Assembly: GCA_020832495.1 (NCBI GenBank)
Contig: JAFIEP010000113.1
Coordinates: 1 to 50,268 of the forward strand
DNA length: 50,268 bases
Direction: 5' to 3'
Source: Acidimicrobiia bacterium
Lineage (GTDB): Bacteria; Actinomycetota; Acidimicrobiia; Acidimicrobiales; Acidimicrobilacustridaceae
Shown here piece by piece: positions 1 to 50,268 of this stretch. The position numbers and the translations under genes were made by a program. Each line of letters begins with the position of its first letter. Positions within the stretch are counted from its first letter, which is position 1. Below the pieces are notes generated by a model, which saw only the letters and a program-made list of their open reading frames with translations, searched no databases and was not told the origin of the DNA.

Positions 1-546
1 GGAGTTGTGGTGCACGCCGAACTCGGCGATCGCCTCGGTGAGGTCACCCTCGGCCCCGATGCGCCACGCGAACTCGGGGAACGCTTCGGCAGCCGTCTCG
101 ATGTCGATCGTCATGTGCGGCCGGTCCCGCAAGAACTCCTCGATGTTCGTGGTCACCGTGTCGACATAGAAGCGACACGCATCGAGCCGATCGGCCTCCC
201 GATAGGGCCCGTGCATCACGATGGCGTGGGCGAACGCCCCCACGATCCCGCCACGATGGATCGACGAGCCCGCGGCAGGCCATCGGCGAAGGAAGCTTGC
301 CGCGGTGGCTTCGCGATCCCTCCGCAGGTGCACGTAGAAGGCGTCGGGGAAGCGCCGGCCCAGCGGTCCGAGGAACCAGGCCAAGCGAGGGTCAGCTTCG
401 ATGTGGCGGTCGGAGTAGGCAAGTCGATCCTCATTAATCCTGTTGGAACGCGATTCGTGTCCAGCGGAGAACCTGGTCAGGTGCGCGCATGCCCGAGCAA
501 ACGAAAGCGTGCCGCAGCGACCGGTTCCCAGGATGAAGACGCGCAC
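1..546 (-). CDS. Sulfotransferase family protein (partial, runs off the left edge)
   Basis: Reading the minus strand from GTG at 546 gives 182 residues with no stop. It begins VRVFILGTGRCGT, a glycine-rich loop of the kind that binds the 5'-phosphosulfate of PAPS in sulfotransferases. Around residues 75-95 lies YVHLRRDREATAASFLRRW, which fits the second, 3'-phosphate-binding segment (Arg followed by Ser about eight residues later). The protein probably transfers sulfate or belongs to the related P-loop family; the substrate cannot be told. The frame stays open upstream of 546, but the family motif begins immediately after this GTG, which favours it as start. It diverges from the sulfur operon at 689. 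The C-terminus lies outside the window. Confidence 0.75.
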   Translation of the reverse strand, partial: MRVFILGTGRCGTLSFARACAHLTRFSAGHESRSNRINEDRLAYSDRHIEADPRLAWFLGPLGRRFPDAFYVHLRRDREATAASFLRRWPAAGSSIHRGGIVGAFAHAIVMHGPYREADRLDACRFYVDTVTTNIEEFLRDRPHMTIDIETAAEAFPEFAWRIGAEGDLTEAIAEFGVHHNS

Positions 547-623
547 CGTGAATAGATCGCAGACCTCGGTCGGATCGATACCGCCGAGTGGTCGGGACGG
601 CCTGTGGTGATGCCGCTATGGGG

Positions 624-652
624 TTGCATCCGGATACCCCATCGGGTATATA
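624..652 (+). promoter_or_regulatory. Promoter of the rhodanese-SulP operon
   Basis: TTGCAT at 624-629 and TATATA at 647-652 are separated by 17 bp, a good sigma-70-type promoter. The predicted start near 659 leaves a leader of about 30 nt before GTG 689, with GAGAAGGA at 675-682 as ribosome binding site. Two operators overlie the promoter. The start site is predicted, not mapped. Confidence 0.6.
634..649. promoter_or_regulatory. CsoR/CstR-like operator 1
   Basis: ATACCCCATCGGGTAT is a perfect 6-bp inverted repeat (ATACCC/GGGTAT) with a 4-bp centre. It lies in the promoter spacer and touches the -10 box, where a bound protein would block RNA polymerase. The shape fits operators of the CsoR/CstR/RcnR repressor family. 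Genes under CstR typically include rhodaneses, which suits the downstream gene. No regulator gene of this family is in the window. Confidence 0.6.
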
Positions 653-667
653 TACCCCCAGAGGTAT
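652..667. promoter_or_regulatory. CsoR/CstR-like operator 2
   Basis: ATACCCCCAGAGGTAT repeats the arms of operator 1 (5 of 6 arm positions pair). It starts 18 bp further on and covers the predicted transcription start. Two sites spaced about 1.7 helical turns apart suggest cooperative or side-by-side repressor binding. Confidence 0.55.
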
Positions 668-688
668 CCACCACGAGAAGGATCGACC

Positions 689-1270
689 GTGACCAACCAG
701 ATGACCCGCATCGACGCATCCACCCTGCGCACCTGGCTCGACGACGGCGCCGAGTGTCGCCTCCTCGATGTCCGCTCCCCGGCGGAGTTCGAGCACGTCC
801 ACATCCCCGGCGCCTACAACGTGCCCCTCGACACCCTCGGTGAACACGCCAGTGACATCAGCCGGCACGTCGAGGTCCCCGTGGTGCTGGTCTGCCGGTC
901 GGGCATGCGCGCCTCGCAGGCCGAGCAGCGACTGGCCGCCACCGGCATGTCGAACGTGCACGTCCTCGACGGCGGCATGCAGGCCTGGGAAGGCGGCGGT
1001 GGCTCGGTCAAGCGGGGTCGCCCTCGTTGGGACATCGAGCGCCAGGTGCGACTGGTAGCCGGCAGCATCGTGCTCGTGTCGATCTTGGCCAGCCTGGCCT
1101 GGCCGGGCGCACGGTTCGTGGCCGGCGCCGTCGGGCTGGGCCTCACCGTGGCCGCACTCACCAACACCTGCGCCATGGGCATGCTGTTGGGCAAGCTCCC
1201 CTACAACCGCGGCGCCAGCTGTGACGTGGGCGCGGTGGTCGACCAGCTGACCGCCACCAACCGAGGCTGA
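689..1270 (+). CDS. Rhodanese-like sulfurtransferase fused to DUF2892 membrane domain
   Basis: 193 aa. Residues about 5-105 form a rhodanese domain with DVRSPAEF and the active-site loop C69-R-S-G-M-R, whose cysteine carries the persulfide. Residues about 118-180 form a DUF2892 domain with two membrane segments (SIVLVSILASLAW; FVAGAVGLGLTVAAL). The layout matches E. coli YgaP, an inner-membrane sulfurtransferase. The likely role is handling sulfane sulfur at the membrane. The GTG start has a ribosome site 6 nt upstream. SulP starts 5 bp after the stop, so the two genes are probably co-transcribed from the operator-controlled promoter. Confidence 0.9.
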   Translation: MTNQMTRIDASTLRTWLDDGAECRLLDVRSPAEFEHVHIPGAYNVPLDTLGEHASDISRHVEVPVVLVCRSGMRASQAEQRLAATGMSNVHVLDGGMQAWEGGGGSVKRGRPRWDIERQVRLVAGSIVLVSILASLAWPGARFVAGAVGLGLTVAALTNTCAMGMLLGKLPYNRGASCDVGAVVDQLTATNRG

Positions 1271-1275
1271 TCTCG

Positions 1276-3060
1276 GTGTCGGCCGCAGAGGACCCATCGA
1301 TGCGCGCCGACGCCTCCGACCGCCGGGCCGTCCCGCCCTCCCCGCCTGGCGGGGCGGCCCGGTTCCTCCCCGTACCGCGTTGGGTCCGCGGGTACCCTCG
1401 TCGCCTCCTCCGCGGCGACGTCGTGGCTGGTGTCACCGTGGCGGTGATGTTGGTCCCCCAGGCCATGGCCTACGCCAACCTGGCCGGGATGCCCCCGGTC
1501 ACCGGGCTCTACGCCGCCTTGGCCGCCATCGTCGCCTACGCACTGCTGGGCACCAGCGGATCGCTGGCCGTCGGTCCGGTGGCCATCACGTCGCTCATCA
1601 CCTTGTCGGGCCTCAGCACGATCGTGTCGCCCGACGACCCCTCCTACCCCGTGGTGGCTGCCCTCCTCGCCGTGACCGTCGGCGGCATCCTGCTGGCCGC
1701 TGGCGTGCTCCGGCTCGGATTCCTGGTCGACTACCTGTCCCACCCGGTCATCAGCGGCTTCACCTCGGCGGCGGCCATCACCATCGGCATCTCCCAGGTC
1801 AAGGACCTGCTGGGAGTCCAGATCGGGCGTCCCGAAGGTGTACCGGCCACCATTGCCGCCCTGTGGGACCAGCTGGGTGCCACCGAGACCGCCACGGCTG
1901 CCCTCGGGGCCTCGACCGTCGTCGGGCTCGTGCTACTGCGTCGGTTCGCTCCGGTGGTGCCCGCCGCGTTGCTGGCGGTGGTGGTCACCACGCTCGTGTC
2001 GTGGTGGGCGGACCTGCCGGCTCGCGGGGTGGCGATCGTGGGCGACGTCCCCGCCGGACTTCCGGGGCCGGTGATGCCCGAACTCGACCTGGGCCTCGTC
2101 CGCGACCTGCTCCCCGTGGCGCTCACCATCGCCGTCGTGGCCTACGCCGAAGGCGTCAGTATCGCCAAGGCGCTGGCGCGCCGAACCCGCGACCGGATCG
2201 ACGCCGATCGTGAACTGGTGGCCACCGGTGCGGCCAACGTCTCGGCCGGACTGTTCGGCGGCTTCCCGGTGGCCGGCGGCTTCTCCCGCACCGCCGTCAA
2301 TCACCAGGCCGGCGCCCGCACACCCCTGGCCAGCATGGTCACCGCCGTGGGGCTGGCGGTGACCCTCCTGTGGCTGACACCGTTGCTCCACAACCTCCCC
2401 CTCGCAGCGTTGGCAGCCATCGTGGTGGTGGCGGTGGCCGGCCTGGTCGACGTGCGTGGCGCCCTCGAGATCACCCGCGTCGACAGGCGAGACGCCGCCG
2501 CGTTGGCCGTCACCTTCGGGACCACCCTTCTCGTCGGCATCGAGGCGGGACTCGCCGTCGGTGTGGTGGTCAGCCTGCTGTTGTTCGTCCACCGCTCCGC
2601 CAATCCCCACACCACCGAGCTGGGACGGGTGTCAGGCACGACCGAGTACCGCAACGTCGATCGCTGGCCGACGGCGTGCTCCGAAGACGTCGCGGTCCTG
2701 CGAGTGGACGCACCGCTGTTCTTCGCCAACGCCGGCGCGTTCGACGCCCGCATCCGCCGCTTGCTGGCCGACCGTCCAGGTCTGCGCTATCTGGTGCTCG
2801 ACGCGTCGGGCATCGGTGGCATCGACGCCAGCGGTGTCCACCTGCTCACCGACATCGACCGGGACCTGGCCACCAGTGGCGTGGAACTCCACCTGGCCAC
2901 CGTCCGAGGACCGGTGCGCGACGCCCTCGAGCGTGCCGACACCTGGGCAGCATTCGAAGGTCGGGTCCACCCCTCCATCACGGCCGCCGTCACCGCTGTC
3001 GAACCGCACAGCCCGCTGCTCGACGTCGATGCTGCTGAGAACGACGTCGAGCTGTACTGA
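1276..3060 (+). CDS. SulP family anion transporter with STAS domain
   Basis: 594 aa. The membrane part (about residues 40-430) carries the SulP signature MAYANLAGMPPVTGLYAAL near residue 65 and many hydrophobic helices. Residues about 445-570 form a cytoplasmic STAS domain containing LDASGIGGIDASGV. SulP proteins move sulfate, bicarbonate or other anions. Placement 5 bp after a rhodanese behind CstR-like operators suggests sulfate, sulfite or thiosulfate. Two starts are possible: GTG 1276 (given) or ATG 1300; neither has a strong ribosome site, and translation may be coupled to the rhodanese gene. Confidence 0.9.
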   Translation: MSAAEDPSMRADASDRRAVPPSPPGGAARFLPVPRWVRGYPRRLLRGDVVAGVTVAVMLVPQAMAYANLAGMPPVTGLYAALAAIVAYALLGTSGSLAVGPVAITSLITLSGLSTIVSPDDPSYPVVAALLAVTVGGILLAAGVLRLGFLVDYLSHPVISGFTSAAAITIGISQVKDLLGVQIGRPEGVPATIAALWDQLGATETATAALGASTVVGLVLLRRFAPVVPAALLAVVVTTLVSWWADLPARGVAIVGDVPAGLPGPVMPELDLGLVRDLLPVALTIAVVAYAEGVSIAKALARRTRDRIDADRELVATGAANVSAGLFGGFPVAGGFSRTAVNHQAGARTPLASMVTAVGLAVTLLWLTPLLHNLPLAALAAIVVVAVAGLVDVRGALEITRVDRRDAAALAVTFGTTLLVGIEAGLAVGVVVSLLLFVHRSANPHTTELGRVSGTTEYRNVDRWPTACSEDVAVLRVDAPLFFANAGAFDARIRRLLADRPGLRYLVLDASGIGGIDASGVHLLTDIDRDLATSGVELHLATVRGPVRDALERADTWAAFEGRVHPSITAAVTAVEPHSPLLDVDAAENDVELY

Positions 3061-3183
3061 CTTCGGTCGTCGATTCCACCGCCCCGCCGTCCGGACCGAC
3101 GCGGGCATGCATCGGCGCGGGCGGGGTAGAGCGAGGGGCACACCGCACACGGCGGCGCGCCGCCACGACACTGGAGCACCGAC

Positions 3184-3423
3184 ATGGCTGAGAACCAGCA
3201 ACAGGAACGAAGCACCGAGGAACGACGCGGGGGCGCCGTCGGCGTCGCCATCGTGGCCGTGGTCGCCATCTTGGCGGTGGTCCTGGTGGCCATCTTCGCC
3301 TTCGGCGGGTCGGACGACGAGAACGGTGACACCATCGTCGACGTACCCGAGATCGAGGTCCCCGAGATCGAGTCACCGGATGTCGACATCAACATCGACA
3401 ACCTCGAGGTCGACGAGAACTGA
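3184..3423 (+). CDS. Small single-pass membrane protein with acidic tail
   Basis: 79 aa. A charged N-terminus (ENQQQERSTEERR) is followed by one hydrophobic helix (residues about 18-39, rich in V, A and I) and a strongly acidic tail with the repeated phrases VPEIEVPEIE and DVDINIDNLEVDEN. I recognise no family. The acidic tail would face outside if the N-terminus stays in the cytoplasm. It lies 123 bp after SulP and may be a separate unit. It ends just before a strong hairpin. Confidence 0.65.
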   Translation: MAENQQQERSTEERRGGAVGVAIVAVVAILAVVLVAIFAFGGSDDENGDTIVDVPEIEVPEIESPDVDINIDNLEVDEN

Positions 3424-3435
3424 TCCACCCACACC

Positions 3436-3475
3436 GGTTCGGGGTGGCGGCGTCACGACGTCGCCACCCCGAACC
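3436..3475. terminator. Bidirectional hairpin between convergent genes
   Basis: GGTTCGGGGTGGCG (3436-3449) pairs perfectly with CGCCACCCCGAACC (3462-3475). CGTC/GACG inside extends the stem. It follows the 79-aa gene and covers the last codons and stop of the DUF2254 gene on the other strand, so it can serve both. There is no clear U tract. Confidence 0.6.
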
Positions 3476-4778
3476 GCGTCTGGTAACAGCGTTCGACCCG
3501 GGCCAGGTCCTCGGCCAACGGCTTCGACGCCGCGCAGCCTTCGACCACCAGCCGGGCCTGCGAACGCAGCGCTGCATCGGCGTGCGAATCAGCCGGGAAG
3601 TCCGTCGAGGTACACAACAGGTGGAGCGCCTCGAGCAGGTAGATGCACACGGTGGGTTGCTCGCTGGCCACCCCTCGCAGCTCGTCGAAGGCCAGACCGA
3701 TCACCTCGGTGGGCGTCGGCACCTCGGGACGCAACAGGCGTCGCTGCTCGACACCGTTCACCACCGGGGCCGGGCCATGACGCGACAGCAGGTCGCGCAG
3801 CACCGCCACGTTGTGGAAGATGGCGTCCTGGGCGGTGGTGGGGTCGTTGATGCCGGCCGACAACGCCCGTAACGCCACGTCGACGAGTTGACGCACGCCA
3901 TAGGTGGCGTCCTGGAACATGGTGCGCGTCGTGCCGATCCGCACGGCGGCGCGCCCTGCGGTGTCGACGGCATCGGCAGCGTCGCCGTTCGGCGCGGGCC
4001 ACACCGTGCACAGCGGTACGCCGCCGGCGGCATAACGGCCGACAGCCGTCTCCAACCGCACCACGCCACCGGGCGGCACCAGGTCCAGCAAGGCGTCGTT
4101 GTCCACCTGCTGCACCCAGCCGTTGGACAGGAAACGCACGATATGTCCCTCGCCGGACGGGACGGAGGTGTCGAGGTCCTCCTCGGGTGCCTCGTCGTGC
4201 CAGACCGCCACCGCGCTGGCCAAGGTCTCGGAGGTCACCTCGTGCAGCAGTTCGCTGATGTCCATCGAGTGTGCGCTGTGGTTGATGAACGCCACCGTGG
4301 CCAGGATGGCCACCACCCCAGCCACCATGGCCAGACTGACCGCCAGGTTCGGCACGACCGCCTCGGCCGGACCGACGGCGTTGCCGCCGTCGCGCACTGC
4401 CCGCAGCACGACCAGGCAGTAGGTGAACGTGCCGAGCACCAGTCCGATCACCACCTTGGCGTAGGGGTCTCGGAAGAGTCCGTGCACCACCCGTGGCGAG
4501 TACTGACTGGCCGCCAGCTGCAGCAGCAGGAGCGAGACCGAGAAGGCGATACCGGCGATGCCGATGGTGGCGGTGGCCACGGTGGTGAGCACGGCGCGGG
4601 CGCTGTCGACGGTGGCATCGACCACGACAGGGATGCGAGTGGCGTCGACACCGAGCCATCCGTCGAGTGCGACCATGGCTTCTGCCGCCAGGGCCGCCAG
4701 GACGACGAAGCCGACCGGCAGGAAGAAGAAGCTGGCTCGTGCCCGGTCGACGAGGGCGGCCACGCTCAGGTTCACCAC
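3453..4778 (-). CDS. DUF2254 membrane protein
   Basis: 441 aa. Four hydrophobic segments lie in the first 170 residues (for example FFFLPVGFVVLAALAAEAMVAL and TIGIAGIAFSVSLLLLQLA). The typical DUF2254 stretch QLAASQYSPRVVHGLFRD follows the second. A large soluble domain follows, with GINDPTTAQDAI near residue 310, also typical of the family. The function of DUF2254 is not established. The start is a GTG pair at 4778/4775. The gene lies 74 bp downstream of the HTTM gene on the same strand. Confidence 0.85.
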   Translation of the reverse strand: MVNLSVAALVDRARASFFFLPVGFVVLAALAAEAMVALDGWLGVDATRIPVVVDATVDSARAVLTTVATATIGIAGIAFSVSLLLLQLAASQYSPRVVHGLFRDPYAKVVIGLVLGTFTYCLVVLRAVRDGGNAVGPAEAVVPNLAVSLAMVAGVVAILATVAFINHSAHSMDISELLHEVTSETLASAVAVWHDEAPEEDLDTSVPSGEGHIVRFLSNGWVQQVDNDALLDLVPPGGVVRLETAVGRYAAGGVPLCTVWPAPNGDAADAVDTAGRAAVRIGTTRTMFQDATYGVRQLVDVALRALSAGINDPTTAQDAIFHNVAVLRDLLSRHGPAPVVNGVEQRRLLRPEVPTPTEVIGLAFDELRGVASEQPTVCIYLLEALHLLCTSTDFPADSHADAALRSQARLVVEGCAASKPLAEDLARVERCYQTRFGVATS

Positions 4779-4852
4779 CCCAGCCTCTCACCTCTCGGGC
4801 GGTGTGCCGGGGACGCCGCCGGAGTCCCGACCGCGTCCCGGCCAGCCGACGC

Positions 4853-6394
4853 TCACCAGGTGCAGGTGATCACCCCGTCAGCGGGTACCGAGCGATGGTG
4901 GACGAACGTCCTGGCAGCCCACGACATGGTGACGAGGTCGACGCGCTCGGCAGCCACATCGAGTTCGACGCGCTCACCGTCCTCCACGAACACCACCGAG
5001 GCCGTGGGATCGGCGCTGAGCTGGCGACGCAGCTCGTGGCGGGTGATGAGCAGGTCGTCGTCGGCGACCTCCTGCAGCGCCTCGTTGGACGACTCGAGGA
5101 CCTTGAGGAGTTGGTCCTGGCCGGTCCACAGCTCGACCCGGGGGATGAAGAAGTGATTGGCCTGACCCTGCTGGGTAACCAGGTTGCTGAACATGGTGAA
5201 CGACGACGTCGTCTTGCCGCCCATGTAGGGCGAGGCAGCGTTCAGCACCAGCAGGCCGACGAGGAGCCACTGCCCGATCGACACCCGGCTCCCTGCGCCG
5301 GGCAACCCCTCCCGTTGGGCTCGCGGCGGGAGTCGACGGAGCACGACCACCATGGCGGCGACGAGCACCGCCCCGTACAGGAGGATGGCCATCCAGGTGA
5401 GACCCACCCAGGCGGCACCTCCGAACACAGCGCCCCGCCCGAGGACGAGCCCGGCCAGTACCGCCAGAGCGACCAGCCGGATCGGCGGGCGACGGCTCAT
5501 CGACCGGCACCACGCCACCGCGCCGTCCCAACGCGTCGGCCGCGTTGCGCCACCCGAGAGTTCGGAGAGCCGTCGGGCCGTGCCGACCGGCAGGAAGAGG
5601 ACGAGCAGCGCAGCCAGGTAGGCGGTGAAGTCCATGACCAGCACGATCGGCGTGGCCGCCAGCGCAGTGTGGAAGACGACGGCGAGGGCGACGCCCCACG
5701 GTCTGGCGGCAGGGATCAGCAGCAGGACCGGAATCACCAGCTCGATCGCCGCCACTGACCACACGAGTGCCGTGGCCGCCGACGTCCCGGCGTCCGGCAC
5801 CGCGAACCCGAACGCCTCCGCCACCGGCTCGAGCGTGGTGCGCGCACAGCTCACAGCAGGGTCGAAGAACGACTCGTTCAGCTTGGCCAGCGCCGCCGCC
5901 GCGTAGGACACGAGGAACACCACTCGCCCATAGCCGGCGAAATCGACCAGCAACGGAGCCCCGGTGCCGTGGGAACCTCGAACCCCTCGCACGATACGAG
6001 CGCCGAAGGCGACGACGATCCCGGCGTTGACGAACGCAGCGATGAGCCAGTGGTTGGCCACGAACGGAACCTGCAGGCCGAAGGTGACCAGCTGCACGAC
6101 CGCCAGGAGCACCAGGCGGTTCGACGAGCTCGGCCGGGCCAGCAGGGCCAGCGCAGCAACGAGGACCGGGACGAGCAAGAACTCGCTGAAGGACTCCTGG
6201 GGCTCGCCGCCCCCCTTGTACCAGACGTGGAGGATGTGGGCGATGGCCCACATCGCAGCGAACAGCGACGCGGTCGACCCGATGTCCGTCCCGTCAGCTG
6301 GTGGGTCGCCGTCGAGTACCACCGACCGGTGATCCTCTGCACGCCAGGACGCTCCCGGGGGCGTGGCCTCCGGGAGGTCGGCAGACGCACCCAT
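4853..6394 (-). CDS. HTTM-domain (gamma-carboxylase-like) membrane protein
   Basis: 513 aa. It has about ten hydrophobic segments, including AAMWAIAHILHVWY, ALVWSVAAIELVIPVLLLIP and GVALAVVFHTALAATPIVLVMDFTAYLAALLVLFLP. The order and the YAAAALAKLNESFFDP stretch resemble HTTM proteins, which share a fold with vitamin-K-dependent gamma-carboxylase. A soluble C-terminal part starts after about residue 400 (PYMGGKTTSSFTMFSNL). Enzymatic activity is not proven for most bacterial members. The start lies 15 bp after the FKBP stop, so the two are probably one operon. Confidence 0.65.
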   Translation of the reverse strand: MGASADLPEATPPGASWRAEDHRSVVLDGDPPADGTDIGSTASLFAAMWAIAHILHVWYKGGGEPQESFSEFLLVPVLVAALALLARPSSSNRLVLLAVVQLVTFGLQVPFVANHWLIAAFVNAGIVVAFGARIVRGVRGSHGTGAPLLVDFAGYGRVVFLVSYAAAALAKLNESFFDPAVSCARTTLEPVAEAFGFAVPDAGTSAATALVWSVAAIELVIPVLLLIPAARPWGVALAVVFHTALAATPIVLVMDFTAYLAALLVLFLPVGTARRLSELSGGATRPTRWDGAVAWCRSMSRRPPIRLVALAVLAGLVLGRGAVFGGAAWVGLTWMAILLYGAVLVAAMVVVLRRLPPRAQREGLPGAGSRVSIGQWLLVGLLVLNAASPYMGGKTTSSFTMFSNLVTQQGQANHFFIPRVELWTGQDQLLKVLESSNEALQEVADDDLLITRHELRRQLSADPTASVVFVEDGERVELDVAAERVDLVTMSWAARTFVHHRSVPADGVITCTW

Positions 6395-6409
6395 CCCGGC
6401 CCCGTCGGT

Positions 6410-6790
6410 TCAGTTCACGCCGACGAGGTCGACGACGAACACCAGCGTCTCGTTCGGTCCGATGACGCCGCCGGCACCCGAGCGTCCATATGCCTTGGAG
6501 GGAGGGATGACCAGTCGTCGACGTCCGCCGACGCGCATCCCGACGACGCCTTCGTCCCAGCCGCTGATCACCTGGCCGCCACCGAGACGGAACGAGAAGG
6601 TCTCACCACGGTCCCACGAGGCGTCGAACTGGGAGCGGGTCGACCACCCATGGCCGACGTAGTGCACCTCCACGGTGGTGCCGGCCACCGCCTCGTCGCC
6701 CTCGCCGACCGTGAGGTCCTCGATCTGCAACTCGGCAGGCGGCGTCTCGCCGGGCGGCACGTACACATGGGGCTTGTCGTCTGTGGCCAT
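6410..6790 (-). CDS. FKBP-type peptidyl-prolyl isomerase
   Basis: 126 aa starting at ATG 6790. The FKBP core is easy to see: VEVHYVGHGWSTRSQFDASWDRGETFSFRLGGGQVISGWDEGVVGMRVGG..RRLVIPPSKAYG and the closing NETLVFVVDLVGV. It lacks a signal peptide and should work in the cytoplasm as a proline isomerase and folding helper. The reading frame stays open for a long way upstream, but family homology begins only at this ATG; the upstream part lies under the photolyase gene on the other strand. Confidence 0.92.
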   Translation of the reverse strand: MATDDKPHVYVPPGETPPAELQIEDLTVGEGDEAVAGTTVEVHYVGHGWSTRSQFDASWDRGETFSFRLGGGQVISGWDEGVVGMRVGGRRRLVIPPSKAYGRSGAGGVIGPNETLVFVVDLVGVN

Positions 6791-6859
6791 CGGACCACGG
6801 TACTGCGCCGACCGGTCGCAGCGTGAGGTCTCGTGAGGAGGCGACCGTAGGGTGGTGGC

Positions 6860-8344
6860 GTGCGCACGGTCTGGGTCCTCGGCGACCAACTGAACCGACA
6901 GCTCGGCCCGCTCGGCGCCGCCACTCCCGACGATGCCCGTGTGCTCCTCGTCCACAGCGGTGCCAAGGCGGCATCGAAGCGCTGGCACCGCCAACGGCTG
7001 CACCTGGTGCGCGCCGGCATGGCCCGCCTGGCAAACGAACTGCGGGCGGAGGGCTTCACCGTGGACGAACGGAACGCCCCGACCTTGACCACGGGCCTGG
7101 CGCAGCACCGCCACGAACACCACCCCGACGAGGTGGTGGCCATGGAGCCCGCCTCGTGGGACGGGCGCGAGCTGCTCCGCCGCCTCGACGTCCATCTCGA
7201 GCCGACCACCCAGTTCCTCTGCCACCCCGACGATTTCGCCGACTGGGCAGGCGACCGCCGGACGCTGCGAATGGAGGACTTCTACCGATGGCAACGCCGC
7301 CGCCTGCGCATCCTCATGGATGGCGACGAGCCAGCGGGTGGCCGGTGGAACTACGACGACGAGAACCGTCAACCGCCACCGGGTGACGGCCGGAAGTGGC
7401 CCGCGCCGCTGCGAAGCGAACTCGACGACGTCGACCGACAGATCCTCGACGAGCTCCCCGCCCAGAGCTGGGGAGCCGAGCCCGACGGGGTGTGGGCCAC
7501 CACACGAACCGACGCCTTGCGCCGGCTCCGCCATGTCGTCGACGAGGTCCTCCCCGTGTTCGGGCCACACGAGGACGCCATGCTCTCGTCCAATTGGCAC
7601 CTGGCGCACACGCTGCTGAGCCCGTACCTGAACCTCGGCATGCTGCAGCCGGCCGAGGTGGTGGACGCAGCCGAGGCCGCCTATCGGGACGGACGGGTGC
7701 CGATCGCCTCGGCCGAGGGCTTCATCCGCCAGATCATCGGCTGGCGGGAGTACGTGTGGGGCCTCTACTGGCTGTGGATGCCCGACTACCGCCATCGCAA
7801 CGACCTCGACGCGCAGCGACCGCTGCCGCCGCTGTACACCGGCGCACCCACCGCCATGCGGTGTGTGGCGTCCGTGCTCGGGGACGTCCACGACCACGCC
7901 TGGACCCACCACATCGCCCGGTTGATGGTGCTCGGCAACCTGGCGCTCCTTGCCGGTGTGCGGCCAGCCGAGCTGACCGAGTGGATGTGGGCGAGCTTCG
8001 TCGACGGCGCCGAGTGGGTCATGCTTCCCAACGTGGTCGGCATGGCCCTGTACGCCGACGGCGGACAGATGGCCACCAAGCCCTATGCCGCCGGCGGGAA
8101 CTACATCAACCGCATGAGCGACTTCTGCGGCGATTGTGCCTTCGACCGCACGGCACGCACCGGCGACGACGCCTGCCCCTTCACCACCCTCTACTGGGCG
8201 TTCATCGATCACCACCGGGATCTCCTGGCCACCAACAACCGCACGGTCCGACAAGTGCGAGCCGCTGACCGGCTCGGCAATCTCGACGAGGTCCGCACCC
8301 GAGCCGCAGAGGTGCTCGAGCTCCTCGACCGAGGGGAGCTGTGA
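6860..8344 (+). CDS. Iron-sulfur cryptochrome/photolyase family protein (FeS-BCP type)
   Basis: 494 aa from GTG 6860. It starts VWVLGDQLNRQLGPL, as in the 'deoxyribodipyrimidine photolyase-related' group, and continues through the helical FAD domain (EGFIRQIIGWREYVWGLYW; WMWASFVDGAEWVMLPNVVGMALYADGG). Cysteines 335, 423, 426 and 439 are spaced 88, 3 and 13 residues apart. That is the spacing I recall for the [4Fe-4S] ligands of Agrobacterium PhrB. Members repair (6-4) photoproducts or act as light sensors. It is divergent from the FKBP gene (69 bp between starts). DUF5522 converges at its 3' end. Confidence 0.9.
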   Translation: MRTVWVLGDQLNRQLGPLGAATPDDARVLLVHSGAKAASKRWHRQRLHLVRAGMARLANELRAEGFTVDERNAPTLTTGLAQHRHEHHPDEVVAMEPASWDGRELLRRLDVHLEPTTQFLCHPDDFADWAGDRRTLRMEDFYRWQRRRLRILMDGDEPAGGRWNYDDENRQPPPGDGRKWPAPLRSELDDVDRQILDELPAQSWGAEPDGVWATTRTDALRRLRHVVDEVLPVFGPHEDAMLSSNWHLAHTLLSPYLNLGMLQPAEVVDAAEAAYRDGRVPIASAEGFIRQIIGWREYVWGLYWLWMPDYRHRNDLDAQRPLPPLYTGAPTAMRCVASVLGDVHDHAWTHHIARLMVLGNLALLAGVRPAELTEWMWASFVDGAEWVMLPNVVGMALYADGGQMATKPYAAGGNYINRMSDFCGDCAFDRTARTGDDACPFTTLYWAFIDHHRDLLATNNRTVRQVRAADRLGNLDEVRTRAAEVLELLDRGEL

Positions 8345-8377
8345 CGGGCCGACCCGACGGCGGCGGGAACCCGGGGG

Positions 8378-8614
8378 TCAGGTCACGAAGGGGCAGTGTC
8401 GACAACCCGAGTCGCAGCACCACCCCCGGTCGGCCAGGCTGGCCGCCGTGAGGACGTCGAGGCCCGAGCGAGGGTCGCGGTAGGTCGACCGCCCGTCCCC
8501 AACGGCTCGGCGGTGCAGGTCCAAGATGACGTGGTAGTCGGGCGCGCCCGGCGGCAGACGTCGAGGATGCGGGTGGTGGTGATCCGGCCGGAGATCCCGT
8601 GACGCAGCCACCAC
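8378..8614 (-). CDS. DUF5522 family cysteine-rich small protein
   Basis: 78 aa. The C-terminal half matches the DUF5522 pattern: HPRRLPPGAPDYHVILDLHRRAV, then STYRDPRSGLDVLTAASLADRGWCC and GCRHCPF. The four closing cysteines (CC, GC, HC) may bind a metal; the function is unknown. GTG 8614 or the adjacent GTG 8611 is the start. It begins 9 bp after the stop of the upstream gene at 8624 and is probably co-transcribed with it. Confidence 0.75.
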   Translation of the reverse strand: MVAASRDLRPDHHHPHPRRLPPGAPDYHVILDLHRRAVGDGRSTYRDPRSGLDVLTAASLADRGWCCDSGCRHCPFVT

Positions 8615-8623
8615 GTCAGGTGA

Positions 8624-9358
8624 TCACGGGGTCACGGCACGGCGCAACCGCTCGGCCAACTCGACGAACTGAGCCCGTTCCTCGGCGTCGAGCACCTCGA
8701 ACGTCCGACCCATGGCCACGTCCGTCGCAGCCTCTGCCTCGTCCCAGGACGCCTGCAACGGCGCCAGGTCCTCCTCGGGGGGATCCCACCCGAAGAGACC
8801 GACCATGTCCGGACTGCGGAGGCACACCGCTTCGCGGGGTGACAACCCCGCCGCCAGGATGGCCCCGCCGTGCAGTGCAGCCCGCAACTCCCGCAGGACG
8901 TTCATCCGGTGCAGGGCCAAGGCCGGGGCGTCGGCCGGCTCCTCGGTCGTCCGCAAGGCAGCGAACAACGGTGCGCCCGCCGGGCTGGCCGCTTCGATGA
9001 GGCGGCCGGCCAGTTCGGTCAATCGGCCCAGCGCCAGCTCGTCATCGGTGGGGACATGGCCTCGGGCCCAGTCGTACCCGCAGCCCATGAACCGTCGAGC
9101 AGCGTCCTGACGCCCCATGACCGGCTCGCTCGCCGCCCAGCCGTCGGCCACGAGGGCAGGCGAGAAGAACACCATGGCGGCAGCAACCACCGACGCGTCG
9201 ACGTCGCCGAGCGATCCTCCCCGGCCGGCGACGTAAAAGCTCATCCCCGGGAAGCCGAGTTCACCTCCGACCCGGTAGGTGTCGGGATCCAACATGAAGT
9301 GGCTGGCCACGTCCCGAACGGCCGGCGCGGCCTCTTTTGCTGCCTCTTCAGGGGTCAT
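8624..9358 (-). CDS. SCO6745-like family protein
   Basis: 244 aa, soluble and mostly helical. The order of phrases ELGFPGMSFYVAGRGGSLGDVDASVV, VFFSPALVADGW, AGAPLFAAL and LRELRAALHGGAILAAGLSPREAV resembles the actinobacterial SCO6745 family as I remember it. That family has no established reaction. The start is the ATG at 9358. It heads a two-gene unit with the DUF5522 gene. The family call is moderate; the coding call is strong. Confidence 0.6.
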   Translation of the reverse strand: MTPEEAAKEAAPAVRDVASHFMLDPDTYRVGGELGFPGMSFYVAGRGGSLGDVDASVVAAAMVFFSPALVADGWAASEPVMGRQDAARRFMGCGYDWARGHVPTDDELALGRLTELAGRLIEAASPAGAPLFAALRTTEEPADAPALALHRMNVLRELRAALHGGAILAAGLSPREAVCLRSPDMVGLFGWDPPEEDLAPLQASWDEAEAATDVAMGRTFEVLDAEERAQFVELAERLRRAVTP

Positions 9359-9480
9359 GGCACCTCTCCCGTCGTCGAACGGCTGCCCGAGCGTAGCGGG
9401 ACTGGCCGACCCCCCGACACGATCGCAGGTCCCGGCCCGGTCGGATCACACCAGATCAGGCCGGACCGAATGGCATCAGG

Positions 9481-10140
9481 TCAAGCGTTCGAGTGGTGGA
9501 CGGTCGACTCGTCGATGCCGAGGATGCGAGCACACTGCTCTGCGATGTCGGCGACCAGGTCGAGATCCCCCTCGGGCGACGTCTCGGTGAAACGACCGAA
9601 CAGGAGGTGGTGGTCGAGCGCGGAGGTCATGAACTCGAACGAGCGGTCGGCCGCCCTCGACACGTCGGGCACCGACAACTCGTCGGCACGGGTGCGCAGG
9701 AACGTCTTGTGCTGCGTGGCGCAGTAGCTCAGCAAGTCCATTCGCTGCGTGGCGAACCGCTCGTCGGTGGTCGCCGCACAGAGTGCGGCGCGGAACAGCG
9801 CCGCCGAACTGCGGTAGGCCTGCAGGTTGAGTCGTACCGACTCGCCGACGAAGGCTCCGACGGGTTGACCATCCCAACGCGCCGGGTCGCAGAAGGCGTG
9901 GACCAGGTCGCGCACCCGACTGTCCATGCGGGCCACGAGCAGGTAGAGCAAGGCGTACTTGTCGTCGAAGCGAGCGTAGAAGGAGCCCACGGTGCGGCCG
10001 GCTCGCTCGGTGATGTCGGCCACGGAGACGTCGTCGAAGGGCCGTTCGGCCAGGAGTGCGAGCCCCGCATCGAGGAACCGGTCCAGCGTCTCCTGGCTCC
10101 GCGCCTGTTGCGGCTTGTGTACCCAGCCCACATCTCCCAC
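9481..10140 (-). CDS. TetR family transcriptional regulator
   Basis: 219 aa. The N-terminal helix-turn-helix reads LAERPFDDVSVADITERAGRTVGSFYARFDDKYALL, typical of TetR. The ligand domain follows without a recognisable subfamily. I chose GTG 10140 because GGAGGA sits 4 nt upstream; the longer in-frame ATG at 10185 lacks such a site. It lies 98 bp downstream of livF in the same direction and may control the livGF unit, though that is only inferred from position. Confidence 0.88.
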   Translation of the reverse strand: MGDVGWVHKPQQARSQETLDRFLDAGLALLAERPFDDVSVADITERAGRTVGSFYARFDDKYALLYLLVARMDSRVRDLVHAFCDPARWDGQPVGAFVGESVRLNLQAYRSSAALFRAALCAATTDERFATQRMDLLSYCATQHKTFLRTRADELSVPDVSRAADRSFEFMTSALDHHLLFGRFTETSPEGDLDLVADIAEQCARILGIDESTVHHSNA

Positions 10141-10238
10141 GGATTCCTCCAAAATTAGCCCGGCAACCATCCGCCTGGCGTGCAACCCGCTCCAGCAAGA
10201 ACCTATCGACGCTTCGGACCTTCGACCTTAGCCCGTCG

Positions 10239-10949
10239 TCAGTCGATCGTGGCTGCGCCGAGGTAGCTGCGTTCGAGCACCGACGCCTCGGCCGCCAACT
10301 CGTCGGCCGGCCCGGCAGCCACCAACTCGCCGTGGGCCAGGATGGCCGCCCGATCGGCGATCTCGAGGGCCAGGTGCACGTGCTGTTCCACCACCAGGAC
10401 CCCGGTACCGGTGTCGTCGGCCACCTGGCGCAACACCGGCAGCAACTGCTCGACCACGACGGGGGCCAGGCCGAGGCTGAGTTCGTCCACCATCAGCAGT
10501 CGCGGCCGGGCGGCCAACGCCCGCCCCACGGCCAGCATCTGCTGCTCACCTCCCGACAGGAGCCCGGCCCGGCGATCCATGAGCTTGCCGAGCGCAGGGA
10601 AGTAGTCGAGTGCCACCGAGGTGTCCCCACCTCGACGTACCCCCAGCCGGAGGTTCTCGGCCACCGTGAGCTGGGTGAACAGGGATCGGGCCTCGGGAAC
10701 GTGGGCCACGCCCCGCCGCGCCACGAGTTGGGGCCGCCGGGTCGAGGGCGGCCCACCGAGCACCGTCACCGAGCCAGCCAACGACGGCAACAGACCGGAC
10801 ACGGTGAGCAACGTGGTGGTCTTCCCGGCGCCGTTCGGCCCGAGCAGCGCCACGACCTCACCTGCGTCCACGTGCAGGTCGAGGTGGCGCACCACCGGCA
10901 CTCCGCCGTAGCCGGCCGACAGGTCGTCGATCTCGAGGAGGCGGGTCAC
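10239..10949 (-). CDS. livF: Branched-chain amino-acid-type ABC transporter ATPase (LivF-like)
   Basis: 236 aa. Walker A is GPNGAGKTTTLL, the signature is LLSGGEQQMLAVGRALA and the Walker B region is RLLMVDELSLGLAP, the last being characteristic of LivF. GTG 10949 overlaps the livG stop by 4 nt (GTGA), so translation is coupled. No LivH/LivM permease or binding protein is nearby, so the pair must work with a permease encoded elsewhere. The substrate may be amino acids, amides or another small organic compound. Confidence 0.85.
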   Translation of the reverse strand: MTRLLEIDDLSAGYGGVPVVRHLDLHVDAGEVVALLGPNGAGKTTTLLTVSGLLPSLAGSVTVLGGPPSTRRPQLVARRGVAHVPEARSLFTQLTVAENLRLGVRRGGDTSVALDYFPALGKLMDRRAGLLSGGEQQMLAVGRALAARPRLLMVDELSLGLAPVVVEQLLPVLRQVADDTGTGVLVVEQHVHLALEIADRAAILAHGELVAAGPADELAAEASVLERSYLGAATID

Positions 10950-11758
10950 GACGGGTCCTCGCCGTCGCCCGGCTGGGTCCGATGCCGTTCACCGAGGTAC
11001 GCCTCGACCACCTTGGGGTCGCGACGCACCTCGTCAGGTGGGCCGTCGGCGATCACCCGGCCGAACTCGAGCACCACCAACCGGTCGCACACGGCCAGCA
11101 CCAGACCCATGTCGTGATCGACCAACAGCATGGCCGTGCCCCCGTCGACCACGGCGCGCAATTGCTCACCGAGGGCCAGGCTCTCGGTGCTGTCGAGGCC
11201 CGCAGCCGGCTCGTCGAGCAGCACGACCGCCGGTTCGGCGGCCAGCGCCCGAGCCACGGCCACCAACTTGCGCTGACCCAGCGACAACTCCAGCGGGTAG
11301 CGATGGGCCAACCCGCCCAGGTCGAACCGCTCCAGCGCCGCCATCGACACCCGGTGGACCGCAGGGTCGTCACCCGAGGCAACCGCCTCGTTCACCTGGG
11401 GTCGTTCGCCCACCACACAGTTCTCGAGGACCGTGAGGTCGTCGAACAACTCGAGCGACTGCCACGTCCGGGTGACACCGGCAGCCACGCGGCGGTGCGG
11501 CGGCACCCCCTCGAGCGACATCCCCCGTGTGGCCACCCGCCCCCGGCAGGGCACGAAGCCACTGACCGCATCGATGGTGGTGGTCTTGCCGGCGCCGTTC
11601 GGGCCGATGAGGCCGACCAACTCCCCGGGGCCCACCGTGAAGCCGACACCGTCGACGGCGCGCACACCGCCGAAGTCCACGGTCAGGTCCTCCACGGACA
11701 GCACGGGACCATCGACGCCCGAGGACGGTCGATCGGCGAGTGGTGAAGCGGTGGTCAT
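10946..11758 (-). CDS. livG: Branched-chain amino-acid-type ABC transporter ATPase (LivG-like)
   Basis: 270 aa from ATG 11758. Walker A GPNGAGKTTTIDAVSGF, signature LSLGQRKLVAVARALA, Walker B VVLLDEPAAGLD, and the LivG-type ending PPDEVRRDPKVVEAYLGE are all present. GVTRTWQSLELFDDLTVLENC is the usual Q-loop region of LivG. The frame is open upstream to 11860, but the homology begins after 11758. It is followed by livF with a 4-nt overlap and preceded by a small membrane-protein gene 71 bp upstream on the same strand. Confidence 0.85.
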   Translation of the reverse strand: MTTASPLADRPSSGVDGPVLSVEDLTVDFGGVRAVDGVGFTVGPGELVGLIGPNGAGKTTTIDAVSGFVPCRGRVATRGMSLEGVPPHRRVAAGVTRTWQSLELFDDLTVLENCVVGERPQVNEAVASGDDPAVHRVSMAALERFDLGGLAHRYPLELSLGQRKLVAVARALAAEPAVVLLDEPAAGLDSTESLALGEQLRAVVDGGTAMLLVDHDMGLVLAVCDRLVVLEFGRVIADGPPDEVRRDPKVVEAYLGERHRTQPGDGEDPS

Positions 11759-11829
11759 GCGCGGTCCCCCTGGCCGGGCCACCCGGCCGGTCAGCAGACT
11801 AGGCGACCCGACCGACGAACTCCGCCAGG

Positions 11830-12057
11830 TCAGCCACCGAGCAACGAGGCCAGCCCCCACACCGCAGCGATCGCGCCGACCGCGATCATGAGCACGCTGC
11901 GACCGACGGGGGGTCGGGCGAGATCACCGTCGGCCCGCTCGACCGGCGGCCGCAAGAGGGCGATGGCGGTGCCGACAGCCAGCGCAGCGCCGAGGGCCAA
12001 GGTCAGCCAGGCCAGGAGATCGTCACCGAGGATGCCGGTCTCTTGTGCGAGAACCAC
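11830..12057 (-). CDS. Small two-helix membrane protein
   Basis: 75 aa. Two hydrophobic helices (LLAWLTLALGAALAVGTAIALL and VLMIAVGAIAAVWGLASLLGG) are joined by a charged loop (RPPVERADGDLARPPVGR). GTG 12057 has GGGAGG 5 nt upstream, which supports it as a real gene. I recognise no family. It lies upstream of livG on the same strand and could be the first gene of that unit. Confidence 0.6.
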   Translation of the reverse strand: MVLAQETGILGDDLLAWLTLALGAALAVGTAIALLRPPVERADGDLARPPVGRSVLMIAVGAIAAVWGLASLLGG

Positions 12058-12351
12058 GTCGCCTCCCGGGTGGATCGTCTGACAAGAGCATCGCCCGAGC
12101 AGGCAGGTCGCGCAAAACCAGGTCGCCGAAAACGTCGAAGAAGTGGGCTGAACGACTCAAGCCGGACGGCCCATCGGTCGATGACCCTCATGTCGGTGGT
12201 ATCGCCCCCACCGGCACTGGGGTTCAGTGGGTGGAGGTCGCCGTTCAACTCCCTCCAACGCATCGCCACTTGGTGCCGTTCGGCACCTGCGTAGGTGGCC
12301 TCCACCCGCCCCGAACCGCCGCACGGCCTTGGCGGTCCCGACGGGGGTGCG
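12058..12351. other. 294-bp gap, one hairpin
   Basis: I see no convincing gene. GGTGCC-GTTC-GGCACC at 12272-12287 is a 6-bp hairpin with a 4-nt loop, about 65 nt after the stop of the minus-strand gene ending at 12352, and may terminate it. The remainder is ordinary high-GC sequence. Confidence 0.4.
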
Positions 12352-13119
12352 TCAGTCCTCCTCGGCCGAGCGGGCCCGCTGCGCTTCCCGTTCCTGCAGC
12401 AACTGCTCGAGCAGATCAGGGACATCGCCCTCCAGCGTGAAGGTGGCGTCCTCCTCGAGGCTGAAGTCGGCCTGGGTCACCGACGGACGGACGGTGAGCG
12501 CCTGCGACTCCTCCACGATGCGTCCGTAGTCGCGGCGCACCGACGTCAGCGCGCCGGTCTCGTCGTCGAAGCAGAGCACGCCCTCGCGCCCGTACGGTGG
12601 ATCAGCCCGACCGGCCACGTGGGTCAGCACAAAACATCCGTCGTGGCGCTGGTGGACCCGGTGGGTGCGCGCTCCGGCGGTGAACATCGTCTGCAGCTCC
12701 TCGATCTCCCCGGCCACGTCGTCGGCGTAGGGCGGGACCCTGCGGGTGGAGTCGAAGCACTCGTAGCGGCCGCCGGGTCCGGTGGAGCAGCGCACCGGAC
12801 GGCCGTCGAGCCGACCGCGCACGGCTCCGAACTGACGGACGATGCGGTTGGGAGGCTCCTGCACCAGCTTGCTGGCCGACTCGAGCGTGGCTCCGGTGGC
12901 CACGATCGTGCGGCGCCAGTCGCTCTCCACCACGAACGTGCCGGAGCGGTGGCGTTGCCAGGCCTCGATGAAGGCCTCCTCGGCGTCGGGGCCGTCGAGC
13001 ACCACCCGCTCCACCTGCAGCACCCCGAGGGCAAAGAGCCCGTAGACCGCGAGGCCACCTACCACCGACCCGGCAACCGCCGCCGCTCCGGTCCGACCTC
13101 GTGATCCCAGGCGAGCCAT
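12352..13119 (-). CDS. Membrane-anchored protein of unknown function
   Basis: 255 aa from ATG 13119. After MARLGSRGRT there is one hydrophobic helix (GAAAVAGSVVGGLAVYGLFALGVLQ). An outside domain follows, containing EEAFIEAWQRHRSGTFVVESDWRR, paired cysteines (VRCSTGPGGRYECFDS; GCFVLTHV; GVLCFDDETGAL) and an acidic end (EEDATFTLEGDVPDLLEQLL). The CFDDETGALTSVRR stretch resembles parts of secreted or lipoprotein domains that read out bound ligands, but I cannot assign a family. The frame is open further upstream, with a GTG a few codons before this ATG. It diverges from the VOC gene. Confidence 0.65.
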   Translation of the reverse strand: MARLGSRGRTGAAAVAGSVVGGLAVYGLFALGVLQVERVVLDGPDAEEAFIEAWQRHRSGTFVVESDWRRTIVATGATLESASKLVQEPPNRIVRQFGAVRGRLDGRPVRCSTGPGGRYECFDSTRRVPPYADDVAGEIEELQTMFTAGARTHRVHQRHDGCFVLTHVAGRADPPYGREGVLCFDDETGALTSVRRDYGRIVEESQALTVRPSVTQADFSLEEDATFTLEGDVPDLLEQLLQEREAQRARSAEED

Positions 13120-13222
13120 GTGCTGCCACACTACCGATGCTTCCTCTCCCGGGACCCGCAGGTCGTAGCATGAACGGCGTACATCTGCCGCGGCGTCGCC
13201 GGACGCCTCGAGAGGGGGCACC

Positions 13223-13750
13223 GTGCCGTTCCACCACGTCGCACTGGCCACGAAGGACTTGGCCGCCACCCACCGCTTCTACACGGAGCTCATGGGGTTC
13301 GAGCTGGTGAAGGTGGTCACGGGTCCCACCGAGCACGTGGACGGGTGGGCCAAGCACGTCTTCTACGACACCGGTGGCGACTACCTGGCCTTCTGGGAAC
13401 TGCACGACGACGAGCAACCGGACTTCCCGACCGACATCTCCACTGGTGTCGGCCTGCCGGCGTGGGTGAACCACCTGGCGTTCCGCGCTGAGCTGGCCGA
13501 CCTCGAGGGGCTCCGACGCCGCTGGCAGGACGCAGGCATCGACGTGGCCGAGATCGACCACGGCTTCTGCGTGAGCATCTACGCCACCGACCCCAACGGG
13601 ATCCTGGTCGAATGGTGCGCCGACGTCCGACCACTCGATGACGACGACCGCCGCCAGGCCGAGCAACGGTTGCACAACCCACGGCCCGATCTCGACCCCG
13701 CACCAGAGCCTCGGTTCCACCTTGCGAACCAAGTGCAGTCGCCGGCCTGA
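13223..13750 (+). CDS. VOC (glyoxalase/bleomycin resistance) superfamily protein
   Basis: 175 aa from GTG 13223 with GAGAGGGG just upstream. It begins FHHVALATKDLAATHRFYTELMGFELV, a standard VOC start. Later segments WVNHLAFRAELADLEGLRRRW and FCVSIYATDPNGILVEW supply the second beta-alpha module. Likely metal ligands are the His in FHHVAL, the His in VNHLAF and the Glu in LVEW. Members act as dioxygenases, isomerases or lyases; the substrate is unknown. The C-terminal 35 residues are a charged, proline-rich tail. Confidence 0.85.
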   Translation: MPFHHVALATKDLAATHRFYTELMGFELVKVVTGPTEHVDGWAKHVFYDTGGDYLAFWELHDDEQPDFPTDISTGVGLPAWVNHLAFRAELADLEGLRRRWQDAGIDVAEIDHGFCVSIYATDPNGILVEWCADVRPLDDDDRRQAEQRLHNPRPDLDPAPEPRFHLANQVQSPA

Positions 13751-13765
13751 GGTAGCCTGCCGATA

Positions 13766-13784
13766 GCTGCACCTCTGGTGCAGC
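13766..13784 (+). terminator. Hairpin after the VOC gene
   Basis: GCTGCACC-TCT-GGTGCAGC is a perfect 8-bp stem with a 3-nt loop, 15 bp after the stop. No U tract follows, so it is a weak intrinsic terminator at best. Confidence 0.4.
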
Positions 13785-13863
13785 AGCCTGTATGTCGAGG
13801 CGGCGTAGGTGACGAAAAGCTGCACGTGACGAACGAGCCCGCTATATTGCGCCCTCGTTGCCT

Positions 13864-15228
13864 ATGTTGCATTCCAGTTACGACCACCCCTCGAATTCGT
13901 CGCAGCCGTCCCGGCGGCGCGCACTGTCCCGTCTGCTCGCTGCGGTCGTGGGTCTCTCGCTGCTCGTCGGCTCGATGCCCGCCAGCGAGCAATTGGCCGA
14001 AGCCGCCGTGGCCCAGGACGACGAGCGCAGCCGCCGCGAGGAAGTCCGGCGACAACGAGCTGCCGCCGCCGCCGAGCTCAACGCCCTCGGCGCCACCGAT
14101 GCCGAGCTGGAGCAGGCCGTCGCCGAGCTGACCGCCAACGTGCAGGCCCAAGAGGCGCGCGTGGCCGATGCCCGCCGCGCCAGCGACGAAGCCCGCCAAC
14201 GAGCCGAGCACCTGCGCTCGCAGATCGCCGAAGCCGAGGCCGAGGTCGCCCAGCTCGAGTCAGCCGTGCGCTCGCGTGCCGTCGACGCCTACGTGGGGTC
14301 GGGCAACAGCGGATCGACCGACGACGCACTGCTCGGCGCTGCGGATCCCTCCGACATGGATCGCCGTCGCGCCCTCCTCAACGCCGTGTACGGCTCCGAC
14401 CGGGACGCCATCGAGCAGCTCGGCGCTGCCCAGGCGCGCTTGGACCGCCAGCAGGAGGAAGCGGCCGAAGCAATGGCCGACGCCGACGCCTACCAGGCCG
14501 AAGCCGAGTCGCGCTTGGCCGAACTCGCCTCTGCTCGGGCCGAGCAGCAGCGGATGCAAGCCAACCTCGAGGCCCGCATCACGTCGTTCCGGGCAGAGGT
14601 CGACGCCCTCAGCGCCGAAGAAGCTCGCTTGACCTCCCTCATCACCCAACACGAGGCCGAGGTGGCCGCCCGCCAGGCAGCCGCCCGCCAAGCCGAACAG
14701 GAGCGGCGCCAAGCGGCCGCTGCCGCTGCAGCCGCCTCCTCGTCGAGTCCCAGCTCGTCGAGTTCGAGTTCGTCCAGTTCGAGTTCGTCGAGTTCGTCAT
14801 CGAGCACCCCGTCCGACGGTGGTGTGCAAACGCTCAGCGCTCCGGCCCAGGTCGCCCCCTCGGGCGGCGGACTGGCCTGGCCCGCCGCCGGCCAGCTCAC
14901 GTCAGGCTTCGGCCAGCGTTGGGGCCGGCTGCACGCCGGCATCGACATCGGCGCACCCACCGGCACACCGGTGATCGCCGCTGCCTCGGGCACCGTCATC
15001 ACCGCCAGCTACCAGGGCGGTTACGGCAACCTGGTGCTCATCGACCACGGCAACGGCATGGTCACCGCCTACGCCCACCTGTCGCGCTATGCCACCAGCG
15101 GTGGTGCGTCGGTCTCGCAGGGCCAAGTCATCGGCTACGTCGGCAGCACCGGCAACAGCACCGGACCGCACCTGCACTTCGAGACCAGGGTGAATGGCAC
15201 GCCACGCGACCCGATGGGCTACCTCTAG
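13864..15228 (+). CDS. Secreted coiled-coil M23 peptidase (murein endopeptidase family)
   Basis: 454 aa from ATG 13864 (TTG 13858 is also in frame). An Arg-rich start and hydrophobic stretch (LLAAVVGLSLLVGSMPASE) form a signal peptide. Residues about 45-285 are an Ala/Glu/Arg-rich coiled coil, as in EnvC-like proteins. A run of serines (residues about 290-315) links to the M23 domain, which has HAGIDIGAPTGTPV and GPHLHFETRVNGTPRDP: the zinc-binding HxxxD and the HxH. It should cut peptidoglycan peptides, or activate another cell-wall hydrolase if inactive. There is no ribosome site before ATG; TATATT at 13843-13848 would give a nearly leaderless message. Confidence 0.88.
   Translation: MLHSSYDHPSNSSQPSRRRALSRLLAAVVGLSLLVGSMPASEQLAEAAVAQDDERSRREEVRRQRAAAAAELNALGATDAELEQAVAELTANVQAQEARVADARRASDEARQRAEHLRSQIAEAEAEVAQLESAVRSRAVDAYVGSGNSGSTDDALLGAADPSDMDRRRALLNAVYGSDRDAIEQLGAAQARLDRQQEEAAEAMADADAYQAEAESRLAELASARAEQQRMQANLEARITSFRAEVDALSAEEARLTSLITQHEAEVAARQAAARQAEQERRQAAAAAAAASSSSPSSSSSSSSSSSSSSSSSSTPSDGGVQTLSAPAQVAPSGGGLAWPAAGQLTSGFGQRWGRLHAGIDIGAPTGTPVIAAASGTVITASYQGGYGNLVLIDHGNGMVTAYAHLSRYATSGGASVSQGQVIGYVGSTGNSTGPHLHFETRVNGTPRDPMGYL
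14738..14804 (+). repeat. Serine-codon microsatellite
   Basis: Short units of TCGAGTTCG type (TCG/AGT/AGC/TCC codons) repeat imperfectly and encode an almost pure serine linker between the coiled coil and the peptidase domain. Confidence 0.7.
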
Positions 15229-15273
15229 CCCCGCTCGCCGTCGGCCGCTGACGACGCTGCCGGACCGACGGCG

Positions 15274-16548
15274 TCAGATGTAGCCCCGGACCCGGGAGGC
15301 CTCGGCTACGCGCTCGATGCCGATGGCGTAGGCCGCCTTGCGCAACGGCACGTCGAGGGCGGTGGCCCGCCGCCGGACACCTTGGTAGGCCTCCTCCATA
15401 CGTCGACGCAGTTCGTCACAGAACTTCTCCTCGGACCACTGGAACTGCTGGATGTTCTGGGTCCACTCGAAGTACGACCCGGTGACACCGCCGGCGTTGG
15501 CCAAGATGTCGGGCACCACCGTGACCTGTCGCTCGGCCAGGATCGCGTCGGCGCCAGGTGTCACGGGATGATTGGCCGCCTCGATGATGGTGTCCGCCGC
15601 GATGTCAGCAGCGTTCCCCACGTGGATGACGTGGCCGATGGCCGCCGGCACCAACATGTCGCACTCGAGGGTGAGCAACTCGTCGTTGGGCAGCCACGTG
15701 CCTTGGCCGCTGTCGTGAATGGAGGCGCCGTTCTCGACCGCCTGGTGCAGGTGTCGAACCGAGAGGCCGTCGGGATCGTGGAGCCCACCGTCGACGTCGG
15801 ACACGGCCACCACGTTGGCTCCCAGCCGGTCCAGTTCGTCGGCCAGCCAGCGGCCGACGTTGCCGAACCCCTGGATCGACACCCGGAGCCCGTCGAGCTC
15901 GATTCCCTTGTCCTCGGCGTAGGCCCGCATCACATAGGCGCAGCCCCGACCGGTGGCCTGTTCGCGCCCCGGTGCACCCCCGAGCGCCAACGGCTTGCCC
16001 GTGACGATGGCCGGTGTGTAGCCGTGCCCGGCCGAGTACTCGTCCATCAGCCAGGCCATCACCTGGGCGTTCGTGTTCAGGTCCGGCGCCGGGATGTCCC
16101 GGAACGGCCCGATCAGGTGCAGGATGGCGGAGGTGAACCGGCGGGTGAGCCGTTCGAGTTCACCGGCGGACAAGCCGGTCGGGTCGATCTGGATGCCGCC
16201 CTTGGCGCCACCGAAGGGCAGGTCCATGAGCGCCGTCTTCCACGACATGAGGCTGGCCAACGCCCGAACCTCGTCGAGGTTGGCTCGCTCGTGGTAGCGG
16301 ATACCGCCCTTGTAGGGCCCTCGGGCCCCGTTGTGGTGAATGCGGTAGGCCTTGGCCACCGTGAGACTGCCGTCGTCCCGCCGCAGCGGCACCTGCACGC
16401 TCAACTCTCGGTACGACGTGGTCAGGATGGCACGCATCTCTTCGTCGAGGTCGATGGCATCGGCGGCCAGATCGAAGTAGCGGTTCACCGCTTCGAACGG
16501 CGGCAGCTCGTCGAGCTCGTCGAGCGTGGTGGCGTCGGTGGCGGTCAC
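15274..16548 (-). CDS. gdhA: Glu/Leu/Phe/Val dehydrogenase (glutamate dehydrogenase family)
   Basis: 424 aa from GTG 16548. The substrate domain shows GPYKGGIRYHERANLDEV, LASLMSWKTALMDLPFGGAKGGI with the catalytic and substrate lysines, and PAPDLNTNAQVMAWLMDEYS. The nucleotide domain has VSIQGFGNVGRWLADEL. Length and motifs fit a hexameric glutamate dehydrogenase that interconverts glutamate and 2-oxoglutarate plus ammonia. NAD versus NADP preference is not clear. GTG 16548 overlaps the stop of the pyrophosphatase gene by 4 nt, so the two are translationally coupled. Confidence 0.9.
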   Translation of the reverse strand: MTATDATTLDELDELPPFEAVNRYFDLAADAIDLDEEMRAILTTSYRELSVQVPLRRDDGSLTVAKAYRIHHNGARGPYKGGIRYHERANLDEVRALASLMSWKTALMDLPFGGAKGGIQIDPTGLSAGELERLTRRFTSAILHLIGPFRDIPAPDLNTNAQVMAWLMDEYSAGHGYTPAIVTGKPLALGGAPGREQATGRGCAYVMRAYAEDKGIELDGLRVSIQGFGNVGRWLADELDRLGANVVAVSDVDGGLHDPDGLSVRHLHQAVENGASIHDSGQGTWLPNDELLTLECDMLVPAAIGHVIHVGNAADIAADTIIEAANHPVTPGADAILAERQVTVVPDILANAGGVTGSYFEWTQNIQQFQWSEEKFCDELRRRMEEAYQGVRRRATALDVPLRKAAYAIGIERVAEASRVRGYI

Positions 16549-17066
16549 GAGCCGGCTCCCTCGGCCGATGATGCCTGCGCGGCACGTCGTCGGGAGGCCC
16601 GGATCTCCTCCACCGCGGCTGCCCGATCGCCGAACCCTTGCACCGATGACGACTTGCCCGGCTCGAGCTGCTTGTAGATCTCGAAGAAGTGCTCCACCTC
16701 GGCCAACAAGAAGTCGCCGAGGTGGCCCAGATCGGTGATGGCGTCCCACCGGGGGTCGTCGGCGAGCACGCAGAGCACCTTGGCGTCGGGTCCCTTCTCG
16801 TCCTCCATGTGGAACACACCGACCGGGCGACACCGCACCACGCAGCCGGGGAAGGTGGGTTCGTCGAGGAACACCAGGGCGTCGAGCTCGTCGCCGTCCT
16901 CGCCGAGCGTGTCGGGGATGAAGCCGTACTCGGCGGGGTAGGTGGTGGCCGAGAACAGGCGGCGATCGAGGCGGAAGCGGCCGATGTCACCGTCCCACTC
17001 GTACTTGTTGCGGCTGCCGCGGGGGATCTCCACCAGCACATCGATGGTCTCGGCCGATTCGTCCAT
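16545..17066 (-). CDS. ppa: Inorganic pyrophosphatase (family I)
   Basis: 173 aa from ATG 17066, with AAGGACC upstream. Active-site segments are present: VEIPRGSRNKYEWD, TYPAEYGFIPDTLGEDGDELDALVFLDEPTFPG (the D-x-D-E-x-D metal site) and EDEKGPDAKVLCV. It hydrolyses pyrophosphate and so drives biosynthesis. The C-terminal tail (RASRRRAAQASSAEGAGS) is slightly longer and more basic than in many homologues. Its stop overlaps the start of the glutamate dehydrogenase gene. Confidence 0.95.
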   Translation of the reverse strand: MDESAETIDVLVEIPRGSRNKYEWDGDIGRFRLDRRLFSATTYPAEYGFIPDTLGEDGDELDALVFLDEPTFPGCVVRCRPVGVFHMEDEKGPDAKVLCVLADDPRWDAITDLGHLGDFLLAEVEHFFEIYKQLEPGKSSSVQGFGDRAAAVEEIRASRRRAAQASSAEGAGS

Positions 17067-17214
17067 GAGGGTCCTTGCTGTGGTCGTGCGTCGTGCAGCG
17101 TGGTCGGTGTGGTCGTGCGGTGCAGTCATGTGGTGCGGTCGGTGTGCGCCTGACGCACCGCTGCCCCACCGTAGGCCAGCCCTACGACAGACATGCCCTG
17201 CTACGGTCCGAGCA

Positions 17215-17778
17215 ATGCCTCCTGCCGCACCCCGACCCTCCGGCGACGCCGACCTCGCCGAACGCCTCCGCACGGTCGCACTGCTGCGAGGCTCGTTCGT
17301 CCTCCGTGGCGGCGAGGTCGCCGACACCTATTTCGACAAGTACCGATTCGCCTCCGACCCGGCGCTGCTGTCCGAGGTGGCCGACGGCCTCGCCGCGTTG
17401 GTCCCCGAGGACACCGATCTCCTCGCCGGCCTGGAGCTCGGCGGGATCGCCATCGTCACCGCGCTGTCGGCCCGCACCGGCCTACCGGCGGTCTTCGTCC
17501 GCAAGGCAGCCAAGCCCTACGGCACGGCGCATCTCATCGAAGGGCGGACGGTGAAGGACCAGCGCACCCTGGTGGTGGAGGACGTGGTCACCTCGGGCGG
17601 CCAGGTCAGCACCTCCACACTGCAGCTACGCGACGCCGGGGCCATCGTGGACGCCGCCGTGTGCGTCATCGACCGCGGCGTCGGCGGGGCAGAGGCGCTG
17701 GCCGACATGGACGTCGAGCTGCGGTCGCTGTTCACCGCAGCCGATCTCGCCGCTGGGGGCGACCCCCCAGGGGGCTGA
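17215..17778 (+). CDS. pyrE: Orotate phosphoribosyltransferase
   Basis: 187 aa from ATG 17215. Key features are TYFDKYRFASDPALL near residue 40, LAGLELGGIAIVTALSARTGLPAVFVRKAAKPYGTAHLIEG, and the PRPP loop TLVVEDVVTSGGQ near residue 120. It joins orotate to PRPP in pyrimidine synthesis. It is a single gene, divergent from ppa and not in a pyrimidine cluster. The ribosome site is weak. Confidence 0.9.
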   Translation: MPPAAPRPSGDADLAERLRTVALLRGSFVLRGGEVADTYFDKYRFASDPALLSEVADGLAALVPEDTDLLAGLELGGIAIVTALSARTGLPAVFVRKAAKPYGTAHLIEGRTVKDQRTLVVEDVVTSGGQVSTSTLQLRDAGAIVDAAVCVIDRGVGGAEALADMDVELRSLFTAADLAAGGDPPGG

Positions 17779-17792
17779 CCACCTGCACCACG

Positions 17793-17846
17793 CTGACGGT
17801 CGGCGGCAACCTGACGGCCTCCACGGGCCTGACGGTCGGCGCGCTC
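17793..17846 (+). repeat. Three 18-bp degenerate tandem units
   Basis: CTGACGG recurs at 17793, 17811 and 17829 with a strict 18-bp period. Units 1 and 3 share CTGACGGTCGGCG. The array ends about 10 bp before the next gene's GTG, so it may be an operator array or just expanded sequence. Confidence 0.5.
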
Positions 17847-17856
17847 ACCCTGTAGC

Positions 17857-18321
17857 GTGCGGCACGTGGGGCAACGCATCGTGATCGTCGACGCCGAACT
17901 GGTGGCTTCATGGCGTCGCCCCGGCCCTTCGCTGGCCCAGCTCCACGAGGCCGTGGCCGCCCTGCGCCGCCAGGAGCCCGCCACGCCGGTGGCGGTCATC
18001 GCCGACGCTGCGCTGAAGTGGGACCTCGACGCCGCCGAACGCGAACTGGTCGAGGACGACATCGTCAACCGGTTCCTGCTGTTCGCACCCGCTGGGTGCG
18101 ACGGCGGGCTGGTGGGGTTCCTCACCGAGGTGGTGGCCACCGCCCGCGACCGCGGGCTCGAACCGGTCATCATCACCGCCCGGGCCGTGCCCGACGTGGC
18201 CCTCGGACGGGTGCGCCGCACGCCGGAGGGCTGGGAGTTCGATCTCGACGCTCCCCAGCCGACCGTGGTGGCCACCAACCAGGGGCGGCACCGCAAGCGA
18301 CGCCGCACCAACGCCGCCTGA
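17857..18321 (+). CDS. Unknown protein, possibly PIN/NYN-like nuclease fold
   Basis: 154 aa from GTG 17857 (GTG 17866 also possible). Conserved-looking acidic positions occur at IVIVDAELV near residue 10, PVAVIADAALKWDL near 46 and APAGCDGGLVGFL near 80. These are spaced as the metal-binding acids of PIN or NYN ribonucleases often are. The C-terminus is very basic (NQGRHRKRRRTN), which fits nucleic-acid contact. I cannot confirm the fold by eye. It lies 78 bp after pyrE in the same direction. Confidence 0.6.
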   Translation: MRHVGQRIVIVDAELVASWRRPGPSLAQLHEAVAALRRQEPATPVAVIADAALKWDLDAAERELVEDDIVNRFLLFAPAGCDGGLVGFLTEVVATARDRGLEPVIITARAVPDVALGRVRRTPEGWEFDLDAPQPTVVATNQGRHRKRRRTNAA

Positions 18322-18416
18322 GCGACCGGCGGTCGGGCGAACCCTGCGCGCCAGCGGCCGGCGCGATCACCTCGACGCCGGGCGCAGCAGGTCATCGGCG
18401 TCGAACGCGAGGGCGC

Positions 18417-19892
18417 TCAGGGCGTGACGGAGACTGTGTGCCCGCCCAAGGGCACCACGGCGCTGATCTGCCCGCCGTCGTCGATCCGCACCAGGAGCGG
18501 GGCGAAGTGCCAGCTCATGATGCCGTCGGGAACCTCGGCACCGGCCACCACCGGAGCGTCGTCGGGGCACGAGCTGGGCGGAAAGCTGTCGTCGGTGACC
18601 ACGCAGAGCCGCAACACGCCCTCGGCGCCGACGGCGGCGACGCCCACCATCTGCCAGCCAGCGGGAAGCCCCCGGACCTCCTCCGGAAGGTCGCCAGTCG
18701 CATCCGGCGACGACACCACGTCGGGCGCGAGCCCCGCATCCACCGGCACCGACGGAAGCACCGGCTGGCCGGGCACCCGCTCGCCGTCCCACTGGCGGAC
18801 CACCACCCGGTCGCCGTCCACCTCAGCGACGTAGTCGGTCAGGTCGGCGTGGCGCCCGGCGGTGAGCGCCCTCCCCCAGGCGTCCCAGGTGTGGGGTCCA
18901 CGGAACGCGCCCTGTGGGGACCAGCGCACGATCGACCAGAACATCGAGTCGAGGTCTTCCGCGGTCGGCACGGCCGCAGGGTCAGGCGGGAGTACCGCCG
19001 GCACCGCCGTAGCCGAGCCGTCGTCGTGGTGCACCACCCAGACGGGACGGCCGTCGAGCAGGTGTGACCTCGCCTCACCCCGTGGCGGGAGCGGCACCAC
19101 GGCGAGGGTGGCGCCGGGCGCCGGTCCGGTCTGCGTGTCGGCCTCGCGTCCGTTCGCCGTCGCGCGACCCGGCGGCACCTCCACCTCGAGGCGTTGCTCG
19201 TCGAACCCGTAGGTGTCGTCCGCCGGAAGTCGCAGCGTGAACGCTGGCGCCACCTCGCTGCGGTCGATGGCCACCACGTAAGTCTTGGGGATGAGGGGCT
19301 CGGCGCACGTGTCGTCGAGCTCCTCGAACTGCGGGGTCCACACGTCCCCGTCCCGGGTGAAGCCGGCCAGCACCGGCGGGCAGGCGTCATCAGGGATGGT
19401 GATGCTCACCACCACCCATCGGCCGAGGTCGACCTCCGGTGCGGCACTGTCGAAGCCGACGTCGTCCCACAAGGCCGCCAGCTCCTCGTCCGTCACGGCC
19501 GCCCGTAACGTGCCCATCGGTTCGGTGGCCGGCCGCAGCTCGAGCAACTCGAACAACGGCTGGTCAGCGCCCTCGGGGGCGTCACCAACCTCGACCCGGG
19601 TGTTGTCGTCGGCCAGGGTCACGAAGAGCACCCCGGCGAGGGCCACCACCGCAACCACGGCAGCGGCCATGAGCCAACGGCCGCGTGGGAGGCGTTGACG
19701 CCGCGTGCTGCCCGTGGCGCTGGCCGCCGAGGACGTGCGGATCTCGTCGAGCGGCACCGGTTCGCTGGCGCCGGTCTCCCCGGTGACTGCCTCCCCGACC
19801 GGCTGTTCGGTCGAGGCGCGGACCTCGTCGAGCGTCACGGGCGCGGCGGCGCCGTCCACCAAGGTGCGCAGTCGGTCGGGCAGGTCAGGCAT
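18417..19892 (-). CDS. Membrane partner of the sigma factor (putative anti-sigma or effector), large extracytoplasmic domain
   Basis: 491 aa. A cytoplasmic region of about 70 residues contains two similar motifs, APVTLDEVRAST and EPVPLDEIRTSS. One membrane helix follows (LMAAAVVAVVALAGVLFVTL). About 390 outside residues follow, including AALWDDVGFDSAAPEVDLGRWVVVSITIPDDACPP and paired cysteines (PPVLAGF..TCAEPLIP; LRLCVV..SSCPDD). I recognise no catalytic family. ATG 19892 overlaps the sigma factor gene by 8 nt, so the two are coupled. That, plus the topology, suggests it controls or senses for the sigma factor, but no classic zinc-anti-sigma HxxxCxxC is present. Confidence 0.65.
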   Translation of the reverse strand: MPDLPDRLRTLVDGAAAPVTLDEVRASTEQPVGEAVTGETGASEPVPLDEIRTSSAASATGSTRRQRLPRGRWLMAAAVVAVVALAGVLFVTLADDNTRVEVGDAPEGADQPLFELLELRPATEPMGTLRAAVTDEELAALWDDVGFDSAAPEVDLGRWVVVSITIPDDACPPVLAGFTRDGDVWTPQFEELDDTCAEPLIPKTYVVAIDRSEVAPAFTLRLPADDTYGFDEQRLEVEVPPGRATANGREADTQTGPAPGATLAVVPLPPRGEARSHLLDGRPVWVVHHDDGSATAVPAVLPPDPAAVPTAEDLDSMFWSIVRWSPQGAFRGPHTWDAWGRALTAGRHADLTDYVAEVDGDRVVVRQWDGERVPGQPVLPSVPVDAGLAPDVVSSPDATGDLPEEVRGLPAGWQMVGVAAVGAEGVLRLCVVTDDSFPPSSCPDDAPVVAGAEVPDGIMSWHFAPLLVRIDDGGQISAVVPLGGHTVSVTP

Positions 19893-20340
19893 CTTCGCTC
19901 ACCCCCAGAGCACCGCGGAGCTTGTCGAGCCCGCGTTGGCGGTAGGACTGGATCGACGACGGCGCCACCTCGACCAACTCGGCCACCTCGCGGTAGGTCC
20001 AGCCGAACCCTTCGATGAGCACCACCGCCAGCCGTTCCCGCTCGCTCAGCGCAGCGAGCGCCGCCGGCAGCTCCGGTTCGTGCCAGCCGCCACTGGTGGC
20101 ATCGTCCGGTGGCGTCACCCACGGTTGGCGCCGTTGGCGAGAGCGGGACTGGCCCACCCGGTAGAGGTAGCCCACCGGGTTGTCCATCGCTTGCACCTGC
20201 TCCCAGTGCTGCCAGGCGTAGGCCAGGGCCTCGGCGGTGGCCTCACGACCTCGCTCGGGTCCGTAGGCAGCCACGAGTGCTCGACGCAGCCGCGGTTCGG
20301 CGTCGTCGAAGAACTGCTCGAAGTCGTCGGCTGCTGTCAC
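19885..20340 (-). CDS. ECF-like sigma-70 family factor
   Basis: 151 aa. Region 2 is shortened but visible (FEQFFDDAEPRLRRALVAAYGPERGREATAEALAYAWQHWEQV, then NPVGYLYRVGQSRSRQRR). Region 4 reads LPAALAALSERERLAVVLIEGFGWTYREVAELVEVAPSSIQSYRQRGLDKLRGAL, a clear helix-turn-helix. GTG 20340 has AGGAGG 4 nt upstream, better than the longer upstream ATG. It should direct RNA polymerase to a small regulon, perhaps including its own operon with the membrane partner. Confidence 0.85.
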   Translation of the reverse strand: MTAADDFEQFFDDAEPRLRRALVAAYGPERGREATAEALAYAWQHWEQVQAMDNPVGYLYRVGQSRSRQRRQPWVTPPDDATSGGWHEPELPAALAALSERERLAVVLIEGFGWTYREVAELVEVAPSSIQSYRQRGLDKLRGALGVSEDA

Positions 20341-20427
20341 TGGGCCTCCTACTGACAGAGAGCACCGAGTGGCCAGTCTGTACGGCACGCGCCGTGGCCT
20401 GGCGTCACCGTCGCGCCGCGCCTGGCC

Positions 20428-21420
20428 TCAGCCGGCGCTGGGATCGGAGCCGGTCAGGTCGACCGTCGTCCGGCCCACCATGTCCGCCATCGCCTCGAAC
20501 AGGTCGACCTCCCACCGCACGGCGGCAGCAACGTCGCTCGTGTCAGCCGGCGGAGGTGGTGGGACATCGAGCGCCTCGAGCACGGCGTCGACCGGCAGGG
20601 GTGCGTACACGTGGGGGAAGCGTTCGGTTCGTCCCGGGTCGCCGGGCTCGTCGACCAGCGGCGCGTCCTCACCGAGGGCATCGACCGACACCACCAGGGC
20701 CACGAGGTTCTCCATCCCGGCGAAGCGCAGGCGCGCCACCCTCGGGAGCTGATGCAGGTCGGAGCAGTGGACGAACCCTTCGTCGGCGAACCCCTCGGGG
20801 GTGAGGTGACCGAGGTTGTGAGCGGTGTCCCAGGCGGCACGAGTGGTGAGGTGCAGCACGGCACGAGGATGGCCCGGGGGCCGTCGGTGCACGGTCACGG
20901 CGTAGTCACCGCCGGCGACGAAGGGCGCCGCCTGCCACGTCGACCAACGGGCGTCGAGCTCGAGCCCGGCGGCGGTCGCCGCGGTGTCGTACCGGTCGAG
21001 CGACACGTGTCGGTCGGTCTGGAAGCCGGCGACCAGCCGACCGCCGGCGCGCACATGGCGAGCGCAGGCCGCCACCAGCCGCCCGACGGTGTCATGCGGG
21101 GTGAACAGCGGGACGTTGCCGGCCATGACGACCACGTCGAAGCGGCGCTGCAGGTCGACGCAGGTGAGGTCGTCGTGCACCCAGCTCACCTGCGGTGCGC
21201 GCTGGCGGGCGGTGGCCAGCATGGAGGCGTCGGCGTCGATCCCCACGACCTCGATGCCTCGCCGGTCGAGCTCGATGCCCACCCGGCCGGTGCCACAGCC
21301 GGCGTCGAGCACGTCGGTTGGCGCGAACGCCTCCACGAATGAGGCTTCGCCGTGGACGTCGGTGCCCGCTCGGGCCAGTGCGTCGAAGCGGGCCTGGTAC
21401 TCGTCGCCGTCCCAGTTCAC
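20428..21420 (-). CDS. SAM methyltransferase fused to DUF952
   Basis: 330 aa from GTG 21420. Residues about 10-190 are a class I methyltransferase with VLDAGCGTGRVGIELDRRGIEVVGIDADASML and FDVVVMAGNVPLF. Residues about 200-300 are a DUF952 domain: VLHLTTRAAWDTA, FADEGFVHCSDLHQLPRVA, LVALVVSVDAL and ERFPHVYAPLPVDAVLEALDV. DUF952 has an ADP-ribosyltransferase/toxin-like fold of unknown function. Both parts lie in one frame with no break. The frame is open upstream, but that extension only reads through repeat elements. Confidence 0.8.
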   Translation of the reverse strand: MNWDGDEYQARFDALARAGTDVHGEASFVEAFAPTDVLDAGCGTGRVGIELDRRGIEVVGIDADASMLATARQRAPQVSWVHDDLTCVDLQRRFDVVVMAGNVPLFTPHDTVGRLVAACARHVRAGGRLVAGFQTDRHVSLDRYDTAATAAGLELDARWSTWQAAPFVAGGDYAVTVHRRPPGHPRAVLHLTTRAAWDTAHNLGHLTPEGFADEGFVHCSDLHQLPRVARLRFAGMENLVALVVSVDALGEDAPLVDEPGDPGRTERFPHVYAPLPVDAVLEALDVPPPPPADTSDVAAAVRWEVDLFEAMADMVGRTTVDLTGSDPSAG

Positions 21421-21515
21421 CGTGCGATGCTGACCGACGAGCCGACCGTGCGCAACCGCCCGCCTCGGGCCCGTCGGCCCACAGCCCCCGCTCCCGCCGC
21501 CGCTCGCCCCACCGC

Positions 21516-21560
21516 ACTGCGCGCAACCACCCACCGATCCGGTGGCCCACTGCGCGCAGT
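21516..21560. repeat. Palindromic intergenic element, type A copy 1
   Basis: 45 bp. The ends are ACTGCGCGCA (21516-21525) and TGCGCGCAGT (21551-21560), an exact 10-bp inverted repeat. An inner CCACCGATCCGGTGG pairs on itself. It lies between the methyltransferase-DUF952 gene and the fumarate reductase operon. Confidence 0.85.
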
Positions 21561-21587
21561 CATGGCGCGGGACCACCCCAAGACCGC

Positions 21588-21632
21588 ACTGCGCGCAACC
21601 ACCCGCCGATCCGGTGGCCCACTGCGCGCAGT
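21588..21632. repeat. Palindromic intergenic element, type A copy 2
   Basis: 45 bp, differing from copy 1 at a single base in the inner arm (CCGCCGAT instead of CCACCGAT). It lies 72 bp further on in the same orientation, so the two copies form a small tandem pair. Confidence 0.85.
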
Positions 21633-21718
21633 TGCCACACTCGCTCGGCGACCTCGGCTCACCGGCGACGAAAGAACCGCGGGTACCGTGGGGCTGCACG
21701 CACCGACCGGAGGGCGAC

Positions 21719-22351
21719 GTGAGGATCGAGATCGACGGCAGGAAGATCACCGCCGCCGACGGCACCACGCTCCTCGGCGCCTGGCTCGCTGCCGGTCATC
21801 CGCTCGTCGACCACGTCGGGTGTATGGGCCAAGGGGTGTGCGGCGCCTGCCGGGTGCTTGTCCGTCGTGCCGGACAGGACGAGGCGACCACCGAGCTGGC
21901 CTGTGTCACCCGGGCCGAGGACGGGCTGCAGGCCGCCTTCCTCGACGACACCACCCCGCACCGGGCCCACCCCTACCACCTCGACCCGACCCACGACTCG
22001 TGGGACGCCCACGGTCGGGTGACCGAGGTGTTCCCCGAGGCCCCGTCCTGCCGCCACTGCGACGGGTGCAACAACGCCTGCCCGGTCGACCTCGAGGTCC
22101 ACGAGGGTGTGGTTGCCGCCGTCGCTGGTGATCTGGTGGCCGCCGCCGGCCGTTTCGAGGACTGCGTCATGTGCGACCTGTGCACCACCGCCTGTCCCGA
22201 GCACATCGCCCCCAACCACCTGGGGCTGTTCCTGCGGCGCATGACCACCAGCCTGTCGCTGCGTCCCGACGACCTCCTCCGTCGACTGCACGAGATCGAG
22301 CGCGGCCACATGACGATCGACGTGCACGCCTCCGTCGAGGAACGCGGGTGA
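21719..22351 (+). CDS. Fumarate reductase/succinate dehydrogenase-like iron-sulfur protein
   Basis: 210 aa from GTG 21719, with GGAGGGCGAC in front. An N-terminal ferredoxin-like domain has C35, C41, C44 and C62 for a [2Fe-2S] cluster (GCMGQGVCGAC). Two later sets, C111-x2-C-x2-C-x3-CP and C149-x2-C-x2-C-x3-CP, each fit a [4Fe-4S] cluster. Usual SdhB/FrdB has one [3Fe-4S] in place of the last; here both are complete four-Cys sets. No membrane segment is present. It is the first gene of three and should wire electrons between the NuoF-like and flavoprotein subunits. Confidence 0.85.
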   Translation: MRIEIDGRKITAADGTTLLGAWLAAGHPLVDHVGCMGQGVCGACRVLVRRAGQDEATTELACVTRAEDGLQAAFLDDTTPHRAHPYHLDPTHDSWDAHGRVTEVFPEAPSCRHCDGCNNACPVDLEVHEGVVAAVAGDLVAAAGRFEDCVMCDLCTTACPEHIAPNHLGLFLRRMTTSLSLRPDDLLRRLHEIERGHMTIDVHASVEERG

Positions 22352-22355
22352 CCCT

Positions 22356-23975
22356 GTGACGTCGGCCGGGATCCCCTACGAGCACGCTGTCGAGGCCTGG
22401 CGCGCCGCCGCGCCCGCTCCGCCACGATCCCTCGACGTCCCCGCAGCCGACGTGCTGGCTGCCCACCATCCGGACCACCAGGCACACGGCACGACAACGC
22501 TCCGCGTCGGCGCAAACGCCGGCGACCGCTGTCCGAGCGTGCTCGCCGACCTGCTCGAGTCGGCGTCGCTGGTGGATGACGTGGACATCGCCGGTACCGC
22601 CGTGGCCGACACCGACGTCGTGGTGGTCGGCGGTGGAGGTGCCGGCTGCGCCGCCGCCCTCACCGCTGCGGACCAGGGTGCGCGGGTGCTCGTGCTCAAC
22701 AAGCTTCGCCTGGGCGACTCCAACACCGTCATGGCCGAGGGCGGGATCCAAGCCGCTGTCGCACCTGAGGACAGCCTGCAGCGCCACTTCGCCGACACCG
22801 TCCGCGCCGGCCACCTGGCGGGATCGCGGGACCTGGTGGCCGCCATGGTGCACGACGGACCTGACGTAATCCGCTGGCTCATCCAGCTCGGGGTCACGTT
22901 CGACACCGTGGCCGGCGACGCCGGCGAGGTCCTGATGGCCCGGGGGCGCGCCGGCGGCACCACGGTGCCCCGCATCCTGTCGTGTCGGGATCACACCGGG
23001 CTCGAGATCATGCGCTCGCTGCGCGAGGCGGTGGCGCTGCACCCGGGCATCGTCGTGCGCGACCACGCGCCGGTCGTCGAGTTGCTCACCGACACCCACG
23101 GCCGCTGCACCGGGGCGGTCGTGGTCGACCTCGTGAGCAACGCGGTCCAGCTGGTGCGGGCCAACGCCGTGCTGCTCACCACCGGCGGCGCCGGCCGGCT
23201 GTACGTCGGCTCGTTCCCGTCGTCCAACCACTACGGCGCCACCGCCGACGGGCTCGTCCTCGCCTACCGGGCCGGGGCGCGCCTGGTCGACGTCGACTCG
23301 TTCCAGTACCACCCGACGGGGCTGGCCTGGCCGTCGGCGCTGGTGGGCCAGCTCATCACCGAGGCGGCTCGCGGTGCGGGGGCACTGCTCGTGAACGGCC
23401 ACGGCGAGCGGTTCGTCGACGAAGTGGCCCCTCGTGACGTGGTGGCCGCCGCCATGCTGCGAGAGATGGCCGACGGTCGTGCCGTCGAGCGCGACGGCCA
23501 GGTGGGTCTCCTGCTCGACGTCCCGTCGCTGGTGGCCGACCAGCCCGAGATCCTCACCGATCGGCTGGTCACCCTGGCCAAGCTGGCCGCTCGGGCGGGC
23601 GTCGATCCCACCGCCGAGCCGCTCATGGTGCGGCCCACGCTCCACTACCAGAACGGCGGCGTGGTGATCGACGAGCACGGCGCCACCGGCGTGGCCGGGC
23701 TGTGGTGTGCGGGTGAGGTGGCCGGGGGCATCCACGGCCGGAACCGGGTGATGGGCAACGCGCTGCTCGACATCTTGGCCTTCGGCCGCCGGGCCGGGCG
23801 GGCTGCTGCCCACGCTGCCGGGGAGCGGATCCGTCGACCGGTGGGCCTCCATCATCTGCAGCAGTGGCAGCGCGGGTTGGTGGACGCCGGGTTGCCTCTC
23901 GACCGACGGGCCCCGCTGCTGTTCCCGCCCGAGAGCAACGTCACCCCTGACGACGTCATGGCACGGTGCCGATGA
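22356..23975 (+). CDS. Fumarate reductase/succinate dehydrogenase-type flavoprotein
   Basis: 539 aa, GTG start 4 bp after the previous stop. The FAD motif is VVVVGGGGAGCAAALTAA (residues about 88-105). Fumarate-site residues are all present: H319 in FQYHPTG, R360 in VAPRDVV, H430 in RPTLHYQNGG and R464 in HGRNRVMGNALLDILAFG. The residue that usually binds FAD covalently (His in SHTVAAQGG) is Asn123 here (SNTVMAEGG), so FAD is probably non-covalent, as in L-aspartate oxidase. The ~80-residue N-terminal extension is unfamiliar. Fumarate reduction, succinate oxidation or action on a related acid are all possible. Confidence 0.85.
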   Translation: MTSAGIPYEHAVEAWRAAAPAPPRSLDVPAADVLAAHHPDHQAHGTTTLRVGANAGDRCPSVLADLLESASLVDDVDIAGTAVADTDVVVVGGGGAGCAAALTAADQGARVLVLNKLRLGDSNTVMAEGGIQAAVAPEDSLQRHFADTVRAGHLAGSRDLVAAMVHDGPDVIRWLIQLGVTFDTVAGDAGEVLMARGRAGGTTVPRILSCRDHTGLEIMRSLREAVALHPGIVVRDHAPVVELLTDTHGRCTGAVVVDLVSNAVQLVRANAVLLTTGGAGRLYVGSFPSSNHYGATADGLVLAYRAGARLVDVDSFQYHPTGLAWPSALVGQLITEAARGAGALLVNGHGERFVDEVAPRDVVAAAMLREMADGRAVERDGQVGLLLDVPSLVADQPEILTDRLVTLAKLAARAGVDPTAEPLMVRPTLHYQNGGVVIDEHGATGVAGLWCAGEVAGGIHGRNRVMGNALLDILAFGRRAGRAAAHAAGERIRRPVGLHHLQQWQRGLVDAGLPLDRRAPLLFPPESNVTPDDVMARCR

Positions 23976-24039
23976 GCTGCTGCCGCCGAGAAGCGCTGGG
24001 TCGATCGTCCTCGGCCGGTCCGCGTGGCGGAGGTCGCCG

Positions 24040-25302
24040 ATGACCCACATCGGCGGCTCGCCGCGCCTGTTGACGGCGCTCGACACCCTGGTCGGCGTGG
24101 ACCTCGACGCGTGGCTGGCCGGCCCTGGCGGCGCCGCGCTCACCGCCGCGGTGGCCGATCCTGCGGCGGCGCGGGAAGCGGTTCGCCTGGCCGACCTGCG
24201 GGGAATGGGCGGCGCTGCCTTCCCCACCGCCCGCAAGTGGGACGCAGTGGCGGCGGCCACGGTGCCCGCCGGCGAACGGTGGGTGATCGCCAACGGCAAC
24301 GAGGACGAGCCCGGGACGTTCAAGGACCGGGTGCTGCTCGAACACGCCCCACACCTCATCATCGAGGGGGCGCTGGCGGCGGCGGCCTGCTGCGGCGCCG
24401 CCAACGTGGTGCTGTACGTGAACCCCCGCCACGCTGGCGTAGAGGCTGCGATCGCCGAAGCGGTGGCGCAGTGGCGGGACCATCACCTCCTCGATGAACT
24501 CGAACGAGTGCTGGGCGAGCCGGTACGCCTGCGGGTGCACGCCAGCTCCGGCCTCTACGTCGGCGGTGAGGACACGGCGGCCATTGCGTCGGTGGAGGGC
24601 GGGTTCCCCTTCCCTCGCCGCAAGCCGCCCTACCCGACGACCCACGGTGTCGAGGGCATGCCCACCGTGGTGAACAACGTCGAGACGCTGGCCCAGGCCG
24701 CGGTGCTCCTGCGGCTCGGGGCGCCGGCCTACCGAGATCTCGGTGTCGGCGAGGCCTCGGGCACCCGGCTGTACTCGCTGTCGGGCGACGTCATCCGCCC
24801 CGGTCTCTACGAGCTGCCATCGGGCACCTCGCTGCGCTCGCTCGTGTTCGACCACGGCGGCGGGATGCTGGCCGACCGGAGCTTCAAGGCGGTGTTCACC
24901 GGCGGGCCGTCGAACACGCTGCTGGCGACCGACGGGCTGGACGTGGCCCTCGACCCCGATTCGGTGGTGGCCGCCGGGTCGCGCCTGGGGACCGGGGCCA
25001 TGATCGTCATCAGCGAAGGGACGAGCATCACCCGCAAGGTGGCCGAGTACATCGATTTCTTCGCCGGTGCCTCGTGTGGGCCCTGCCCACCGTGTCGGAC
25101 CGGCACCCACCAGCTGTCGCAGATCCTGCACCGCATCGACACCGGGCACGGCACGCCCGCCGATCTGGACACGCTCCGCAGCCTCACCGCCCTACTGCCC
25201 GGGAGCGGCAACTGCGGGCTGGTGGATGCGGCGGCCACCGTGGTGGCCAGTGCGCTCGAGCGCTTCCCCCACGAGTTCGAACGCCAGGTCCACCACCGCT
25301 GA
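24040..25302 (+). CDS. NuoF-like NADH:acceptor oxidoreductase subunit (FMN, [4Fe-4S])
   Basis: 420 aa. The FMN/NADH fold shows LRGMGGAAFPTARKW, NGNEDEPGTFKDR, GLYVGGEDTAAIASVEGG and PRRKPPYPTTHGVEGMPTVVNNVETLA. The cluster site is C346-x2-C349-x2-C352 and C392 (N3-type [4Fe-4S]). It is 65 bp downstream of the flavoprotein gene in the same direction and lacks NuoE/NuoG partners. With its neighbours it likely passes electrons from NADH to the iron-sulfur protein. In the FMN loop, Arg of the usual GRGGAGFP is Met. ATG 24040 has only a weak ribosome site. Confidence 0.88.
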   Translation: MTHIGGSPRLLTALDTLVGVDLDAWLAGPGGAALTAAVADPAAAREAVRLADLRGMGGAAFPTARKWDAVAAATVPAGERWVIANGNEDEPGTFKDRVLLEHAPHLIIEGALAAAACCGAANVVLYVNPRHAGVEAAIAEAVAQWRDHHLLDELERVLGEPVRLRVHASSGLYVGGEDTAAIASVEGGFPFPRRKPPYPTTHGVEGMPTVVNNVETLAQAAVLLRLGAPAYRDLGVGEASGTRLYSLSGDVIRPGLYELPSGTSLRSLVFDHGGGMLADRSFKAVFTGGPSNTLLATDGLDVALDPDSVVAAGSRLGTGAMIVISEGTSITRKVAEYIDFFAGASCGPCPPCRTGTHQLSQILHRIDTGHGTPADLDTLRSLTALLPGSGNCGLVDAAATVVASALERFPHEFERQVHHR

Positions 25303-25350
25303 GGGCGGTCCGTGCCGACGTCGGTGGCCGCCGGCGTGGCCGACCGCCCT

Positions 25351-25400
25351 CTGCGCGCAACCAGGTACCAAACCGGTACACCAGCGCACACAGAACCCCG
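25351..25400. repeat. Intergenic element, type B copy 1
   Basis: 50 bp starting CTGCGCGCAACCAG and ending GCACACAGAACCCCG, with an inner GTACC/GGTAC inverted repeat. It differs from the copy at 26546 at 5 of 50 positions. It lies 48 bp after the NuoF-like gene. Confidence 0.8.
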
Positions 25401-25556
25401 GGGGTGCGGGCCGTCGGCGCCATCGAACGCCACGCGGTCGACCAACCACCGTCGGCAGTCGCCGTTGCCCGCAGCGACCGAGCGTGCGACGCTGCCCGGG
25501 TTCGCACTGCGCTGCGCTCGCCGACCCGGCCGATGACCATCTGTCGAGAGGCTGTC

Positions 25557-26486
25557 ATGTCCACCCGAGGCGCAGAAGCGGCAGTGACCCGACTCGCCAG
25601 TCGCCAGCACGGGGTGATCACACGGAGCCAGGCGTTGGCCGGCGGCATGACCAGACGTCAGATCCACCGACGCCTCGAGAGCGACCGATGGCGTCGGGTG
25701 CAGTCCGGTGTCTACGCAGTGAACGGAGCGCCGACGACATGGCACCAGCGGGTGATGAGTGCTGTGCTGTCGATCGATGGGGCGGTGGCGTCGCACCGCT
25801 GCGCTGCGGTGCTCCATGAGTTCGACGGATTCAGCGCTGGACGGCCCGAGCTGACCGTTCCCACGGGAAGGAGTTCGCGATCCGACCTGGCGCGGATCCA
25901 CCGGACATCGGCGGCGCCGGCCACCACGCGGGTCGATGGGATCCCATGTACCACGCTGGCCCAGACGCTGGTCGACGTCGCCCCGCTCGTGGCGCTCCGT
26001 CGCCTGGAACGCTTGCTGGACGACGCTCTGGCGTCCCGACGAGTGTCGTTCGATGACGTCGTGGGTCGGCTGGCATGGGCTCGGCCGCGCAAGTGGGGCT
26101 CCCTCGCTGCACTCGGACCACTGCTCGAGGTCCGGGCCACGGACGCCTGGGTCCCACCACAGAGCGAGCTCGAGCGACGACTCGCCCGCGCTCTGGACGG
26201 CGCCGGCATGCCACCGTGGACACCGCAGGTCCCGGCACCCTGGGAGGGCACGGAGGAACACCCCCAGCTCGTCGACGCGTTCATCCCGACGTGGTCCATA
26301 GTGGTCGAAGGCGACGGGAGACGCTGGCACACCCGGGTGGAGGACTTCGAACGTGACCGTGCCCGCGACCACGGAGCGCTCAGCTTCGGTCTCCTCGTCG
26401 TGCGGTTCACCTGGGAACAGCTGGGGGCGCCGCAGCGCGTGCGACACCTTCTCCACGAGGTGGCCCACAGCCACGGACGCACATGA
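25557..26486 (+). CDS. AbiEi-type winged-helix plus DUF559 (PD-(D/E)XK-like) protein
   Basis: 309 aa from ATG 25557, with GAGAGG upstream. The N-terminus (TRLASRQHGVITRSQALAGGMTRRQIHRRLESDRWRRVQSGVYAVNG) is the domain found in AbiEi-type antitoxins. The C-terminus (QLVDAFIPTWSIVVEGDGRRWHTRVEDFERDRARDHGALSFGLLVVRFTWEQL) fits DUF559, a Vsr-like nuclease fold with Asp and Glu positions. This combination is common and often multi-copy in actinobacteria; its job is not settled and no toxin partner is adjacent. It is flanked by two directly repeated type B elements. Confidence 0.8.
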   Translation: MSTRGAEAAVTRLASRQHGVITRSQALAGGMTRRQIHRRLESDRWRRVQSGVYAVNGAPTTWHQRVMSAVLSIDGAVASHRCAAVLHEFDGFSAGRPELTVPTGRSSRSDLARIHRTSAAPATTRVDGIPCTTLAQTLVDVAPLVALRRLERLLDDALASRRVSFDDVVGRLAWARPRKWGSLAALGPLLEVRATDAWVPPQSELERRLARALDGAGMPPWTPQVPAPWEGTEEHPQLVDAFIPTWSIVVEGDGRRWHTRVEDFERDRARDHGALSFGLLVVRFTWEQLGAPQRVRHLLHEVAHSHGRT

Positions 26487-26545
26487 CGTAGCGGCCGCAG
26501 CGCATCCTCGACGGGCGCCGGCCACCCGCGCCCCACCACCCGGGT

Positions 26546-26595
26546 CTGCGCGCAACCAGATACCCATGCGGTACACCACCGCACACAGAACCCCG
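26546..26595. repeat. Intergenic element, type B copy 2
   Basis: 50 bp in the same orientation as the copy at 25351 and 45/50 identical to it. Sixteen bp later, a right half of type A begins, forming a composite element. Confidence 0.8.
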
Positions 26596-26611
26596 ACGGG
26601 CCCGGCGGGCC

Positions 26612-26636
26612 CGAAACGGTGGCCCACTGCGCGCAG
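26612..26636. repeat. Right half of a type A element
   Basis: Reads CGAAACGGTGGCCCACTGCG followed by CGCAG, matching the right end of type A at 33989-34011. With the type B copy on its left it gives a unit with CTGCGCGC and GCGCGCAG at its outer ends. Confidence 0.7.
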
Positions 26637-26655
26637 TCGCACCGAGAGACGGGGC

Positions 26656-26675
26656 GCCGGCGCCGCAGCGCCGGC
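26656..26675. terminator. Hairpin between convergent genes
   Basis: GCCGGCG-CCGCAG-CGCCGGC is a 7-bp GC stem with a 6-nt loop, between the AbiEi/DUF559 gene and the convergent aldehyde dehydrogenase gene. It has no U tract. Confidence 0.4.
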
Positions 26676-26722
26676 ACACCCCATCGACCGGTGAGGCCGG
26701 CCCCTCTCAGGGCAGCCTCACC

Positions 26723-28168
26723 TCAGGCCGGCAGGATGACCGACTGCAGCTCCGTATAGGGGTCGATGCCCTCCGGCCCCAGTTCTCGGCCGATGCCCGA
26801 TGCCTTAAACCCACCGAAGGGGCTGTTGAAGTCGAGGATCACCTGCGAGTTGACCGCCACCACGCCGGTGCGTACCCGGGCGGCCACCTGCTCCGCTCGG
26901 CTGGGATCCGCCGTCCACACCGACCCGCACAGCCCGTAGTCGGAGTCGTTGGCGATGGCCACGGCCTGATCGTCGCCGTCGTAGGGGATCACCGACAGCA
27001 CCGGCCCGAAGATCTCCTCACGGGCGATGCGCATCGAGTTGTCGACATCGGCGTACACCGTCGGCTCCACGAACCACCCACGCTCGAGGTGCGCCGGGCG
27101 GCCACCGCCGACGACAGCCCGAGCGCCTTCGTCGCGGGCCGAGGCGAAGAAGCCCTCTACCCGGTCCCGCTGGCGTTCGGCCACCAGCGGGCCGATCTGC
27201 GTGGCCGGGTCGGCGGGATCACCGGTGACCAGCGCGCCCACCGCCGAACCCAGCGCGTCGACCACCTCGTCGTAGCGAGCCCGTGGCGCCAGGATGCGGG
27301 TCTGCGCCCCGCAGGCCTGCCCGTTGTTCATCAGCCCCGACATGACCAGCTCGCCGAGCAGTGCCTCGTCGAGCACCACGTCGTCGAGGACGATGGCCGC
27401 CGACTTCCCACCCAACTCGAGCGTGCACCGGGCCAGGCGCTCGCCGCACAGCTGGCCGATCCGCCGTCCCGCAGCCGTCGATCCGGTGAAGCTGATCTTG
27501 TCGACCCCGGGATGGCGCACCAGGTGCTCGCTGGCCTCCCGGTCGGCGCACACGATGTTCAGCACCCCGGCGGGCACGTCGGCCTCTTGGGCTGCCTCAG
27601 CCAACAAGTAGGCGTCGAGCGGGGTCTCCGGTGCCGGCTTGAGCACCACCGGACAGCCCGCCACCATGGCCGGGCCGAGCTTCAGAGCGGAGATGAACAG
27701 CGGCACGTTCCACGGGATGATGGCCCCGACCACGCCGACCGGCTGGCGGTGGACGCGCACCGTGTTACCCAGCATGCCGGCGCGGGTGTCCACCCAGCGG
27801 TAGCTCTCGGCGAACCCGACGTAGGCGTCGAGCACCATGGTGGACGACAGCACCTGTCCCATGATCGACCACTGGCTGGGCGAGCCGTTCTGCGCAGTGA
27901 TGGTATCGGCGAACTCCTGGGAGCGTGCGGCAACCACCGCCGACAGCCGTCCCAGGACCTCGGCCCGCTCAACGGGGTTCATGTGTGGCCACGGCCCCTC
28001 GTCGAACGCTGAGCGCGCCGCTGCCACCGCCCGGTCGATGTCAGCCGGACTCCCGGCGGGCACCCGGCCGATCACCTCCTCGGTGGTGGGTGAGGTCACC
28101 TCGATGACCGCATCGGTGGCCGGATCGACCCAGCCACCGCCGATGTAGAACTGGTGCTTCGTCTGCAT
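26723..28168 (-). CDS. Aldehyde dehydrogenase
   Basis: 481 aa from ATG 28168, with AGGAGA just upstream. The full ALDH fold is present: GVVGAIIPWNVPLF, KPAPETPLDA, KISFTGSTAAGRRIGQ, the catalytic Glu in LELGGKSA, the catalytic Cys in NNGQACGAQTRI, EEIFGPVLSVIPYDGDDQAVAIAND and the C-terminal SPFGGFKASGIGRELG. Phrases such as NNGQAC and GIDPYTELQSV resemble broad-range NAD(P)-dependent members. The substrate is unknown. It stands alone and is divergent from the metal ABC operon. Confidence 0.92.
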   Translation of the reverse strand: MQTKHQFYIGGGWVDPATDAVIEVTSPTTEEVIGRVPAGSPADIDRAVAAARSAFDEGPWPHMNPVERAEVLGRLSAVVAARSQEFADTITAQNGSPSQWSIMGQVLSSTMVLDAYVGFAESYRWVDTRAGMLGNTVRVHRQPVGVVGAIIPWNVPLFISALKLGPAMVAGCPVVLKPAPETPLDAYLLAEAAQEADVPAGVLNIVCADREASEHLVRHPGVDKISFTGSTAAGRRIGQLCGERLARCTLELGGKSAAIVLDDVVLDEALLGELVMSGLMNNGQACGAQTRILAPRARYDEVVDALGSAVGALVTGDPADPATQIGPLVAERQRDRVEGFFASARDEGARAVVGGGRPAHLERGWFVEPTVYADVDNSMRIAREEIFGPVLSVIPYDGDDQAVAIANDSDYGLCGSVWTADPSRAEQVAARVRTGVVAVNSQVILDFNSPFGGFKASGIGRELGPEGIDPYTELQSVILPA

Positions 28169-28258
28169 GCCTTCTCCTGACGGTGTGTCAGGTGAGAGCG
28201 TAGGCGGTGGGACGCTCGGCGGGGACCGGAACGTCGTCCATCCGGCCACGCATCGCTA

Positions 28259-28288
28259 TTGGGAATCACTCTTATTTCCCGGTAGCCT
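28259..28288 (+). promoter_or_regulatory. Promoter and operator of the anchored-repeat ABC operon
   Basis: TTGGGA (28259-28264) and TAGCCT (28283-28288) are 18 bp apart. The 19 bp from 28259 to 28277, TTGGGAATCACTCTTATTT, match 15/19 with the site at 35991-36009, which sits in the same place relative to its promoter. Its complement shares about 10 of 15 positions with the Streptomyces Zur box as I recall it (TGAAAATGATTTTCA). Likely bound by a Zur/Fur-type repressor. Confidence 0.65.
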
Positions 28289-28295
28289 CACGCCA

Positions 28296-29870
28296 GTGGA
28301 GCCCTCCGTTCACCGCACTCCGACCAGAGGTCGCTCGTCGCGACGCGCCGCCGTGCTCGTCGCGGCGGTGGCGCTCCTCGCCGCCGCGTGTGGGTCCTCC
28401 TCGGCCAGCAACACCGCGCTCGACGGTGACGTGCTCGAAGTGGTGGTGAGCACGGAGATCATCGCCGACCTCGTCCAGCAGGTGGGTGGCGACCGGGTCT
28501 CGGTGCACTCCGTCGTGCCCCCCGGCGGCGACCCCCATTCCTACGAGCCAACGCCGTCGGACGCCCGAGCGGTGGCCCGAGCCGATGTGGCCTTCACCAA
28601 CCACCTCCTCCTCGAGGACCACGCCCTCATCCGCCTGTTCGACGCCAACGTTCCCGACGAATCGCCCAACGTCAGCCTGGCCGAGCAGGCGGAGCAGTAC
28701 GGCGCCAATCTGCTGCCCTTCGAGGAGGACCTCGGACTCGACGTGCTGTGGCTGGGCCTCGCCGTACGCGGAGGCGACGTCCCCCGGTCGTCGCAGATCC
28801 ATCTCCACGGCGTCAGCGCCGAGGGTCCGGGCGACATCGCCGTGTACCTCACCGATGCCTTCGGTCAGCCCGATGTCCTCATCGACACCCGCGATGGCCT
28901 CGACGCCGACGACGTGGCCACCCTGCCTCCGGGAGCCCACACCCACGTGAACTGGGCGTTCACCGCCCCCGGGGTCTACGAGCTAGGACTGGGCGCCACG
29001 CTCGAGGAGCCCGACGCCGAACCGGTCGAACTCGGCCAAGCCACCTTCACCTTTGCCGTCGGCGTGCCCGCCGATGACGCCGACCTTCCCGGAGCCACGG
29101 TGCTCGACGAAGGCCACGCCGACATCGCCGTCAGCCTCGACACGGGCGGGCTCTTCCCCTGTGTGGCCCGCCTGTCCTGCGCGGACGAGGTCGACGACCT
29201 GCGGGCGGACGACGTGGTGATCCTCGTGCCCGACGAGGCGCTCGAGGAGGTACCCGACGACGAGCGCTTCGCCTTCCTGGGCGAGCCCGGCACCCTCGTG
29301 CACCAACTCCCGCAGGCGGTGCTCGGCAAGCACGTCCACGGCGTCATCGACCCTCACCTGTGGCAGGACGTGCGCAACGCCAGCGCCTACGTGCAGCTCA
29401 TGACCGACGTGCTGGCCGAGCAGGCGCCGCAGTGGCGCTCGGAGTTCGAGGCCAACCGCGACGCCTACCTCGAGGAGCTCGACGAGCTGCACGCCTACGT
29501 GACCGACCAGTTGGCCGCCATTCCCGCCGATCGCCGTCACCTGATCACCACCCACGACGCCTTCTCCTACCTGGCCGACGCCTACGGGCTCGAGGTGGCC
29601 GGCTTCGTGGTGCCCAACCCGGCACAGGAACCGAGTGCCGTGCAGATCAGCCGGCTCACCGACACGCTGCGACGCCTCGAGGTGCCGGCGGTCTTCCTCG
29701 AACCGAACCTGGTGGCCCGGGCCAACGTGTTGCGCCAGGTGGCCGAGGACCACGACATCGAGGTGTGTCGCATCTACGGCGACGCCTTCGACCCCGACGT
29801 CCAGAGCTACGTCGAGATGATGCGCCACAACGCCGACGAGCTGCTGCGCTGTCTGGGGTCGACGGCGTGA
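28296..29870 (+). CDS. Anchored-repeat-type metal ABC transporter, substrate-binding lipoprotein
   Basis: 524 aa from GTG 28296. A lipobox (VALLAAACGSS) marks an anchored lipoprotein. Residues about 45-140 and 345-520 together form a ZnuA/cluster-9 metal receptor: VVSTEIIADLVQQVGGDRVSVHSVVPPGGDPHSYEPTPSDARAVARADVAF, then GVIDPHLWQDVRNASAYV and LITTHDAFSYLADAYGLEVAGF, with His ligands in both. Between them is an inserted surface-repeat domain (QIHLHGVSAEGPGDIAVYL; GAHTHVNWAFTAPGVYELGLGATL). This insertion is the mark of the 'anchored repeat ABC transporter' receptors. No ribosome site; GTG lies at the predicted transcription start, so the message may be leaderless. Confidence 0.88.
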   Translation: MEPSVHRTPTRGRSSRRAAVLVAAVALLAAACGSSSASNTALDGDVLEVVVSTEIIADLVQQVGGDRVSVHSVVPPGGDPHSYEPTPSDARAVARADVAFTNHLLLEDHALIRLFDANVPDESPNVSLAEQAEQYGANLLPFEEDLGLDVLWLGLAVRGGDVPRSSQIHLHGVSAEGPGDIAVYLTDAFGQPDVLIDTRDGLDADDVATLPPGAHTHVNWAFTAPGVYELGLGATLEEPDAEPVELGQATFTFAVGVPADDADLPGATVLDEGHADIAVSLDTGGLFPCVARLSCADEVDDLRADDVVILVPDEALEEVPDDERFAFLGEPGTLVHQLPQAVLGKHVHGVIDPHLWQDVRNASAYVQLMTDVLAEQAPQWRSEFEANRDAYLEELDELHAYVTDQLAAIPADRRHLITTHDAFSYLADAYGLEVAGFVVPNPAQEPSAVQISRLTDTLRRLEVPAVFLEPNLVARANVLRQVAEDHDIEVCRIYGDAFDPDVQSYVEMMRHNADELLRCLGSTA

Positions 29871-30865
29871 GGAGCCGGTGGGTGGTGGCGGTGACCTCCT
29901 TCGTCGGGTCGACGCTCGTCGCTGTCGCTCTGGCCGGCGCCACGCTCGTCGCGCCGCCAGCCACCGCCACCACGGCAATGGAACAGGGCACTGCCAGCGA
30001 GCCCGCCACCGAGGAACGGGTCGTCATCGACGACGGTCACGTCGACATCGGTCCCCGGTTCGTGGACGGTGAGTGGCGTCTGCAACTGCACGACGACACC
30101 GTCCGGCCGATGGTGTGGCGCCGACTTTCCGACGTCGTGTTGGCCGCCGACGACGGGGTGCGTGTCGAGATCCCCGACGACCCGGCGCTCGCCTTCCTCG
30201 GCGAGCCCGGCACCGACGTGTGGGTGCTGCCTCAGAACCAGCAGCCGGGCGTGGTGTGGCCGGGCTGGAGTACCCAGGACGACGAGGTCGCCGAACGGAT
30301 CACCGAGCCGGTGCGTTGGAGGCTGGAGAACGTCGAGGGTCCGGGCAACGTCGTGCTGTACCTGACCAGCGGGCTGGGCGATCACCAGGTGCTCTTCGCC
30401 GGCGGGCCCAGCAGTACCGACCTGGCCGCCGATCAGGCCGCCGATCAGGCCGCCGATCAGGCCGCCGATCAGCGTGAGATCGAGGTGCCCATCGACACCC
30501 ATGCCCACGGCTCGTGGGTGTTCACCGCCCCGGGTGTCTACCGGATCACCACCACCATGGAAGCCACCGACACCGACGGCGTCACCCACACCGACACCGC
30601 CACGCTGCAGGTGGCCGTGGGCGATGTCGACCCGACCGAGGGCTTCGAGCCGCTCGACGAAGGCCCGGCGGCGGCGACCGATGTGGAACCCGAGGCGACA
30701 CCGGACGGCTCGTCGAGCGACGTCCCGGTGATGGCCGTCGTGGCGCTCGTCGGAGTGCTCGTCGCCGCCCTCGTCGCCGTGGCCGTGGTGCGCCGGCGGC
30801 GACCGGGCGGCACCGACGACGTCGAGGCGGCGACCGGACCGGACCCTGGCGGCACCGAACGATGA
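29867..30865 (+). CDS. Surface-anchored protein, choice-of-anchor M type
   Basis: 332 aa from GTG 29867, overlapping the previous stop by 4 nt. It has a signal peptide (VAVTSFVGSTLVAVALAGATLV), then the actinobacterial surface-anchored repeat: VIDDGHVDIGPRFVDGEWRLQLHDDTV, PALAFLGEPGTDVWVLPQNQQPGVVWPGWST, NVVLYLTSGLGDHQVLF and THAHGSWVFTAPGVYRITTTMEA. A C-terminal membrane helix (MAVVALVGVLVAALVAVAVV) with RRRR anchors it. It probably presents metal-binding His/Asp residues outside and hands metal to the receptor; that role is inferred from the operon. The loop includes a run of ADQA repeats. Confidence 0.88.
   Translation: MRSRWVVAVTSFVGSTLVAVALAGATLVAPPATATTAMEQGTASEPATEERVVIDDGHVDIGPRFVDGEWRLQLHDDTVRPMVWRRLSDVVLAADDGVRVEIPDDPALAFLGEPGTDVWVLPQNQQPGVVWPGWSTQDDEVAERITEPVRWRLENVEGPGNVVLYLTSGLGDHQVLFAGGPSSTDLAADQAADQAADQAADQREIEVPIDTHAHGSWVFTAPGVYRITTTMEATDTDGVTHTDTATLQVAVGDVDPTEGFEPLDEGPAAATDVEPEATPDGSSSDVPVMAVVALVGVLVAALVAVAVVRRRRPGGTDDVEAATGPDPGGTER
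30428..30472 (+). repeat. 12-bp tandem repeat inside the surface protein gene
   Basis: GCCGATCAGGCC occurs 3.75 times head to tail, encoding repeated A-D-Q-A. The copies are identical, so the number may vary between strains. Confidence 0.85.
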
Positions 30866-31614
30866 GCGGCCTCGCCGTCACCGGTGTCGACGTCCGCCTC
30901 GGCGACCGCCTGGTGCTCGAGGGCGTCGACCTCGACGTGGCGGGGGGCGCAATGGTGGCCCTGCTGGGCCCCAACGGCGCCGGGAAGACCACCCTGCTCC
31001 GAGCGGTCCTCGGCCTCCTGCCGATCGAACGTGGTCAGATCACCGTGGCCGGTGCGAGCCGGCGCCACCCCGGCGCCGGGGTGGGCTACGTGCCCCAGCG
31101 GCACGAGTTCGCCTGGGACTTCCCCATCTCGGTGGCCGACGCTGCCCTCAGCGGGAGGGTGCAGCACATCGGGTGGTTCCGACGAGCGAAGGCTGCCGAT
31201 CGCACGGCCGTCGATGTCGCTCTCGAGCGGGTGGGCATGGCCGACCTCGCCCGCCGGCCCATCGGCGAGCTGTCGGGTGGGCAACGCCAGCGAGTACTGC
31301 TGGCCCGAGCACTGGCTCTCGACCCGCAGGTGCTGCTGCTCGACGAACCACTCACCGGGGTCGACGTGCCCACCGCCGAGCTGGTCACCGACCTCCTGTT
31401 GCAGCTGCGCAGCGAGGGGCGGGCCATCGTCATGGCCACCCACGACCTGTCCGCCGCAGCGAGTGCCTGCGACCGTCTGGTGCTGCTGCACCGTCGGGTG
31501 GTGGCCGACGCGCCGCCGTCGGAACTGCGCGACCCGGCCATCTGGCTCGAGGCCTTCGGGGTGCCGTCGTCGGACCAGCTGCTGGCCACCCTCGGTATGG
31601 GGGTACCTCGCTGA
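30862..31614 (+). CDS. Anchored-repeat-type metal ABC transporter, ATPase
   Basis: 250 aa; ATG 30862 overlaps the previous stop (ATGA). Walker A GPNGAGKTTLLRAVLG, Q-loop YVPQRHEFAWDFPISV, signature ELSGGQRQRVLLARALA and Walker B VLLLDEPLTGVD are complete. YVPQRHEFAWDFPISV.D is typical of zinc/manganese ATPases. It powers the permease encoded next. All five genes of the operon overlap or abut. Confidence 0.92.
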   Translation: MSGLAVTGVDVRLGDRLVLEGVDLDVAGGAMVALLGPNGAGKTTLLRAVLGLLPIERGQITVAGASRRHPGAGVGYVPQRHEFAWDFPISVADAALSGRVQHIGWFRRAKAADRTAVDVALERVGMADLARRPIGELSGGQRQRVLLARALALDPQVLLLDEPLTGVDVPTAELVTDLLLQLRSEGRAIVMATHDLSAAASACDRLVLLHRRVVADAPPSELRDPAIWLEAFGVPSSDQLLATLGMGVPR

Positions 31615-32606
31615 TGGTGCTGGCTCTCCTCGAGTGGTGGACCGAACCGTGGAGCGAGCTGTTCATGCGACGGGCGTTCATCGTCGGAGGTGTGGCCGGC
31701 CTGGTCTGCGGCGTGGTCGGCACCTTCGTGGTGCTGCGGGGCATGGCCTTTATCGGCGACGCCGTGGCCCACTCGGTCTTCCCCGGTGTGGCCGCCGCCT
31801 ACGTGCTCGGGGCCAACCTGGCCCTCGGTGGGGCGGTGGCCGGCATCGCCACCGCGGTGACGGTGTCGGTCATGTCGCAGAACCGCCGCCTGAAGGAGGA
31901 CACGGTCATCGGCGTGTGCTTCGCGGCGGCCTTCGCTGCGGGCATCGTGTTGGTGTCCACGCAGTCGAACTACACGGGCGACCTGGCATCGTTCCTGTTC
32001 GGGCAGATCCTGGGCATCAGCGACGCCGACGTGTGGACCGTCGTGGTGGTCGGCACCCTGGTGGTCGTCGCCCTGTTGGCCATCCGCAAGGAACTGGTGG
32101 CCGTGGCCCTCGACCGGGAGACGGCACGGGCGGTCGGGCTGTCGCCGTTCCGGCTGGACCTGGCGCTCTACCTGCTCGTCACCCTGGCCATCGTCATCAG
32201 CCTGCAGGCCGTGGGCAACATCTTGGTGCTGGCCCTACTCGTCACCCCGGCGGCCAGCGCCCGCATGCTCACCGACCGGCTCAGTTCCATGATGGTGCTG
32301 GCTGCCGCCATCGGCGCTGGCGGGTCGATCGTCGGGTTGACATTGTCGTTCCACCACGACCTGGCCTCGGGCGGGCTCATCGTGTTGGTCCTCACCGCCG
32401 TGTTCCTGTGCTGTTGGGTGTTCGGGCCGCGCCACGGGCTCGTCGGCCTGGCCCGCTCCCGTCGGTCGACCTCACCGCCACAGGACCCTCCGCCGTCCGA
32501 CCCCCCGCCATCGGGCGCCTCGACGAACCGCTCGGCGACCACCGATGGCCCCATGCGAGGAGTGCACCATGCACCGTCCCCTGTCGCTGCCCCGGCCGCC
32601 GACTGA
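31614..32606 (+). CDS. Anchored-repeat-type metal ABC transporter, permease
   Basis: 330 aa; ATG 31614 overlaps the ATPase stop by one base. It has eight or nine hydrophobic helices of the ZnuB/MntB family, with VVLRGMAFIGDAVAHSVFPGVAAAYVLG and ALDRETARAVGLSPFRLDLALYLLVTLAIVISLQAVGNILVLALLVTPAASARML as family marks. The final ~55 residues form a proline/serine-rich cytoplasmic tail (SPPQDPPPSDPPPSGAST) not usual for the core family. Its last 38 nt overlap the next gene. Confidence 0.92.
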   Translation: MVLALLEWWTEPWSELFMRRAFIVGGVAGLVCGVVGTFVVLRGMAFIGDAVAHSVFPGVAAAYVLGANLALGGAVAGIATAVTVSVMSQNRRLKEDTVIGVCFAAAFAAGIVLVSTQSNYTGDLASFLFGQILGISDADVWTVVVVGTLVVVALLAIRKELVAVALDRETARAVGLSPFRLDLALYLLVTLAIVISLQAVGNILVLALLVTPAASARMLTDRLSSMMVLAAAIGAGGSIVGLTLSFHHDLASGGLIVLVLTAVFLCCWVFGPRHGLVGLARSRRSTSPPQDPPPSDPPPSGASTNRSATTDGPMRGVHHAPSPVAAPAAD

Positions 32607-33918
32607 ACGCTCGTCTCGGCGGGCACACCGGCGACGGGTCCACCCACGTGGACGGTGGTGGACACCTGTACTGGCGCTGGTGGCGTCGGCAGCTCTGGTG
32701 GCATCCGCACCACCTCTGGCCGGAGCGACACCCGCACCCTCCACCACGGTTGCGCCGTCCACCACGACATCGCCGTCGACCACGGCTGCGCCGACCACCA
32801 GCACACTGACGTCGCCAGCTCCCGCTGACCCTGGCGACCCCGGTGACCCCGATGTCGGCGCTGCCCCGGACGCTCCGGCCACCAGGCCACCAGCCGCGCT
32901 CGACGGCGTCGCTGCCCGACCCGAGGTGACGTCACCACCGATCGACCCAGAGGCGGTCCCCGGTACTGGCGTGCCCGCCGGCGACCCGGCCCCGACCGCC
33001 GAGGCGACCGGACGAGCCGTGACCGTGATCGACCGCGGCCACGTCGACATCGGGGCGGTGATCGAGGGCGGCCAGCTGCGGATTCGCATCAAGGACGACA
33101 CCGTGGCCGGACCGGCGGTCCTGCGCTCCCCTGGTGACGTGGTGCTGCACGCCCTGCCGGCATCGCGCACCGAGGTGCCGGCCAACCCCGCCTTCGGGTT
33201 CCTCGGGACGCCCGGGACGGCCCGCTGGATCCTGCCGCAGGTGCAGGACCCGGCGCTGCTGTGGCCCGGGTGGAACACCGAGGCACTGGCACCCGGGTCG
33301 ATCGACGGGCCGATGCGGTGGACGCTCGACCGGGTCGACGGTCCAGGCGCCATGTGGTTGTTCACCACCGACCAGTTCGGCAGTCCCCGCATGATCTTCG
33401 ACAGTGCGGCGCTCCCGGCAACGCTCGCCGTGCCGCGTGGCACCCACGCCCACGGCACCTGGGCGTTCGCTGCCGAAGGCACCTACCGCCTGCACATGTC
33501 GATGGAGGTGTCCACACCCGACGGGGTGCTGCGGGCCAGCGACGTGGTGACCTTCACCGTTGGATCACAGCGCCTGCCCACACCTCCCGGAAGCGAAAGC
33601 ACGCCCGCACCCGGCGGACCGGGTACGCCCGGCGGATCCGATGCGACACCCGGCGGTTCCGCCAACGGGGCCGACGGCGGCAGAGGTGGTGGTGGTGGGA
33701 CGGCCGGGAACGGCAGTTCCGACGACGCTGGCGGAAGCGGCGCCGGAGCTCGAGGCGGCGCGGTGGGCACATCGGGTTCCGCTGGCGCACGGGAGCCGGG
33801 CATCGATCCGTTACCCGAGGCCGGCGGCGGACGAGTCGGCCTCGGCGTCGCCGGGCTGTTGCTGCTCGGCCTCGGGCTCGTGCTGGTGCGGCGGTCTCGG
33901 TCCCACCGATCGCGCTGA
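32569..33918 (+). CDS. Second surface-anchored protein, choice-of-anchor M type
   Basis: 449 aa from ATG 32569, with GAGGAG upstream inside the permease gene. An Arg-rich signal peptide (PVLALVASAALVASAPPLAGATPA) is followed by a Thr/Ser/Pro spacer of about 90 residues. The surface repeat comes next (VIDRGHVDIGAVIEGGQLRIRIKDDTV; PAFGFLGTPGTARWILPQVQDPALLWPGWNT; THAHGTWAFAAEGTYRLHMSMEV). A Gly/Ser-rich stretch follows, and a C-terminal helix (GVAGLLLLGLGLVLV) with RRSRSHRSR anchors it. Repeat and anchor match the 332-aa protein, but the long spacers would lift the domain further from the membrane. Confidence 0.88.
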   Translation: MHRPLSLPRPPTERSSRRAHRRRVHPRGRWWTPVLALVASAALVASAPPLAGATPAPSTTVAPSTTTSPSTTAAPTTSTLTSPAPADPGDPGDPDVGAAPDAPATRPPAALDGVAARPEVTSPPIDPEAVPGTGVPAGDPAPTAEATGRAVTVIDRGHVDIGAVIEGGQLRIRIKDDTVAGPAVLRSPGDVVLHALPASRTEVPANPAFGFLGTPGTARWILPQVQDPALLWPGWNTEALAPGSIDGPMRWTLDRVDGPGAMWLFTTDQFGSPRMIFDSAALPATLAVPRGTHAHGTWAFAAEGTYRLHMSMEVSTPDGVLRASDVVTFTVGSQRLPTPPGSESTPAPGGPGTPGGSDATPGGSANGADGGRGGGGGTAGNGSSDDAGGSGAGARGGAVGTSGSAGAREPGIDPLPEAGGGRVGLGVAGLLLLGLGLVLVRRSRSHRSR

Positions 33919-33968
33919 CGTCGGGTCGGGGGCCTGCCAGCCATCCGACACGGCCGCCGCCCCTCCCG

Positions 33969-34012
33969 ACTGCGCGCAACCAACCACCGAAACGGTGGCC
34001 CACTGCGCGCAG
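33969..34012. repeat. Palindromic intergenic element, type A copy 3
   Basis: 44 bp with ACTGCGCGCA at the left end and CACTGCGCGCAG at the right, and inner CCACCGAAACGGTGG. It lies just after the metal operon. Confidence 0.85.
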
Positions 34013-34040
34013 ACCCCGGCGCGTACCGCCGCCCCTGCCG

Positions 34041-34068
34041 ACGGCGCGCAACCAACCCGCCGGCGGCA
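34041..34068. repeat. Left-half copy of a type A element
   Basis: Carries GGCGCGCAACCAACCCGCCG followed by GCGG. It matches the left arm and inner arm of the neighbouring full copy, but the right arm is missing. Confidence 0.55.
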
Positions 34069-34095
34069 CCCAGTCCGCCACGAGGGTGAGACGCG

Positions 34096-34140
34096 CACCG
34101 CTCCCGGCCCGGCAGGCGAACCTGCGGACCGGGAGCGGTG
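34096..34140. terminator. Long two-step hairpin between convergent genes
   Basis: CACCGCTCCCGG (34096-34107) pairs with CCGGGAGCGGTG (34129-34140). Inside, GCAGG-CGAA-CCTGC forms a second stem. It separates the metal operon from the SLH gene and could stop transcripts in either direction. Confidence 0.55.
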
Positions 34141-34174
34141 GCGTCACCTTCCGAGTGACAACAGTCGGGCCTGG

Positions 34175-34196
34175 GTGATCCCGACGGCGGGATCAC
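34175..34196 (-). terminator. Terminator hairpin of the SLH gene
   Basis: GTGATCCCG-ACGG-CGGGATCAC is a perfect 9-bp stem with a 4-nt loop, 12 bp after the stop of the minus-strand SLH gene. There is no long U tract. Confidence 0.55.
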
Positions 34197-34208
34197 CTCA
34201 TCACTGCA

Positions 34209-35936
34209 TCAGTGGTCGTGGCCGTGGTCGTCGTGGTCGTCCACGTCGAGAGTCACGTAGTCCGACGTGGCGATGACCGAATGCCCGCCGCCGTAGGCGG
34301 TCACCTTGTAGCGGCACCCGTCCAGCTCCGGCGTGGCCACGAAGCTGTAGATCGCGTCGCCCTCACCGGGGATCACGACGAAGTCGCCGTATTCGTGGTC
34401 GTGACCGCCGTGACGGACCGAGTGGCCGTTCTGGTCGTGGTCGTGGTCATGGCCGTGGACCGGGCACGAGACGAACCAGTGGTAGTGATCCACACCAGTG
34501 GTGTCACTCATGACGGCGGTGAGGGTGACCACGTCATCGGTGTGGTAGTGGTGCCCCATGCCTTCGATGGTGATCTGCACGTCGCTGTGCAGGTGGTGCA
34601 GGCGGTAGAGGAACGCCGCCATCGCCTGACGGCTGACCAGGTCGGTCGGACGGAAGGTCCCGTCGTTGTAGCCGGTGGTGATGCCGGCATCGACCAACCA
34701 GTCGATCTCCCCACAGAACGGATGCGACTCCGGCACGTCCGGGAACGGATCCCCGTGACAGTGCGGATCATCCCCGTGACGAGCCGAATGCCCGTGGCCA
34801 TGGTGGTCGTGGTCGTGCCCGTTGTGGTCATGATCGTGATCGTCGAGCGTGTGCATCCGGTACAAGAACGCCGCCATCGCCTGACGGGTCACTGGCTCGG
34901 TCGGACGGAAGGTCCCGTCGTTGTAGCCGGTGGTGATGCCGGCATCGACCAACCAGTCGATCTCCCCACAGAACGGATGGGACTCCGGCACGTCCGGGAA
35001 CGGATCCCCGTGACAGTGCGGATCATCCCCGTGACGAGCCGAATGCCCGTGGCCATGCCCGTTGTGATCGTGATCGTGACCATGATCGTCGAGATCGTGC
35101 AGACGGTAGAGGAACGCCGCCATGGCTTGGCGGGTCACCGACCAGGTCGGGCGGAACGTGCCGTCGTCGTAGCCAGTGGTGATCCCGGCATCGACCAGCC
35201 AGTCGATCTCGTCGTAGAACGGATGACCAGGGGGCACGTCGGGGAAGCCCGGGCCGTGCTCCATCGGACCGACGAAGAACTCGTACTCCACCGGGCCGGT
35301 GCTGATCTCGCCGCCGCCGCTCAGAGTGGCGCGAGCCTCCACGACGAGGTCGACGTCGCCTTCGGCGTTGAACGCCCAGTTGCCGTGCGCGTGGACGCCG
35401 ACCGGCACGGTGATCGTGCCGGGGAGATCGCCGCTGTCGAACAAGACCGTCGGTTCGCCGAAGCCGTCGACGGTGTAGAGCCAGAAGTCGCTGTCGCCGT
35501 GCACCTCGAGGAGGTCGATGTGTACCTGGTCGTCCTCGAACACACCGGCGTCGAGTTCATCGGTGGACCAGCCGGGCCACAGCAGATGGGGGTCCTGCTG
35601 CTGGGGCAGCACCCACACCGTGGATCCGGCCTCCCCGAGGAAGGAGTACGAGGGGTTCGCCGGAACGGCCATGGCCGCCTCCGGCTTCACGTGGACGAGC
35701 ACTTCGTCGGGTTCGCGGTGCACTGCGGGGTGCACCGTCTCGTCGTGGACCTCGAGTTCGAGCGCGCCGTCGTGGTAGTGCACGTCGAACAGGTCGACGT
35801 GACCCTGTGACAGCACCACTCGGTCGCCGTGGTCGTGGTCGTGGTCGCCGTGAGCGAGCGCCGGCGTGGCCGAGAGCAGCAATGCTCCCGCGCCCGCCAA
35901 CACACCCAGGCGCGCTGTGGTTGATCGTCGGATGAT
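34209..35936 (-). CDS. His/Asp-rich surface protein: choice-of-anchor M domain plus three SLH modules
   Basis: About 575 aa. The signal peptide (RRSTTARLGVLAGAGALLLSATPALA) ends at HGDHDHDHGD, giving a histidine-rich mature N-terminus. A surface-repeat domain follows (SQGHVDLFDVHYHDGALELEVHDETV; VHAHGNWAFNAEGDV), then three SLH modules (FPDVP..HPF..EIDWLVDAGITTGY.DGTFRPT...RQAMAAFLYR) separated by linkers dense in His, Asp and Gly. The tail is again His-rich. SLH modules bind cell-wall polymers; the His clusters should bind zinc or similar metals. I place the start at ATC 35936 (or 35933): AGGAGG lies 4 nt upstream, while the only conventional upstream start (GTG 35981) sits inside the -10 box. 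Confidence 0.85.
   Translation of the reverse strand: MIRRSTTARLGVLAGAGALLLSATPALAHGDHDHDHGDRVVLSQGHVDLFDVHYHDGALELEVHDETVHPAVHREPDEVLVHVKPEAAMAVPANPSYSFLGEAGSTVWVLPQQQDPHLLWPGWSTDELDAGVFEDDQVHIDLLEVHGDSDFWLYTVDGFGEPTVLFDSGDLPGTITVPVGVHAHGNWAFNAEGDVDLVVEARATLSGGGEISTGPVEYEFFVGPMEHGPGFPDVPPGHPFYDEIDWLVDAGITTGYDDGTFRPTWSVTRQAMAAFLYRLHDLDDHGHDHDHNGHGHGHSARHGDDPHCHGDPFPDVPESHPFCGEIDWLVDAGITTGYNDGTFRPTEPVTRQAMAAFLYRMHTLDDHDHDHNGHDHDHHGHGHSARHGDDPHCHGDPFPDVPESHPFCGEIDWLVDAGITTGYNDGTFRPTDLVSRQAMAAFLYRLHHLHSDVQITIEGMGHHYHTDDVVTLTAVMSDTTGVDHYHWFVSCPVHGHDHDHDQNGHSVRHGGHDHEYGDFVVIPGEGDAIYSFVATPELDGCRYKVTAYGGGHSVIATSDYVTLDVDDHDDHGHDH
34642..35057 (-). repeat. 255-bp-period tandem duplication in the SLH gene
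   Basis: 34642-34802 and 34897-35057 are 161 bp each and differ at one base; each holds part of one His-rich linker plus one SLH module. The spacing of 255 bp (85 codons) keeps the frame. The third module (before about 35220 on this strand) has diverged. Confidence 0.85.
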
Positions 35937-35979
35937 GACACCTCCTGTGTGAACCGGGTAGGGAGGACCCGGGCGCGCC

Positions 35980-36009
35980 ACCCTAGCCAGTAATGAGAGC
36001 GATTCTCAA
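35980..36009 (-). promoter_or_regulatory. Promoter and operator of the SLH metal-binding protein gene
   Basis: On the minus strand TTGAGA (36009-36004) and TAGGGT (35985-35980) are 18 bp apart. The 19 bp at 36009-35991, TTGAGAATCGCTCTCATTA, match the ABC operon's operator at 15/19. Its complement contains TGAGAGCGATTCTCA, which agrees with the Zur-type box TGAAAATGATTTTCA at 12 of 15 positions. The predicted transcript starts near 35973 and includes AGGAGG at 35946-35941. Confidence 0.7.
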
Positions 36010-36125
36010 CATTGGTCGGAGTTCCCCCGGAAACCACCATCGCCGGGCAGATCGACCTCGCCGACTCGCGACCGCCCTGTCGCACCCCTCACCTACGGTG
36101 GAGCCAGACCCCACCAGGAGGCATC

Positions 36126-37736
36126 GTGGCGCCCGACGCTCCCAACGTGCTCATCGTCATGACCGACGAGGAACGCACCCCACCCCCCTACGAACTCGAG
36201 GCCTTGGCCGAGTTCCGCCGCACCCAGCTGCCGGCGCGCCAGCACCTGCGCGACACCGGCGTCGAACTGCACCGCCACATCGTCGCCTCCACGGCCTGTC
36301 TCCCCAGCCGCACGTCGTTGTTCTGCGGCCAGTACCCGTCGTTGCACGGCGTGCGTTCAACCGACGGGCTCACCAAGGACGCCTACGACCCGGCCATGCG
36401 CTGGCTGGACCCGTCGTCGGTCCCGACCATGGGCGACTGGTTCCGGGCCGCCGGCTACCGCACCCACTACCGGGGCAAGTGGCACATCTCCCACGCCGAC
36501 CTGCTGGTGCCCGGCACCCACAAGGCGCTCATGGCCAACACCACCGACGGGTCGGTCGTCCCCGAGGTGGTGGAGCTGTACCGACGGGCCGATCGCCTCG
36601 ACCCGTTCGGCTTCTCCGGGTGGATCGGTCGGGAGCCCCACGGCGCCCATCCGGCCGACACCGGCTACGTGCGCGACGGTGTGTTCGCCGACCAGGTGTG
36701 CGAGCTCATGGCCGAGCTGTCGGCCAGCCGCCACGAGGGGCCGTGGCTGGCGGTGGCCAGTTTCGTGAACCCCCACGACATCGCCTTCTCCGGGTTCGGG
36801 TGGGAGTCACTCGGCTTCCCCGAGGTGCCCGACGACATCCCCGCGGTGCCCGAGGCGCCGTCGCAGTCCGACAGCCTCGACGACCGTCCCACCGCCCAGG
36901 CCCAGTTCCGCGACGTGTGGCCGAAGATGCTGTACCGCCAACCGGCCGACGAGACCTACCGGCGCTTCTACCACTGGCTGCACGTGCTGGTGGACGCCGC
37001 CATCAGCCGGGTGCTCGATGCACTCGAGCGTTCGGGCATGGCCGACGACACCATCGTGGTGTTCACTTCCGACCACGGCGACATGCTCGGCGCCCACGGC
37101 GGCATGCAGCAGAAGTGGCACACCGCCTACGACGAGGCCATCCGGGTGCCACTGGTGATGCGAGGGCCCGGCATCGACCCGACCGCCGTGGGTCCGACGG
37201 GCATCACCACGCCGACCAGCCACGTCGACCTCCTCCCCACGCTGCTCTCCCTGGTGGGAGCCGATCCCGACGCACTGGCCCCCACGCTGGCGCAGACCCA
37301 CACCGAGGTGCACCCACTCGTGGGCGAGGATCGCAGCGGCCTACTGCGGGGTGGGGTTGCCCCGAGCACGCCGACGCCCGTCTACTTCATGACCGACGAC
37401 GAGATGAGCCGCGGCCTGCGCCACACCAACCGCTTCACCGGCAAGGACTTCGAGCCGGTCGGCCAGCCGGCGAAGATCGAGTCGGTCATCGCCACCGTTC
37501 CCGAGGCGGGCGGCACCGAGCGGCTGTGGAAGCTGAACCGCTACCACGCCCACCTCGACCCCGAGCGCACCGAGGTCGCCGACCAGTGGGAACTGCACGA
37601 TCTCGACGGCGACCCCGAGGAACGGACCAACCGCTTCGCCGCCGAGCCGGAGGTGGCGGCTGCGCTGCAACGCGTGCTCGAACGTCGTCGCGCCGAGGTG
37701 CGGCTGCGGCCGACACACACCACACCGGTCCATTGA
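36126..37736 (+). CDS. Sulfatase (type I, cysteine type)
   Basis: 536 aa from GTG 36126, with AGGAGG upstream. APNVLIVMTDEERTPPPY contains the metal-binding Asp pair. The active-site motif is C58-L-P-S-R (STACLPSRTSLFCGQYPSLHGV); the cysteine is normally converted to formylglycine. FTSDHGDMLGAHGG supplies the second metal site, and HGGMQQKWHTAYDEAIRVPLVMRGPG is typical. There is no signal peptide, so it probably acts in the cytoplasm or is exported another way. The substrate could be a sulfate ester or a phosphonate-type ester. No activating enzyme is in the window. Confidence 0.9.
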   Translation: MAPDAPNVLIVMTDEERTPPPYELEALAEFRRTQLPARQHLRDTGVELHRHIVASTACLPSRTSLFCGQYPSLHGVRSTDGLTKDAYDPAMRWLDPSSVPTMGDWFRAAGYRTHYRGKWHISHADLLVPGTHKALMANTTDGSVVPEVVELYRRADRLDPFGFSGWIGREPHGAHPADTGYVRDGVFADQVCELMAELSASRHEGPWLAVASFVNPHDIAFSGFGWESLGFPEVPDDIPAVPEAPSQSDSLDDRPTAQAQFRDVWPKMLYRQPADETYRRFYHWLHVLVDAAISRVLDALERSGMADDTIVVFTSDHGDMLGAHGGMQQKWHTAYDEAIRVPLVMRGPGIDPTAVGPTGITTPTSHVDLLPTLLSLVGADPDALAPTLAQTHTEVHPLVGEDRSGLLRGGVAPSTPTPVYFMTDDEMSRGLRHTNRFTGKDFEPVGQPAKIESVIATVPEAGGTERLWKLNRYHAHLDPERTEVADQWELHDLDGDPEERTNRFAAEPEVAAALQRVLERRRAEVRLRPTHTTPVH

Positions 37737-37861
37737 CCACGTGCGCCCACGCACACCCGTGTGACGACGATCGAGGGCCTGCTCGCAGGTCACCCATGCG
37801 TGGCGATGGACCACAGACCTCGCGCTGAGCAGCACCCGCCGATCGACGCTACCGTTCGATC

Positions 37862-39451
37862 ATGAGGGCCGAGTCCCCCATCCGGCAGCGCTCTGCAGTC
37901 CTGGTGGTCGTTGTCGCCGTGGCGCTGGCTGCGCTCGGTGCCGCCGCTGGCACCGGCGCCACCGACATCGGCGCCACCGACATCGGCGCCGGCTCGAGCG
38001 ACCCCGGCGCGGCCCACACCAGCGAGCCTCCCCCACCCGACACCACCGCTGCGACGCCCCCGACAGGCCCACTCGGGCACGAGCGGCCTCGCCAGACGCC
38101 AGTCGGCTGCGCCCACCGCGCCCGCCAGAGCACCGTCGATGTCGTCTACCGCGACGTCGTCCCTCCCGGGACACCCGCCGAGCGGGTGGCGCTCGACATC
38201 CACCACCCGACGCTGGACCCGGCCTGCCCGGCGGCGCCGGTGCTGGTGTGGGTCCACGGCGGCGCCTGGCACGTGGGCGACAAGGGGAACCAACTCGGCA
38301 ACAAGCAGGCGTTGGCCGCCACCTACGGCTGGGTGCTGGTGAGCGTGAACTACCGGCTCAGCCCCGCCGTCACCTGGCCGACCCACAACGACGACGTGGC
38401 CGCCGCGCTCGACTGGGTGCGGAGCAACATCGGCGCCTGGGGCGGCGACCCCGACCGAGTGGCAGTCATGGGCCACTCCGCCGGCGCGGGCATCCTGGCC
38501 GGCGTGCTGGCCGACCCACGACACCTGGCCCCGTGGCCCACCACGGCGGCGGACATCGCCTGCGCCGTGCTGCTCGACACCGAGGCCTACGACGTGGCCG
38601 CCGCTGCAGGCAACCCGAACCGCCCACAGCTGTCCGCCACCTACCAGAGCGCTTTCGGCACCGATCCGGCGGTGTGGGTGGACGCCTCGCCGCTCACCCA
38701 CGTCGGCACCGCCCCGGCGCCGCCAACGCTGGTGGTGGTCGGCGACCGCGAACCACGCCGGACGGTGAACGCCACCTACGTCGCCGCCCTGGTGGCGGCC
38801 GACGTGCCGGCCACCCTGCTGGTGGCGCCCCTCACCCACGACGAGATCAACGCCGCCGTCGGCGACCCGACCGACCACATCGTGAACCCCACGGTCACGC
38901 GAACACTCGTGGGTTGTCTCGGGCCGTCGTTTACCGACGTGCCGCCGCAGCACCCGTTCTTCACCGAGATCGAGGCGTTGGTGGCCACGGGCGCCGTCAC
39001 CGGCTTCGACGACCTCACCTTCCGGCCCGACCAGCCGGTGAGCCGCCAGGCCATGGCGGCCATCGTGACGCGCCTCGACGGCATCGATCCGGCGCCGACG
39101 GGGACCACCTGGTTCCTCGACGTCCCCGGCATGCACCCGTTCGCCGCCGAGATCGGTGCCGCCGCCCAGGCTGGTGTGGTCACGGGCTACGCCGACGGTA
39201 CGTTCCGGCCGACCGCTCCGGTGAGTCGACAGGCCGTTGCCGTGATGTTGTGGCGGCAGGCCGGCTCGCCGTCGGTGTCGTCGACGCCGCACTTCGCCGA
39301 CACCCCCACCGTCGAGCCGTTCCGCACAGCCGTCACCTGGGCAGCCGAGGAGGATCTGCTCCGCGGTTTCGCCGACGGCACGGCACGCCCCACCACTGCG
39401 GTCAGCCGCCAGGCGTTGGCGGCAGTGCTGGCCCGGCGCGGGGACCGGTGA
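37862..39451 (+). CDS. Secreted alpha/beta-hydrolase (esterase) fused to three SLH repeats
   Basis: 529 aa. A signal peptide (SAVLVVVVAVALAALGAAAG) is followed by a low-complexity stretch with GATDIGATDIGAG. Residues about 80-355 form an esterase with the oxyanion motif VWVHGGAWHVGDKG, SVNYRLSP and the nucleophile elbow GHSAG; LTHDEIN near residue 340 supplies a likely catalytic His. Residues about 360-525 are three SLH modules (FTDVPPQHPF, FLDVPGMHPF, FADTPTVEPF, each ending RQA). The fusion implies an enzyme tethered to the cell wall. ATG 37862 is the start. Confidence 0.9.
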   Translation: MRAESPIRQRSAVLVVVVAVALAALGAAAGTGATDIGATDIGAGSSDPGAAHTSEPPPPDTTAATPPTGPLGHERPRQTPVGCAHRARQSTVDVVYRDVVPPGTPAERVALDIHHPTLDPACPAAPVLVWVHGGAWHVGDKGNQLGNKQALAATYGWVLVSVNYRLSPAVTWPTHNDDVAAALDWVRSNIGAWGGDPDRVAVMGHSAGAGILAGVLADPRHLAPWPTTAADIACAVLLDTEAYDVAAAAGNPNRPQLSATYQSAFGTDPAVWVDASPLTHVGTAPAPPTLVVVGDREPRRTVNATYVAALVAADVPATLLVAPLTHDEINAAVGDPTDHIVNPTVTRTLVGCLGPSFTDVPPQHPFFTEIEALVATGAVTGFDDLTFRPDQPVSRQAMAAIVTRLDGIDPAPTGTTWFLDVPGMHPFAAEIGAAAQAGVVTGYADGTFRPTAPVSRQAVAVMLWRQAGSPSVSSTPHFADTPTVEPFRTAVTWAAEEDLLRGFADGTARPTTAVSRQALAAVLARRGDR

Positions 39452-39539
39452 CAACACCGAACCAACCGGTGACCGCACGAGGCCGGCGCCGGGCACCCCC
39501 AGCGAGCGCCGCATCGACCACGACCTACACTCTCGGCCC

Positions 39540-40925
39540 GTGACCACGACTGCGTTCACCTTGGCCGGCGGCGGCACCAAGGGCGCCTTCGAGGTGGGGG
39601 CGATCGACCATCTCGTCCGCCACCGGGGCCTCGCCCCGTCGGTGATCACCGCGGCGTCGGCCGGATCGATCATCGGCACCGTGCTGGCCCAGGGCCGCAC
39701 GCCCGACGAGTTCGCCGCCCTGGCGGAACAACTCCGGGCCGACCTGCTGGCCATGAGCGACGTCGACATGGTGTTCGGTCGCCAGCCGTGGCTGACCGAC
39801 CTGGCCGACACCCCGTTCGGCGCGCAGGTCGAGGCCCTCATCGCTCGCCGTCCAGCGCTGCCCGCCAGCGCCGACCCCACGGTGGCCGCCGCGCTCGACG
39901 TGGCCACCGCCGACCGCAGCCATCACCGTCACCGCGGGCTGCACGCGCTCGGCGCTGTGGTGACCCACGCCGGAGCCTTGCACCACGCCAGCCGAGACCT
40001 CCCCGGACACGCCACCTCCATCCTCACCCTCGACCCGCTGGGCCAGGCGCTGCGGGGTGGCACCGACAGCGGCATCGCCCCCATCGACCCCCAGCTCGTC
40101 GCCCGCCCGGGCCTGGAACTACGACTGGCGGTCACCGCGCTGCGCTCCGGGGTCACCCGCTACGTCACCGGGACCGGCACCGTGGTGGAAGCCGACGCCC
40201 GCACCCCCTGCACCACGCACCCTGCGCCGGTCGACCTGGTGGAGGCCGTACTCACCTCCTCGAGTGCGCCCATCGCCTTCCCACCCCGACAGTGGGACGA
40301 CGAGCCCTACAACGACGGCGGCATCGCCCAGAACGTGCCGGTCGACGCCGCTGCCGCGCTCGGCGTGGACCAGGTGGTGGCCGTGTTGGCCATGCCACTG
40401 CACGTCGAGGACCCCACCGATTTCGTCACGTCGTCGCTGCTCACCGTAAACCTGCGCACGTCGATGATCATGTTCCTGGCCCAACAACGCGCCTCGCTGG
40501 CCACCCCGCGAGCTGATGGCGTGGCGGTACGGGCGGTGGTGCCCACCGTCGACGTGGTGGGTGCGTTCGAGGTGAACCCGGGGCTGTTGCGCATCGACAT
40601 GGACTACGGCTGGCTGCGCGCCGAGGAGACCATGGCCGACCTCGACGACGGCGACCGGGCCGCCGCCATGGCGGCCACCGATACCGCCATCACCGCCCGC
40701 GACCACGCCTGGCACCTCGAGCAGGCCGCATGGGACGGCGGCCTCGAGGGCGCCGAGCGGCAGGCGGTGCTCGACGCCGCCCGACGGTGCAAGGAGGCGG
40801 TGGGCGAGGCAGTAGCTCGACGCGCCGCGCTCGGGCTCACCACGCCACCCGGAGCCGACGCCTGGGCCACCGGGTGGGAGTCGCACGAGGGCACAGCCCC
40901 CGACGACCTGCCCGACCATCCCTGA
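39540..40925 (+). CDS. Patatin-like phospholipase
   Basis: 461 aa from GTG 39540. LAGGGTKGAFEVGAIDHL is the oxyanion/Gly-rich loop, TAASAGSIIG carries the putative catalytic Ser, and YNDGGIAQNVPVDAA the catalytic Asp (D-G-G). Note that the elbow is A-x-S-x-G rather than the usual G-x-S-x-G. The C-terminal 150 residues are helical. It likely cleaves acyl esters from lipids in the cytoplasm. There is no signal peptide. It lies 88 bp after the esterase-SLH gene. Confidence 0.88.
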   Translation: MTTTAFTLAGGGTKGAFEVGAIDHLVRHRGLAPSVITAASAGSIIGTVLAQGRTPDEFAALAEQLRADLLAMSDVDMVFGRQPWLTDLADTPFGAQVEALIARRPALPASADPTVAAALDVATADRSHHRHRGLHALGAVVTHAGALHHASRDLPGHATSILTLDPLGQALRGGTDSGIAPIDPQLVARPGLELRLAVTALRSGVTRYVTGTGTVVEADARTPCTTHPAPVDLVEAVLTSSSAPIAFPPRQWDDEPYNDGGIAQNVPVDAAAALGVDQVVAVLAMPLHVEDPTDFVTSSLLTVNLRTSMIMFLAQQRASLATPRADGVAVRAVVPTVDVVGAFEVNPGLLRIDMDYGWLRAEETMADLDDGDRAAAMAATDTAITARDHAWHLEQAAWDGGLEGAERQAVLDAARRCKEAVGEAVARRAALGLTTPPGADAWATGWESHEGTAPDDLPDHP

Positions 40926-40947
40926 GGCCACCCCCGACCCCTGCACC

Positions 40948-40975
40948 GGGTCCGCCGGAGGCGACCGCCGGACCC
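40948..40975 (+). terminator. Hairpin after the phospholipase gene
   Basis: GGGTCCG (40948-40954) pairs with CGGACCC (40969-40975); 7 bp, 14-nt loop, about 22 nt after the stop. It is a weak terminator candidate. Confidence 0.4.
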
Positions 40976-41012
40976 TGGTCAGCCCGCCCGTCGGACGAGA
41001 CAGCAACACGCT

Positions 41013-41059
41013 CTGTGTGCGCTGGGGGACCGGATCGGTGCCTGACTGCACGCAGAACC
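41013..41059. repeat. Diverged type B element, reverse orientation
   Basis: Begins CTGTGTGCGC and ends GCACGCAGAACC. Read in reverse it follows type B copies base by base with roughly a quarter of positions changed (for example ACCGGATCGGT for ACCGCATGGGT). It is the only copy seen in this orientation. Confidence 0.55.
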
Positions 41060-41083
41060 GACCCCGGTGCGGCTGGGGCGACG

Positions 41084-41533
41084 TCAGTTGTCGGGGAGCG
41101 GCGCCACGTCCTCGGGCGGGAGATCCCCGTCGAACACCGGGCAGTCCATGGTGAAGCCGGCGCCGACACCGCCGTGGAACTCGGCCACCTCGCCGTCGTC
41201 GGTCTCGAAGCGCAGTTCGGTCTCGCTCTCGGCCACCATGGTGCCCTGGTGGGTGGAGCCGGGCGTCCAGTCCGAGGGGAACTCGCGGCTGCGGTACTCG
41301 GCGTCGCCCTGGCGGTACCAGATCTCCCAGCAACCCTCCTCCACCGTGAGGGTCACCTCCCACTCCTCGCCGGGACTCGGGGCATCGCCGTCGTCGCCGT
41401 TGACGTCGTCGCCTGGAGCCTCCACGGTGGTGGTCGAGCCCTCCTCCACATCCTCGCCGGCGTCGGCACACGACACCAACCCACCCACGAGCAGCAGGGC
41501 CGCGGCAGCGGTCACAACACTGCGTCGAAACAT
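41084..41533 (-). CDS. Lipoprotein of unknown function
   Basis: 149 aa from ATG 41533, with GAGGACC upstream. The signal peptide and lipobox are clear (SVVTAAAALLLVGGLVSC). An acidic spacer (DAGEDVEEGSTTTVEAPGDDVNGDDGD) follows. The folded part has two cysteines (EEGCWEIWYRQGDAEYR; FTMDCPVFDGD). I see no known family. It should sit on the outer face of the membrane. Confidence 0.75.
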   Translation of the reverse strand: MFRRSVVTAAAALLLVGGLVSCADAGEDVEEGSTTTVEAPGDDVNGDDGDAPSPGEEWEVTLTVEEGCWEIWYRQGDAEYRSREFPSDWTPGSTHQGTMVAESETELRFETDDGEVAEFHGGVGAGFTMDCPVFDGDLPPEDVAPLPDN

Positions 41534-41635
41534 CGGTCCTCCTCGGTCACCCGGCCGGCCGCGGTCGGGTGGTCGTCGGTTCGCGGCGGGTCCGTGACTC
41601 GACCGGGCGTAGCCCGCCGGCCGAACCACCGACGG

Positions 41636-41965
41636 TCACGCCAACAGCTTGGCCTTGGCCGCTTCGAACTGCTCGTCGGTGAGGGCGCCGGCCGAGTGGA
41701 GCTCGGCGAGCTGCTTCAGCTCGGCCACCACGTCGCTGCCGCCGGTGGCGGGCGCCGGAGCCGGCGGTGGCGGTGGCGGTGCAGCCGCCACAGGCGGTGC
41801 AGCCTGTGCCTCGGCATCGGCCTGGGCCTGGGCAGCCTTGGTGTACTGGCGGTTCCTCACTCGACCGCCGACGGCGGAGGCGGTGCCGGCGATCACCGCC
41901 GTGCGGGCGGCGGTGCCGATGAGGCCACCGCCTCGGCGCATGGGCATGGCTCGTCGAAGTGGCAT
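41636..41965 (-). CDS. SHOCT-domain small protein
   Basis: 109 aa from ATG 41965, with GAGGAG upstream. An Arg-rich start precedes a weakly hydrophobic Gly/Ala segment (LIGTAARTAVIAGTASAVGG). A Pro/Ala linker (APPPPPPAPAPATGG) follows, and the C-terminal SHOCT motif reads VVAELKQLAELHSAGALTDEQFEAAKAKLL. SHOCT is a short helical motif thought to mediate oligomerisation. It lies 125 bp downstream of the DUF6325 gene; these two are often neighbours in actinobacteria. Confidence 0.85.
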   Translation of the reverse strand: MPLRRAMPMRRGGGLIGTAARTAVIAGTASAVGGRVRNRQYTKAAQAQADAEAQAAPPVAAAPPPPPPAPAPATGGSDVVAELKQLAELHSAGALTDEQFEAAKAKLLA

Positions 41966-42090
41966 GGTGCTCCTCGTGGGTGCCGGCCGCTCGGGCCGAC
42001 ATGGCGGTTGATGTTGAAGTCCTGGACGAATGGTTGCACGTGGCGGCATCGCAGCTGCGTCGGCCCCACGGCGTGGCATCGACGCCGACG

Positions 42091-42519
42091 TCAGGAGCCG
42101 GCGCGCTCGGCCAGCACCTGCTCCACTGCTTCGGCGGGGATGCGCTGCACGGAGAGGACCTCACCGTTGGCCTCGGCGAGGGCCCCGACCAGTTCGCGCG
42201 CCCAGACGTGCTCGAACAACATGACGGCCACGGCGCTGCCCGGCTCCAGCATCGCCGCCACGTCCTCCACGTCCTCTTCGGACAGCAGGGTGGTGCCGTC
42301 GAGGGCCAGGTCCGCGAACGGACCGCGCACGTGGTCGGGCAGGTCGGAGAGCTCGAGGCCGAGCGCGTCGCCGTTGTCGTCGACCTCGATGAAGATGAGG
42401 TCGGCCACCCGGATCGAACCTTGGTCGATCGCTCGGCCGATGGCGGGGGCGATGCCTCCGTGGAAGTCGGCGTCGGGGAAACCGACGACGACGAGTTCCA
42501 TGGGTCCGTACGTGGTCAC
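42091..42519 (-). CDS. DUF6325 family protein
   Basis: 142 aa from GTG 42519, with GGAGCACCA in front. It reads MELVVVGFPDADFHGGIAPAIGRAIDQGSIRVADLIFIEVDDNGDALGLELSDL, then AMLEPGSAVAVMLFEHVWARELVGALAEANGEVLSVQRIPAEAVEQVL, matching DUF6325 from memory. The function is unknown; it may be a membrane-stress or envelope protein by association. A shorter start at the ATG of MELVV is possible. Confidence 0.75.
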   Translation of the reverse strand: MTTYGPMELVVVGFPDADFHGGIAPAIGRAIDQGSIRVADLIFIEVDDNGDALGLELSDLPDHVRGPFADLALDGTTLLSEEDVEDVAAMLEPGSAVAVMLFEHVWARELVGALAEANGEVLSVQRIPAEAVEQVLAERAGS

Positions 42520-42582
42520 TGGTGCTCCGTTCGTTGTGTGCGCCGATGGTAGACCCGGCACCGACCGATCAACCGTCGCCGG

Positions 42583-43176
42583 TCAACCGTCGATGGCCGA
42601 CCGACGGCGCCAGCGAGCGGCATCGGTACGCCAGATGCACTCGATGCCCACCTCACCGGGTGCGGTCAACTCGTGGGGCAACGCGGAGACCAGCTCGAAC
42701 CCCAGCCGGCGAGGTACCTCGGCACTGGCACCGTTCGCCCGGTCGACGTGGACCTCGACGTGGTCGACGTCGTCGAGCGCCAGAGCGGCGGTCGTGAGGG
42801 TGGCCACGGCGTCGGTGGCCAGCCCCCGGCCGGTGACGTCGGCCGCCAACCAGTACCCGATCTCGAGCCCACCGAGGCCGATGCGGCGGTGTGCGCCGCA
42901 CGACCCCACCAACCGGCCCGTCCACCAGATGCCGTAAGTGGAGGCCACCCCGCTGGCCCGGTCGGCGACCGTGGACTCGACGACACCGAGGCGCTCGGTG
43001 GCGGTGAGGGGCTCGGCCGCCGCCCAGGGCATCCACGGCCGGAGGCGGTCGAGGTTGTCGAGCACCAGGTCGCCCAACGCCTCGCTGTCGTCGACCGCCC
43101 ACACCCGCAGCGTCACCTGTTCGCCCTCGAGCACCTCGGGTGGCACCGCCGGGCAACGCCCGTCGGCGCCGGTCAT
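42583..43176 (-). CDS. GNAT acetyltransferase (RimJ/RimL type)
   Basis: 197 aa from ATG 43176. The order LRVWAVDDSEALGDLVLDNLDRLRPWMPWA, YGIWWTGRLVGSCGAHRRI, LEIGYWLAADVTGRGLATDAVATLTTAAL and VEVHVDRANGASAEVPRRLGFELV is that of RimL-like N-acetyltransferases. The acetyl-CoA loop is modified (VTGRGLATDA). These acetylate protein N-termini or small amines. Its ATG overlaps the DUF389 stop by 4 nt, so the pair is coupled. The usual Asn-x-x-Ser near the end is replaced by ANGAS. Confidence 0.88.
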   Translation of the reverse strand: MTGADGRCPAVPPEVLEGEQVTLRVWAVDDSEALGDLVLDNLDRLRPWMPWAAAEPLTATERLGVVESTVADRASGVASTYGIWWTGRLVGSCGAHRRIGLGGLEIGYWLAADVTGRGLATDAVATLTTAALALDDVDHVEVHVDRANGASAEVPRRLGFELVSALPHELTAPGEVGIECIWRTDAARWRRRSAIDG

Positions 43177-44180
43177 GGTGCGTCCCGGCCGCCGAGCAGG
43201 TGACGGACGTGGCTCGGCACCCGCCGCGCCCAGTAGGCGCGCTGGCCCCACAGGGTGAGCGTGCCGGCCACGTAGAGCGCCACCACGTTCACCGCGAGCT
43301 GCCCGGCGGCACCGACCACGCTGTCCCACGTCCCAGCGGCCACGCCCACCCCGATGGCCGCCGCGGCGGGGATGGTGGTGATGGACACGAACACCCCCAC
43401 CAGCGCGCGGTTGTCCGACAACGTCACCGACAGGGCACCGGCCACCCCCGCCATGAGCGCCACGACCAGCGACAGCCAGCTGGGACTGGAGATGAACAGC
43501 AGCACCGACTGTTCGTTCGCCGGTTCGAGCTGCACCACCCCGGCCCAGTCGAGTGCCAGGACCAGCCCCCAGGCCGCAACTGCGGCCAGGGCGAAGCCGA
43601 CCGCCAGCGTGACCACCGAGTGCACCACGTCGCCGAACCGACGGCGCACCACCGCCAGACAGCCGGCGATCAGCGGGAAGTAGTCGGGACTCAACGCCAT
43701 CGCCCCGACGATCAGCAGGAGCTGGTTGCTGAGGATGCCCACCGCGGCGATGCCGCCGGACAGCATGATGAGCAACACGAACAACGTCGAGATGTGCAGC
43801 GAGTGGCTCAGCAGGTCGGCCACCCGGGCCCACATGACGGCGTCGTCCCGGTCGATCCGCTGCGACCCGGGGACGACCAGCGGTTCGGAGTCCTGCAGCC
43901 ACACCCGGATGCCGGGGATGTCCGCCACCGATTCGACCACGGTGTCGACCGACACCCGACCCAGTTCGGCCAGCACCAGGTCGGCCGGCGGTTGGAGCAC
44001 GGCGCCACGCTCGACGGCCACACCCACACAGGTCGGTTCGTCGAGCAGCAGCGACACCACCGCGTCGGTGTGGGTGGCCGCCACCGCCACCCGCAGGAGA
44101 GGCACGCGGCGACCATAGGCGGCCACGACCTCCGACCGGGGGACCACCGCGGTCGCCGCCAGGCACCCACCGGTGACCAT
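43173..44180 (-). CDS. DUF389 membrane protein
   Basis: 335 aa from ATG 44180. The first 130 residues are soluble (LLLDEPTCVGVAVERGAVLQPPADLVLAEL.RVSVDTVV). Then come about six membrane helices, with the DUF389 mark GIAAVGILSNQLLLIVGAMALSPDYFPLIAGCLAVV and LSVTLSDNRALVGVFVSITTIPAAAAIGVGVA. DUF389 proteins are of unknown function, possibly transport. Longer in-frame starts exist but would overlap the carD promoter region. It is divergent from carD. Confidence 0.85.
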   Translation of the reverse strand: MVTGGCLAATAVVPRSEVVAAYGRRVPLLRVAVAATHTDAVVSLLLDEPTCVGVAVERGAVLQPPADLVLAELGRVSVDTVVESVADIPGIRVWLQDSEPLVVPGSQRIDRDDAVMWARVADLLSHSLHISTLFVLLIMLSGGIAAVGILSNQLLLIVGAMALSPDYFPLIAGCLAVVRRRFGDVVHSVVTLAVGFALAAVAAWGLVLALDWAGVVQLEPANEQSVLLFISSPSWLSLVVALMAGVAGALSVTLSDNRALVGVFVSITTIPAAAAIGVGVAAGTWDSVVGAAGQLAVNVVALYVAGTLTLWGQRAYWARRVPSHVRHLLGGRDAP

Positions 44181-44259
44181 CTCGTCAGCGCGAAGGTGGC
44201 ACCGGCGCGAAAATGAGGCACAATCTAGGGTCCCCCACGTGTCCCCCGGAGGAAGCCCC

Positions 44260-44772
44260 GTGGTCTTCAAGACCGGAAGCAAGGTCGTCTACCCAGCGCA
44301 CGGCGTGGCCGAGATCATCGGCCGCGAGGAGCGTGAGGTCGGCGGCGAGAAGGTCACCTACCTGGTGCTCTCGACGCCCGAGCGGGGGTGGGGCACCATG
44401 GGCGACCTGCGGCTGTCGGTCCCCGAGGACCGCGCCGAGGAGCTGGGGGTGCGCAGCGCCATTTCCGCCGAAGAGGCCCAGGACGTGCTCGAGGTGTTGG
44501 CTGTGACCAACGTGCGGGTGCCGTCCAACTGGTCCCGACGCTTCAAGAACCACCAGGAGAAGCTGAAGTCCGGCGAGGTCTACGAGTGTGCCGAGGTGGT
44601 GCGGAACCTGGCTCTTCGCCAGCGTGACGCATCGCTGTCCACGGCCGAGAAGTCGATGTACGCCAACGCCCGCTACATCCTCACCTCGGAACTGGCCGTG
44701 TCGTGGTCGGTGGACCAAGAGGAAGCCGAGCGTCGCATCGACGAGGCCCTCAAGATCACCCCCGAGGCCTGA
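44260..44772 (+). CDS. carD: CarD family transcription regulator
   Basis: 170 aa from GTG 44260, with GGAGGAA (44247-44253) upstream. The RNA-polymerase-interacting domain is clear: FKTGSKVVYPAHGVAEIIGREEREVGGEKVTYLVL. The helical DNA-binding part has LEVLAVTNVRVPSNWSRRFKNHQEKLKSGEVYECAEVVRNLALR and LSTAEKSMYANARYILTSEL. CarD stabilises open promoter complexes at rRNA and other promoters. An alternative in-frame GTG at 44239 lies 7 nt after TAGGGT (44226-44231) and could be a leaderless start with seven extra residues. Confidence 0.93.
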   Translation: MVFKTGSKVVYPAHGVAEIIGREEREVGGEKVTYLVLSTPERGWGTMGDLRLSVPEDRAEELGVRSAISAEEAQDVLEVLAVTNVRVPSNWSRRFKNHQEKLKSGEVYECAEVVRNLALRQRDASLSTAEKSMYANARYILTSELAVSWSVDQEEAERRIDEALKITPEA

Positions 44773-44804
44773 GCGGGCGGACCATCACCGGGCCCGGCTC
44801 GCGG

Positions 44805-47800
44805 TCACGGCACACCTCCGACGTCCAGGCCGATGCTCGAGGCTAGCTTCACCGTCTCTGCGTCGGGCCGCAGCCCTTCCCCGGCCAACATCTCGATCAG
44901 TTCACGGGTGGTGCGCACGGCGCCGGCGCGATCGTCCTGGCCGAGCAACGCCCGCACCAACACCCGGTGGGCCCGCTCGTGCAGCGGTTCCTGACGCAAT
45001 GCCTCCGCCGCCCACGACGCCGCCTCCTCGGGTTCGCCCCGGGCGATGAGGAGTTCGCCGAGCCGGCTGGCCGCCGACGTTGCCAGCGAGCGCAGCCTCA
45101 CCCGCTCCACCGACGCCCACTCGAGGTCAGGCCACTCGGCCAGGTAGTCGCCCCGGTAGAGCGACGCCGCCTCCCGGTAGGCGGTCAGCGCCTCCGAGCC
45201 TCGGCCGCTGTGGTCGAGTTCGCGTCCCTCGGTGCACAGCCGCTCGAAGCGGGCAGCGTCGAGTTCGATGCCGTCAGAGGCCACCTCCAACAGATCGGTG
45301 GTGCTGCGCACGAACCAGGGCTCGGCGTCGGGACTGCGCTGGGGTTGCAGGACCTTGTGCAGATGGCTCAGGTTCACCCGCAGGTTGGCCAAGGCCTTGG
45401 CCGGGTCGTGATCGGGCCACAACATGGCGGCCACGGCGGTGCGACTGATCCGATCGTGCAACAGCACCAGGGCGAGGAGCTGGCGCACCCGTTCGCGTCG
45501 GACCCAGGCGGCATCGGTGACCGGCGTCCCACCGCGCGCCAACGTAGTGGCCCCCAGAACACCCACCTCGAGGTCGTAGTCGGGCCGTGGGGGCAGCACC
45601 ACCAGGCGGTCCCGCGCCCAGCTGGCACCCTGGTGTCGGGCCTCGCTCACCGACACCAGGTGACAGCGGACGCCGGGGATGGAGTCGAGCACCTCACCGA
45701 CATCGGGATGGCCCACCGACGCCACCGCCGCGCCCAGCTCGACCAGGTGCACGGGCAGGATGTGCGCTCGCAGCAGATTCGGACGGTTCCACGGCAGGGC
45801 GGCGGCCGGCTCGACGTCGTCGTGGTCGCGCAGCGCCACGAGTGCGGCCCCCGCATCGCGTGCGGCACTGATGGCCGCCCCGAACCGACACTCGTCCAAC
45901 GTCGGGCGCAGGGCGGGACACAACAGGTAGAGCGTCGGCAATGCGTACAGGTACGGCCGCGGAGGCCAGCAGCCGATCGGCAACTCGTCCACCACGTGCG
46001 CCAGGGCCAAGGCGCCGTCGGTTTCGCCCCGTTCGCACACCACCGTCAGGGCGTCGGCCATGCGGGCAAACGATCGGACGGGTCCCGGCGGGGTCTGCAC
46101 GGCCCAACCGAGCGCCGCCGTGGCATGGGAGCGCGCCGTTGTCACCTCACCGGCGGCCAGGGCCACCAGGGTGAGCACCGAGTTGGTGGACACCTGCAGG
46201 TGGGCGATGCGGCGACCCTCGGTGGCCTGGCTCATGTGGCGGCCGGTGGCCAGAGCCAACTCGGGGCTGATGTCACCGCGCAGCCAGATGGCCTGCGCCA
46301 GGTACTGCCCACCTGCGCGGCGGAGCACATCGGTCTCGCTGAGTGCGCCGTCGGGTCCTGCCACCTCCTCGGGCCGACCGAGGTCGCTCATGCCAAAGGC
46401 GAACTGCACCGCCTCCATGGCCGACGTCTGCGGAGACAGACGCCGCAGGTGCGCAGCCGCCTGCTCCGGCTCACCGGCGCGGCGGGCCCGACTGGCACAG
46501 AGGACGGCGTACAACGACCGGCCCACCGGATCGCCGGCGTGGGCCAGGTCGGTGATGCGCTGCGCCGCCCACGCCGGCTCCTCGTCGAACAGGGCGTTGC
46601 GCATGTTGAGCACGTTGCGCAACGCCAGCGCTTCCACCGATGGTCGGGCGGCAGAGCGAGCGCGGCGAGCGGCGTCCTCGAACGTGACGGTGGTGCTGGA
46701 CTCGTTGCGCAGGTGATGCAGGGTGGCCTCGAGAATGGCCCCGACGGGGCTCTCGGGCAGGTTGGCGCCCGCCACCGCAGCCAGGCGACGGAGCTGCACC
46801 GGGTCGGCGAACGTGAGCGGGCGCGCCGCGAAACGCTCGAGCACGGCCTCGAGGCCACTGAGGTCCTCGACCCGCTCGTAGAGTTCCGCGGCTTCGACGA
46901 ACCGTTCCTGCTCCTCGAGCACCTCGGCCACCCGCTCCACCGCCGCCGACGTGTCGAGGTCGGGATCGGGGAGGCGCTTCAGAGCAGCGCGCCACAGGTC
47001 GTGGAGCTGGAACGTGCCATCGGGGCTGCGGTGGACCAGCGGGAGGCCGGCCAGGAACTGCTCGGCACTGGTCCACCCTCCGGTGGCGGCGTGCACCAGC
47101 TCGTCGGTCACCTGACGGAGATCGACGAGCGCAGCGATGGCCGCCAACGACGTGCCGTCGAGGGTGCTCACCACCTCCTCGAGCAGGTAGGTGACCGCCG
47201 CGTCGCCACTGGTGTCGCCCATGAGGTTGGCCAGCACCGGCCAGTCGGTGGGGGCGAGGCCGTCGGCTGCCCGGCTGCCGAACACCCGGAGGGCCTCGTC
47301 CTCGTCGAAGGCCAGGTCAGCGGCGACGAGGTGCTCGACGGCACCGCCCGCCTGACGGCGAGCCAGGCGCAACGGGGGCGGGGTGCGACCGGCGAGGACG
47401 AGGTGGACGTTGTGGGGCAGCCGGCTCACGAGACGATCCAGCAGCGCCATCCCTGGCGAGCCCGGAGGCACCAGGTGCAGGTCGTCGATCACCAGACACA
47501 CCGGCTGCGGGGCGAAGCGCAGCAAGGCGTCGGCCACCACCTCGACCTGTGGCTGCCAACCCAGGGCCGGACGGGCCAGGCCCGCCGCGCCCAACAGGCC
47601 GGCGGCGAGCACCTCGGGGTCCTGGTCGTCGGGACTGCACTGCAGCCACAGGTCGAGCCGACCAGGGTCGGCGGCGGCCGCCGCCACCGCCTGGGCCAGC
47701 AGCGTCGTCTTGCCGTAGCCCGCAGGCGCCACCAGCACGGTGGCGTCGAGCTCGAACCGACGATCGAGTCGCGCCAGGAGTTGGGGACGCTCGATCCACC

Positions 47801-47906
47801 TGGTGCTGATGGCCGGCGGGGTGTTGCGCAGCGAACCAGCGGTACCGGGCGAGCGAGGTGTGCCCGGCCCACCGGACCCCTCGCCCATCGTCGATCGTGC
47901 CACCAT
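44805..47906 (-). CDS. Large STAND ATPase transcription regulator with C-terminal winged helix and BTAD
   Basis: 1033 aa. Residues 59-70 hold Walker A (VAPAGYGKTTLL), about 135-142 Walker B (CLVIDDLH), as in MalT/LuxR-type STAND ATPases. A long helical, TPR-like middle follows (residues about 300-750). The C-terminus is not LuxR: residues about 780-870 form an OmpR-like winged helix (VRQLLALVLLHDRISRTAVAAMLWPDHDPAKALANLRVNLSHLHKVL). Residues about 895-1025 form a bacterial transcriptional activator domain (ARFERLCTEGRELDHSG, YRGDYLAEWPDLEW, LHERAHRVLVRALLGQ). It is a ligand- and ATP-driven activator of unknown target. GGAGGAA precedes ATG 47906. Confidence 0.88.
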   Translation of the reverse strand: MVARSTMGEGSGGPGTPRSPGTAGSLRNTPPAISTRWIERPQLLARLDRRFELDATVLVAPAGYGKTTLLAQAVAAAAADPGRLDLWLQCSPDDQDPEVLAAGLLGAAGLARPALGWQPQVEVVADALLRFAPQPVCLVIDDLHLVPPGSPGMALLDRLVSRLPHNVHLVLAGRTPPPLRLARRQAGGAVEHLVAADLAFDEDEALRVFGSRAADGLAPTDWPVLANLMGDTSGDAAVTYLLEEVVSTLDGTSLAAIAALVDLRQVTDELVHAATGGWTSAEQFLAGLPLVHRSPDGTFQLHDLWRAALKRLPDPDLDTSAAVERVAEVLEEQERFVEAAELYERVEDLSGLEAVLERFAARPLTFADPVQLRRLAAVAGANLPESPVGAILEATLHHLRNESSTTVTFEDAARRARSAARPSVEALALRNVLNMRNALFDEEPAWAAQRITDLAHAGDPVGRSLYAVLCASRARRAGEPEQAAAHLRRLSPQTSAMEAVQFAFGMSDLGRPEEVAGPDGALSETDVLRRAGGQYLAQAIWLRGDISPELALATGRHMSQATEGRRIAHLQVSTNSVLTLVALAAGEVTTARSHATAALGWAVQTPPGPVRSFARMADALTVVCERGETDGALALAHVVDELPIGCWPPRPYLYALPTLYLLCPALRPTLDECRFGAAISAARDAGAALVALRDHDDVEPAAALPWNRPNLLRAHILPVHLVELGAAVASVGHPDVGEVLDSIPGVRCHLVSVSEARHQGASWARDRLVVLPPRPDYDLEVGVLGATTLARGGTPVTDAAWVRRERVRQLLALVLLHDRISRTAVAAMLWPDHDPAKALANLRVNLSHLHKVLQPQRSPDAEPWFVRSTTDLLEVASDGIELDAARFERLCTEGRELDHSGRGSEALTAYREAASLYRGDYLAEWPDLEWASVERVRLRSLATSAASRLGELLIARGEPEEAASWAAEALRQEPLHERAHRVLVRALLGQDDRAGAVRTTRELIEMLAGEGLRPDAETVKLASSIGLDVGGVP

Positions 47907-48004
47907 GTGCAGCGTTCCTCCCCCGAGCCGCCGTTGCCGGGCTCCCCGGCCCAGCCCCGAGGCGAGACGTGACGCTCCAACGGGGACGATCGGGGTGTTC
48001 GGAG

Positions 48005-48033
48005 AATCTAGCAGCTAGTTGACGGCTGGTTAA
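48005..48033 (-). promoter_or_regulatory. Possible promoter of the STAND-BTAD regulator
   Basis: On the minus strand TTAACC (48033-48028) and TAGATT (48010-48005) are 17 bp apart. The palindrome CTAGCAGCTAG (48008-48018) overlaps the -10 box and could be an operator. The implied leader is about 90 nt. Confidence 0.35.
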
Positions 48034-48056
48034 CGCACGTCCGTCAGTATCGGTAT

Positions 48057-48198
48057 GTCGGGCCACAGTGGTGGCCCGACGCGGTCCGGTGGTGCAGGGC
48101 GCTGCCTGGGACGTGCAAGACAGGAGCCCAGGCGAGACCGGTGGTGCATCGGCGGGAAGTGCCACCGGTCTCGTGTGAGCACCACGCGAGACCTGGGC
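48057..48198. other. Hairpin-rich 140-bp block, possible structured RNA or attenuator
   Basis: Four stems lie in this 312-bp gap. H1 is GTCGGGCCAC/GTGGCCCGAC (48057-48080). H2 is GCCTGGG/CCCAGGC (48104-48133). H3 is CGAGACCGGTGG/CCACCGGTCTCG (48133-48173). H4 is GGTCTCG/CGAGACC (48167-48193). H3 and H4 share 48167-48173 and cannot form together. On the minus strand H4 comes 26 nt after the typA stop, so part of this is probably the typA terminator. Whether the plus strand is transcribed is unknown. The gap holds no convincing gene. Confidence 0.45.
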
Positions 48199-48218
48199 GA
48201 CGCTCCGCCCGCTGCTGT

Positions 48219-50054
48219 TCAGCGCTTGCGTTGACGTCGCCGGTCCGGCTCGGCCAACAGCCGCTTTCGGATGCGGATCGACGCCGGGGTGACCTCGACC
48301 AGTTCGTCGTCGGCCAGGAACTCGATGGCGCTCTCGAGCGTGACCTCCCGCGGCGCCGCCAGCTTCACGCCGTCGTCGTGGGAGTGGGTGCGGATGTTGG
48401 TCTTTTCCTTGGCCCGCACGGCGTTGACCACCATGTCGTCGGCGCGGGCGTTCTCGCCCACGATCATGCCCTCGTAGACCGTCTCGCCCGGCTTCACGAA
48501 CAACTCGCCGCGCTGTTGGAGGTTGTCGAGGGCGTAGGCGGTGGTGGCGCCGGAGCGGTCGGCGATCATGGCACCGCCTTGGCGATGGGGCAGCTCGCCC
48601 GCCCACGGCACCCACCCGGCATGGTGGGTGTGCAGCAGGGCCGTGCCCCGCGTGGCGGTGAGCAGCAGGCTGCGGAAGCCGATGAGCCCTCGGGCCGGCG
48701 CTTCCCAGGTGATGACGGTGCGACCGGGGTCGCCGGGGCGCAGGTCGGTGACCCGGCCCTTGCGGGGGGCCAAGGCCTGCGTGACAGTGCCCACGTGCTC
48801 GTCGGGGACGTCGGTGACCCCACGTTCCAACGGCTCGTGGCGTTGTCCGTCGATCTCGCGCACCACCACCTCGGGACGGCTCACCTGCAGCTCGTAGCCC
48901 TCTCGCCGCATGGCCTCGATGAGCACGGCCAGCTGCAGCTCACCGCGCCCGGCCACCTCGATGACCTCGGGGGAGTCGGTCTCGGCCAGGCGGATCGACA
49001 CGTTGCCGAGCACCTCGCGTTCGAGCCGCTCGCGCAGGTGGCGGGAGGTGAGGTAGGTGCCTTCGGTGCCGGCCAACGGGGAGGTGTTCACCCCGAAGGT
49101 CATGCGCAGCACCGGCTCGTCGACGCTGAGGCGCACCAAGGCCTCGGGAGTCGCCGGATCGGCCACCGTGTCGCCGATCTCCACCTCGGGGAACCCGGCC
49201 AACACGAACAGGTCGCCGGCCACTCGCTGGTCGACGTCGACGCGCTGCACACCTTCGAAGCCCATGAGCGTGGTCAGCTTGCGGGTGAGCGGCGTCTGTC
49301 CTTCGGCTGTCTCCTCGTCGAGCAGGGCAACGGTGGTGCCCCGGCGCAGGGTGCCGCGCACCACGCGTCCGACGGCCAGGCGACCGAGGTAGTCGCTGGC
49401 ATCGAGGTTGGTCACCATGGCCTGCAGCGGCGCCTCGGCGTCGCCGGTGGGTGCCGGTACATGGGTCACGATGGCGTCGAGCAACGGCGAGAGGTCGTCC
49501 TCGTCGCCGGGCATGCCCACCCCGTCGACCGCCAGGCCGTCGCGGGCCACGGCGGAGAGCACCGGGAAGTCCAACAGGTCGAGTGGTGCCTCGAGGTCCA
49601 AGAACAGCTGCTCGATCTCGTCGAGCACCTCGGTGGGCCGGGCGTCGGAGCGGTCCACCTTGTTGAGCACCACCACCACCGGCAGTTCGGCCTCGAGCGC
49701 CTTGGAGAGCACGTAGCGGGTCTGCGGCAGTGGGCCCTCGGCGGCGTCGACGAGCAACAGGACGCCGTCCACCAGGGCCAGGGAGCGTTCCACCTCGCCG
49801 CCGAAGTCGGCGTGGCCCGGGGTGTCGACCAGGTTGATGCGCACGTCGCCCCACTGCACCGAGGCCGCCTTGGCCAAAATGGTGATGCCCCGCTCGCGTT
49901 CTTGGTCGACGTTGTCCATGACCCGCTCGGTGAGCTGCTCGTGGGCGGCGAACACGCCGGTGGCGCGCAGCAGGGCGTCGACCAGGGTGGTCTTCCCGTG
50001 GTCGACGTGGGCCACGAGGGCCACGTTGCGGAGCATTGGAGGGTCGGTGGGCAC
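48219..50054 (-). CDS. typA: Ribosome-associated GTPase TypA/BipA
   Basis: 611 aa from GTG 50054. The GTPase motifs are G1 [10 protein letters not shown], switch region [13 protein letters not shown]3 [12 protein letters not shown] and G4 NKVDR. Elongation-factor domains II, III and V follow, and the TypA-specific C-terminus reads [43 protein letters not shown]. Length is as expected (about 600-615 aa). TypA binds ribosomes under stress or cold. The end is unusually basic ([10 protein letters not shown]). Confidence 0.97.
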
Positions 50055-50150
50055 GAGCGGTGCAGGCTAGCGGGCAATGGCGACAAACCCACCAACGGGC
50101 GGGCCCGGACGCACTCGTCGCACCAGACACGACGTCGCCCGAGCCGGCCG

Positions 50151-50195
50151 CAGTCGAGGGCGGGACTCAGTCGAGGGCGGGACTCAGTCGAGGGC
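50151..50195. repeat. 17-bp tandem repeat, 2.7 copies
   Basis: CAGTCGAGGGCGGGACT occurs at 50151 and 50168, then partly at 50185. It lies upstream of typA, in the 214-bp non-coding right edge. Confidence 0.8.
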
Positions 50196-50230
50196 AGGCC
50201 CGCCCGGGCGTGGCCCCAGGACCCGCCCGC

Positions 50231-50255
50231 CCCCCACCGACCGGCACGGTGGGGG
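50231..50255. terminator. Hairpin at the right edge
   Basis: CCCCCACCG-ACCGGCA-CGGTGGGGG is a 9-bp stem with a 7-nt loop. It probably ends a gene beyond the window. Confidence 0.45.
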
Positions 50256-50268
50256 CGCAGGCCCGCGG

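Follow-up and report, generated by a model that had tools for sequence, protein, structure and literature searches.

Three adjacent genes in the window (the whole 50,268-nt stretch of an Acidimicrobiia bacterium contig analyzed here) encode an iron-sulfur (Fe-S) protein, a flavoprotein and a NuoF-like protein that, with a probability we put at roughly three in four, form one soluble, three-subunit NADH:fumarate oxidoreductase. The sequence-only reading of this DNA had proposed such an enzyme, and the proposal gained support from the conservation of the gene order and from the evidence directing the substrate assignment to fumarate. In the proposed enzyme, NADH would reduce the FMN of the NuoF-like subunit by hydride transfer, after which single electrons would pass through the [4Fe-4S] cluster of that subunit to the two [4Fe-4S] and one [2Fe-2S] clusters of the Fe-S subunit, and on to the non-covalent FAD of the flavoprotein, which would reduce fumarate to succinate. 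The net effect would be regeneration of NAD+ involving neither quinone nor ion pumping. The flavoprotein/Fe-S pair would constitute a soluble fumarate reductase core, with NuoF as its input module in the trio; elsewhere, the core would work with other inputs, either Flx-Hdr-type genes or none found adjacent. The association of the subunits, the order of electron transfer, and the reaction with its direction are what we infer from the observations below.

Layout of the locus

All three genes are located on the + strand (21719–25302) and are codirectional, as first described. The gene for the Fe-S subunit (21719–22351; 210 aa) has a GTG start, and a likely ribosome-binding site, GGAGGG, can be read directly from the sequence four bases 5' of it (21709–21714, + strand). 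The flavoprotein gene (22356–23975; 539 aa) also starts with GTG, and the NuoF-like gene (24040–25302; 420 aa) with ATG. The 4 bp gap previously given between the Fe-S and flavoprotein genes is correct; between the flavoprotein and NuoF-like genes, the coordinates yield 64 bp rather than 65 bp. A promoter and terminator scan of the locus found neither.

The trio encompasses three soluble subunits only, with no anchor gene among them. The peak 19-residue Kyte-Doolittle means are 1.31 for the Fe-S protein, 1.46 for the flavoprotein and 1.83 for the NuoF-like protein, the customary line for a membrane helix being 1.6. The 1.83 stretch consists of residues 106–124 of the NuoF-like protein, within the Complex1_51K domain, a domain found to be soluble in known proteins. 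The original claim that membrane helices are lacking accordingly stands: in this analysis of the three proteins, no hydrophobic helix was detected outside a domain known as soluble.

The electron-transfer subunits

The Fe-S protein combines an N-terminal [2Fe-2S] domain with two [4Fe-4S] sets. The Pfam models Fer2_4, Fer2 and Fer4_17 score above their cut-offs, and further 4Fe-4S dicluster models slightly below. By alignment, the [2Fe-2S] ligands are C35, C41, C44 and C62 (C-x5-C-x2-C spacing; 21821–21904, + strand), followed by two C-x2-C-x2-C-x3-C-P sets, C111–C121 (22049–22081, + strand) and C149–C159 (22163–22195, + strand). All 12 cluster cysteines are present, and every one of the 87 aligned members, including two of the pair type described below, has the full complement, which bears out the cluster assignment made from the sequence alone. 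The predicted structure is of moderate confidence (pTM 0.55) and has weak fold matches to StnA/NfnA, NuoG and HoxU-type subunits (TM 0.26–0.28), resembling the NuoG/HoxU-type subunits more than FrdB. With matches this weak and a model of moderate confidence, the [2Fe-2S] cluster may lie either beside FAD, as in FrdB, or beside NuoF, as in NuoG.

In the NuoF-like subunit, the Complex1_51K FMN/NADH-binding domain (24181–24696, + strand) and the NADH_4Fe-4S domain, which holds an N3-type cluster (C346, C349, C352 and C392; 25039–25284, + strand), both exceed their Pfam cut-offs, in agreement with its initial identification as an NADH/FMN subunit; an SLBB domain falls slightly below cut-off. The protein fails the NuoF equivalog model NF010120 (264.6 against a cut-off of 389), which the complex I NuoF of the host passes (428). 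TIGR01959 does not discriminate, given that the host complex I NuoF (532) is likewise below its cut-off of 558.65.

The flavoprotein and its substrate

The flavoprotein, a member of the FrdA/NadB/TfrA superfamily and the predicted fumarate-reducing subunit, matches FAD_binding_2 with 242 bits and has an additional N-terminal region of about 80 residues and a short C-terminal end. When its model was searched against PDB folds, E. coli FrdA gave the lowest E-value. Residues H319, R339, H430 and R464 (spanning 23310–23747, + strand) align with H232, R287, H355 and R390 of E. coli FrdA, its active-site residues, and are present in 82–84 of 86 aligned flavoproteins. The earlier statement that all four fumarate-site residues are in place thus holds with respect to their presence, but not as proof of specificity, because L-aspartate oxidase shares all four. 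The histidine that binds FAD covalently in SdhA/FrdA is replaced by N123 (22722–22724, + strand), with Asn at this position in 86 of 86 sequences. In E. coli, FrdA without the FAD-linking histidine retains fumarate reduction and loses succinate oxidation.

The four shared residues would also suit an L-aspartate oxidase, or an aspartate:NAD+ enzyme, involved in NAD synthesis, and the NadB model TIGR00551 does match the flavoprotein with 296.7 bits. This score, however, is under the cut-off of 452.75, and the host possesses a bona fide NadB (485 bits with the same model) in addition to a separate SdhA. Furthermore, the NadB-specific glutamate, the aspartate-binding E121 of E. coli NadB, has given way to A, P, G or C in all 86 aligned flavoproteins, and the HPTA motif is changed to HPTG in 85 of 86; all 11 NadB-type sequences (a model confirmed three of them as NadB) retain both the glutamate and HPTA. 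We consider an aspartate-directed enzyme hardly credible. Relatives from the same order as the window were screened as possible orthologs and rejected: among the best matches (37–45%), those checked by model are aspartate oxidases (L108, L012 and L009) or TfrA-like (L016).

Conserved gene order and dicarboxylate-related neighbors

In 81 of 84 related loci, almost all of them from Proteobacteria, the three genes adjoin one another with their order unchanged; the remaining three loci stop at a contig edge. Given this same-order adjacency, a chance neighborhood can be excluded; the joint conservation of the neighbors, which the sequence-only reading had put forward for checking, was borne out. 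A gene for a DASS dicarboxylate symporter lies within 1.5 kb of the trio in 45 of the 84 loci, where well under one would be expected by chance (estimated from the 50 PF00939 matches counted across 15 genomes or records totaling about 94 Mb); two of these genes were checked against TIGR00785, and both score above its cut-off. DctA is encoded in seven trio loci, and a class I fumarase in six, all from Neisseriaceae. No gene for a dicarboxylate transporter adjoins the window copy.

A different metabolic setting holds a sister Fe-S/flavoprotein pair without NuoF. In 25 of 29 loci, this pair is directly 5' of sucC and so fills the fumarate-succinate position of the TCA clusters, as in L147, with the gene order AcnB-Mdh-FumA-FumB-FeS-FAD-SucC-SucD-Kor; in L157 and L161, some sequence follows the flavoprotein, and it holds no sucC.

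The same electron path could conceivably serve an NADH-dependent reductase or dehydrogenase of another di- or tricarboxylate, such as maleate, mesaconate or cis-aconitate/tricarballylate. FAD_binding_2 enzymes act on several enoates and DASS carriers also move citrate; TctC tricarboxylate-receptor genes are found in 10 of the 84 loci (within 1.5 kb in one), and 35 of the 84 have neither DASS nor DctA nor fumarase. Against these points stand the conservation of the four FrdA residues together with HPTG, the fumarase neighbors in Neisseriaceae and the DctA genes, and the slot that the sister pair occupies 5' of SucCD, so that we regard another carboxylate as unlikely. Fumarate, the substrate originally proposed, is well supported by the active-site residues, the symporter and fumarase neighbors, and the position of the sister pair.

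Regulatory features were less informative. FNR-like sites (at most one mismatch, within 400 bp upstream) occur in four of 87 loci (L066, L083, L086 and L089), three of these from Neisseriaceae, compared with 1.45 loci expected and at most three in 20 shuffles. Being so rare, they were not accepted as general support for a low-oxygen role, for which these sequences provide little support. Two-component regulator genes in 8–10 loci were considered as DctB/DctD-like, but the models give them no such name, and they were not counted.

Sister pairs and alternative electron inputs

One sample of 398 genomes contained pair-type relatives of the Fe-S protein in 29, where they mostly adjoin 2-oxoacid:ferredoxin oxidoreductase genes, and no NuoF was found beside them. 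This arrangement could mean that the trio, too, forms no single complex, with the NuoF-like protein working independently as a diaphorase while ferredoxin or another carrier feeds the pair. The strict adjacency of NuoF in the trio loci, spread over many families, speaks against such a division of labor, which we judge very improbable.

Electron bifurcation is another possibility: the oxidation of NADH would then drive the reduction of both fumarate and ferredoxin. The closest PDB relatives of the NuoF-like subunit are subunits of Nfn/Stn/Hyd-type enzymes. The NuoF-like subunit, however, is short (420 aa), and its alignment covers inner parts of these longer chains. Familiar relatives of this subunit operate with a NuoE-like partner. 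With the host NuoE as the query, and the query's own locus as the sole positive control, no NuoE match was obtained in the 84 trio loci, a result that counts against bifurcation and, to a degree, against the proposed three-subunit enzyme as well; the single host gene with a PF01257 (NuoE) domain is on another contig (C45), where it neighbors the complex I NuoF and not the trio. In Ilyobacter, the pair (44% to the window flavoprotein, 33% to the Fe-S protein) adjoins aspartate ammonia-lyase and Hdr/Flx-type genes, and its flavoprotein/Fe-S core groups with the trio in a single clade (100/99 and 100/100). Seven Hdr/Flx-type proteins of Ilyobacter had no relative in the 84 trio loci at E 1e-6, in a search that did detect Ilyobacter's own locus. 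According to PMC7282089, Pseudoclostridium thermosuccinogenes has a two-gene fumarate reductase beside an NADH-oxidizing Flx-Hdr complex and a fumarase, and a bifurcating fumarate reductase with Flx-Hdr has been proposed there (citing a 2019 preprint, Koendjbiharie and van Kranenburg). Judging from gene order, these fumarate reductase genes may be homologous to the window pair, the input being the proposed bifurcating complex in that organism and a single NuoF-like subunit in the trio. For the trio itself, we consider bifurcation improbable.

Comparison with known systems

The predicted NADH:fumarate oxidoreductase shares parts with several characterized enzymes. The best NCBIfam match of its flavoprotein is TfrA of the methanogen thiol:fumarate reductase TfrAB, which also has an Fe-S partner, but the scores are below the cut-offs (326.5 against 718 for TfrA; 17.9 against 385 for TfrB), and the trio Fe-S subunit, at 210 aa, is too short for the HdrB-like half of TfrB. 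With complex II (QFR/SQR), the trio has in common the flavoprotein fold and the four active-site residues; it differs in having no membrane anchor, no covalent-FAD histidine, and a complete second 4Fe-4S set where FrdB has [3Fe-4S]. The NuoEFG/HoxFU/HydB diaphorase modules of complex I and of NAD-linked hydrogenases and formate dehydrogenases contain an FMN/NADH subunit of the same family, and the weak similarity of the Fe-S model to NuoG/HoxU-type subunits extends this likeness, whereas in the trio no NuoE was found and the output is a fumarate reductase-type flavoprotein.

The enzyme of Hydrogenobacter thermophilus TK-6 reportedly consists of five subunits encoded at scattered loci, a description that sets it apart from three adjacent genes. 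By the title of the original report (Miura et al. 2008, J Bacteriol 190:7170, as cited in PMC12743299), it is soluble, uses NADH and reduces fumarate, as predicted for the trio. Soluble NADH-dependent fumarate reductases are already known; a NuoF-coupled trio was not found in the open-licence literature searched, consistent with the sequence-only reading, which knew of no characterized complex with exactly these three subunits.

Distribution and origin

The trio was found in one of 397 genomes of the window's own order and was therefore probably acquired by this lineage. The search across Actinobacteria suggested at the outset yielded little: of 396 genomes of the phylum, only two encode the Fe-S protein, namely that of the window and another with a pair-type protein. 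Elsewhere, too, the trio-type Fe-S protein is seldom encountered: among 398 genomes from the phylum of a Cupriavidus, it was present in that genome alone. Eight plasmid records covered at least 80% of the flavoprotein, and five of these were analyzed. In a tree that includes SdhA and TfrA-like rows with long branches, the trio fails to form a single group, and the window copy lies outside (98/86); with these rows omitted, the trio forms one group (100/99). A flanking glutamate dehydrogenase-like gene, identified by eye, has 59–61% matches in four genomes of the same order and is matched in 11 of 21 genomes, that of the window among them, the best match within its own family being 51%; these matches fit, weakly, with the contig belonging to the lineage rather than being a contaminant.

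On balance, we lean toward a family of soluble fumarate reductases with a modular build, in which one flavoprotein/Fe-S core has acquired no fewer than three electron inputs. A NuoF-like NADH subunit would feed it in the trio, complexes of the Flx-Hdr type would do so elsewhere, and within TCA clusters the input would be unlinked and perhaps based on ferredoxin. In its NuoF version, the core would form a hitherto undescribed NADH sink that needs no quinone, and horizontal transfer would have spread it among Proteobacteria (Neisseria species among them) and brought it to the lineage of the window.

Implications

In the single annotated trio record examined, the genes are named 4Fe-4S dicluster protein, FAD-binding protein and NADH-ubiquinone oxidoreductase-F domain protein, so that the function is not named there. 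If the proposed function is correct, members of Burkholderiales and Neisseriaceae and relatives of Roseomonas would have a direct route from NADH to fumarate that bypasses the respiratory chain, a route relevant to redox balancing, succinate secretion and the exchange of dicarboxylates, and the trio would offer a compact, NADH-driven, succinate-forming enzyme. A single fumarate reductase core wired to different electron donors, as these observations suggest, would make a clean case for module swapping.

Gene organization of the trio

The candidate soluble NADH:fumarate oxidoreductase is encoded by an Fe-S protein gene (21719-22351; Pfam Fer2 and 4Fe-4S dicluster domains), a flavoprotein gene (22356-23975; FAD_binding_2) and a NuoF-like gene (24040-25302; Complex1_51K and NADH_4Fe-4S), all on the + strand, matching the three subunits and single direction given by the sequence-only reading; of its two intergenic gaps, the 4 bp one stands and the other measures 64 rather than 65 bp. 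None of the trio proteins reached any of the NCBIfam equivalog cut-offs shown: the flavoprotein scored 326 bits against the TfrA (thiol:fumarate reductase) model (cut-off 718) and 297 bits against NadB, L-aspartate oxidase (cut-off 452.75), and the NuoF-like protein scored 328 bits against TIGR01959 (cut-off 558.65) and 265 bits against NF010120 (cut-off 389). Compared with NadB, SdhA and TfrA-like proteins, the flavoproteins are longer by about 80 residues at the N-terminus and have 48-68 rather than 129-208 residues after the FAD domain, with one truncated row omitted and some start codons uncertain.

Soluble NADH-dependent fumarate reductase activity is already known, having reportedly been described by Miura and colleagues in 2008. 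We found no description of a NuoF-coupled trio in open-licence papers, in line with the earlier statement that no characterised complex with exactly these three subunits was known.

A repeat of the form CTGCGCGCAACCA...CGGT...CCA occurs in five mismatch-free copies in the window (21517-21549, 21589-21621, 25351-25383, 26546-26578 and 33970-34002), on both sides of the trio and outside its genes, often in tandem with about 70 bp spacing. Allowing up to 2 mismatches, the whole genome holds 57 copies (46 forward and 11 reverse as the contigs lie) versus 0 for the reversed control.

Distribution and origin

Searching plasmids by tblastn with the window flavoprotein as the query revealed copies with 58-60% identity in Cupriavidus, Paraburkholderia, Caballeronia and Pseudoroseomonas, the last annotated with the same three genes in unchanged order, and a 44% identical copy in Ilyobacter polytropus. 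Two narrow peptide patterns built on the Fe-S alignment, run against 84,980 species genomes, yielded 112 Fe-S relatives, the best 80 of which, together with four plasmid loci (L023, L024, L026, L027), comprise the 84 loci analyzed here. The neighbours are conserved together: the trio is complete in 81 of the 84 loci, invariably in the same order, and the remaining three (L044, L082, L099) are cut by a contig edge. A few copies among the 81 are damaged or cut: reading frames are short in L063 and L065, the Fe-S frame is short in L084, L055 meets a contig end, and in L054 the flavoprotein match covers residues 1-249 only. The hosts include Cupriavidus, Paraburkholderia, Caballeronia, Variovorax, Roseomonas relatives, Azospirillum, Xanthobacter, Azorhizobium, Neisseria, Alysiella, Pseudomonas, Halotalea, Stenotrophomonas and Propionivibrio, as well as two Propionibacteriaceae MAGs. 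The flavoproteins of these MAGs (L055, L065) nest with Roseomonas mucosa in the tree that has SdhA rows, and L055 does so in a second tree as well, through either MAG contamination or recent transfer. Overall, the trio is uncommon; among 398 genomes sampled from the phylum of Cupriavidus G450, a strong match was found in G450 alone.

Across Actinobacteria, where a search for the trio had been suggested, there is little to find: the Fe-S protein was detected in 2 of the 396 genomes sampled from the window's phylum, the window's own and one of the pair type, and the trio in 1 of 397 genomes of its order, the window genome itself. A gene flanking the window trio has 59-61% matches in same-order genomes, a weak fit with the window lineage. 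In the trees, the window copy branches separately, next to the proteobacterial trios and outside any one donor family, and the trio likely reached this lineage by horizontal acquisition.

Substrate of the flavoprotein

In Foldseek, the flavoprotein model (pLDDT 84, pTM 0.86) gave the lowest E-value to E. coli FrdA (TM 0.60), the complex II flavoprotein, whose fumarate-binding and protonating residues correspond to H319, R339, H430 and R464 of the window protein. All four residues are thus present, as the sequence-only reading held, and are retained in 82-84 of 86 aligned rows, the remainder being gaps and one deviating row. Because NadB shares these residues, they do not discriminate by themselves. 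Two other positions do separate the aligned trio flavoproteins from NadB: the NadB glutamate gives way to A, P, G or C in 86/86 trio-type rows, and the NadB HPTA motif reads HPTG in 85/86 (one gap), whereas 11/11 NadB-type sequences, three of them confirmed by model, retain both the glutamate and the HPTA alanine. The FAD-linking histidine of SdhA/FrdA is replaced by Asn in all 86 aligned flavoproteins. By analogy with work on this histidine in E. coli FrdA, the Asn would favour reduction of fumarate over oxidation of succinate.

The host encodes NadB (485 bits, over the cut-off) and SdhA (961 bits, cut-off 541) separately from the trio. On host contig C50, NadB appears at 27176-28333 (-) and 40038-41195 (+), with repeats at 13836 (+) and 54503 (-). 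This layout resembles either a long inverted duplication or a palindrome created by assembly, so both NadB copies could represent a single gene, the second being an assembly artefact.

Related pairs without NuoF

Flavoproteins of the trio, Ilyobacter and TCA types group together in a single clade that excludes NadB (100/100). In a tree including long-branched SdhA and a TfrA-like row, trio and Ilyobacter-type flavoproteins form one clade (100/99), with the window row placed outside the remaining ones (98/86).

By annotation, the Ilyobacter pair neighbours HdrB-like, 4Fe-4S, HdrA-like, hydrogenase Fe-S subunit, two further 4Fe-4S and FAD/NAD-binding protein genes, and the locus is preceded by aspartate ammonia-lyase and followed by an aspartate aminotransferase-family gene. 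It is similar to the succinate operon of P. thermosuccinogenes, where a bifurcating fumarate reductase has been proposed (PMC7282089). TfrAB genes interspersed with flx-hdr and kor genes are also described in tubeworm symbionts and Thioflavicoccus (PMC6315080). The 84 trio loci yielded no Hdr/Flx relatives. Upstream of the Ilyobacter-type pair (L022) in G330, a genome from the window's phylum, lie one MvhD-like gene and one Flx/Fe-S-type gene.

In the sample around G450, 29 further genomes contain weaker Fe-S relatives (99-131 bits), followed by a flavoprotein relative in 27 of 29 loci; the L168 flavoprotein is cut by the contig end, and none was seen in L156, where about 0.4 kb of sequence is left. 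In 25 loci sucC lies within 1 kb of the pair; sucD comes next in 24, and then a 2-oxoacid:ferredoxin oxidoreductase in 23. The loci lacking sucC are L156 and L168, which end first, and L157 and L161, which extend about 0.6 and 1.3 kb past the flavoprotein. The gene order of one locus is aconitase B, malate dehydrogenase, fumarase alpha and beta, Fe-S protein, flavoprotein, SucC, SucD, oxoacid oxidoreductase, and from this position between fumarase and SucC, the pair occupies the fumarate/succinate step. Monomeric isocitrate dehydrogenase is also present in 7 of these conserved clusters (L147-L175). No NuoF relatives were found in the 29 loci. In the seven loci first compared, identity to the window's proteins was 29-32% for the Fe-S protein and 43-46% for the flavoprotein. 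The four active-site residues and N123 (window numbering) are present in 27/27 TCA-type flavoproteins, T321 is Ser in 2/27, and the A199 column is a gap there.

Gene neighbourhood

A DASS-family symporter (tblastn, at least 100 bits) lies within 1.5 kb of the trio in 45 of 84 loci (46 loci have one in all), and both neighbours scored by model exceed the TIGR00785 cut-off. Fifteen host genomes or records of about 94 Mb together contain 50 PF00939 matches, so that chance coincidences would number well under one, with the caveat that related loci are not independent. There are 7 loci with DctA and 6 with a fused class I fumarase, all Neisseriaceae. DASS, DctA or fumarase is present in 49/84 loci and absent from 35, several of them short. 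None of the three was seen around the window trio; the host has one good DASS gene, away from it.

A predicted path from NADH to fumarate

For the Fe-S model (pLDDT 81, pTM 0.55), the nearest matches are weak ones to StnA/NfnA, NuoG and HoxU-type subunits (TM 0.26-0.28), which dock to NuoF homologues, and the N-terminal part of the protein matches FrdB in sequence among many ferredoxins. From model and sequence, this subunit plausibly bridges the NuoF-like and flavoprotein sides. No NuoE was found near the trios, and the host's only NuoE adjoins the complex I NuoF on a different contig. A third NuoF-like gene of the host (L130; C102:57478-58008) is 34% identical to that of the trio. The physiology of the trio is inferred, and FNR-like sites offer it little support. 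The best reading is an electron path through all three subunits, in which NADH would reduce FMN and the [4Fe-4S] cluster of the NuoF-like subunit, and electrons would pass to the Fe-S subunit, then to the FAD of the flavoprotein and finally to fumarate.
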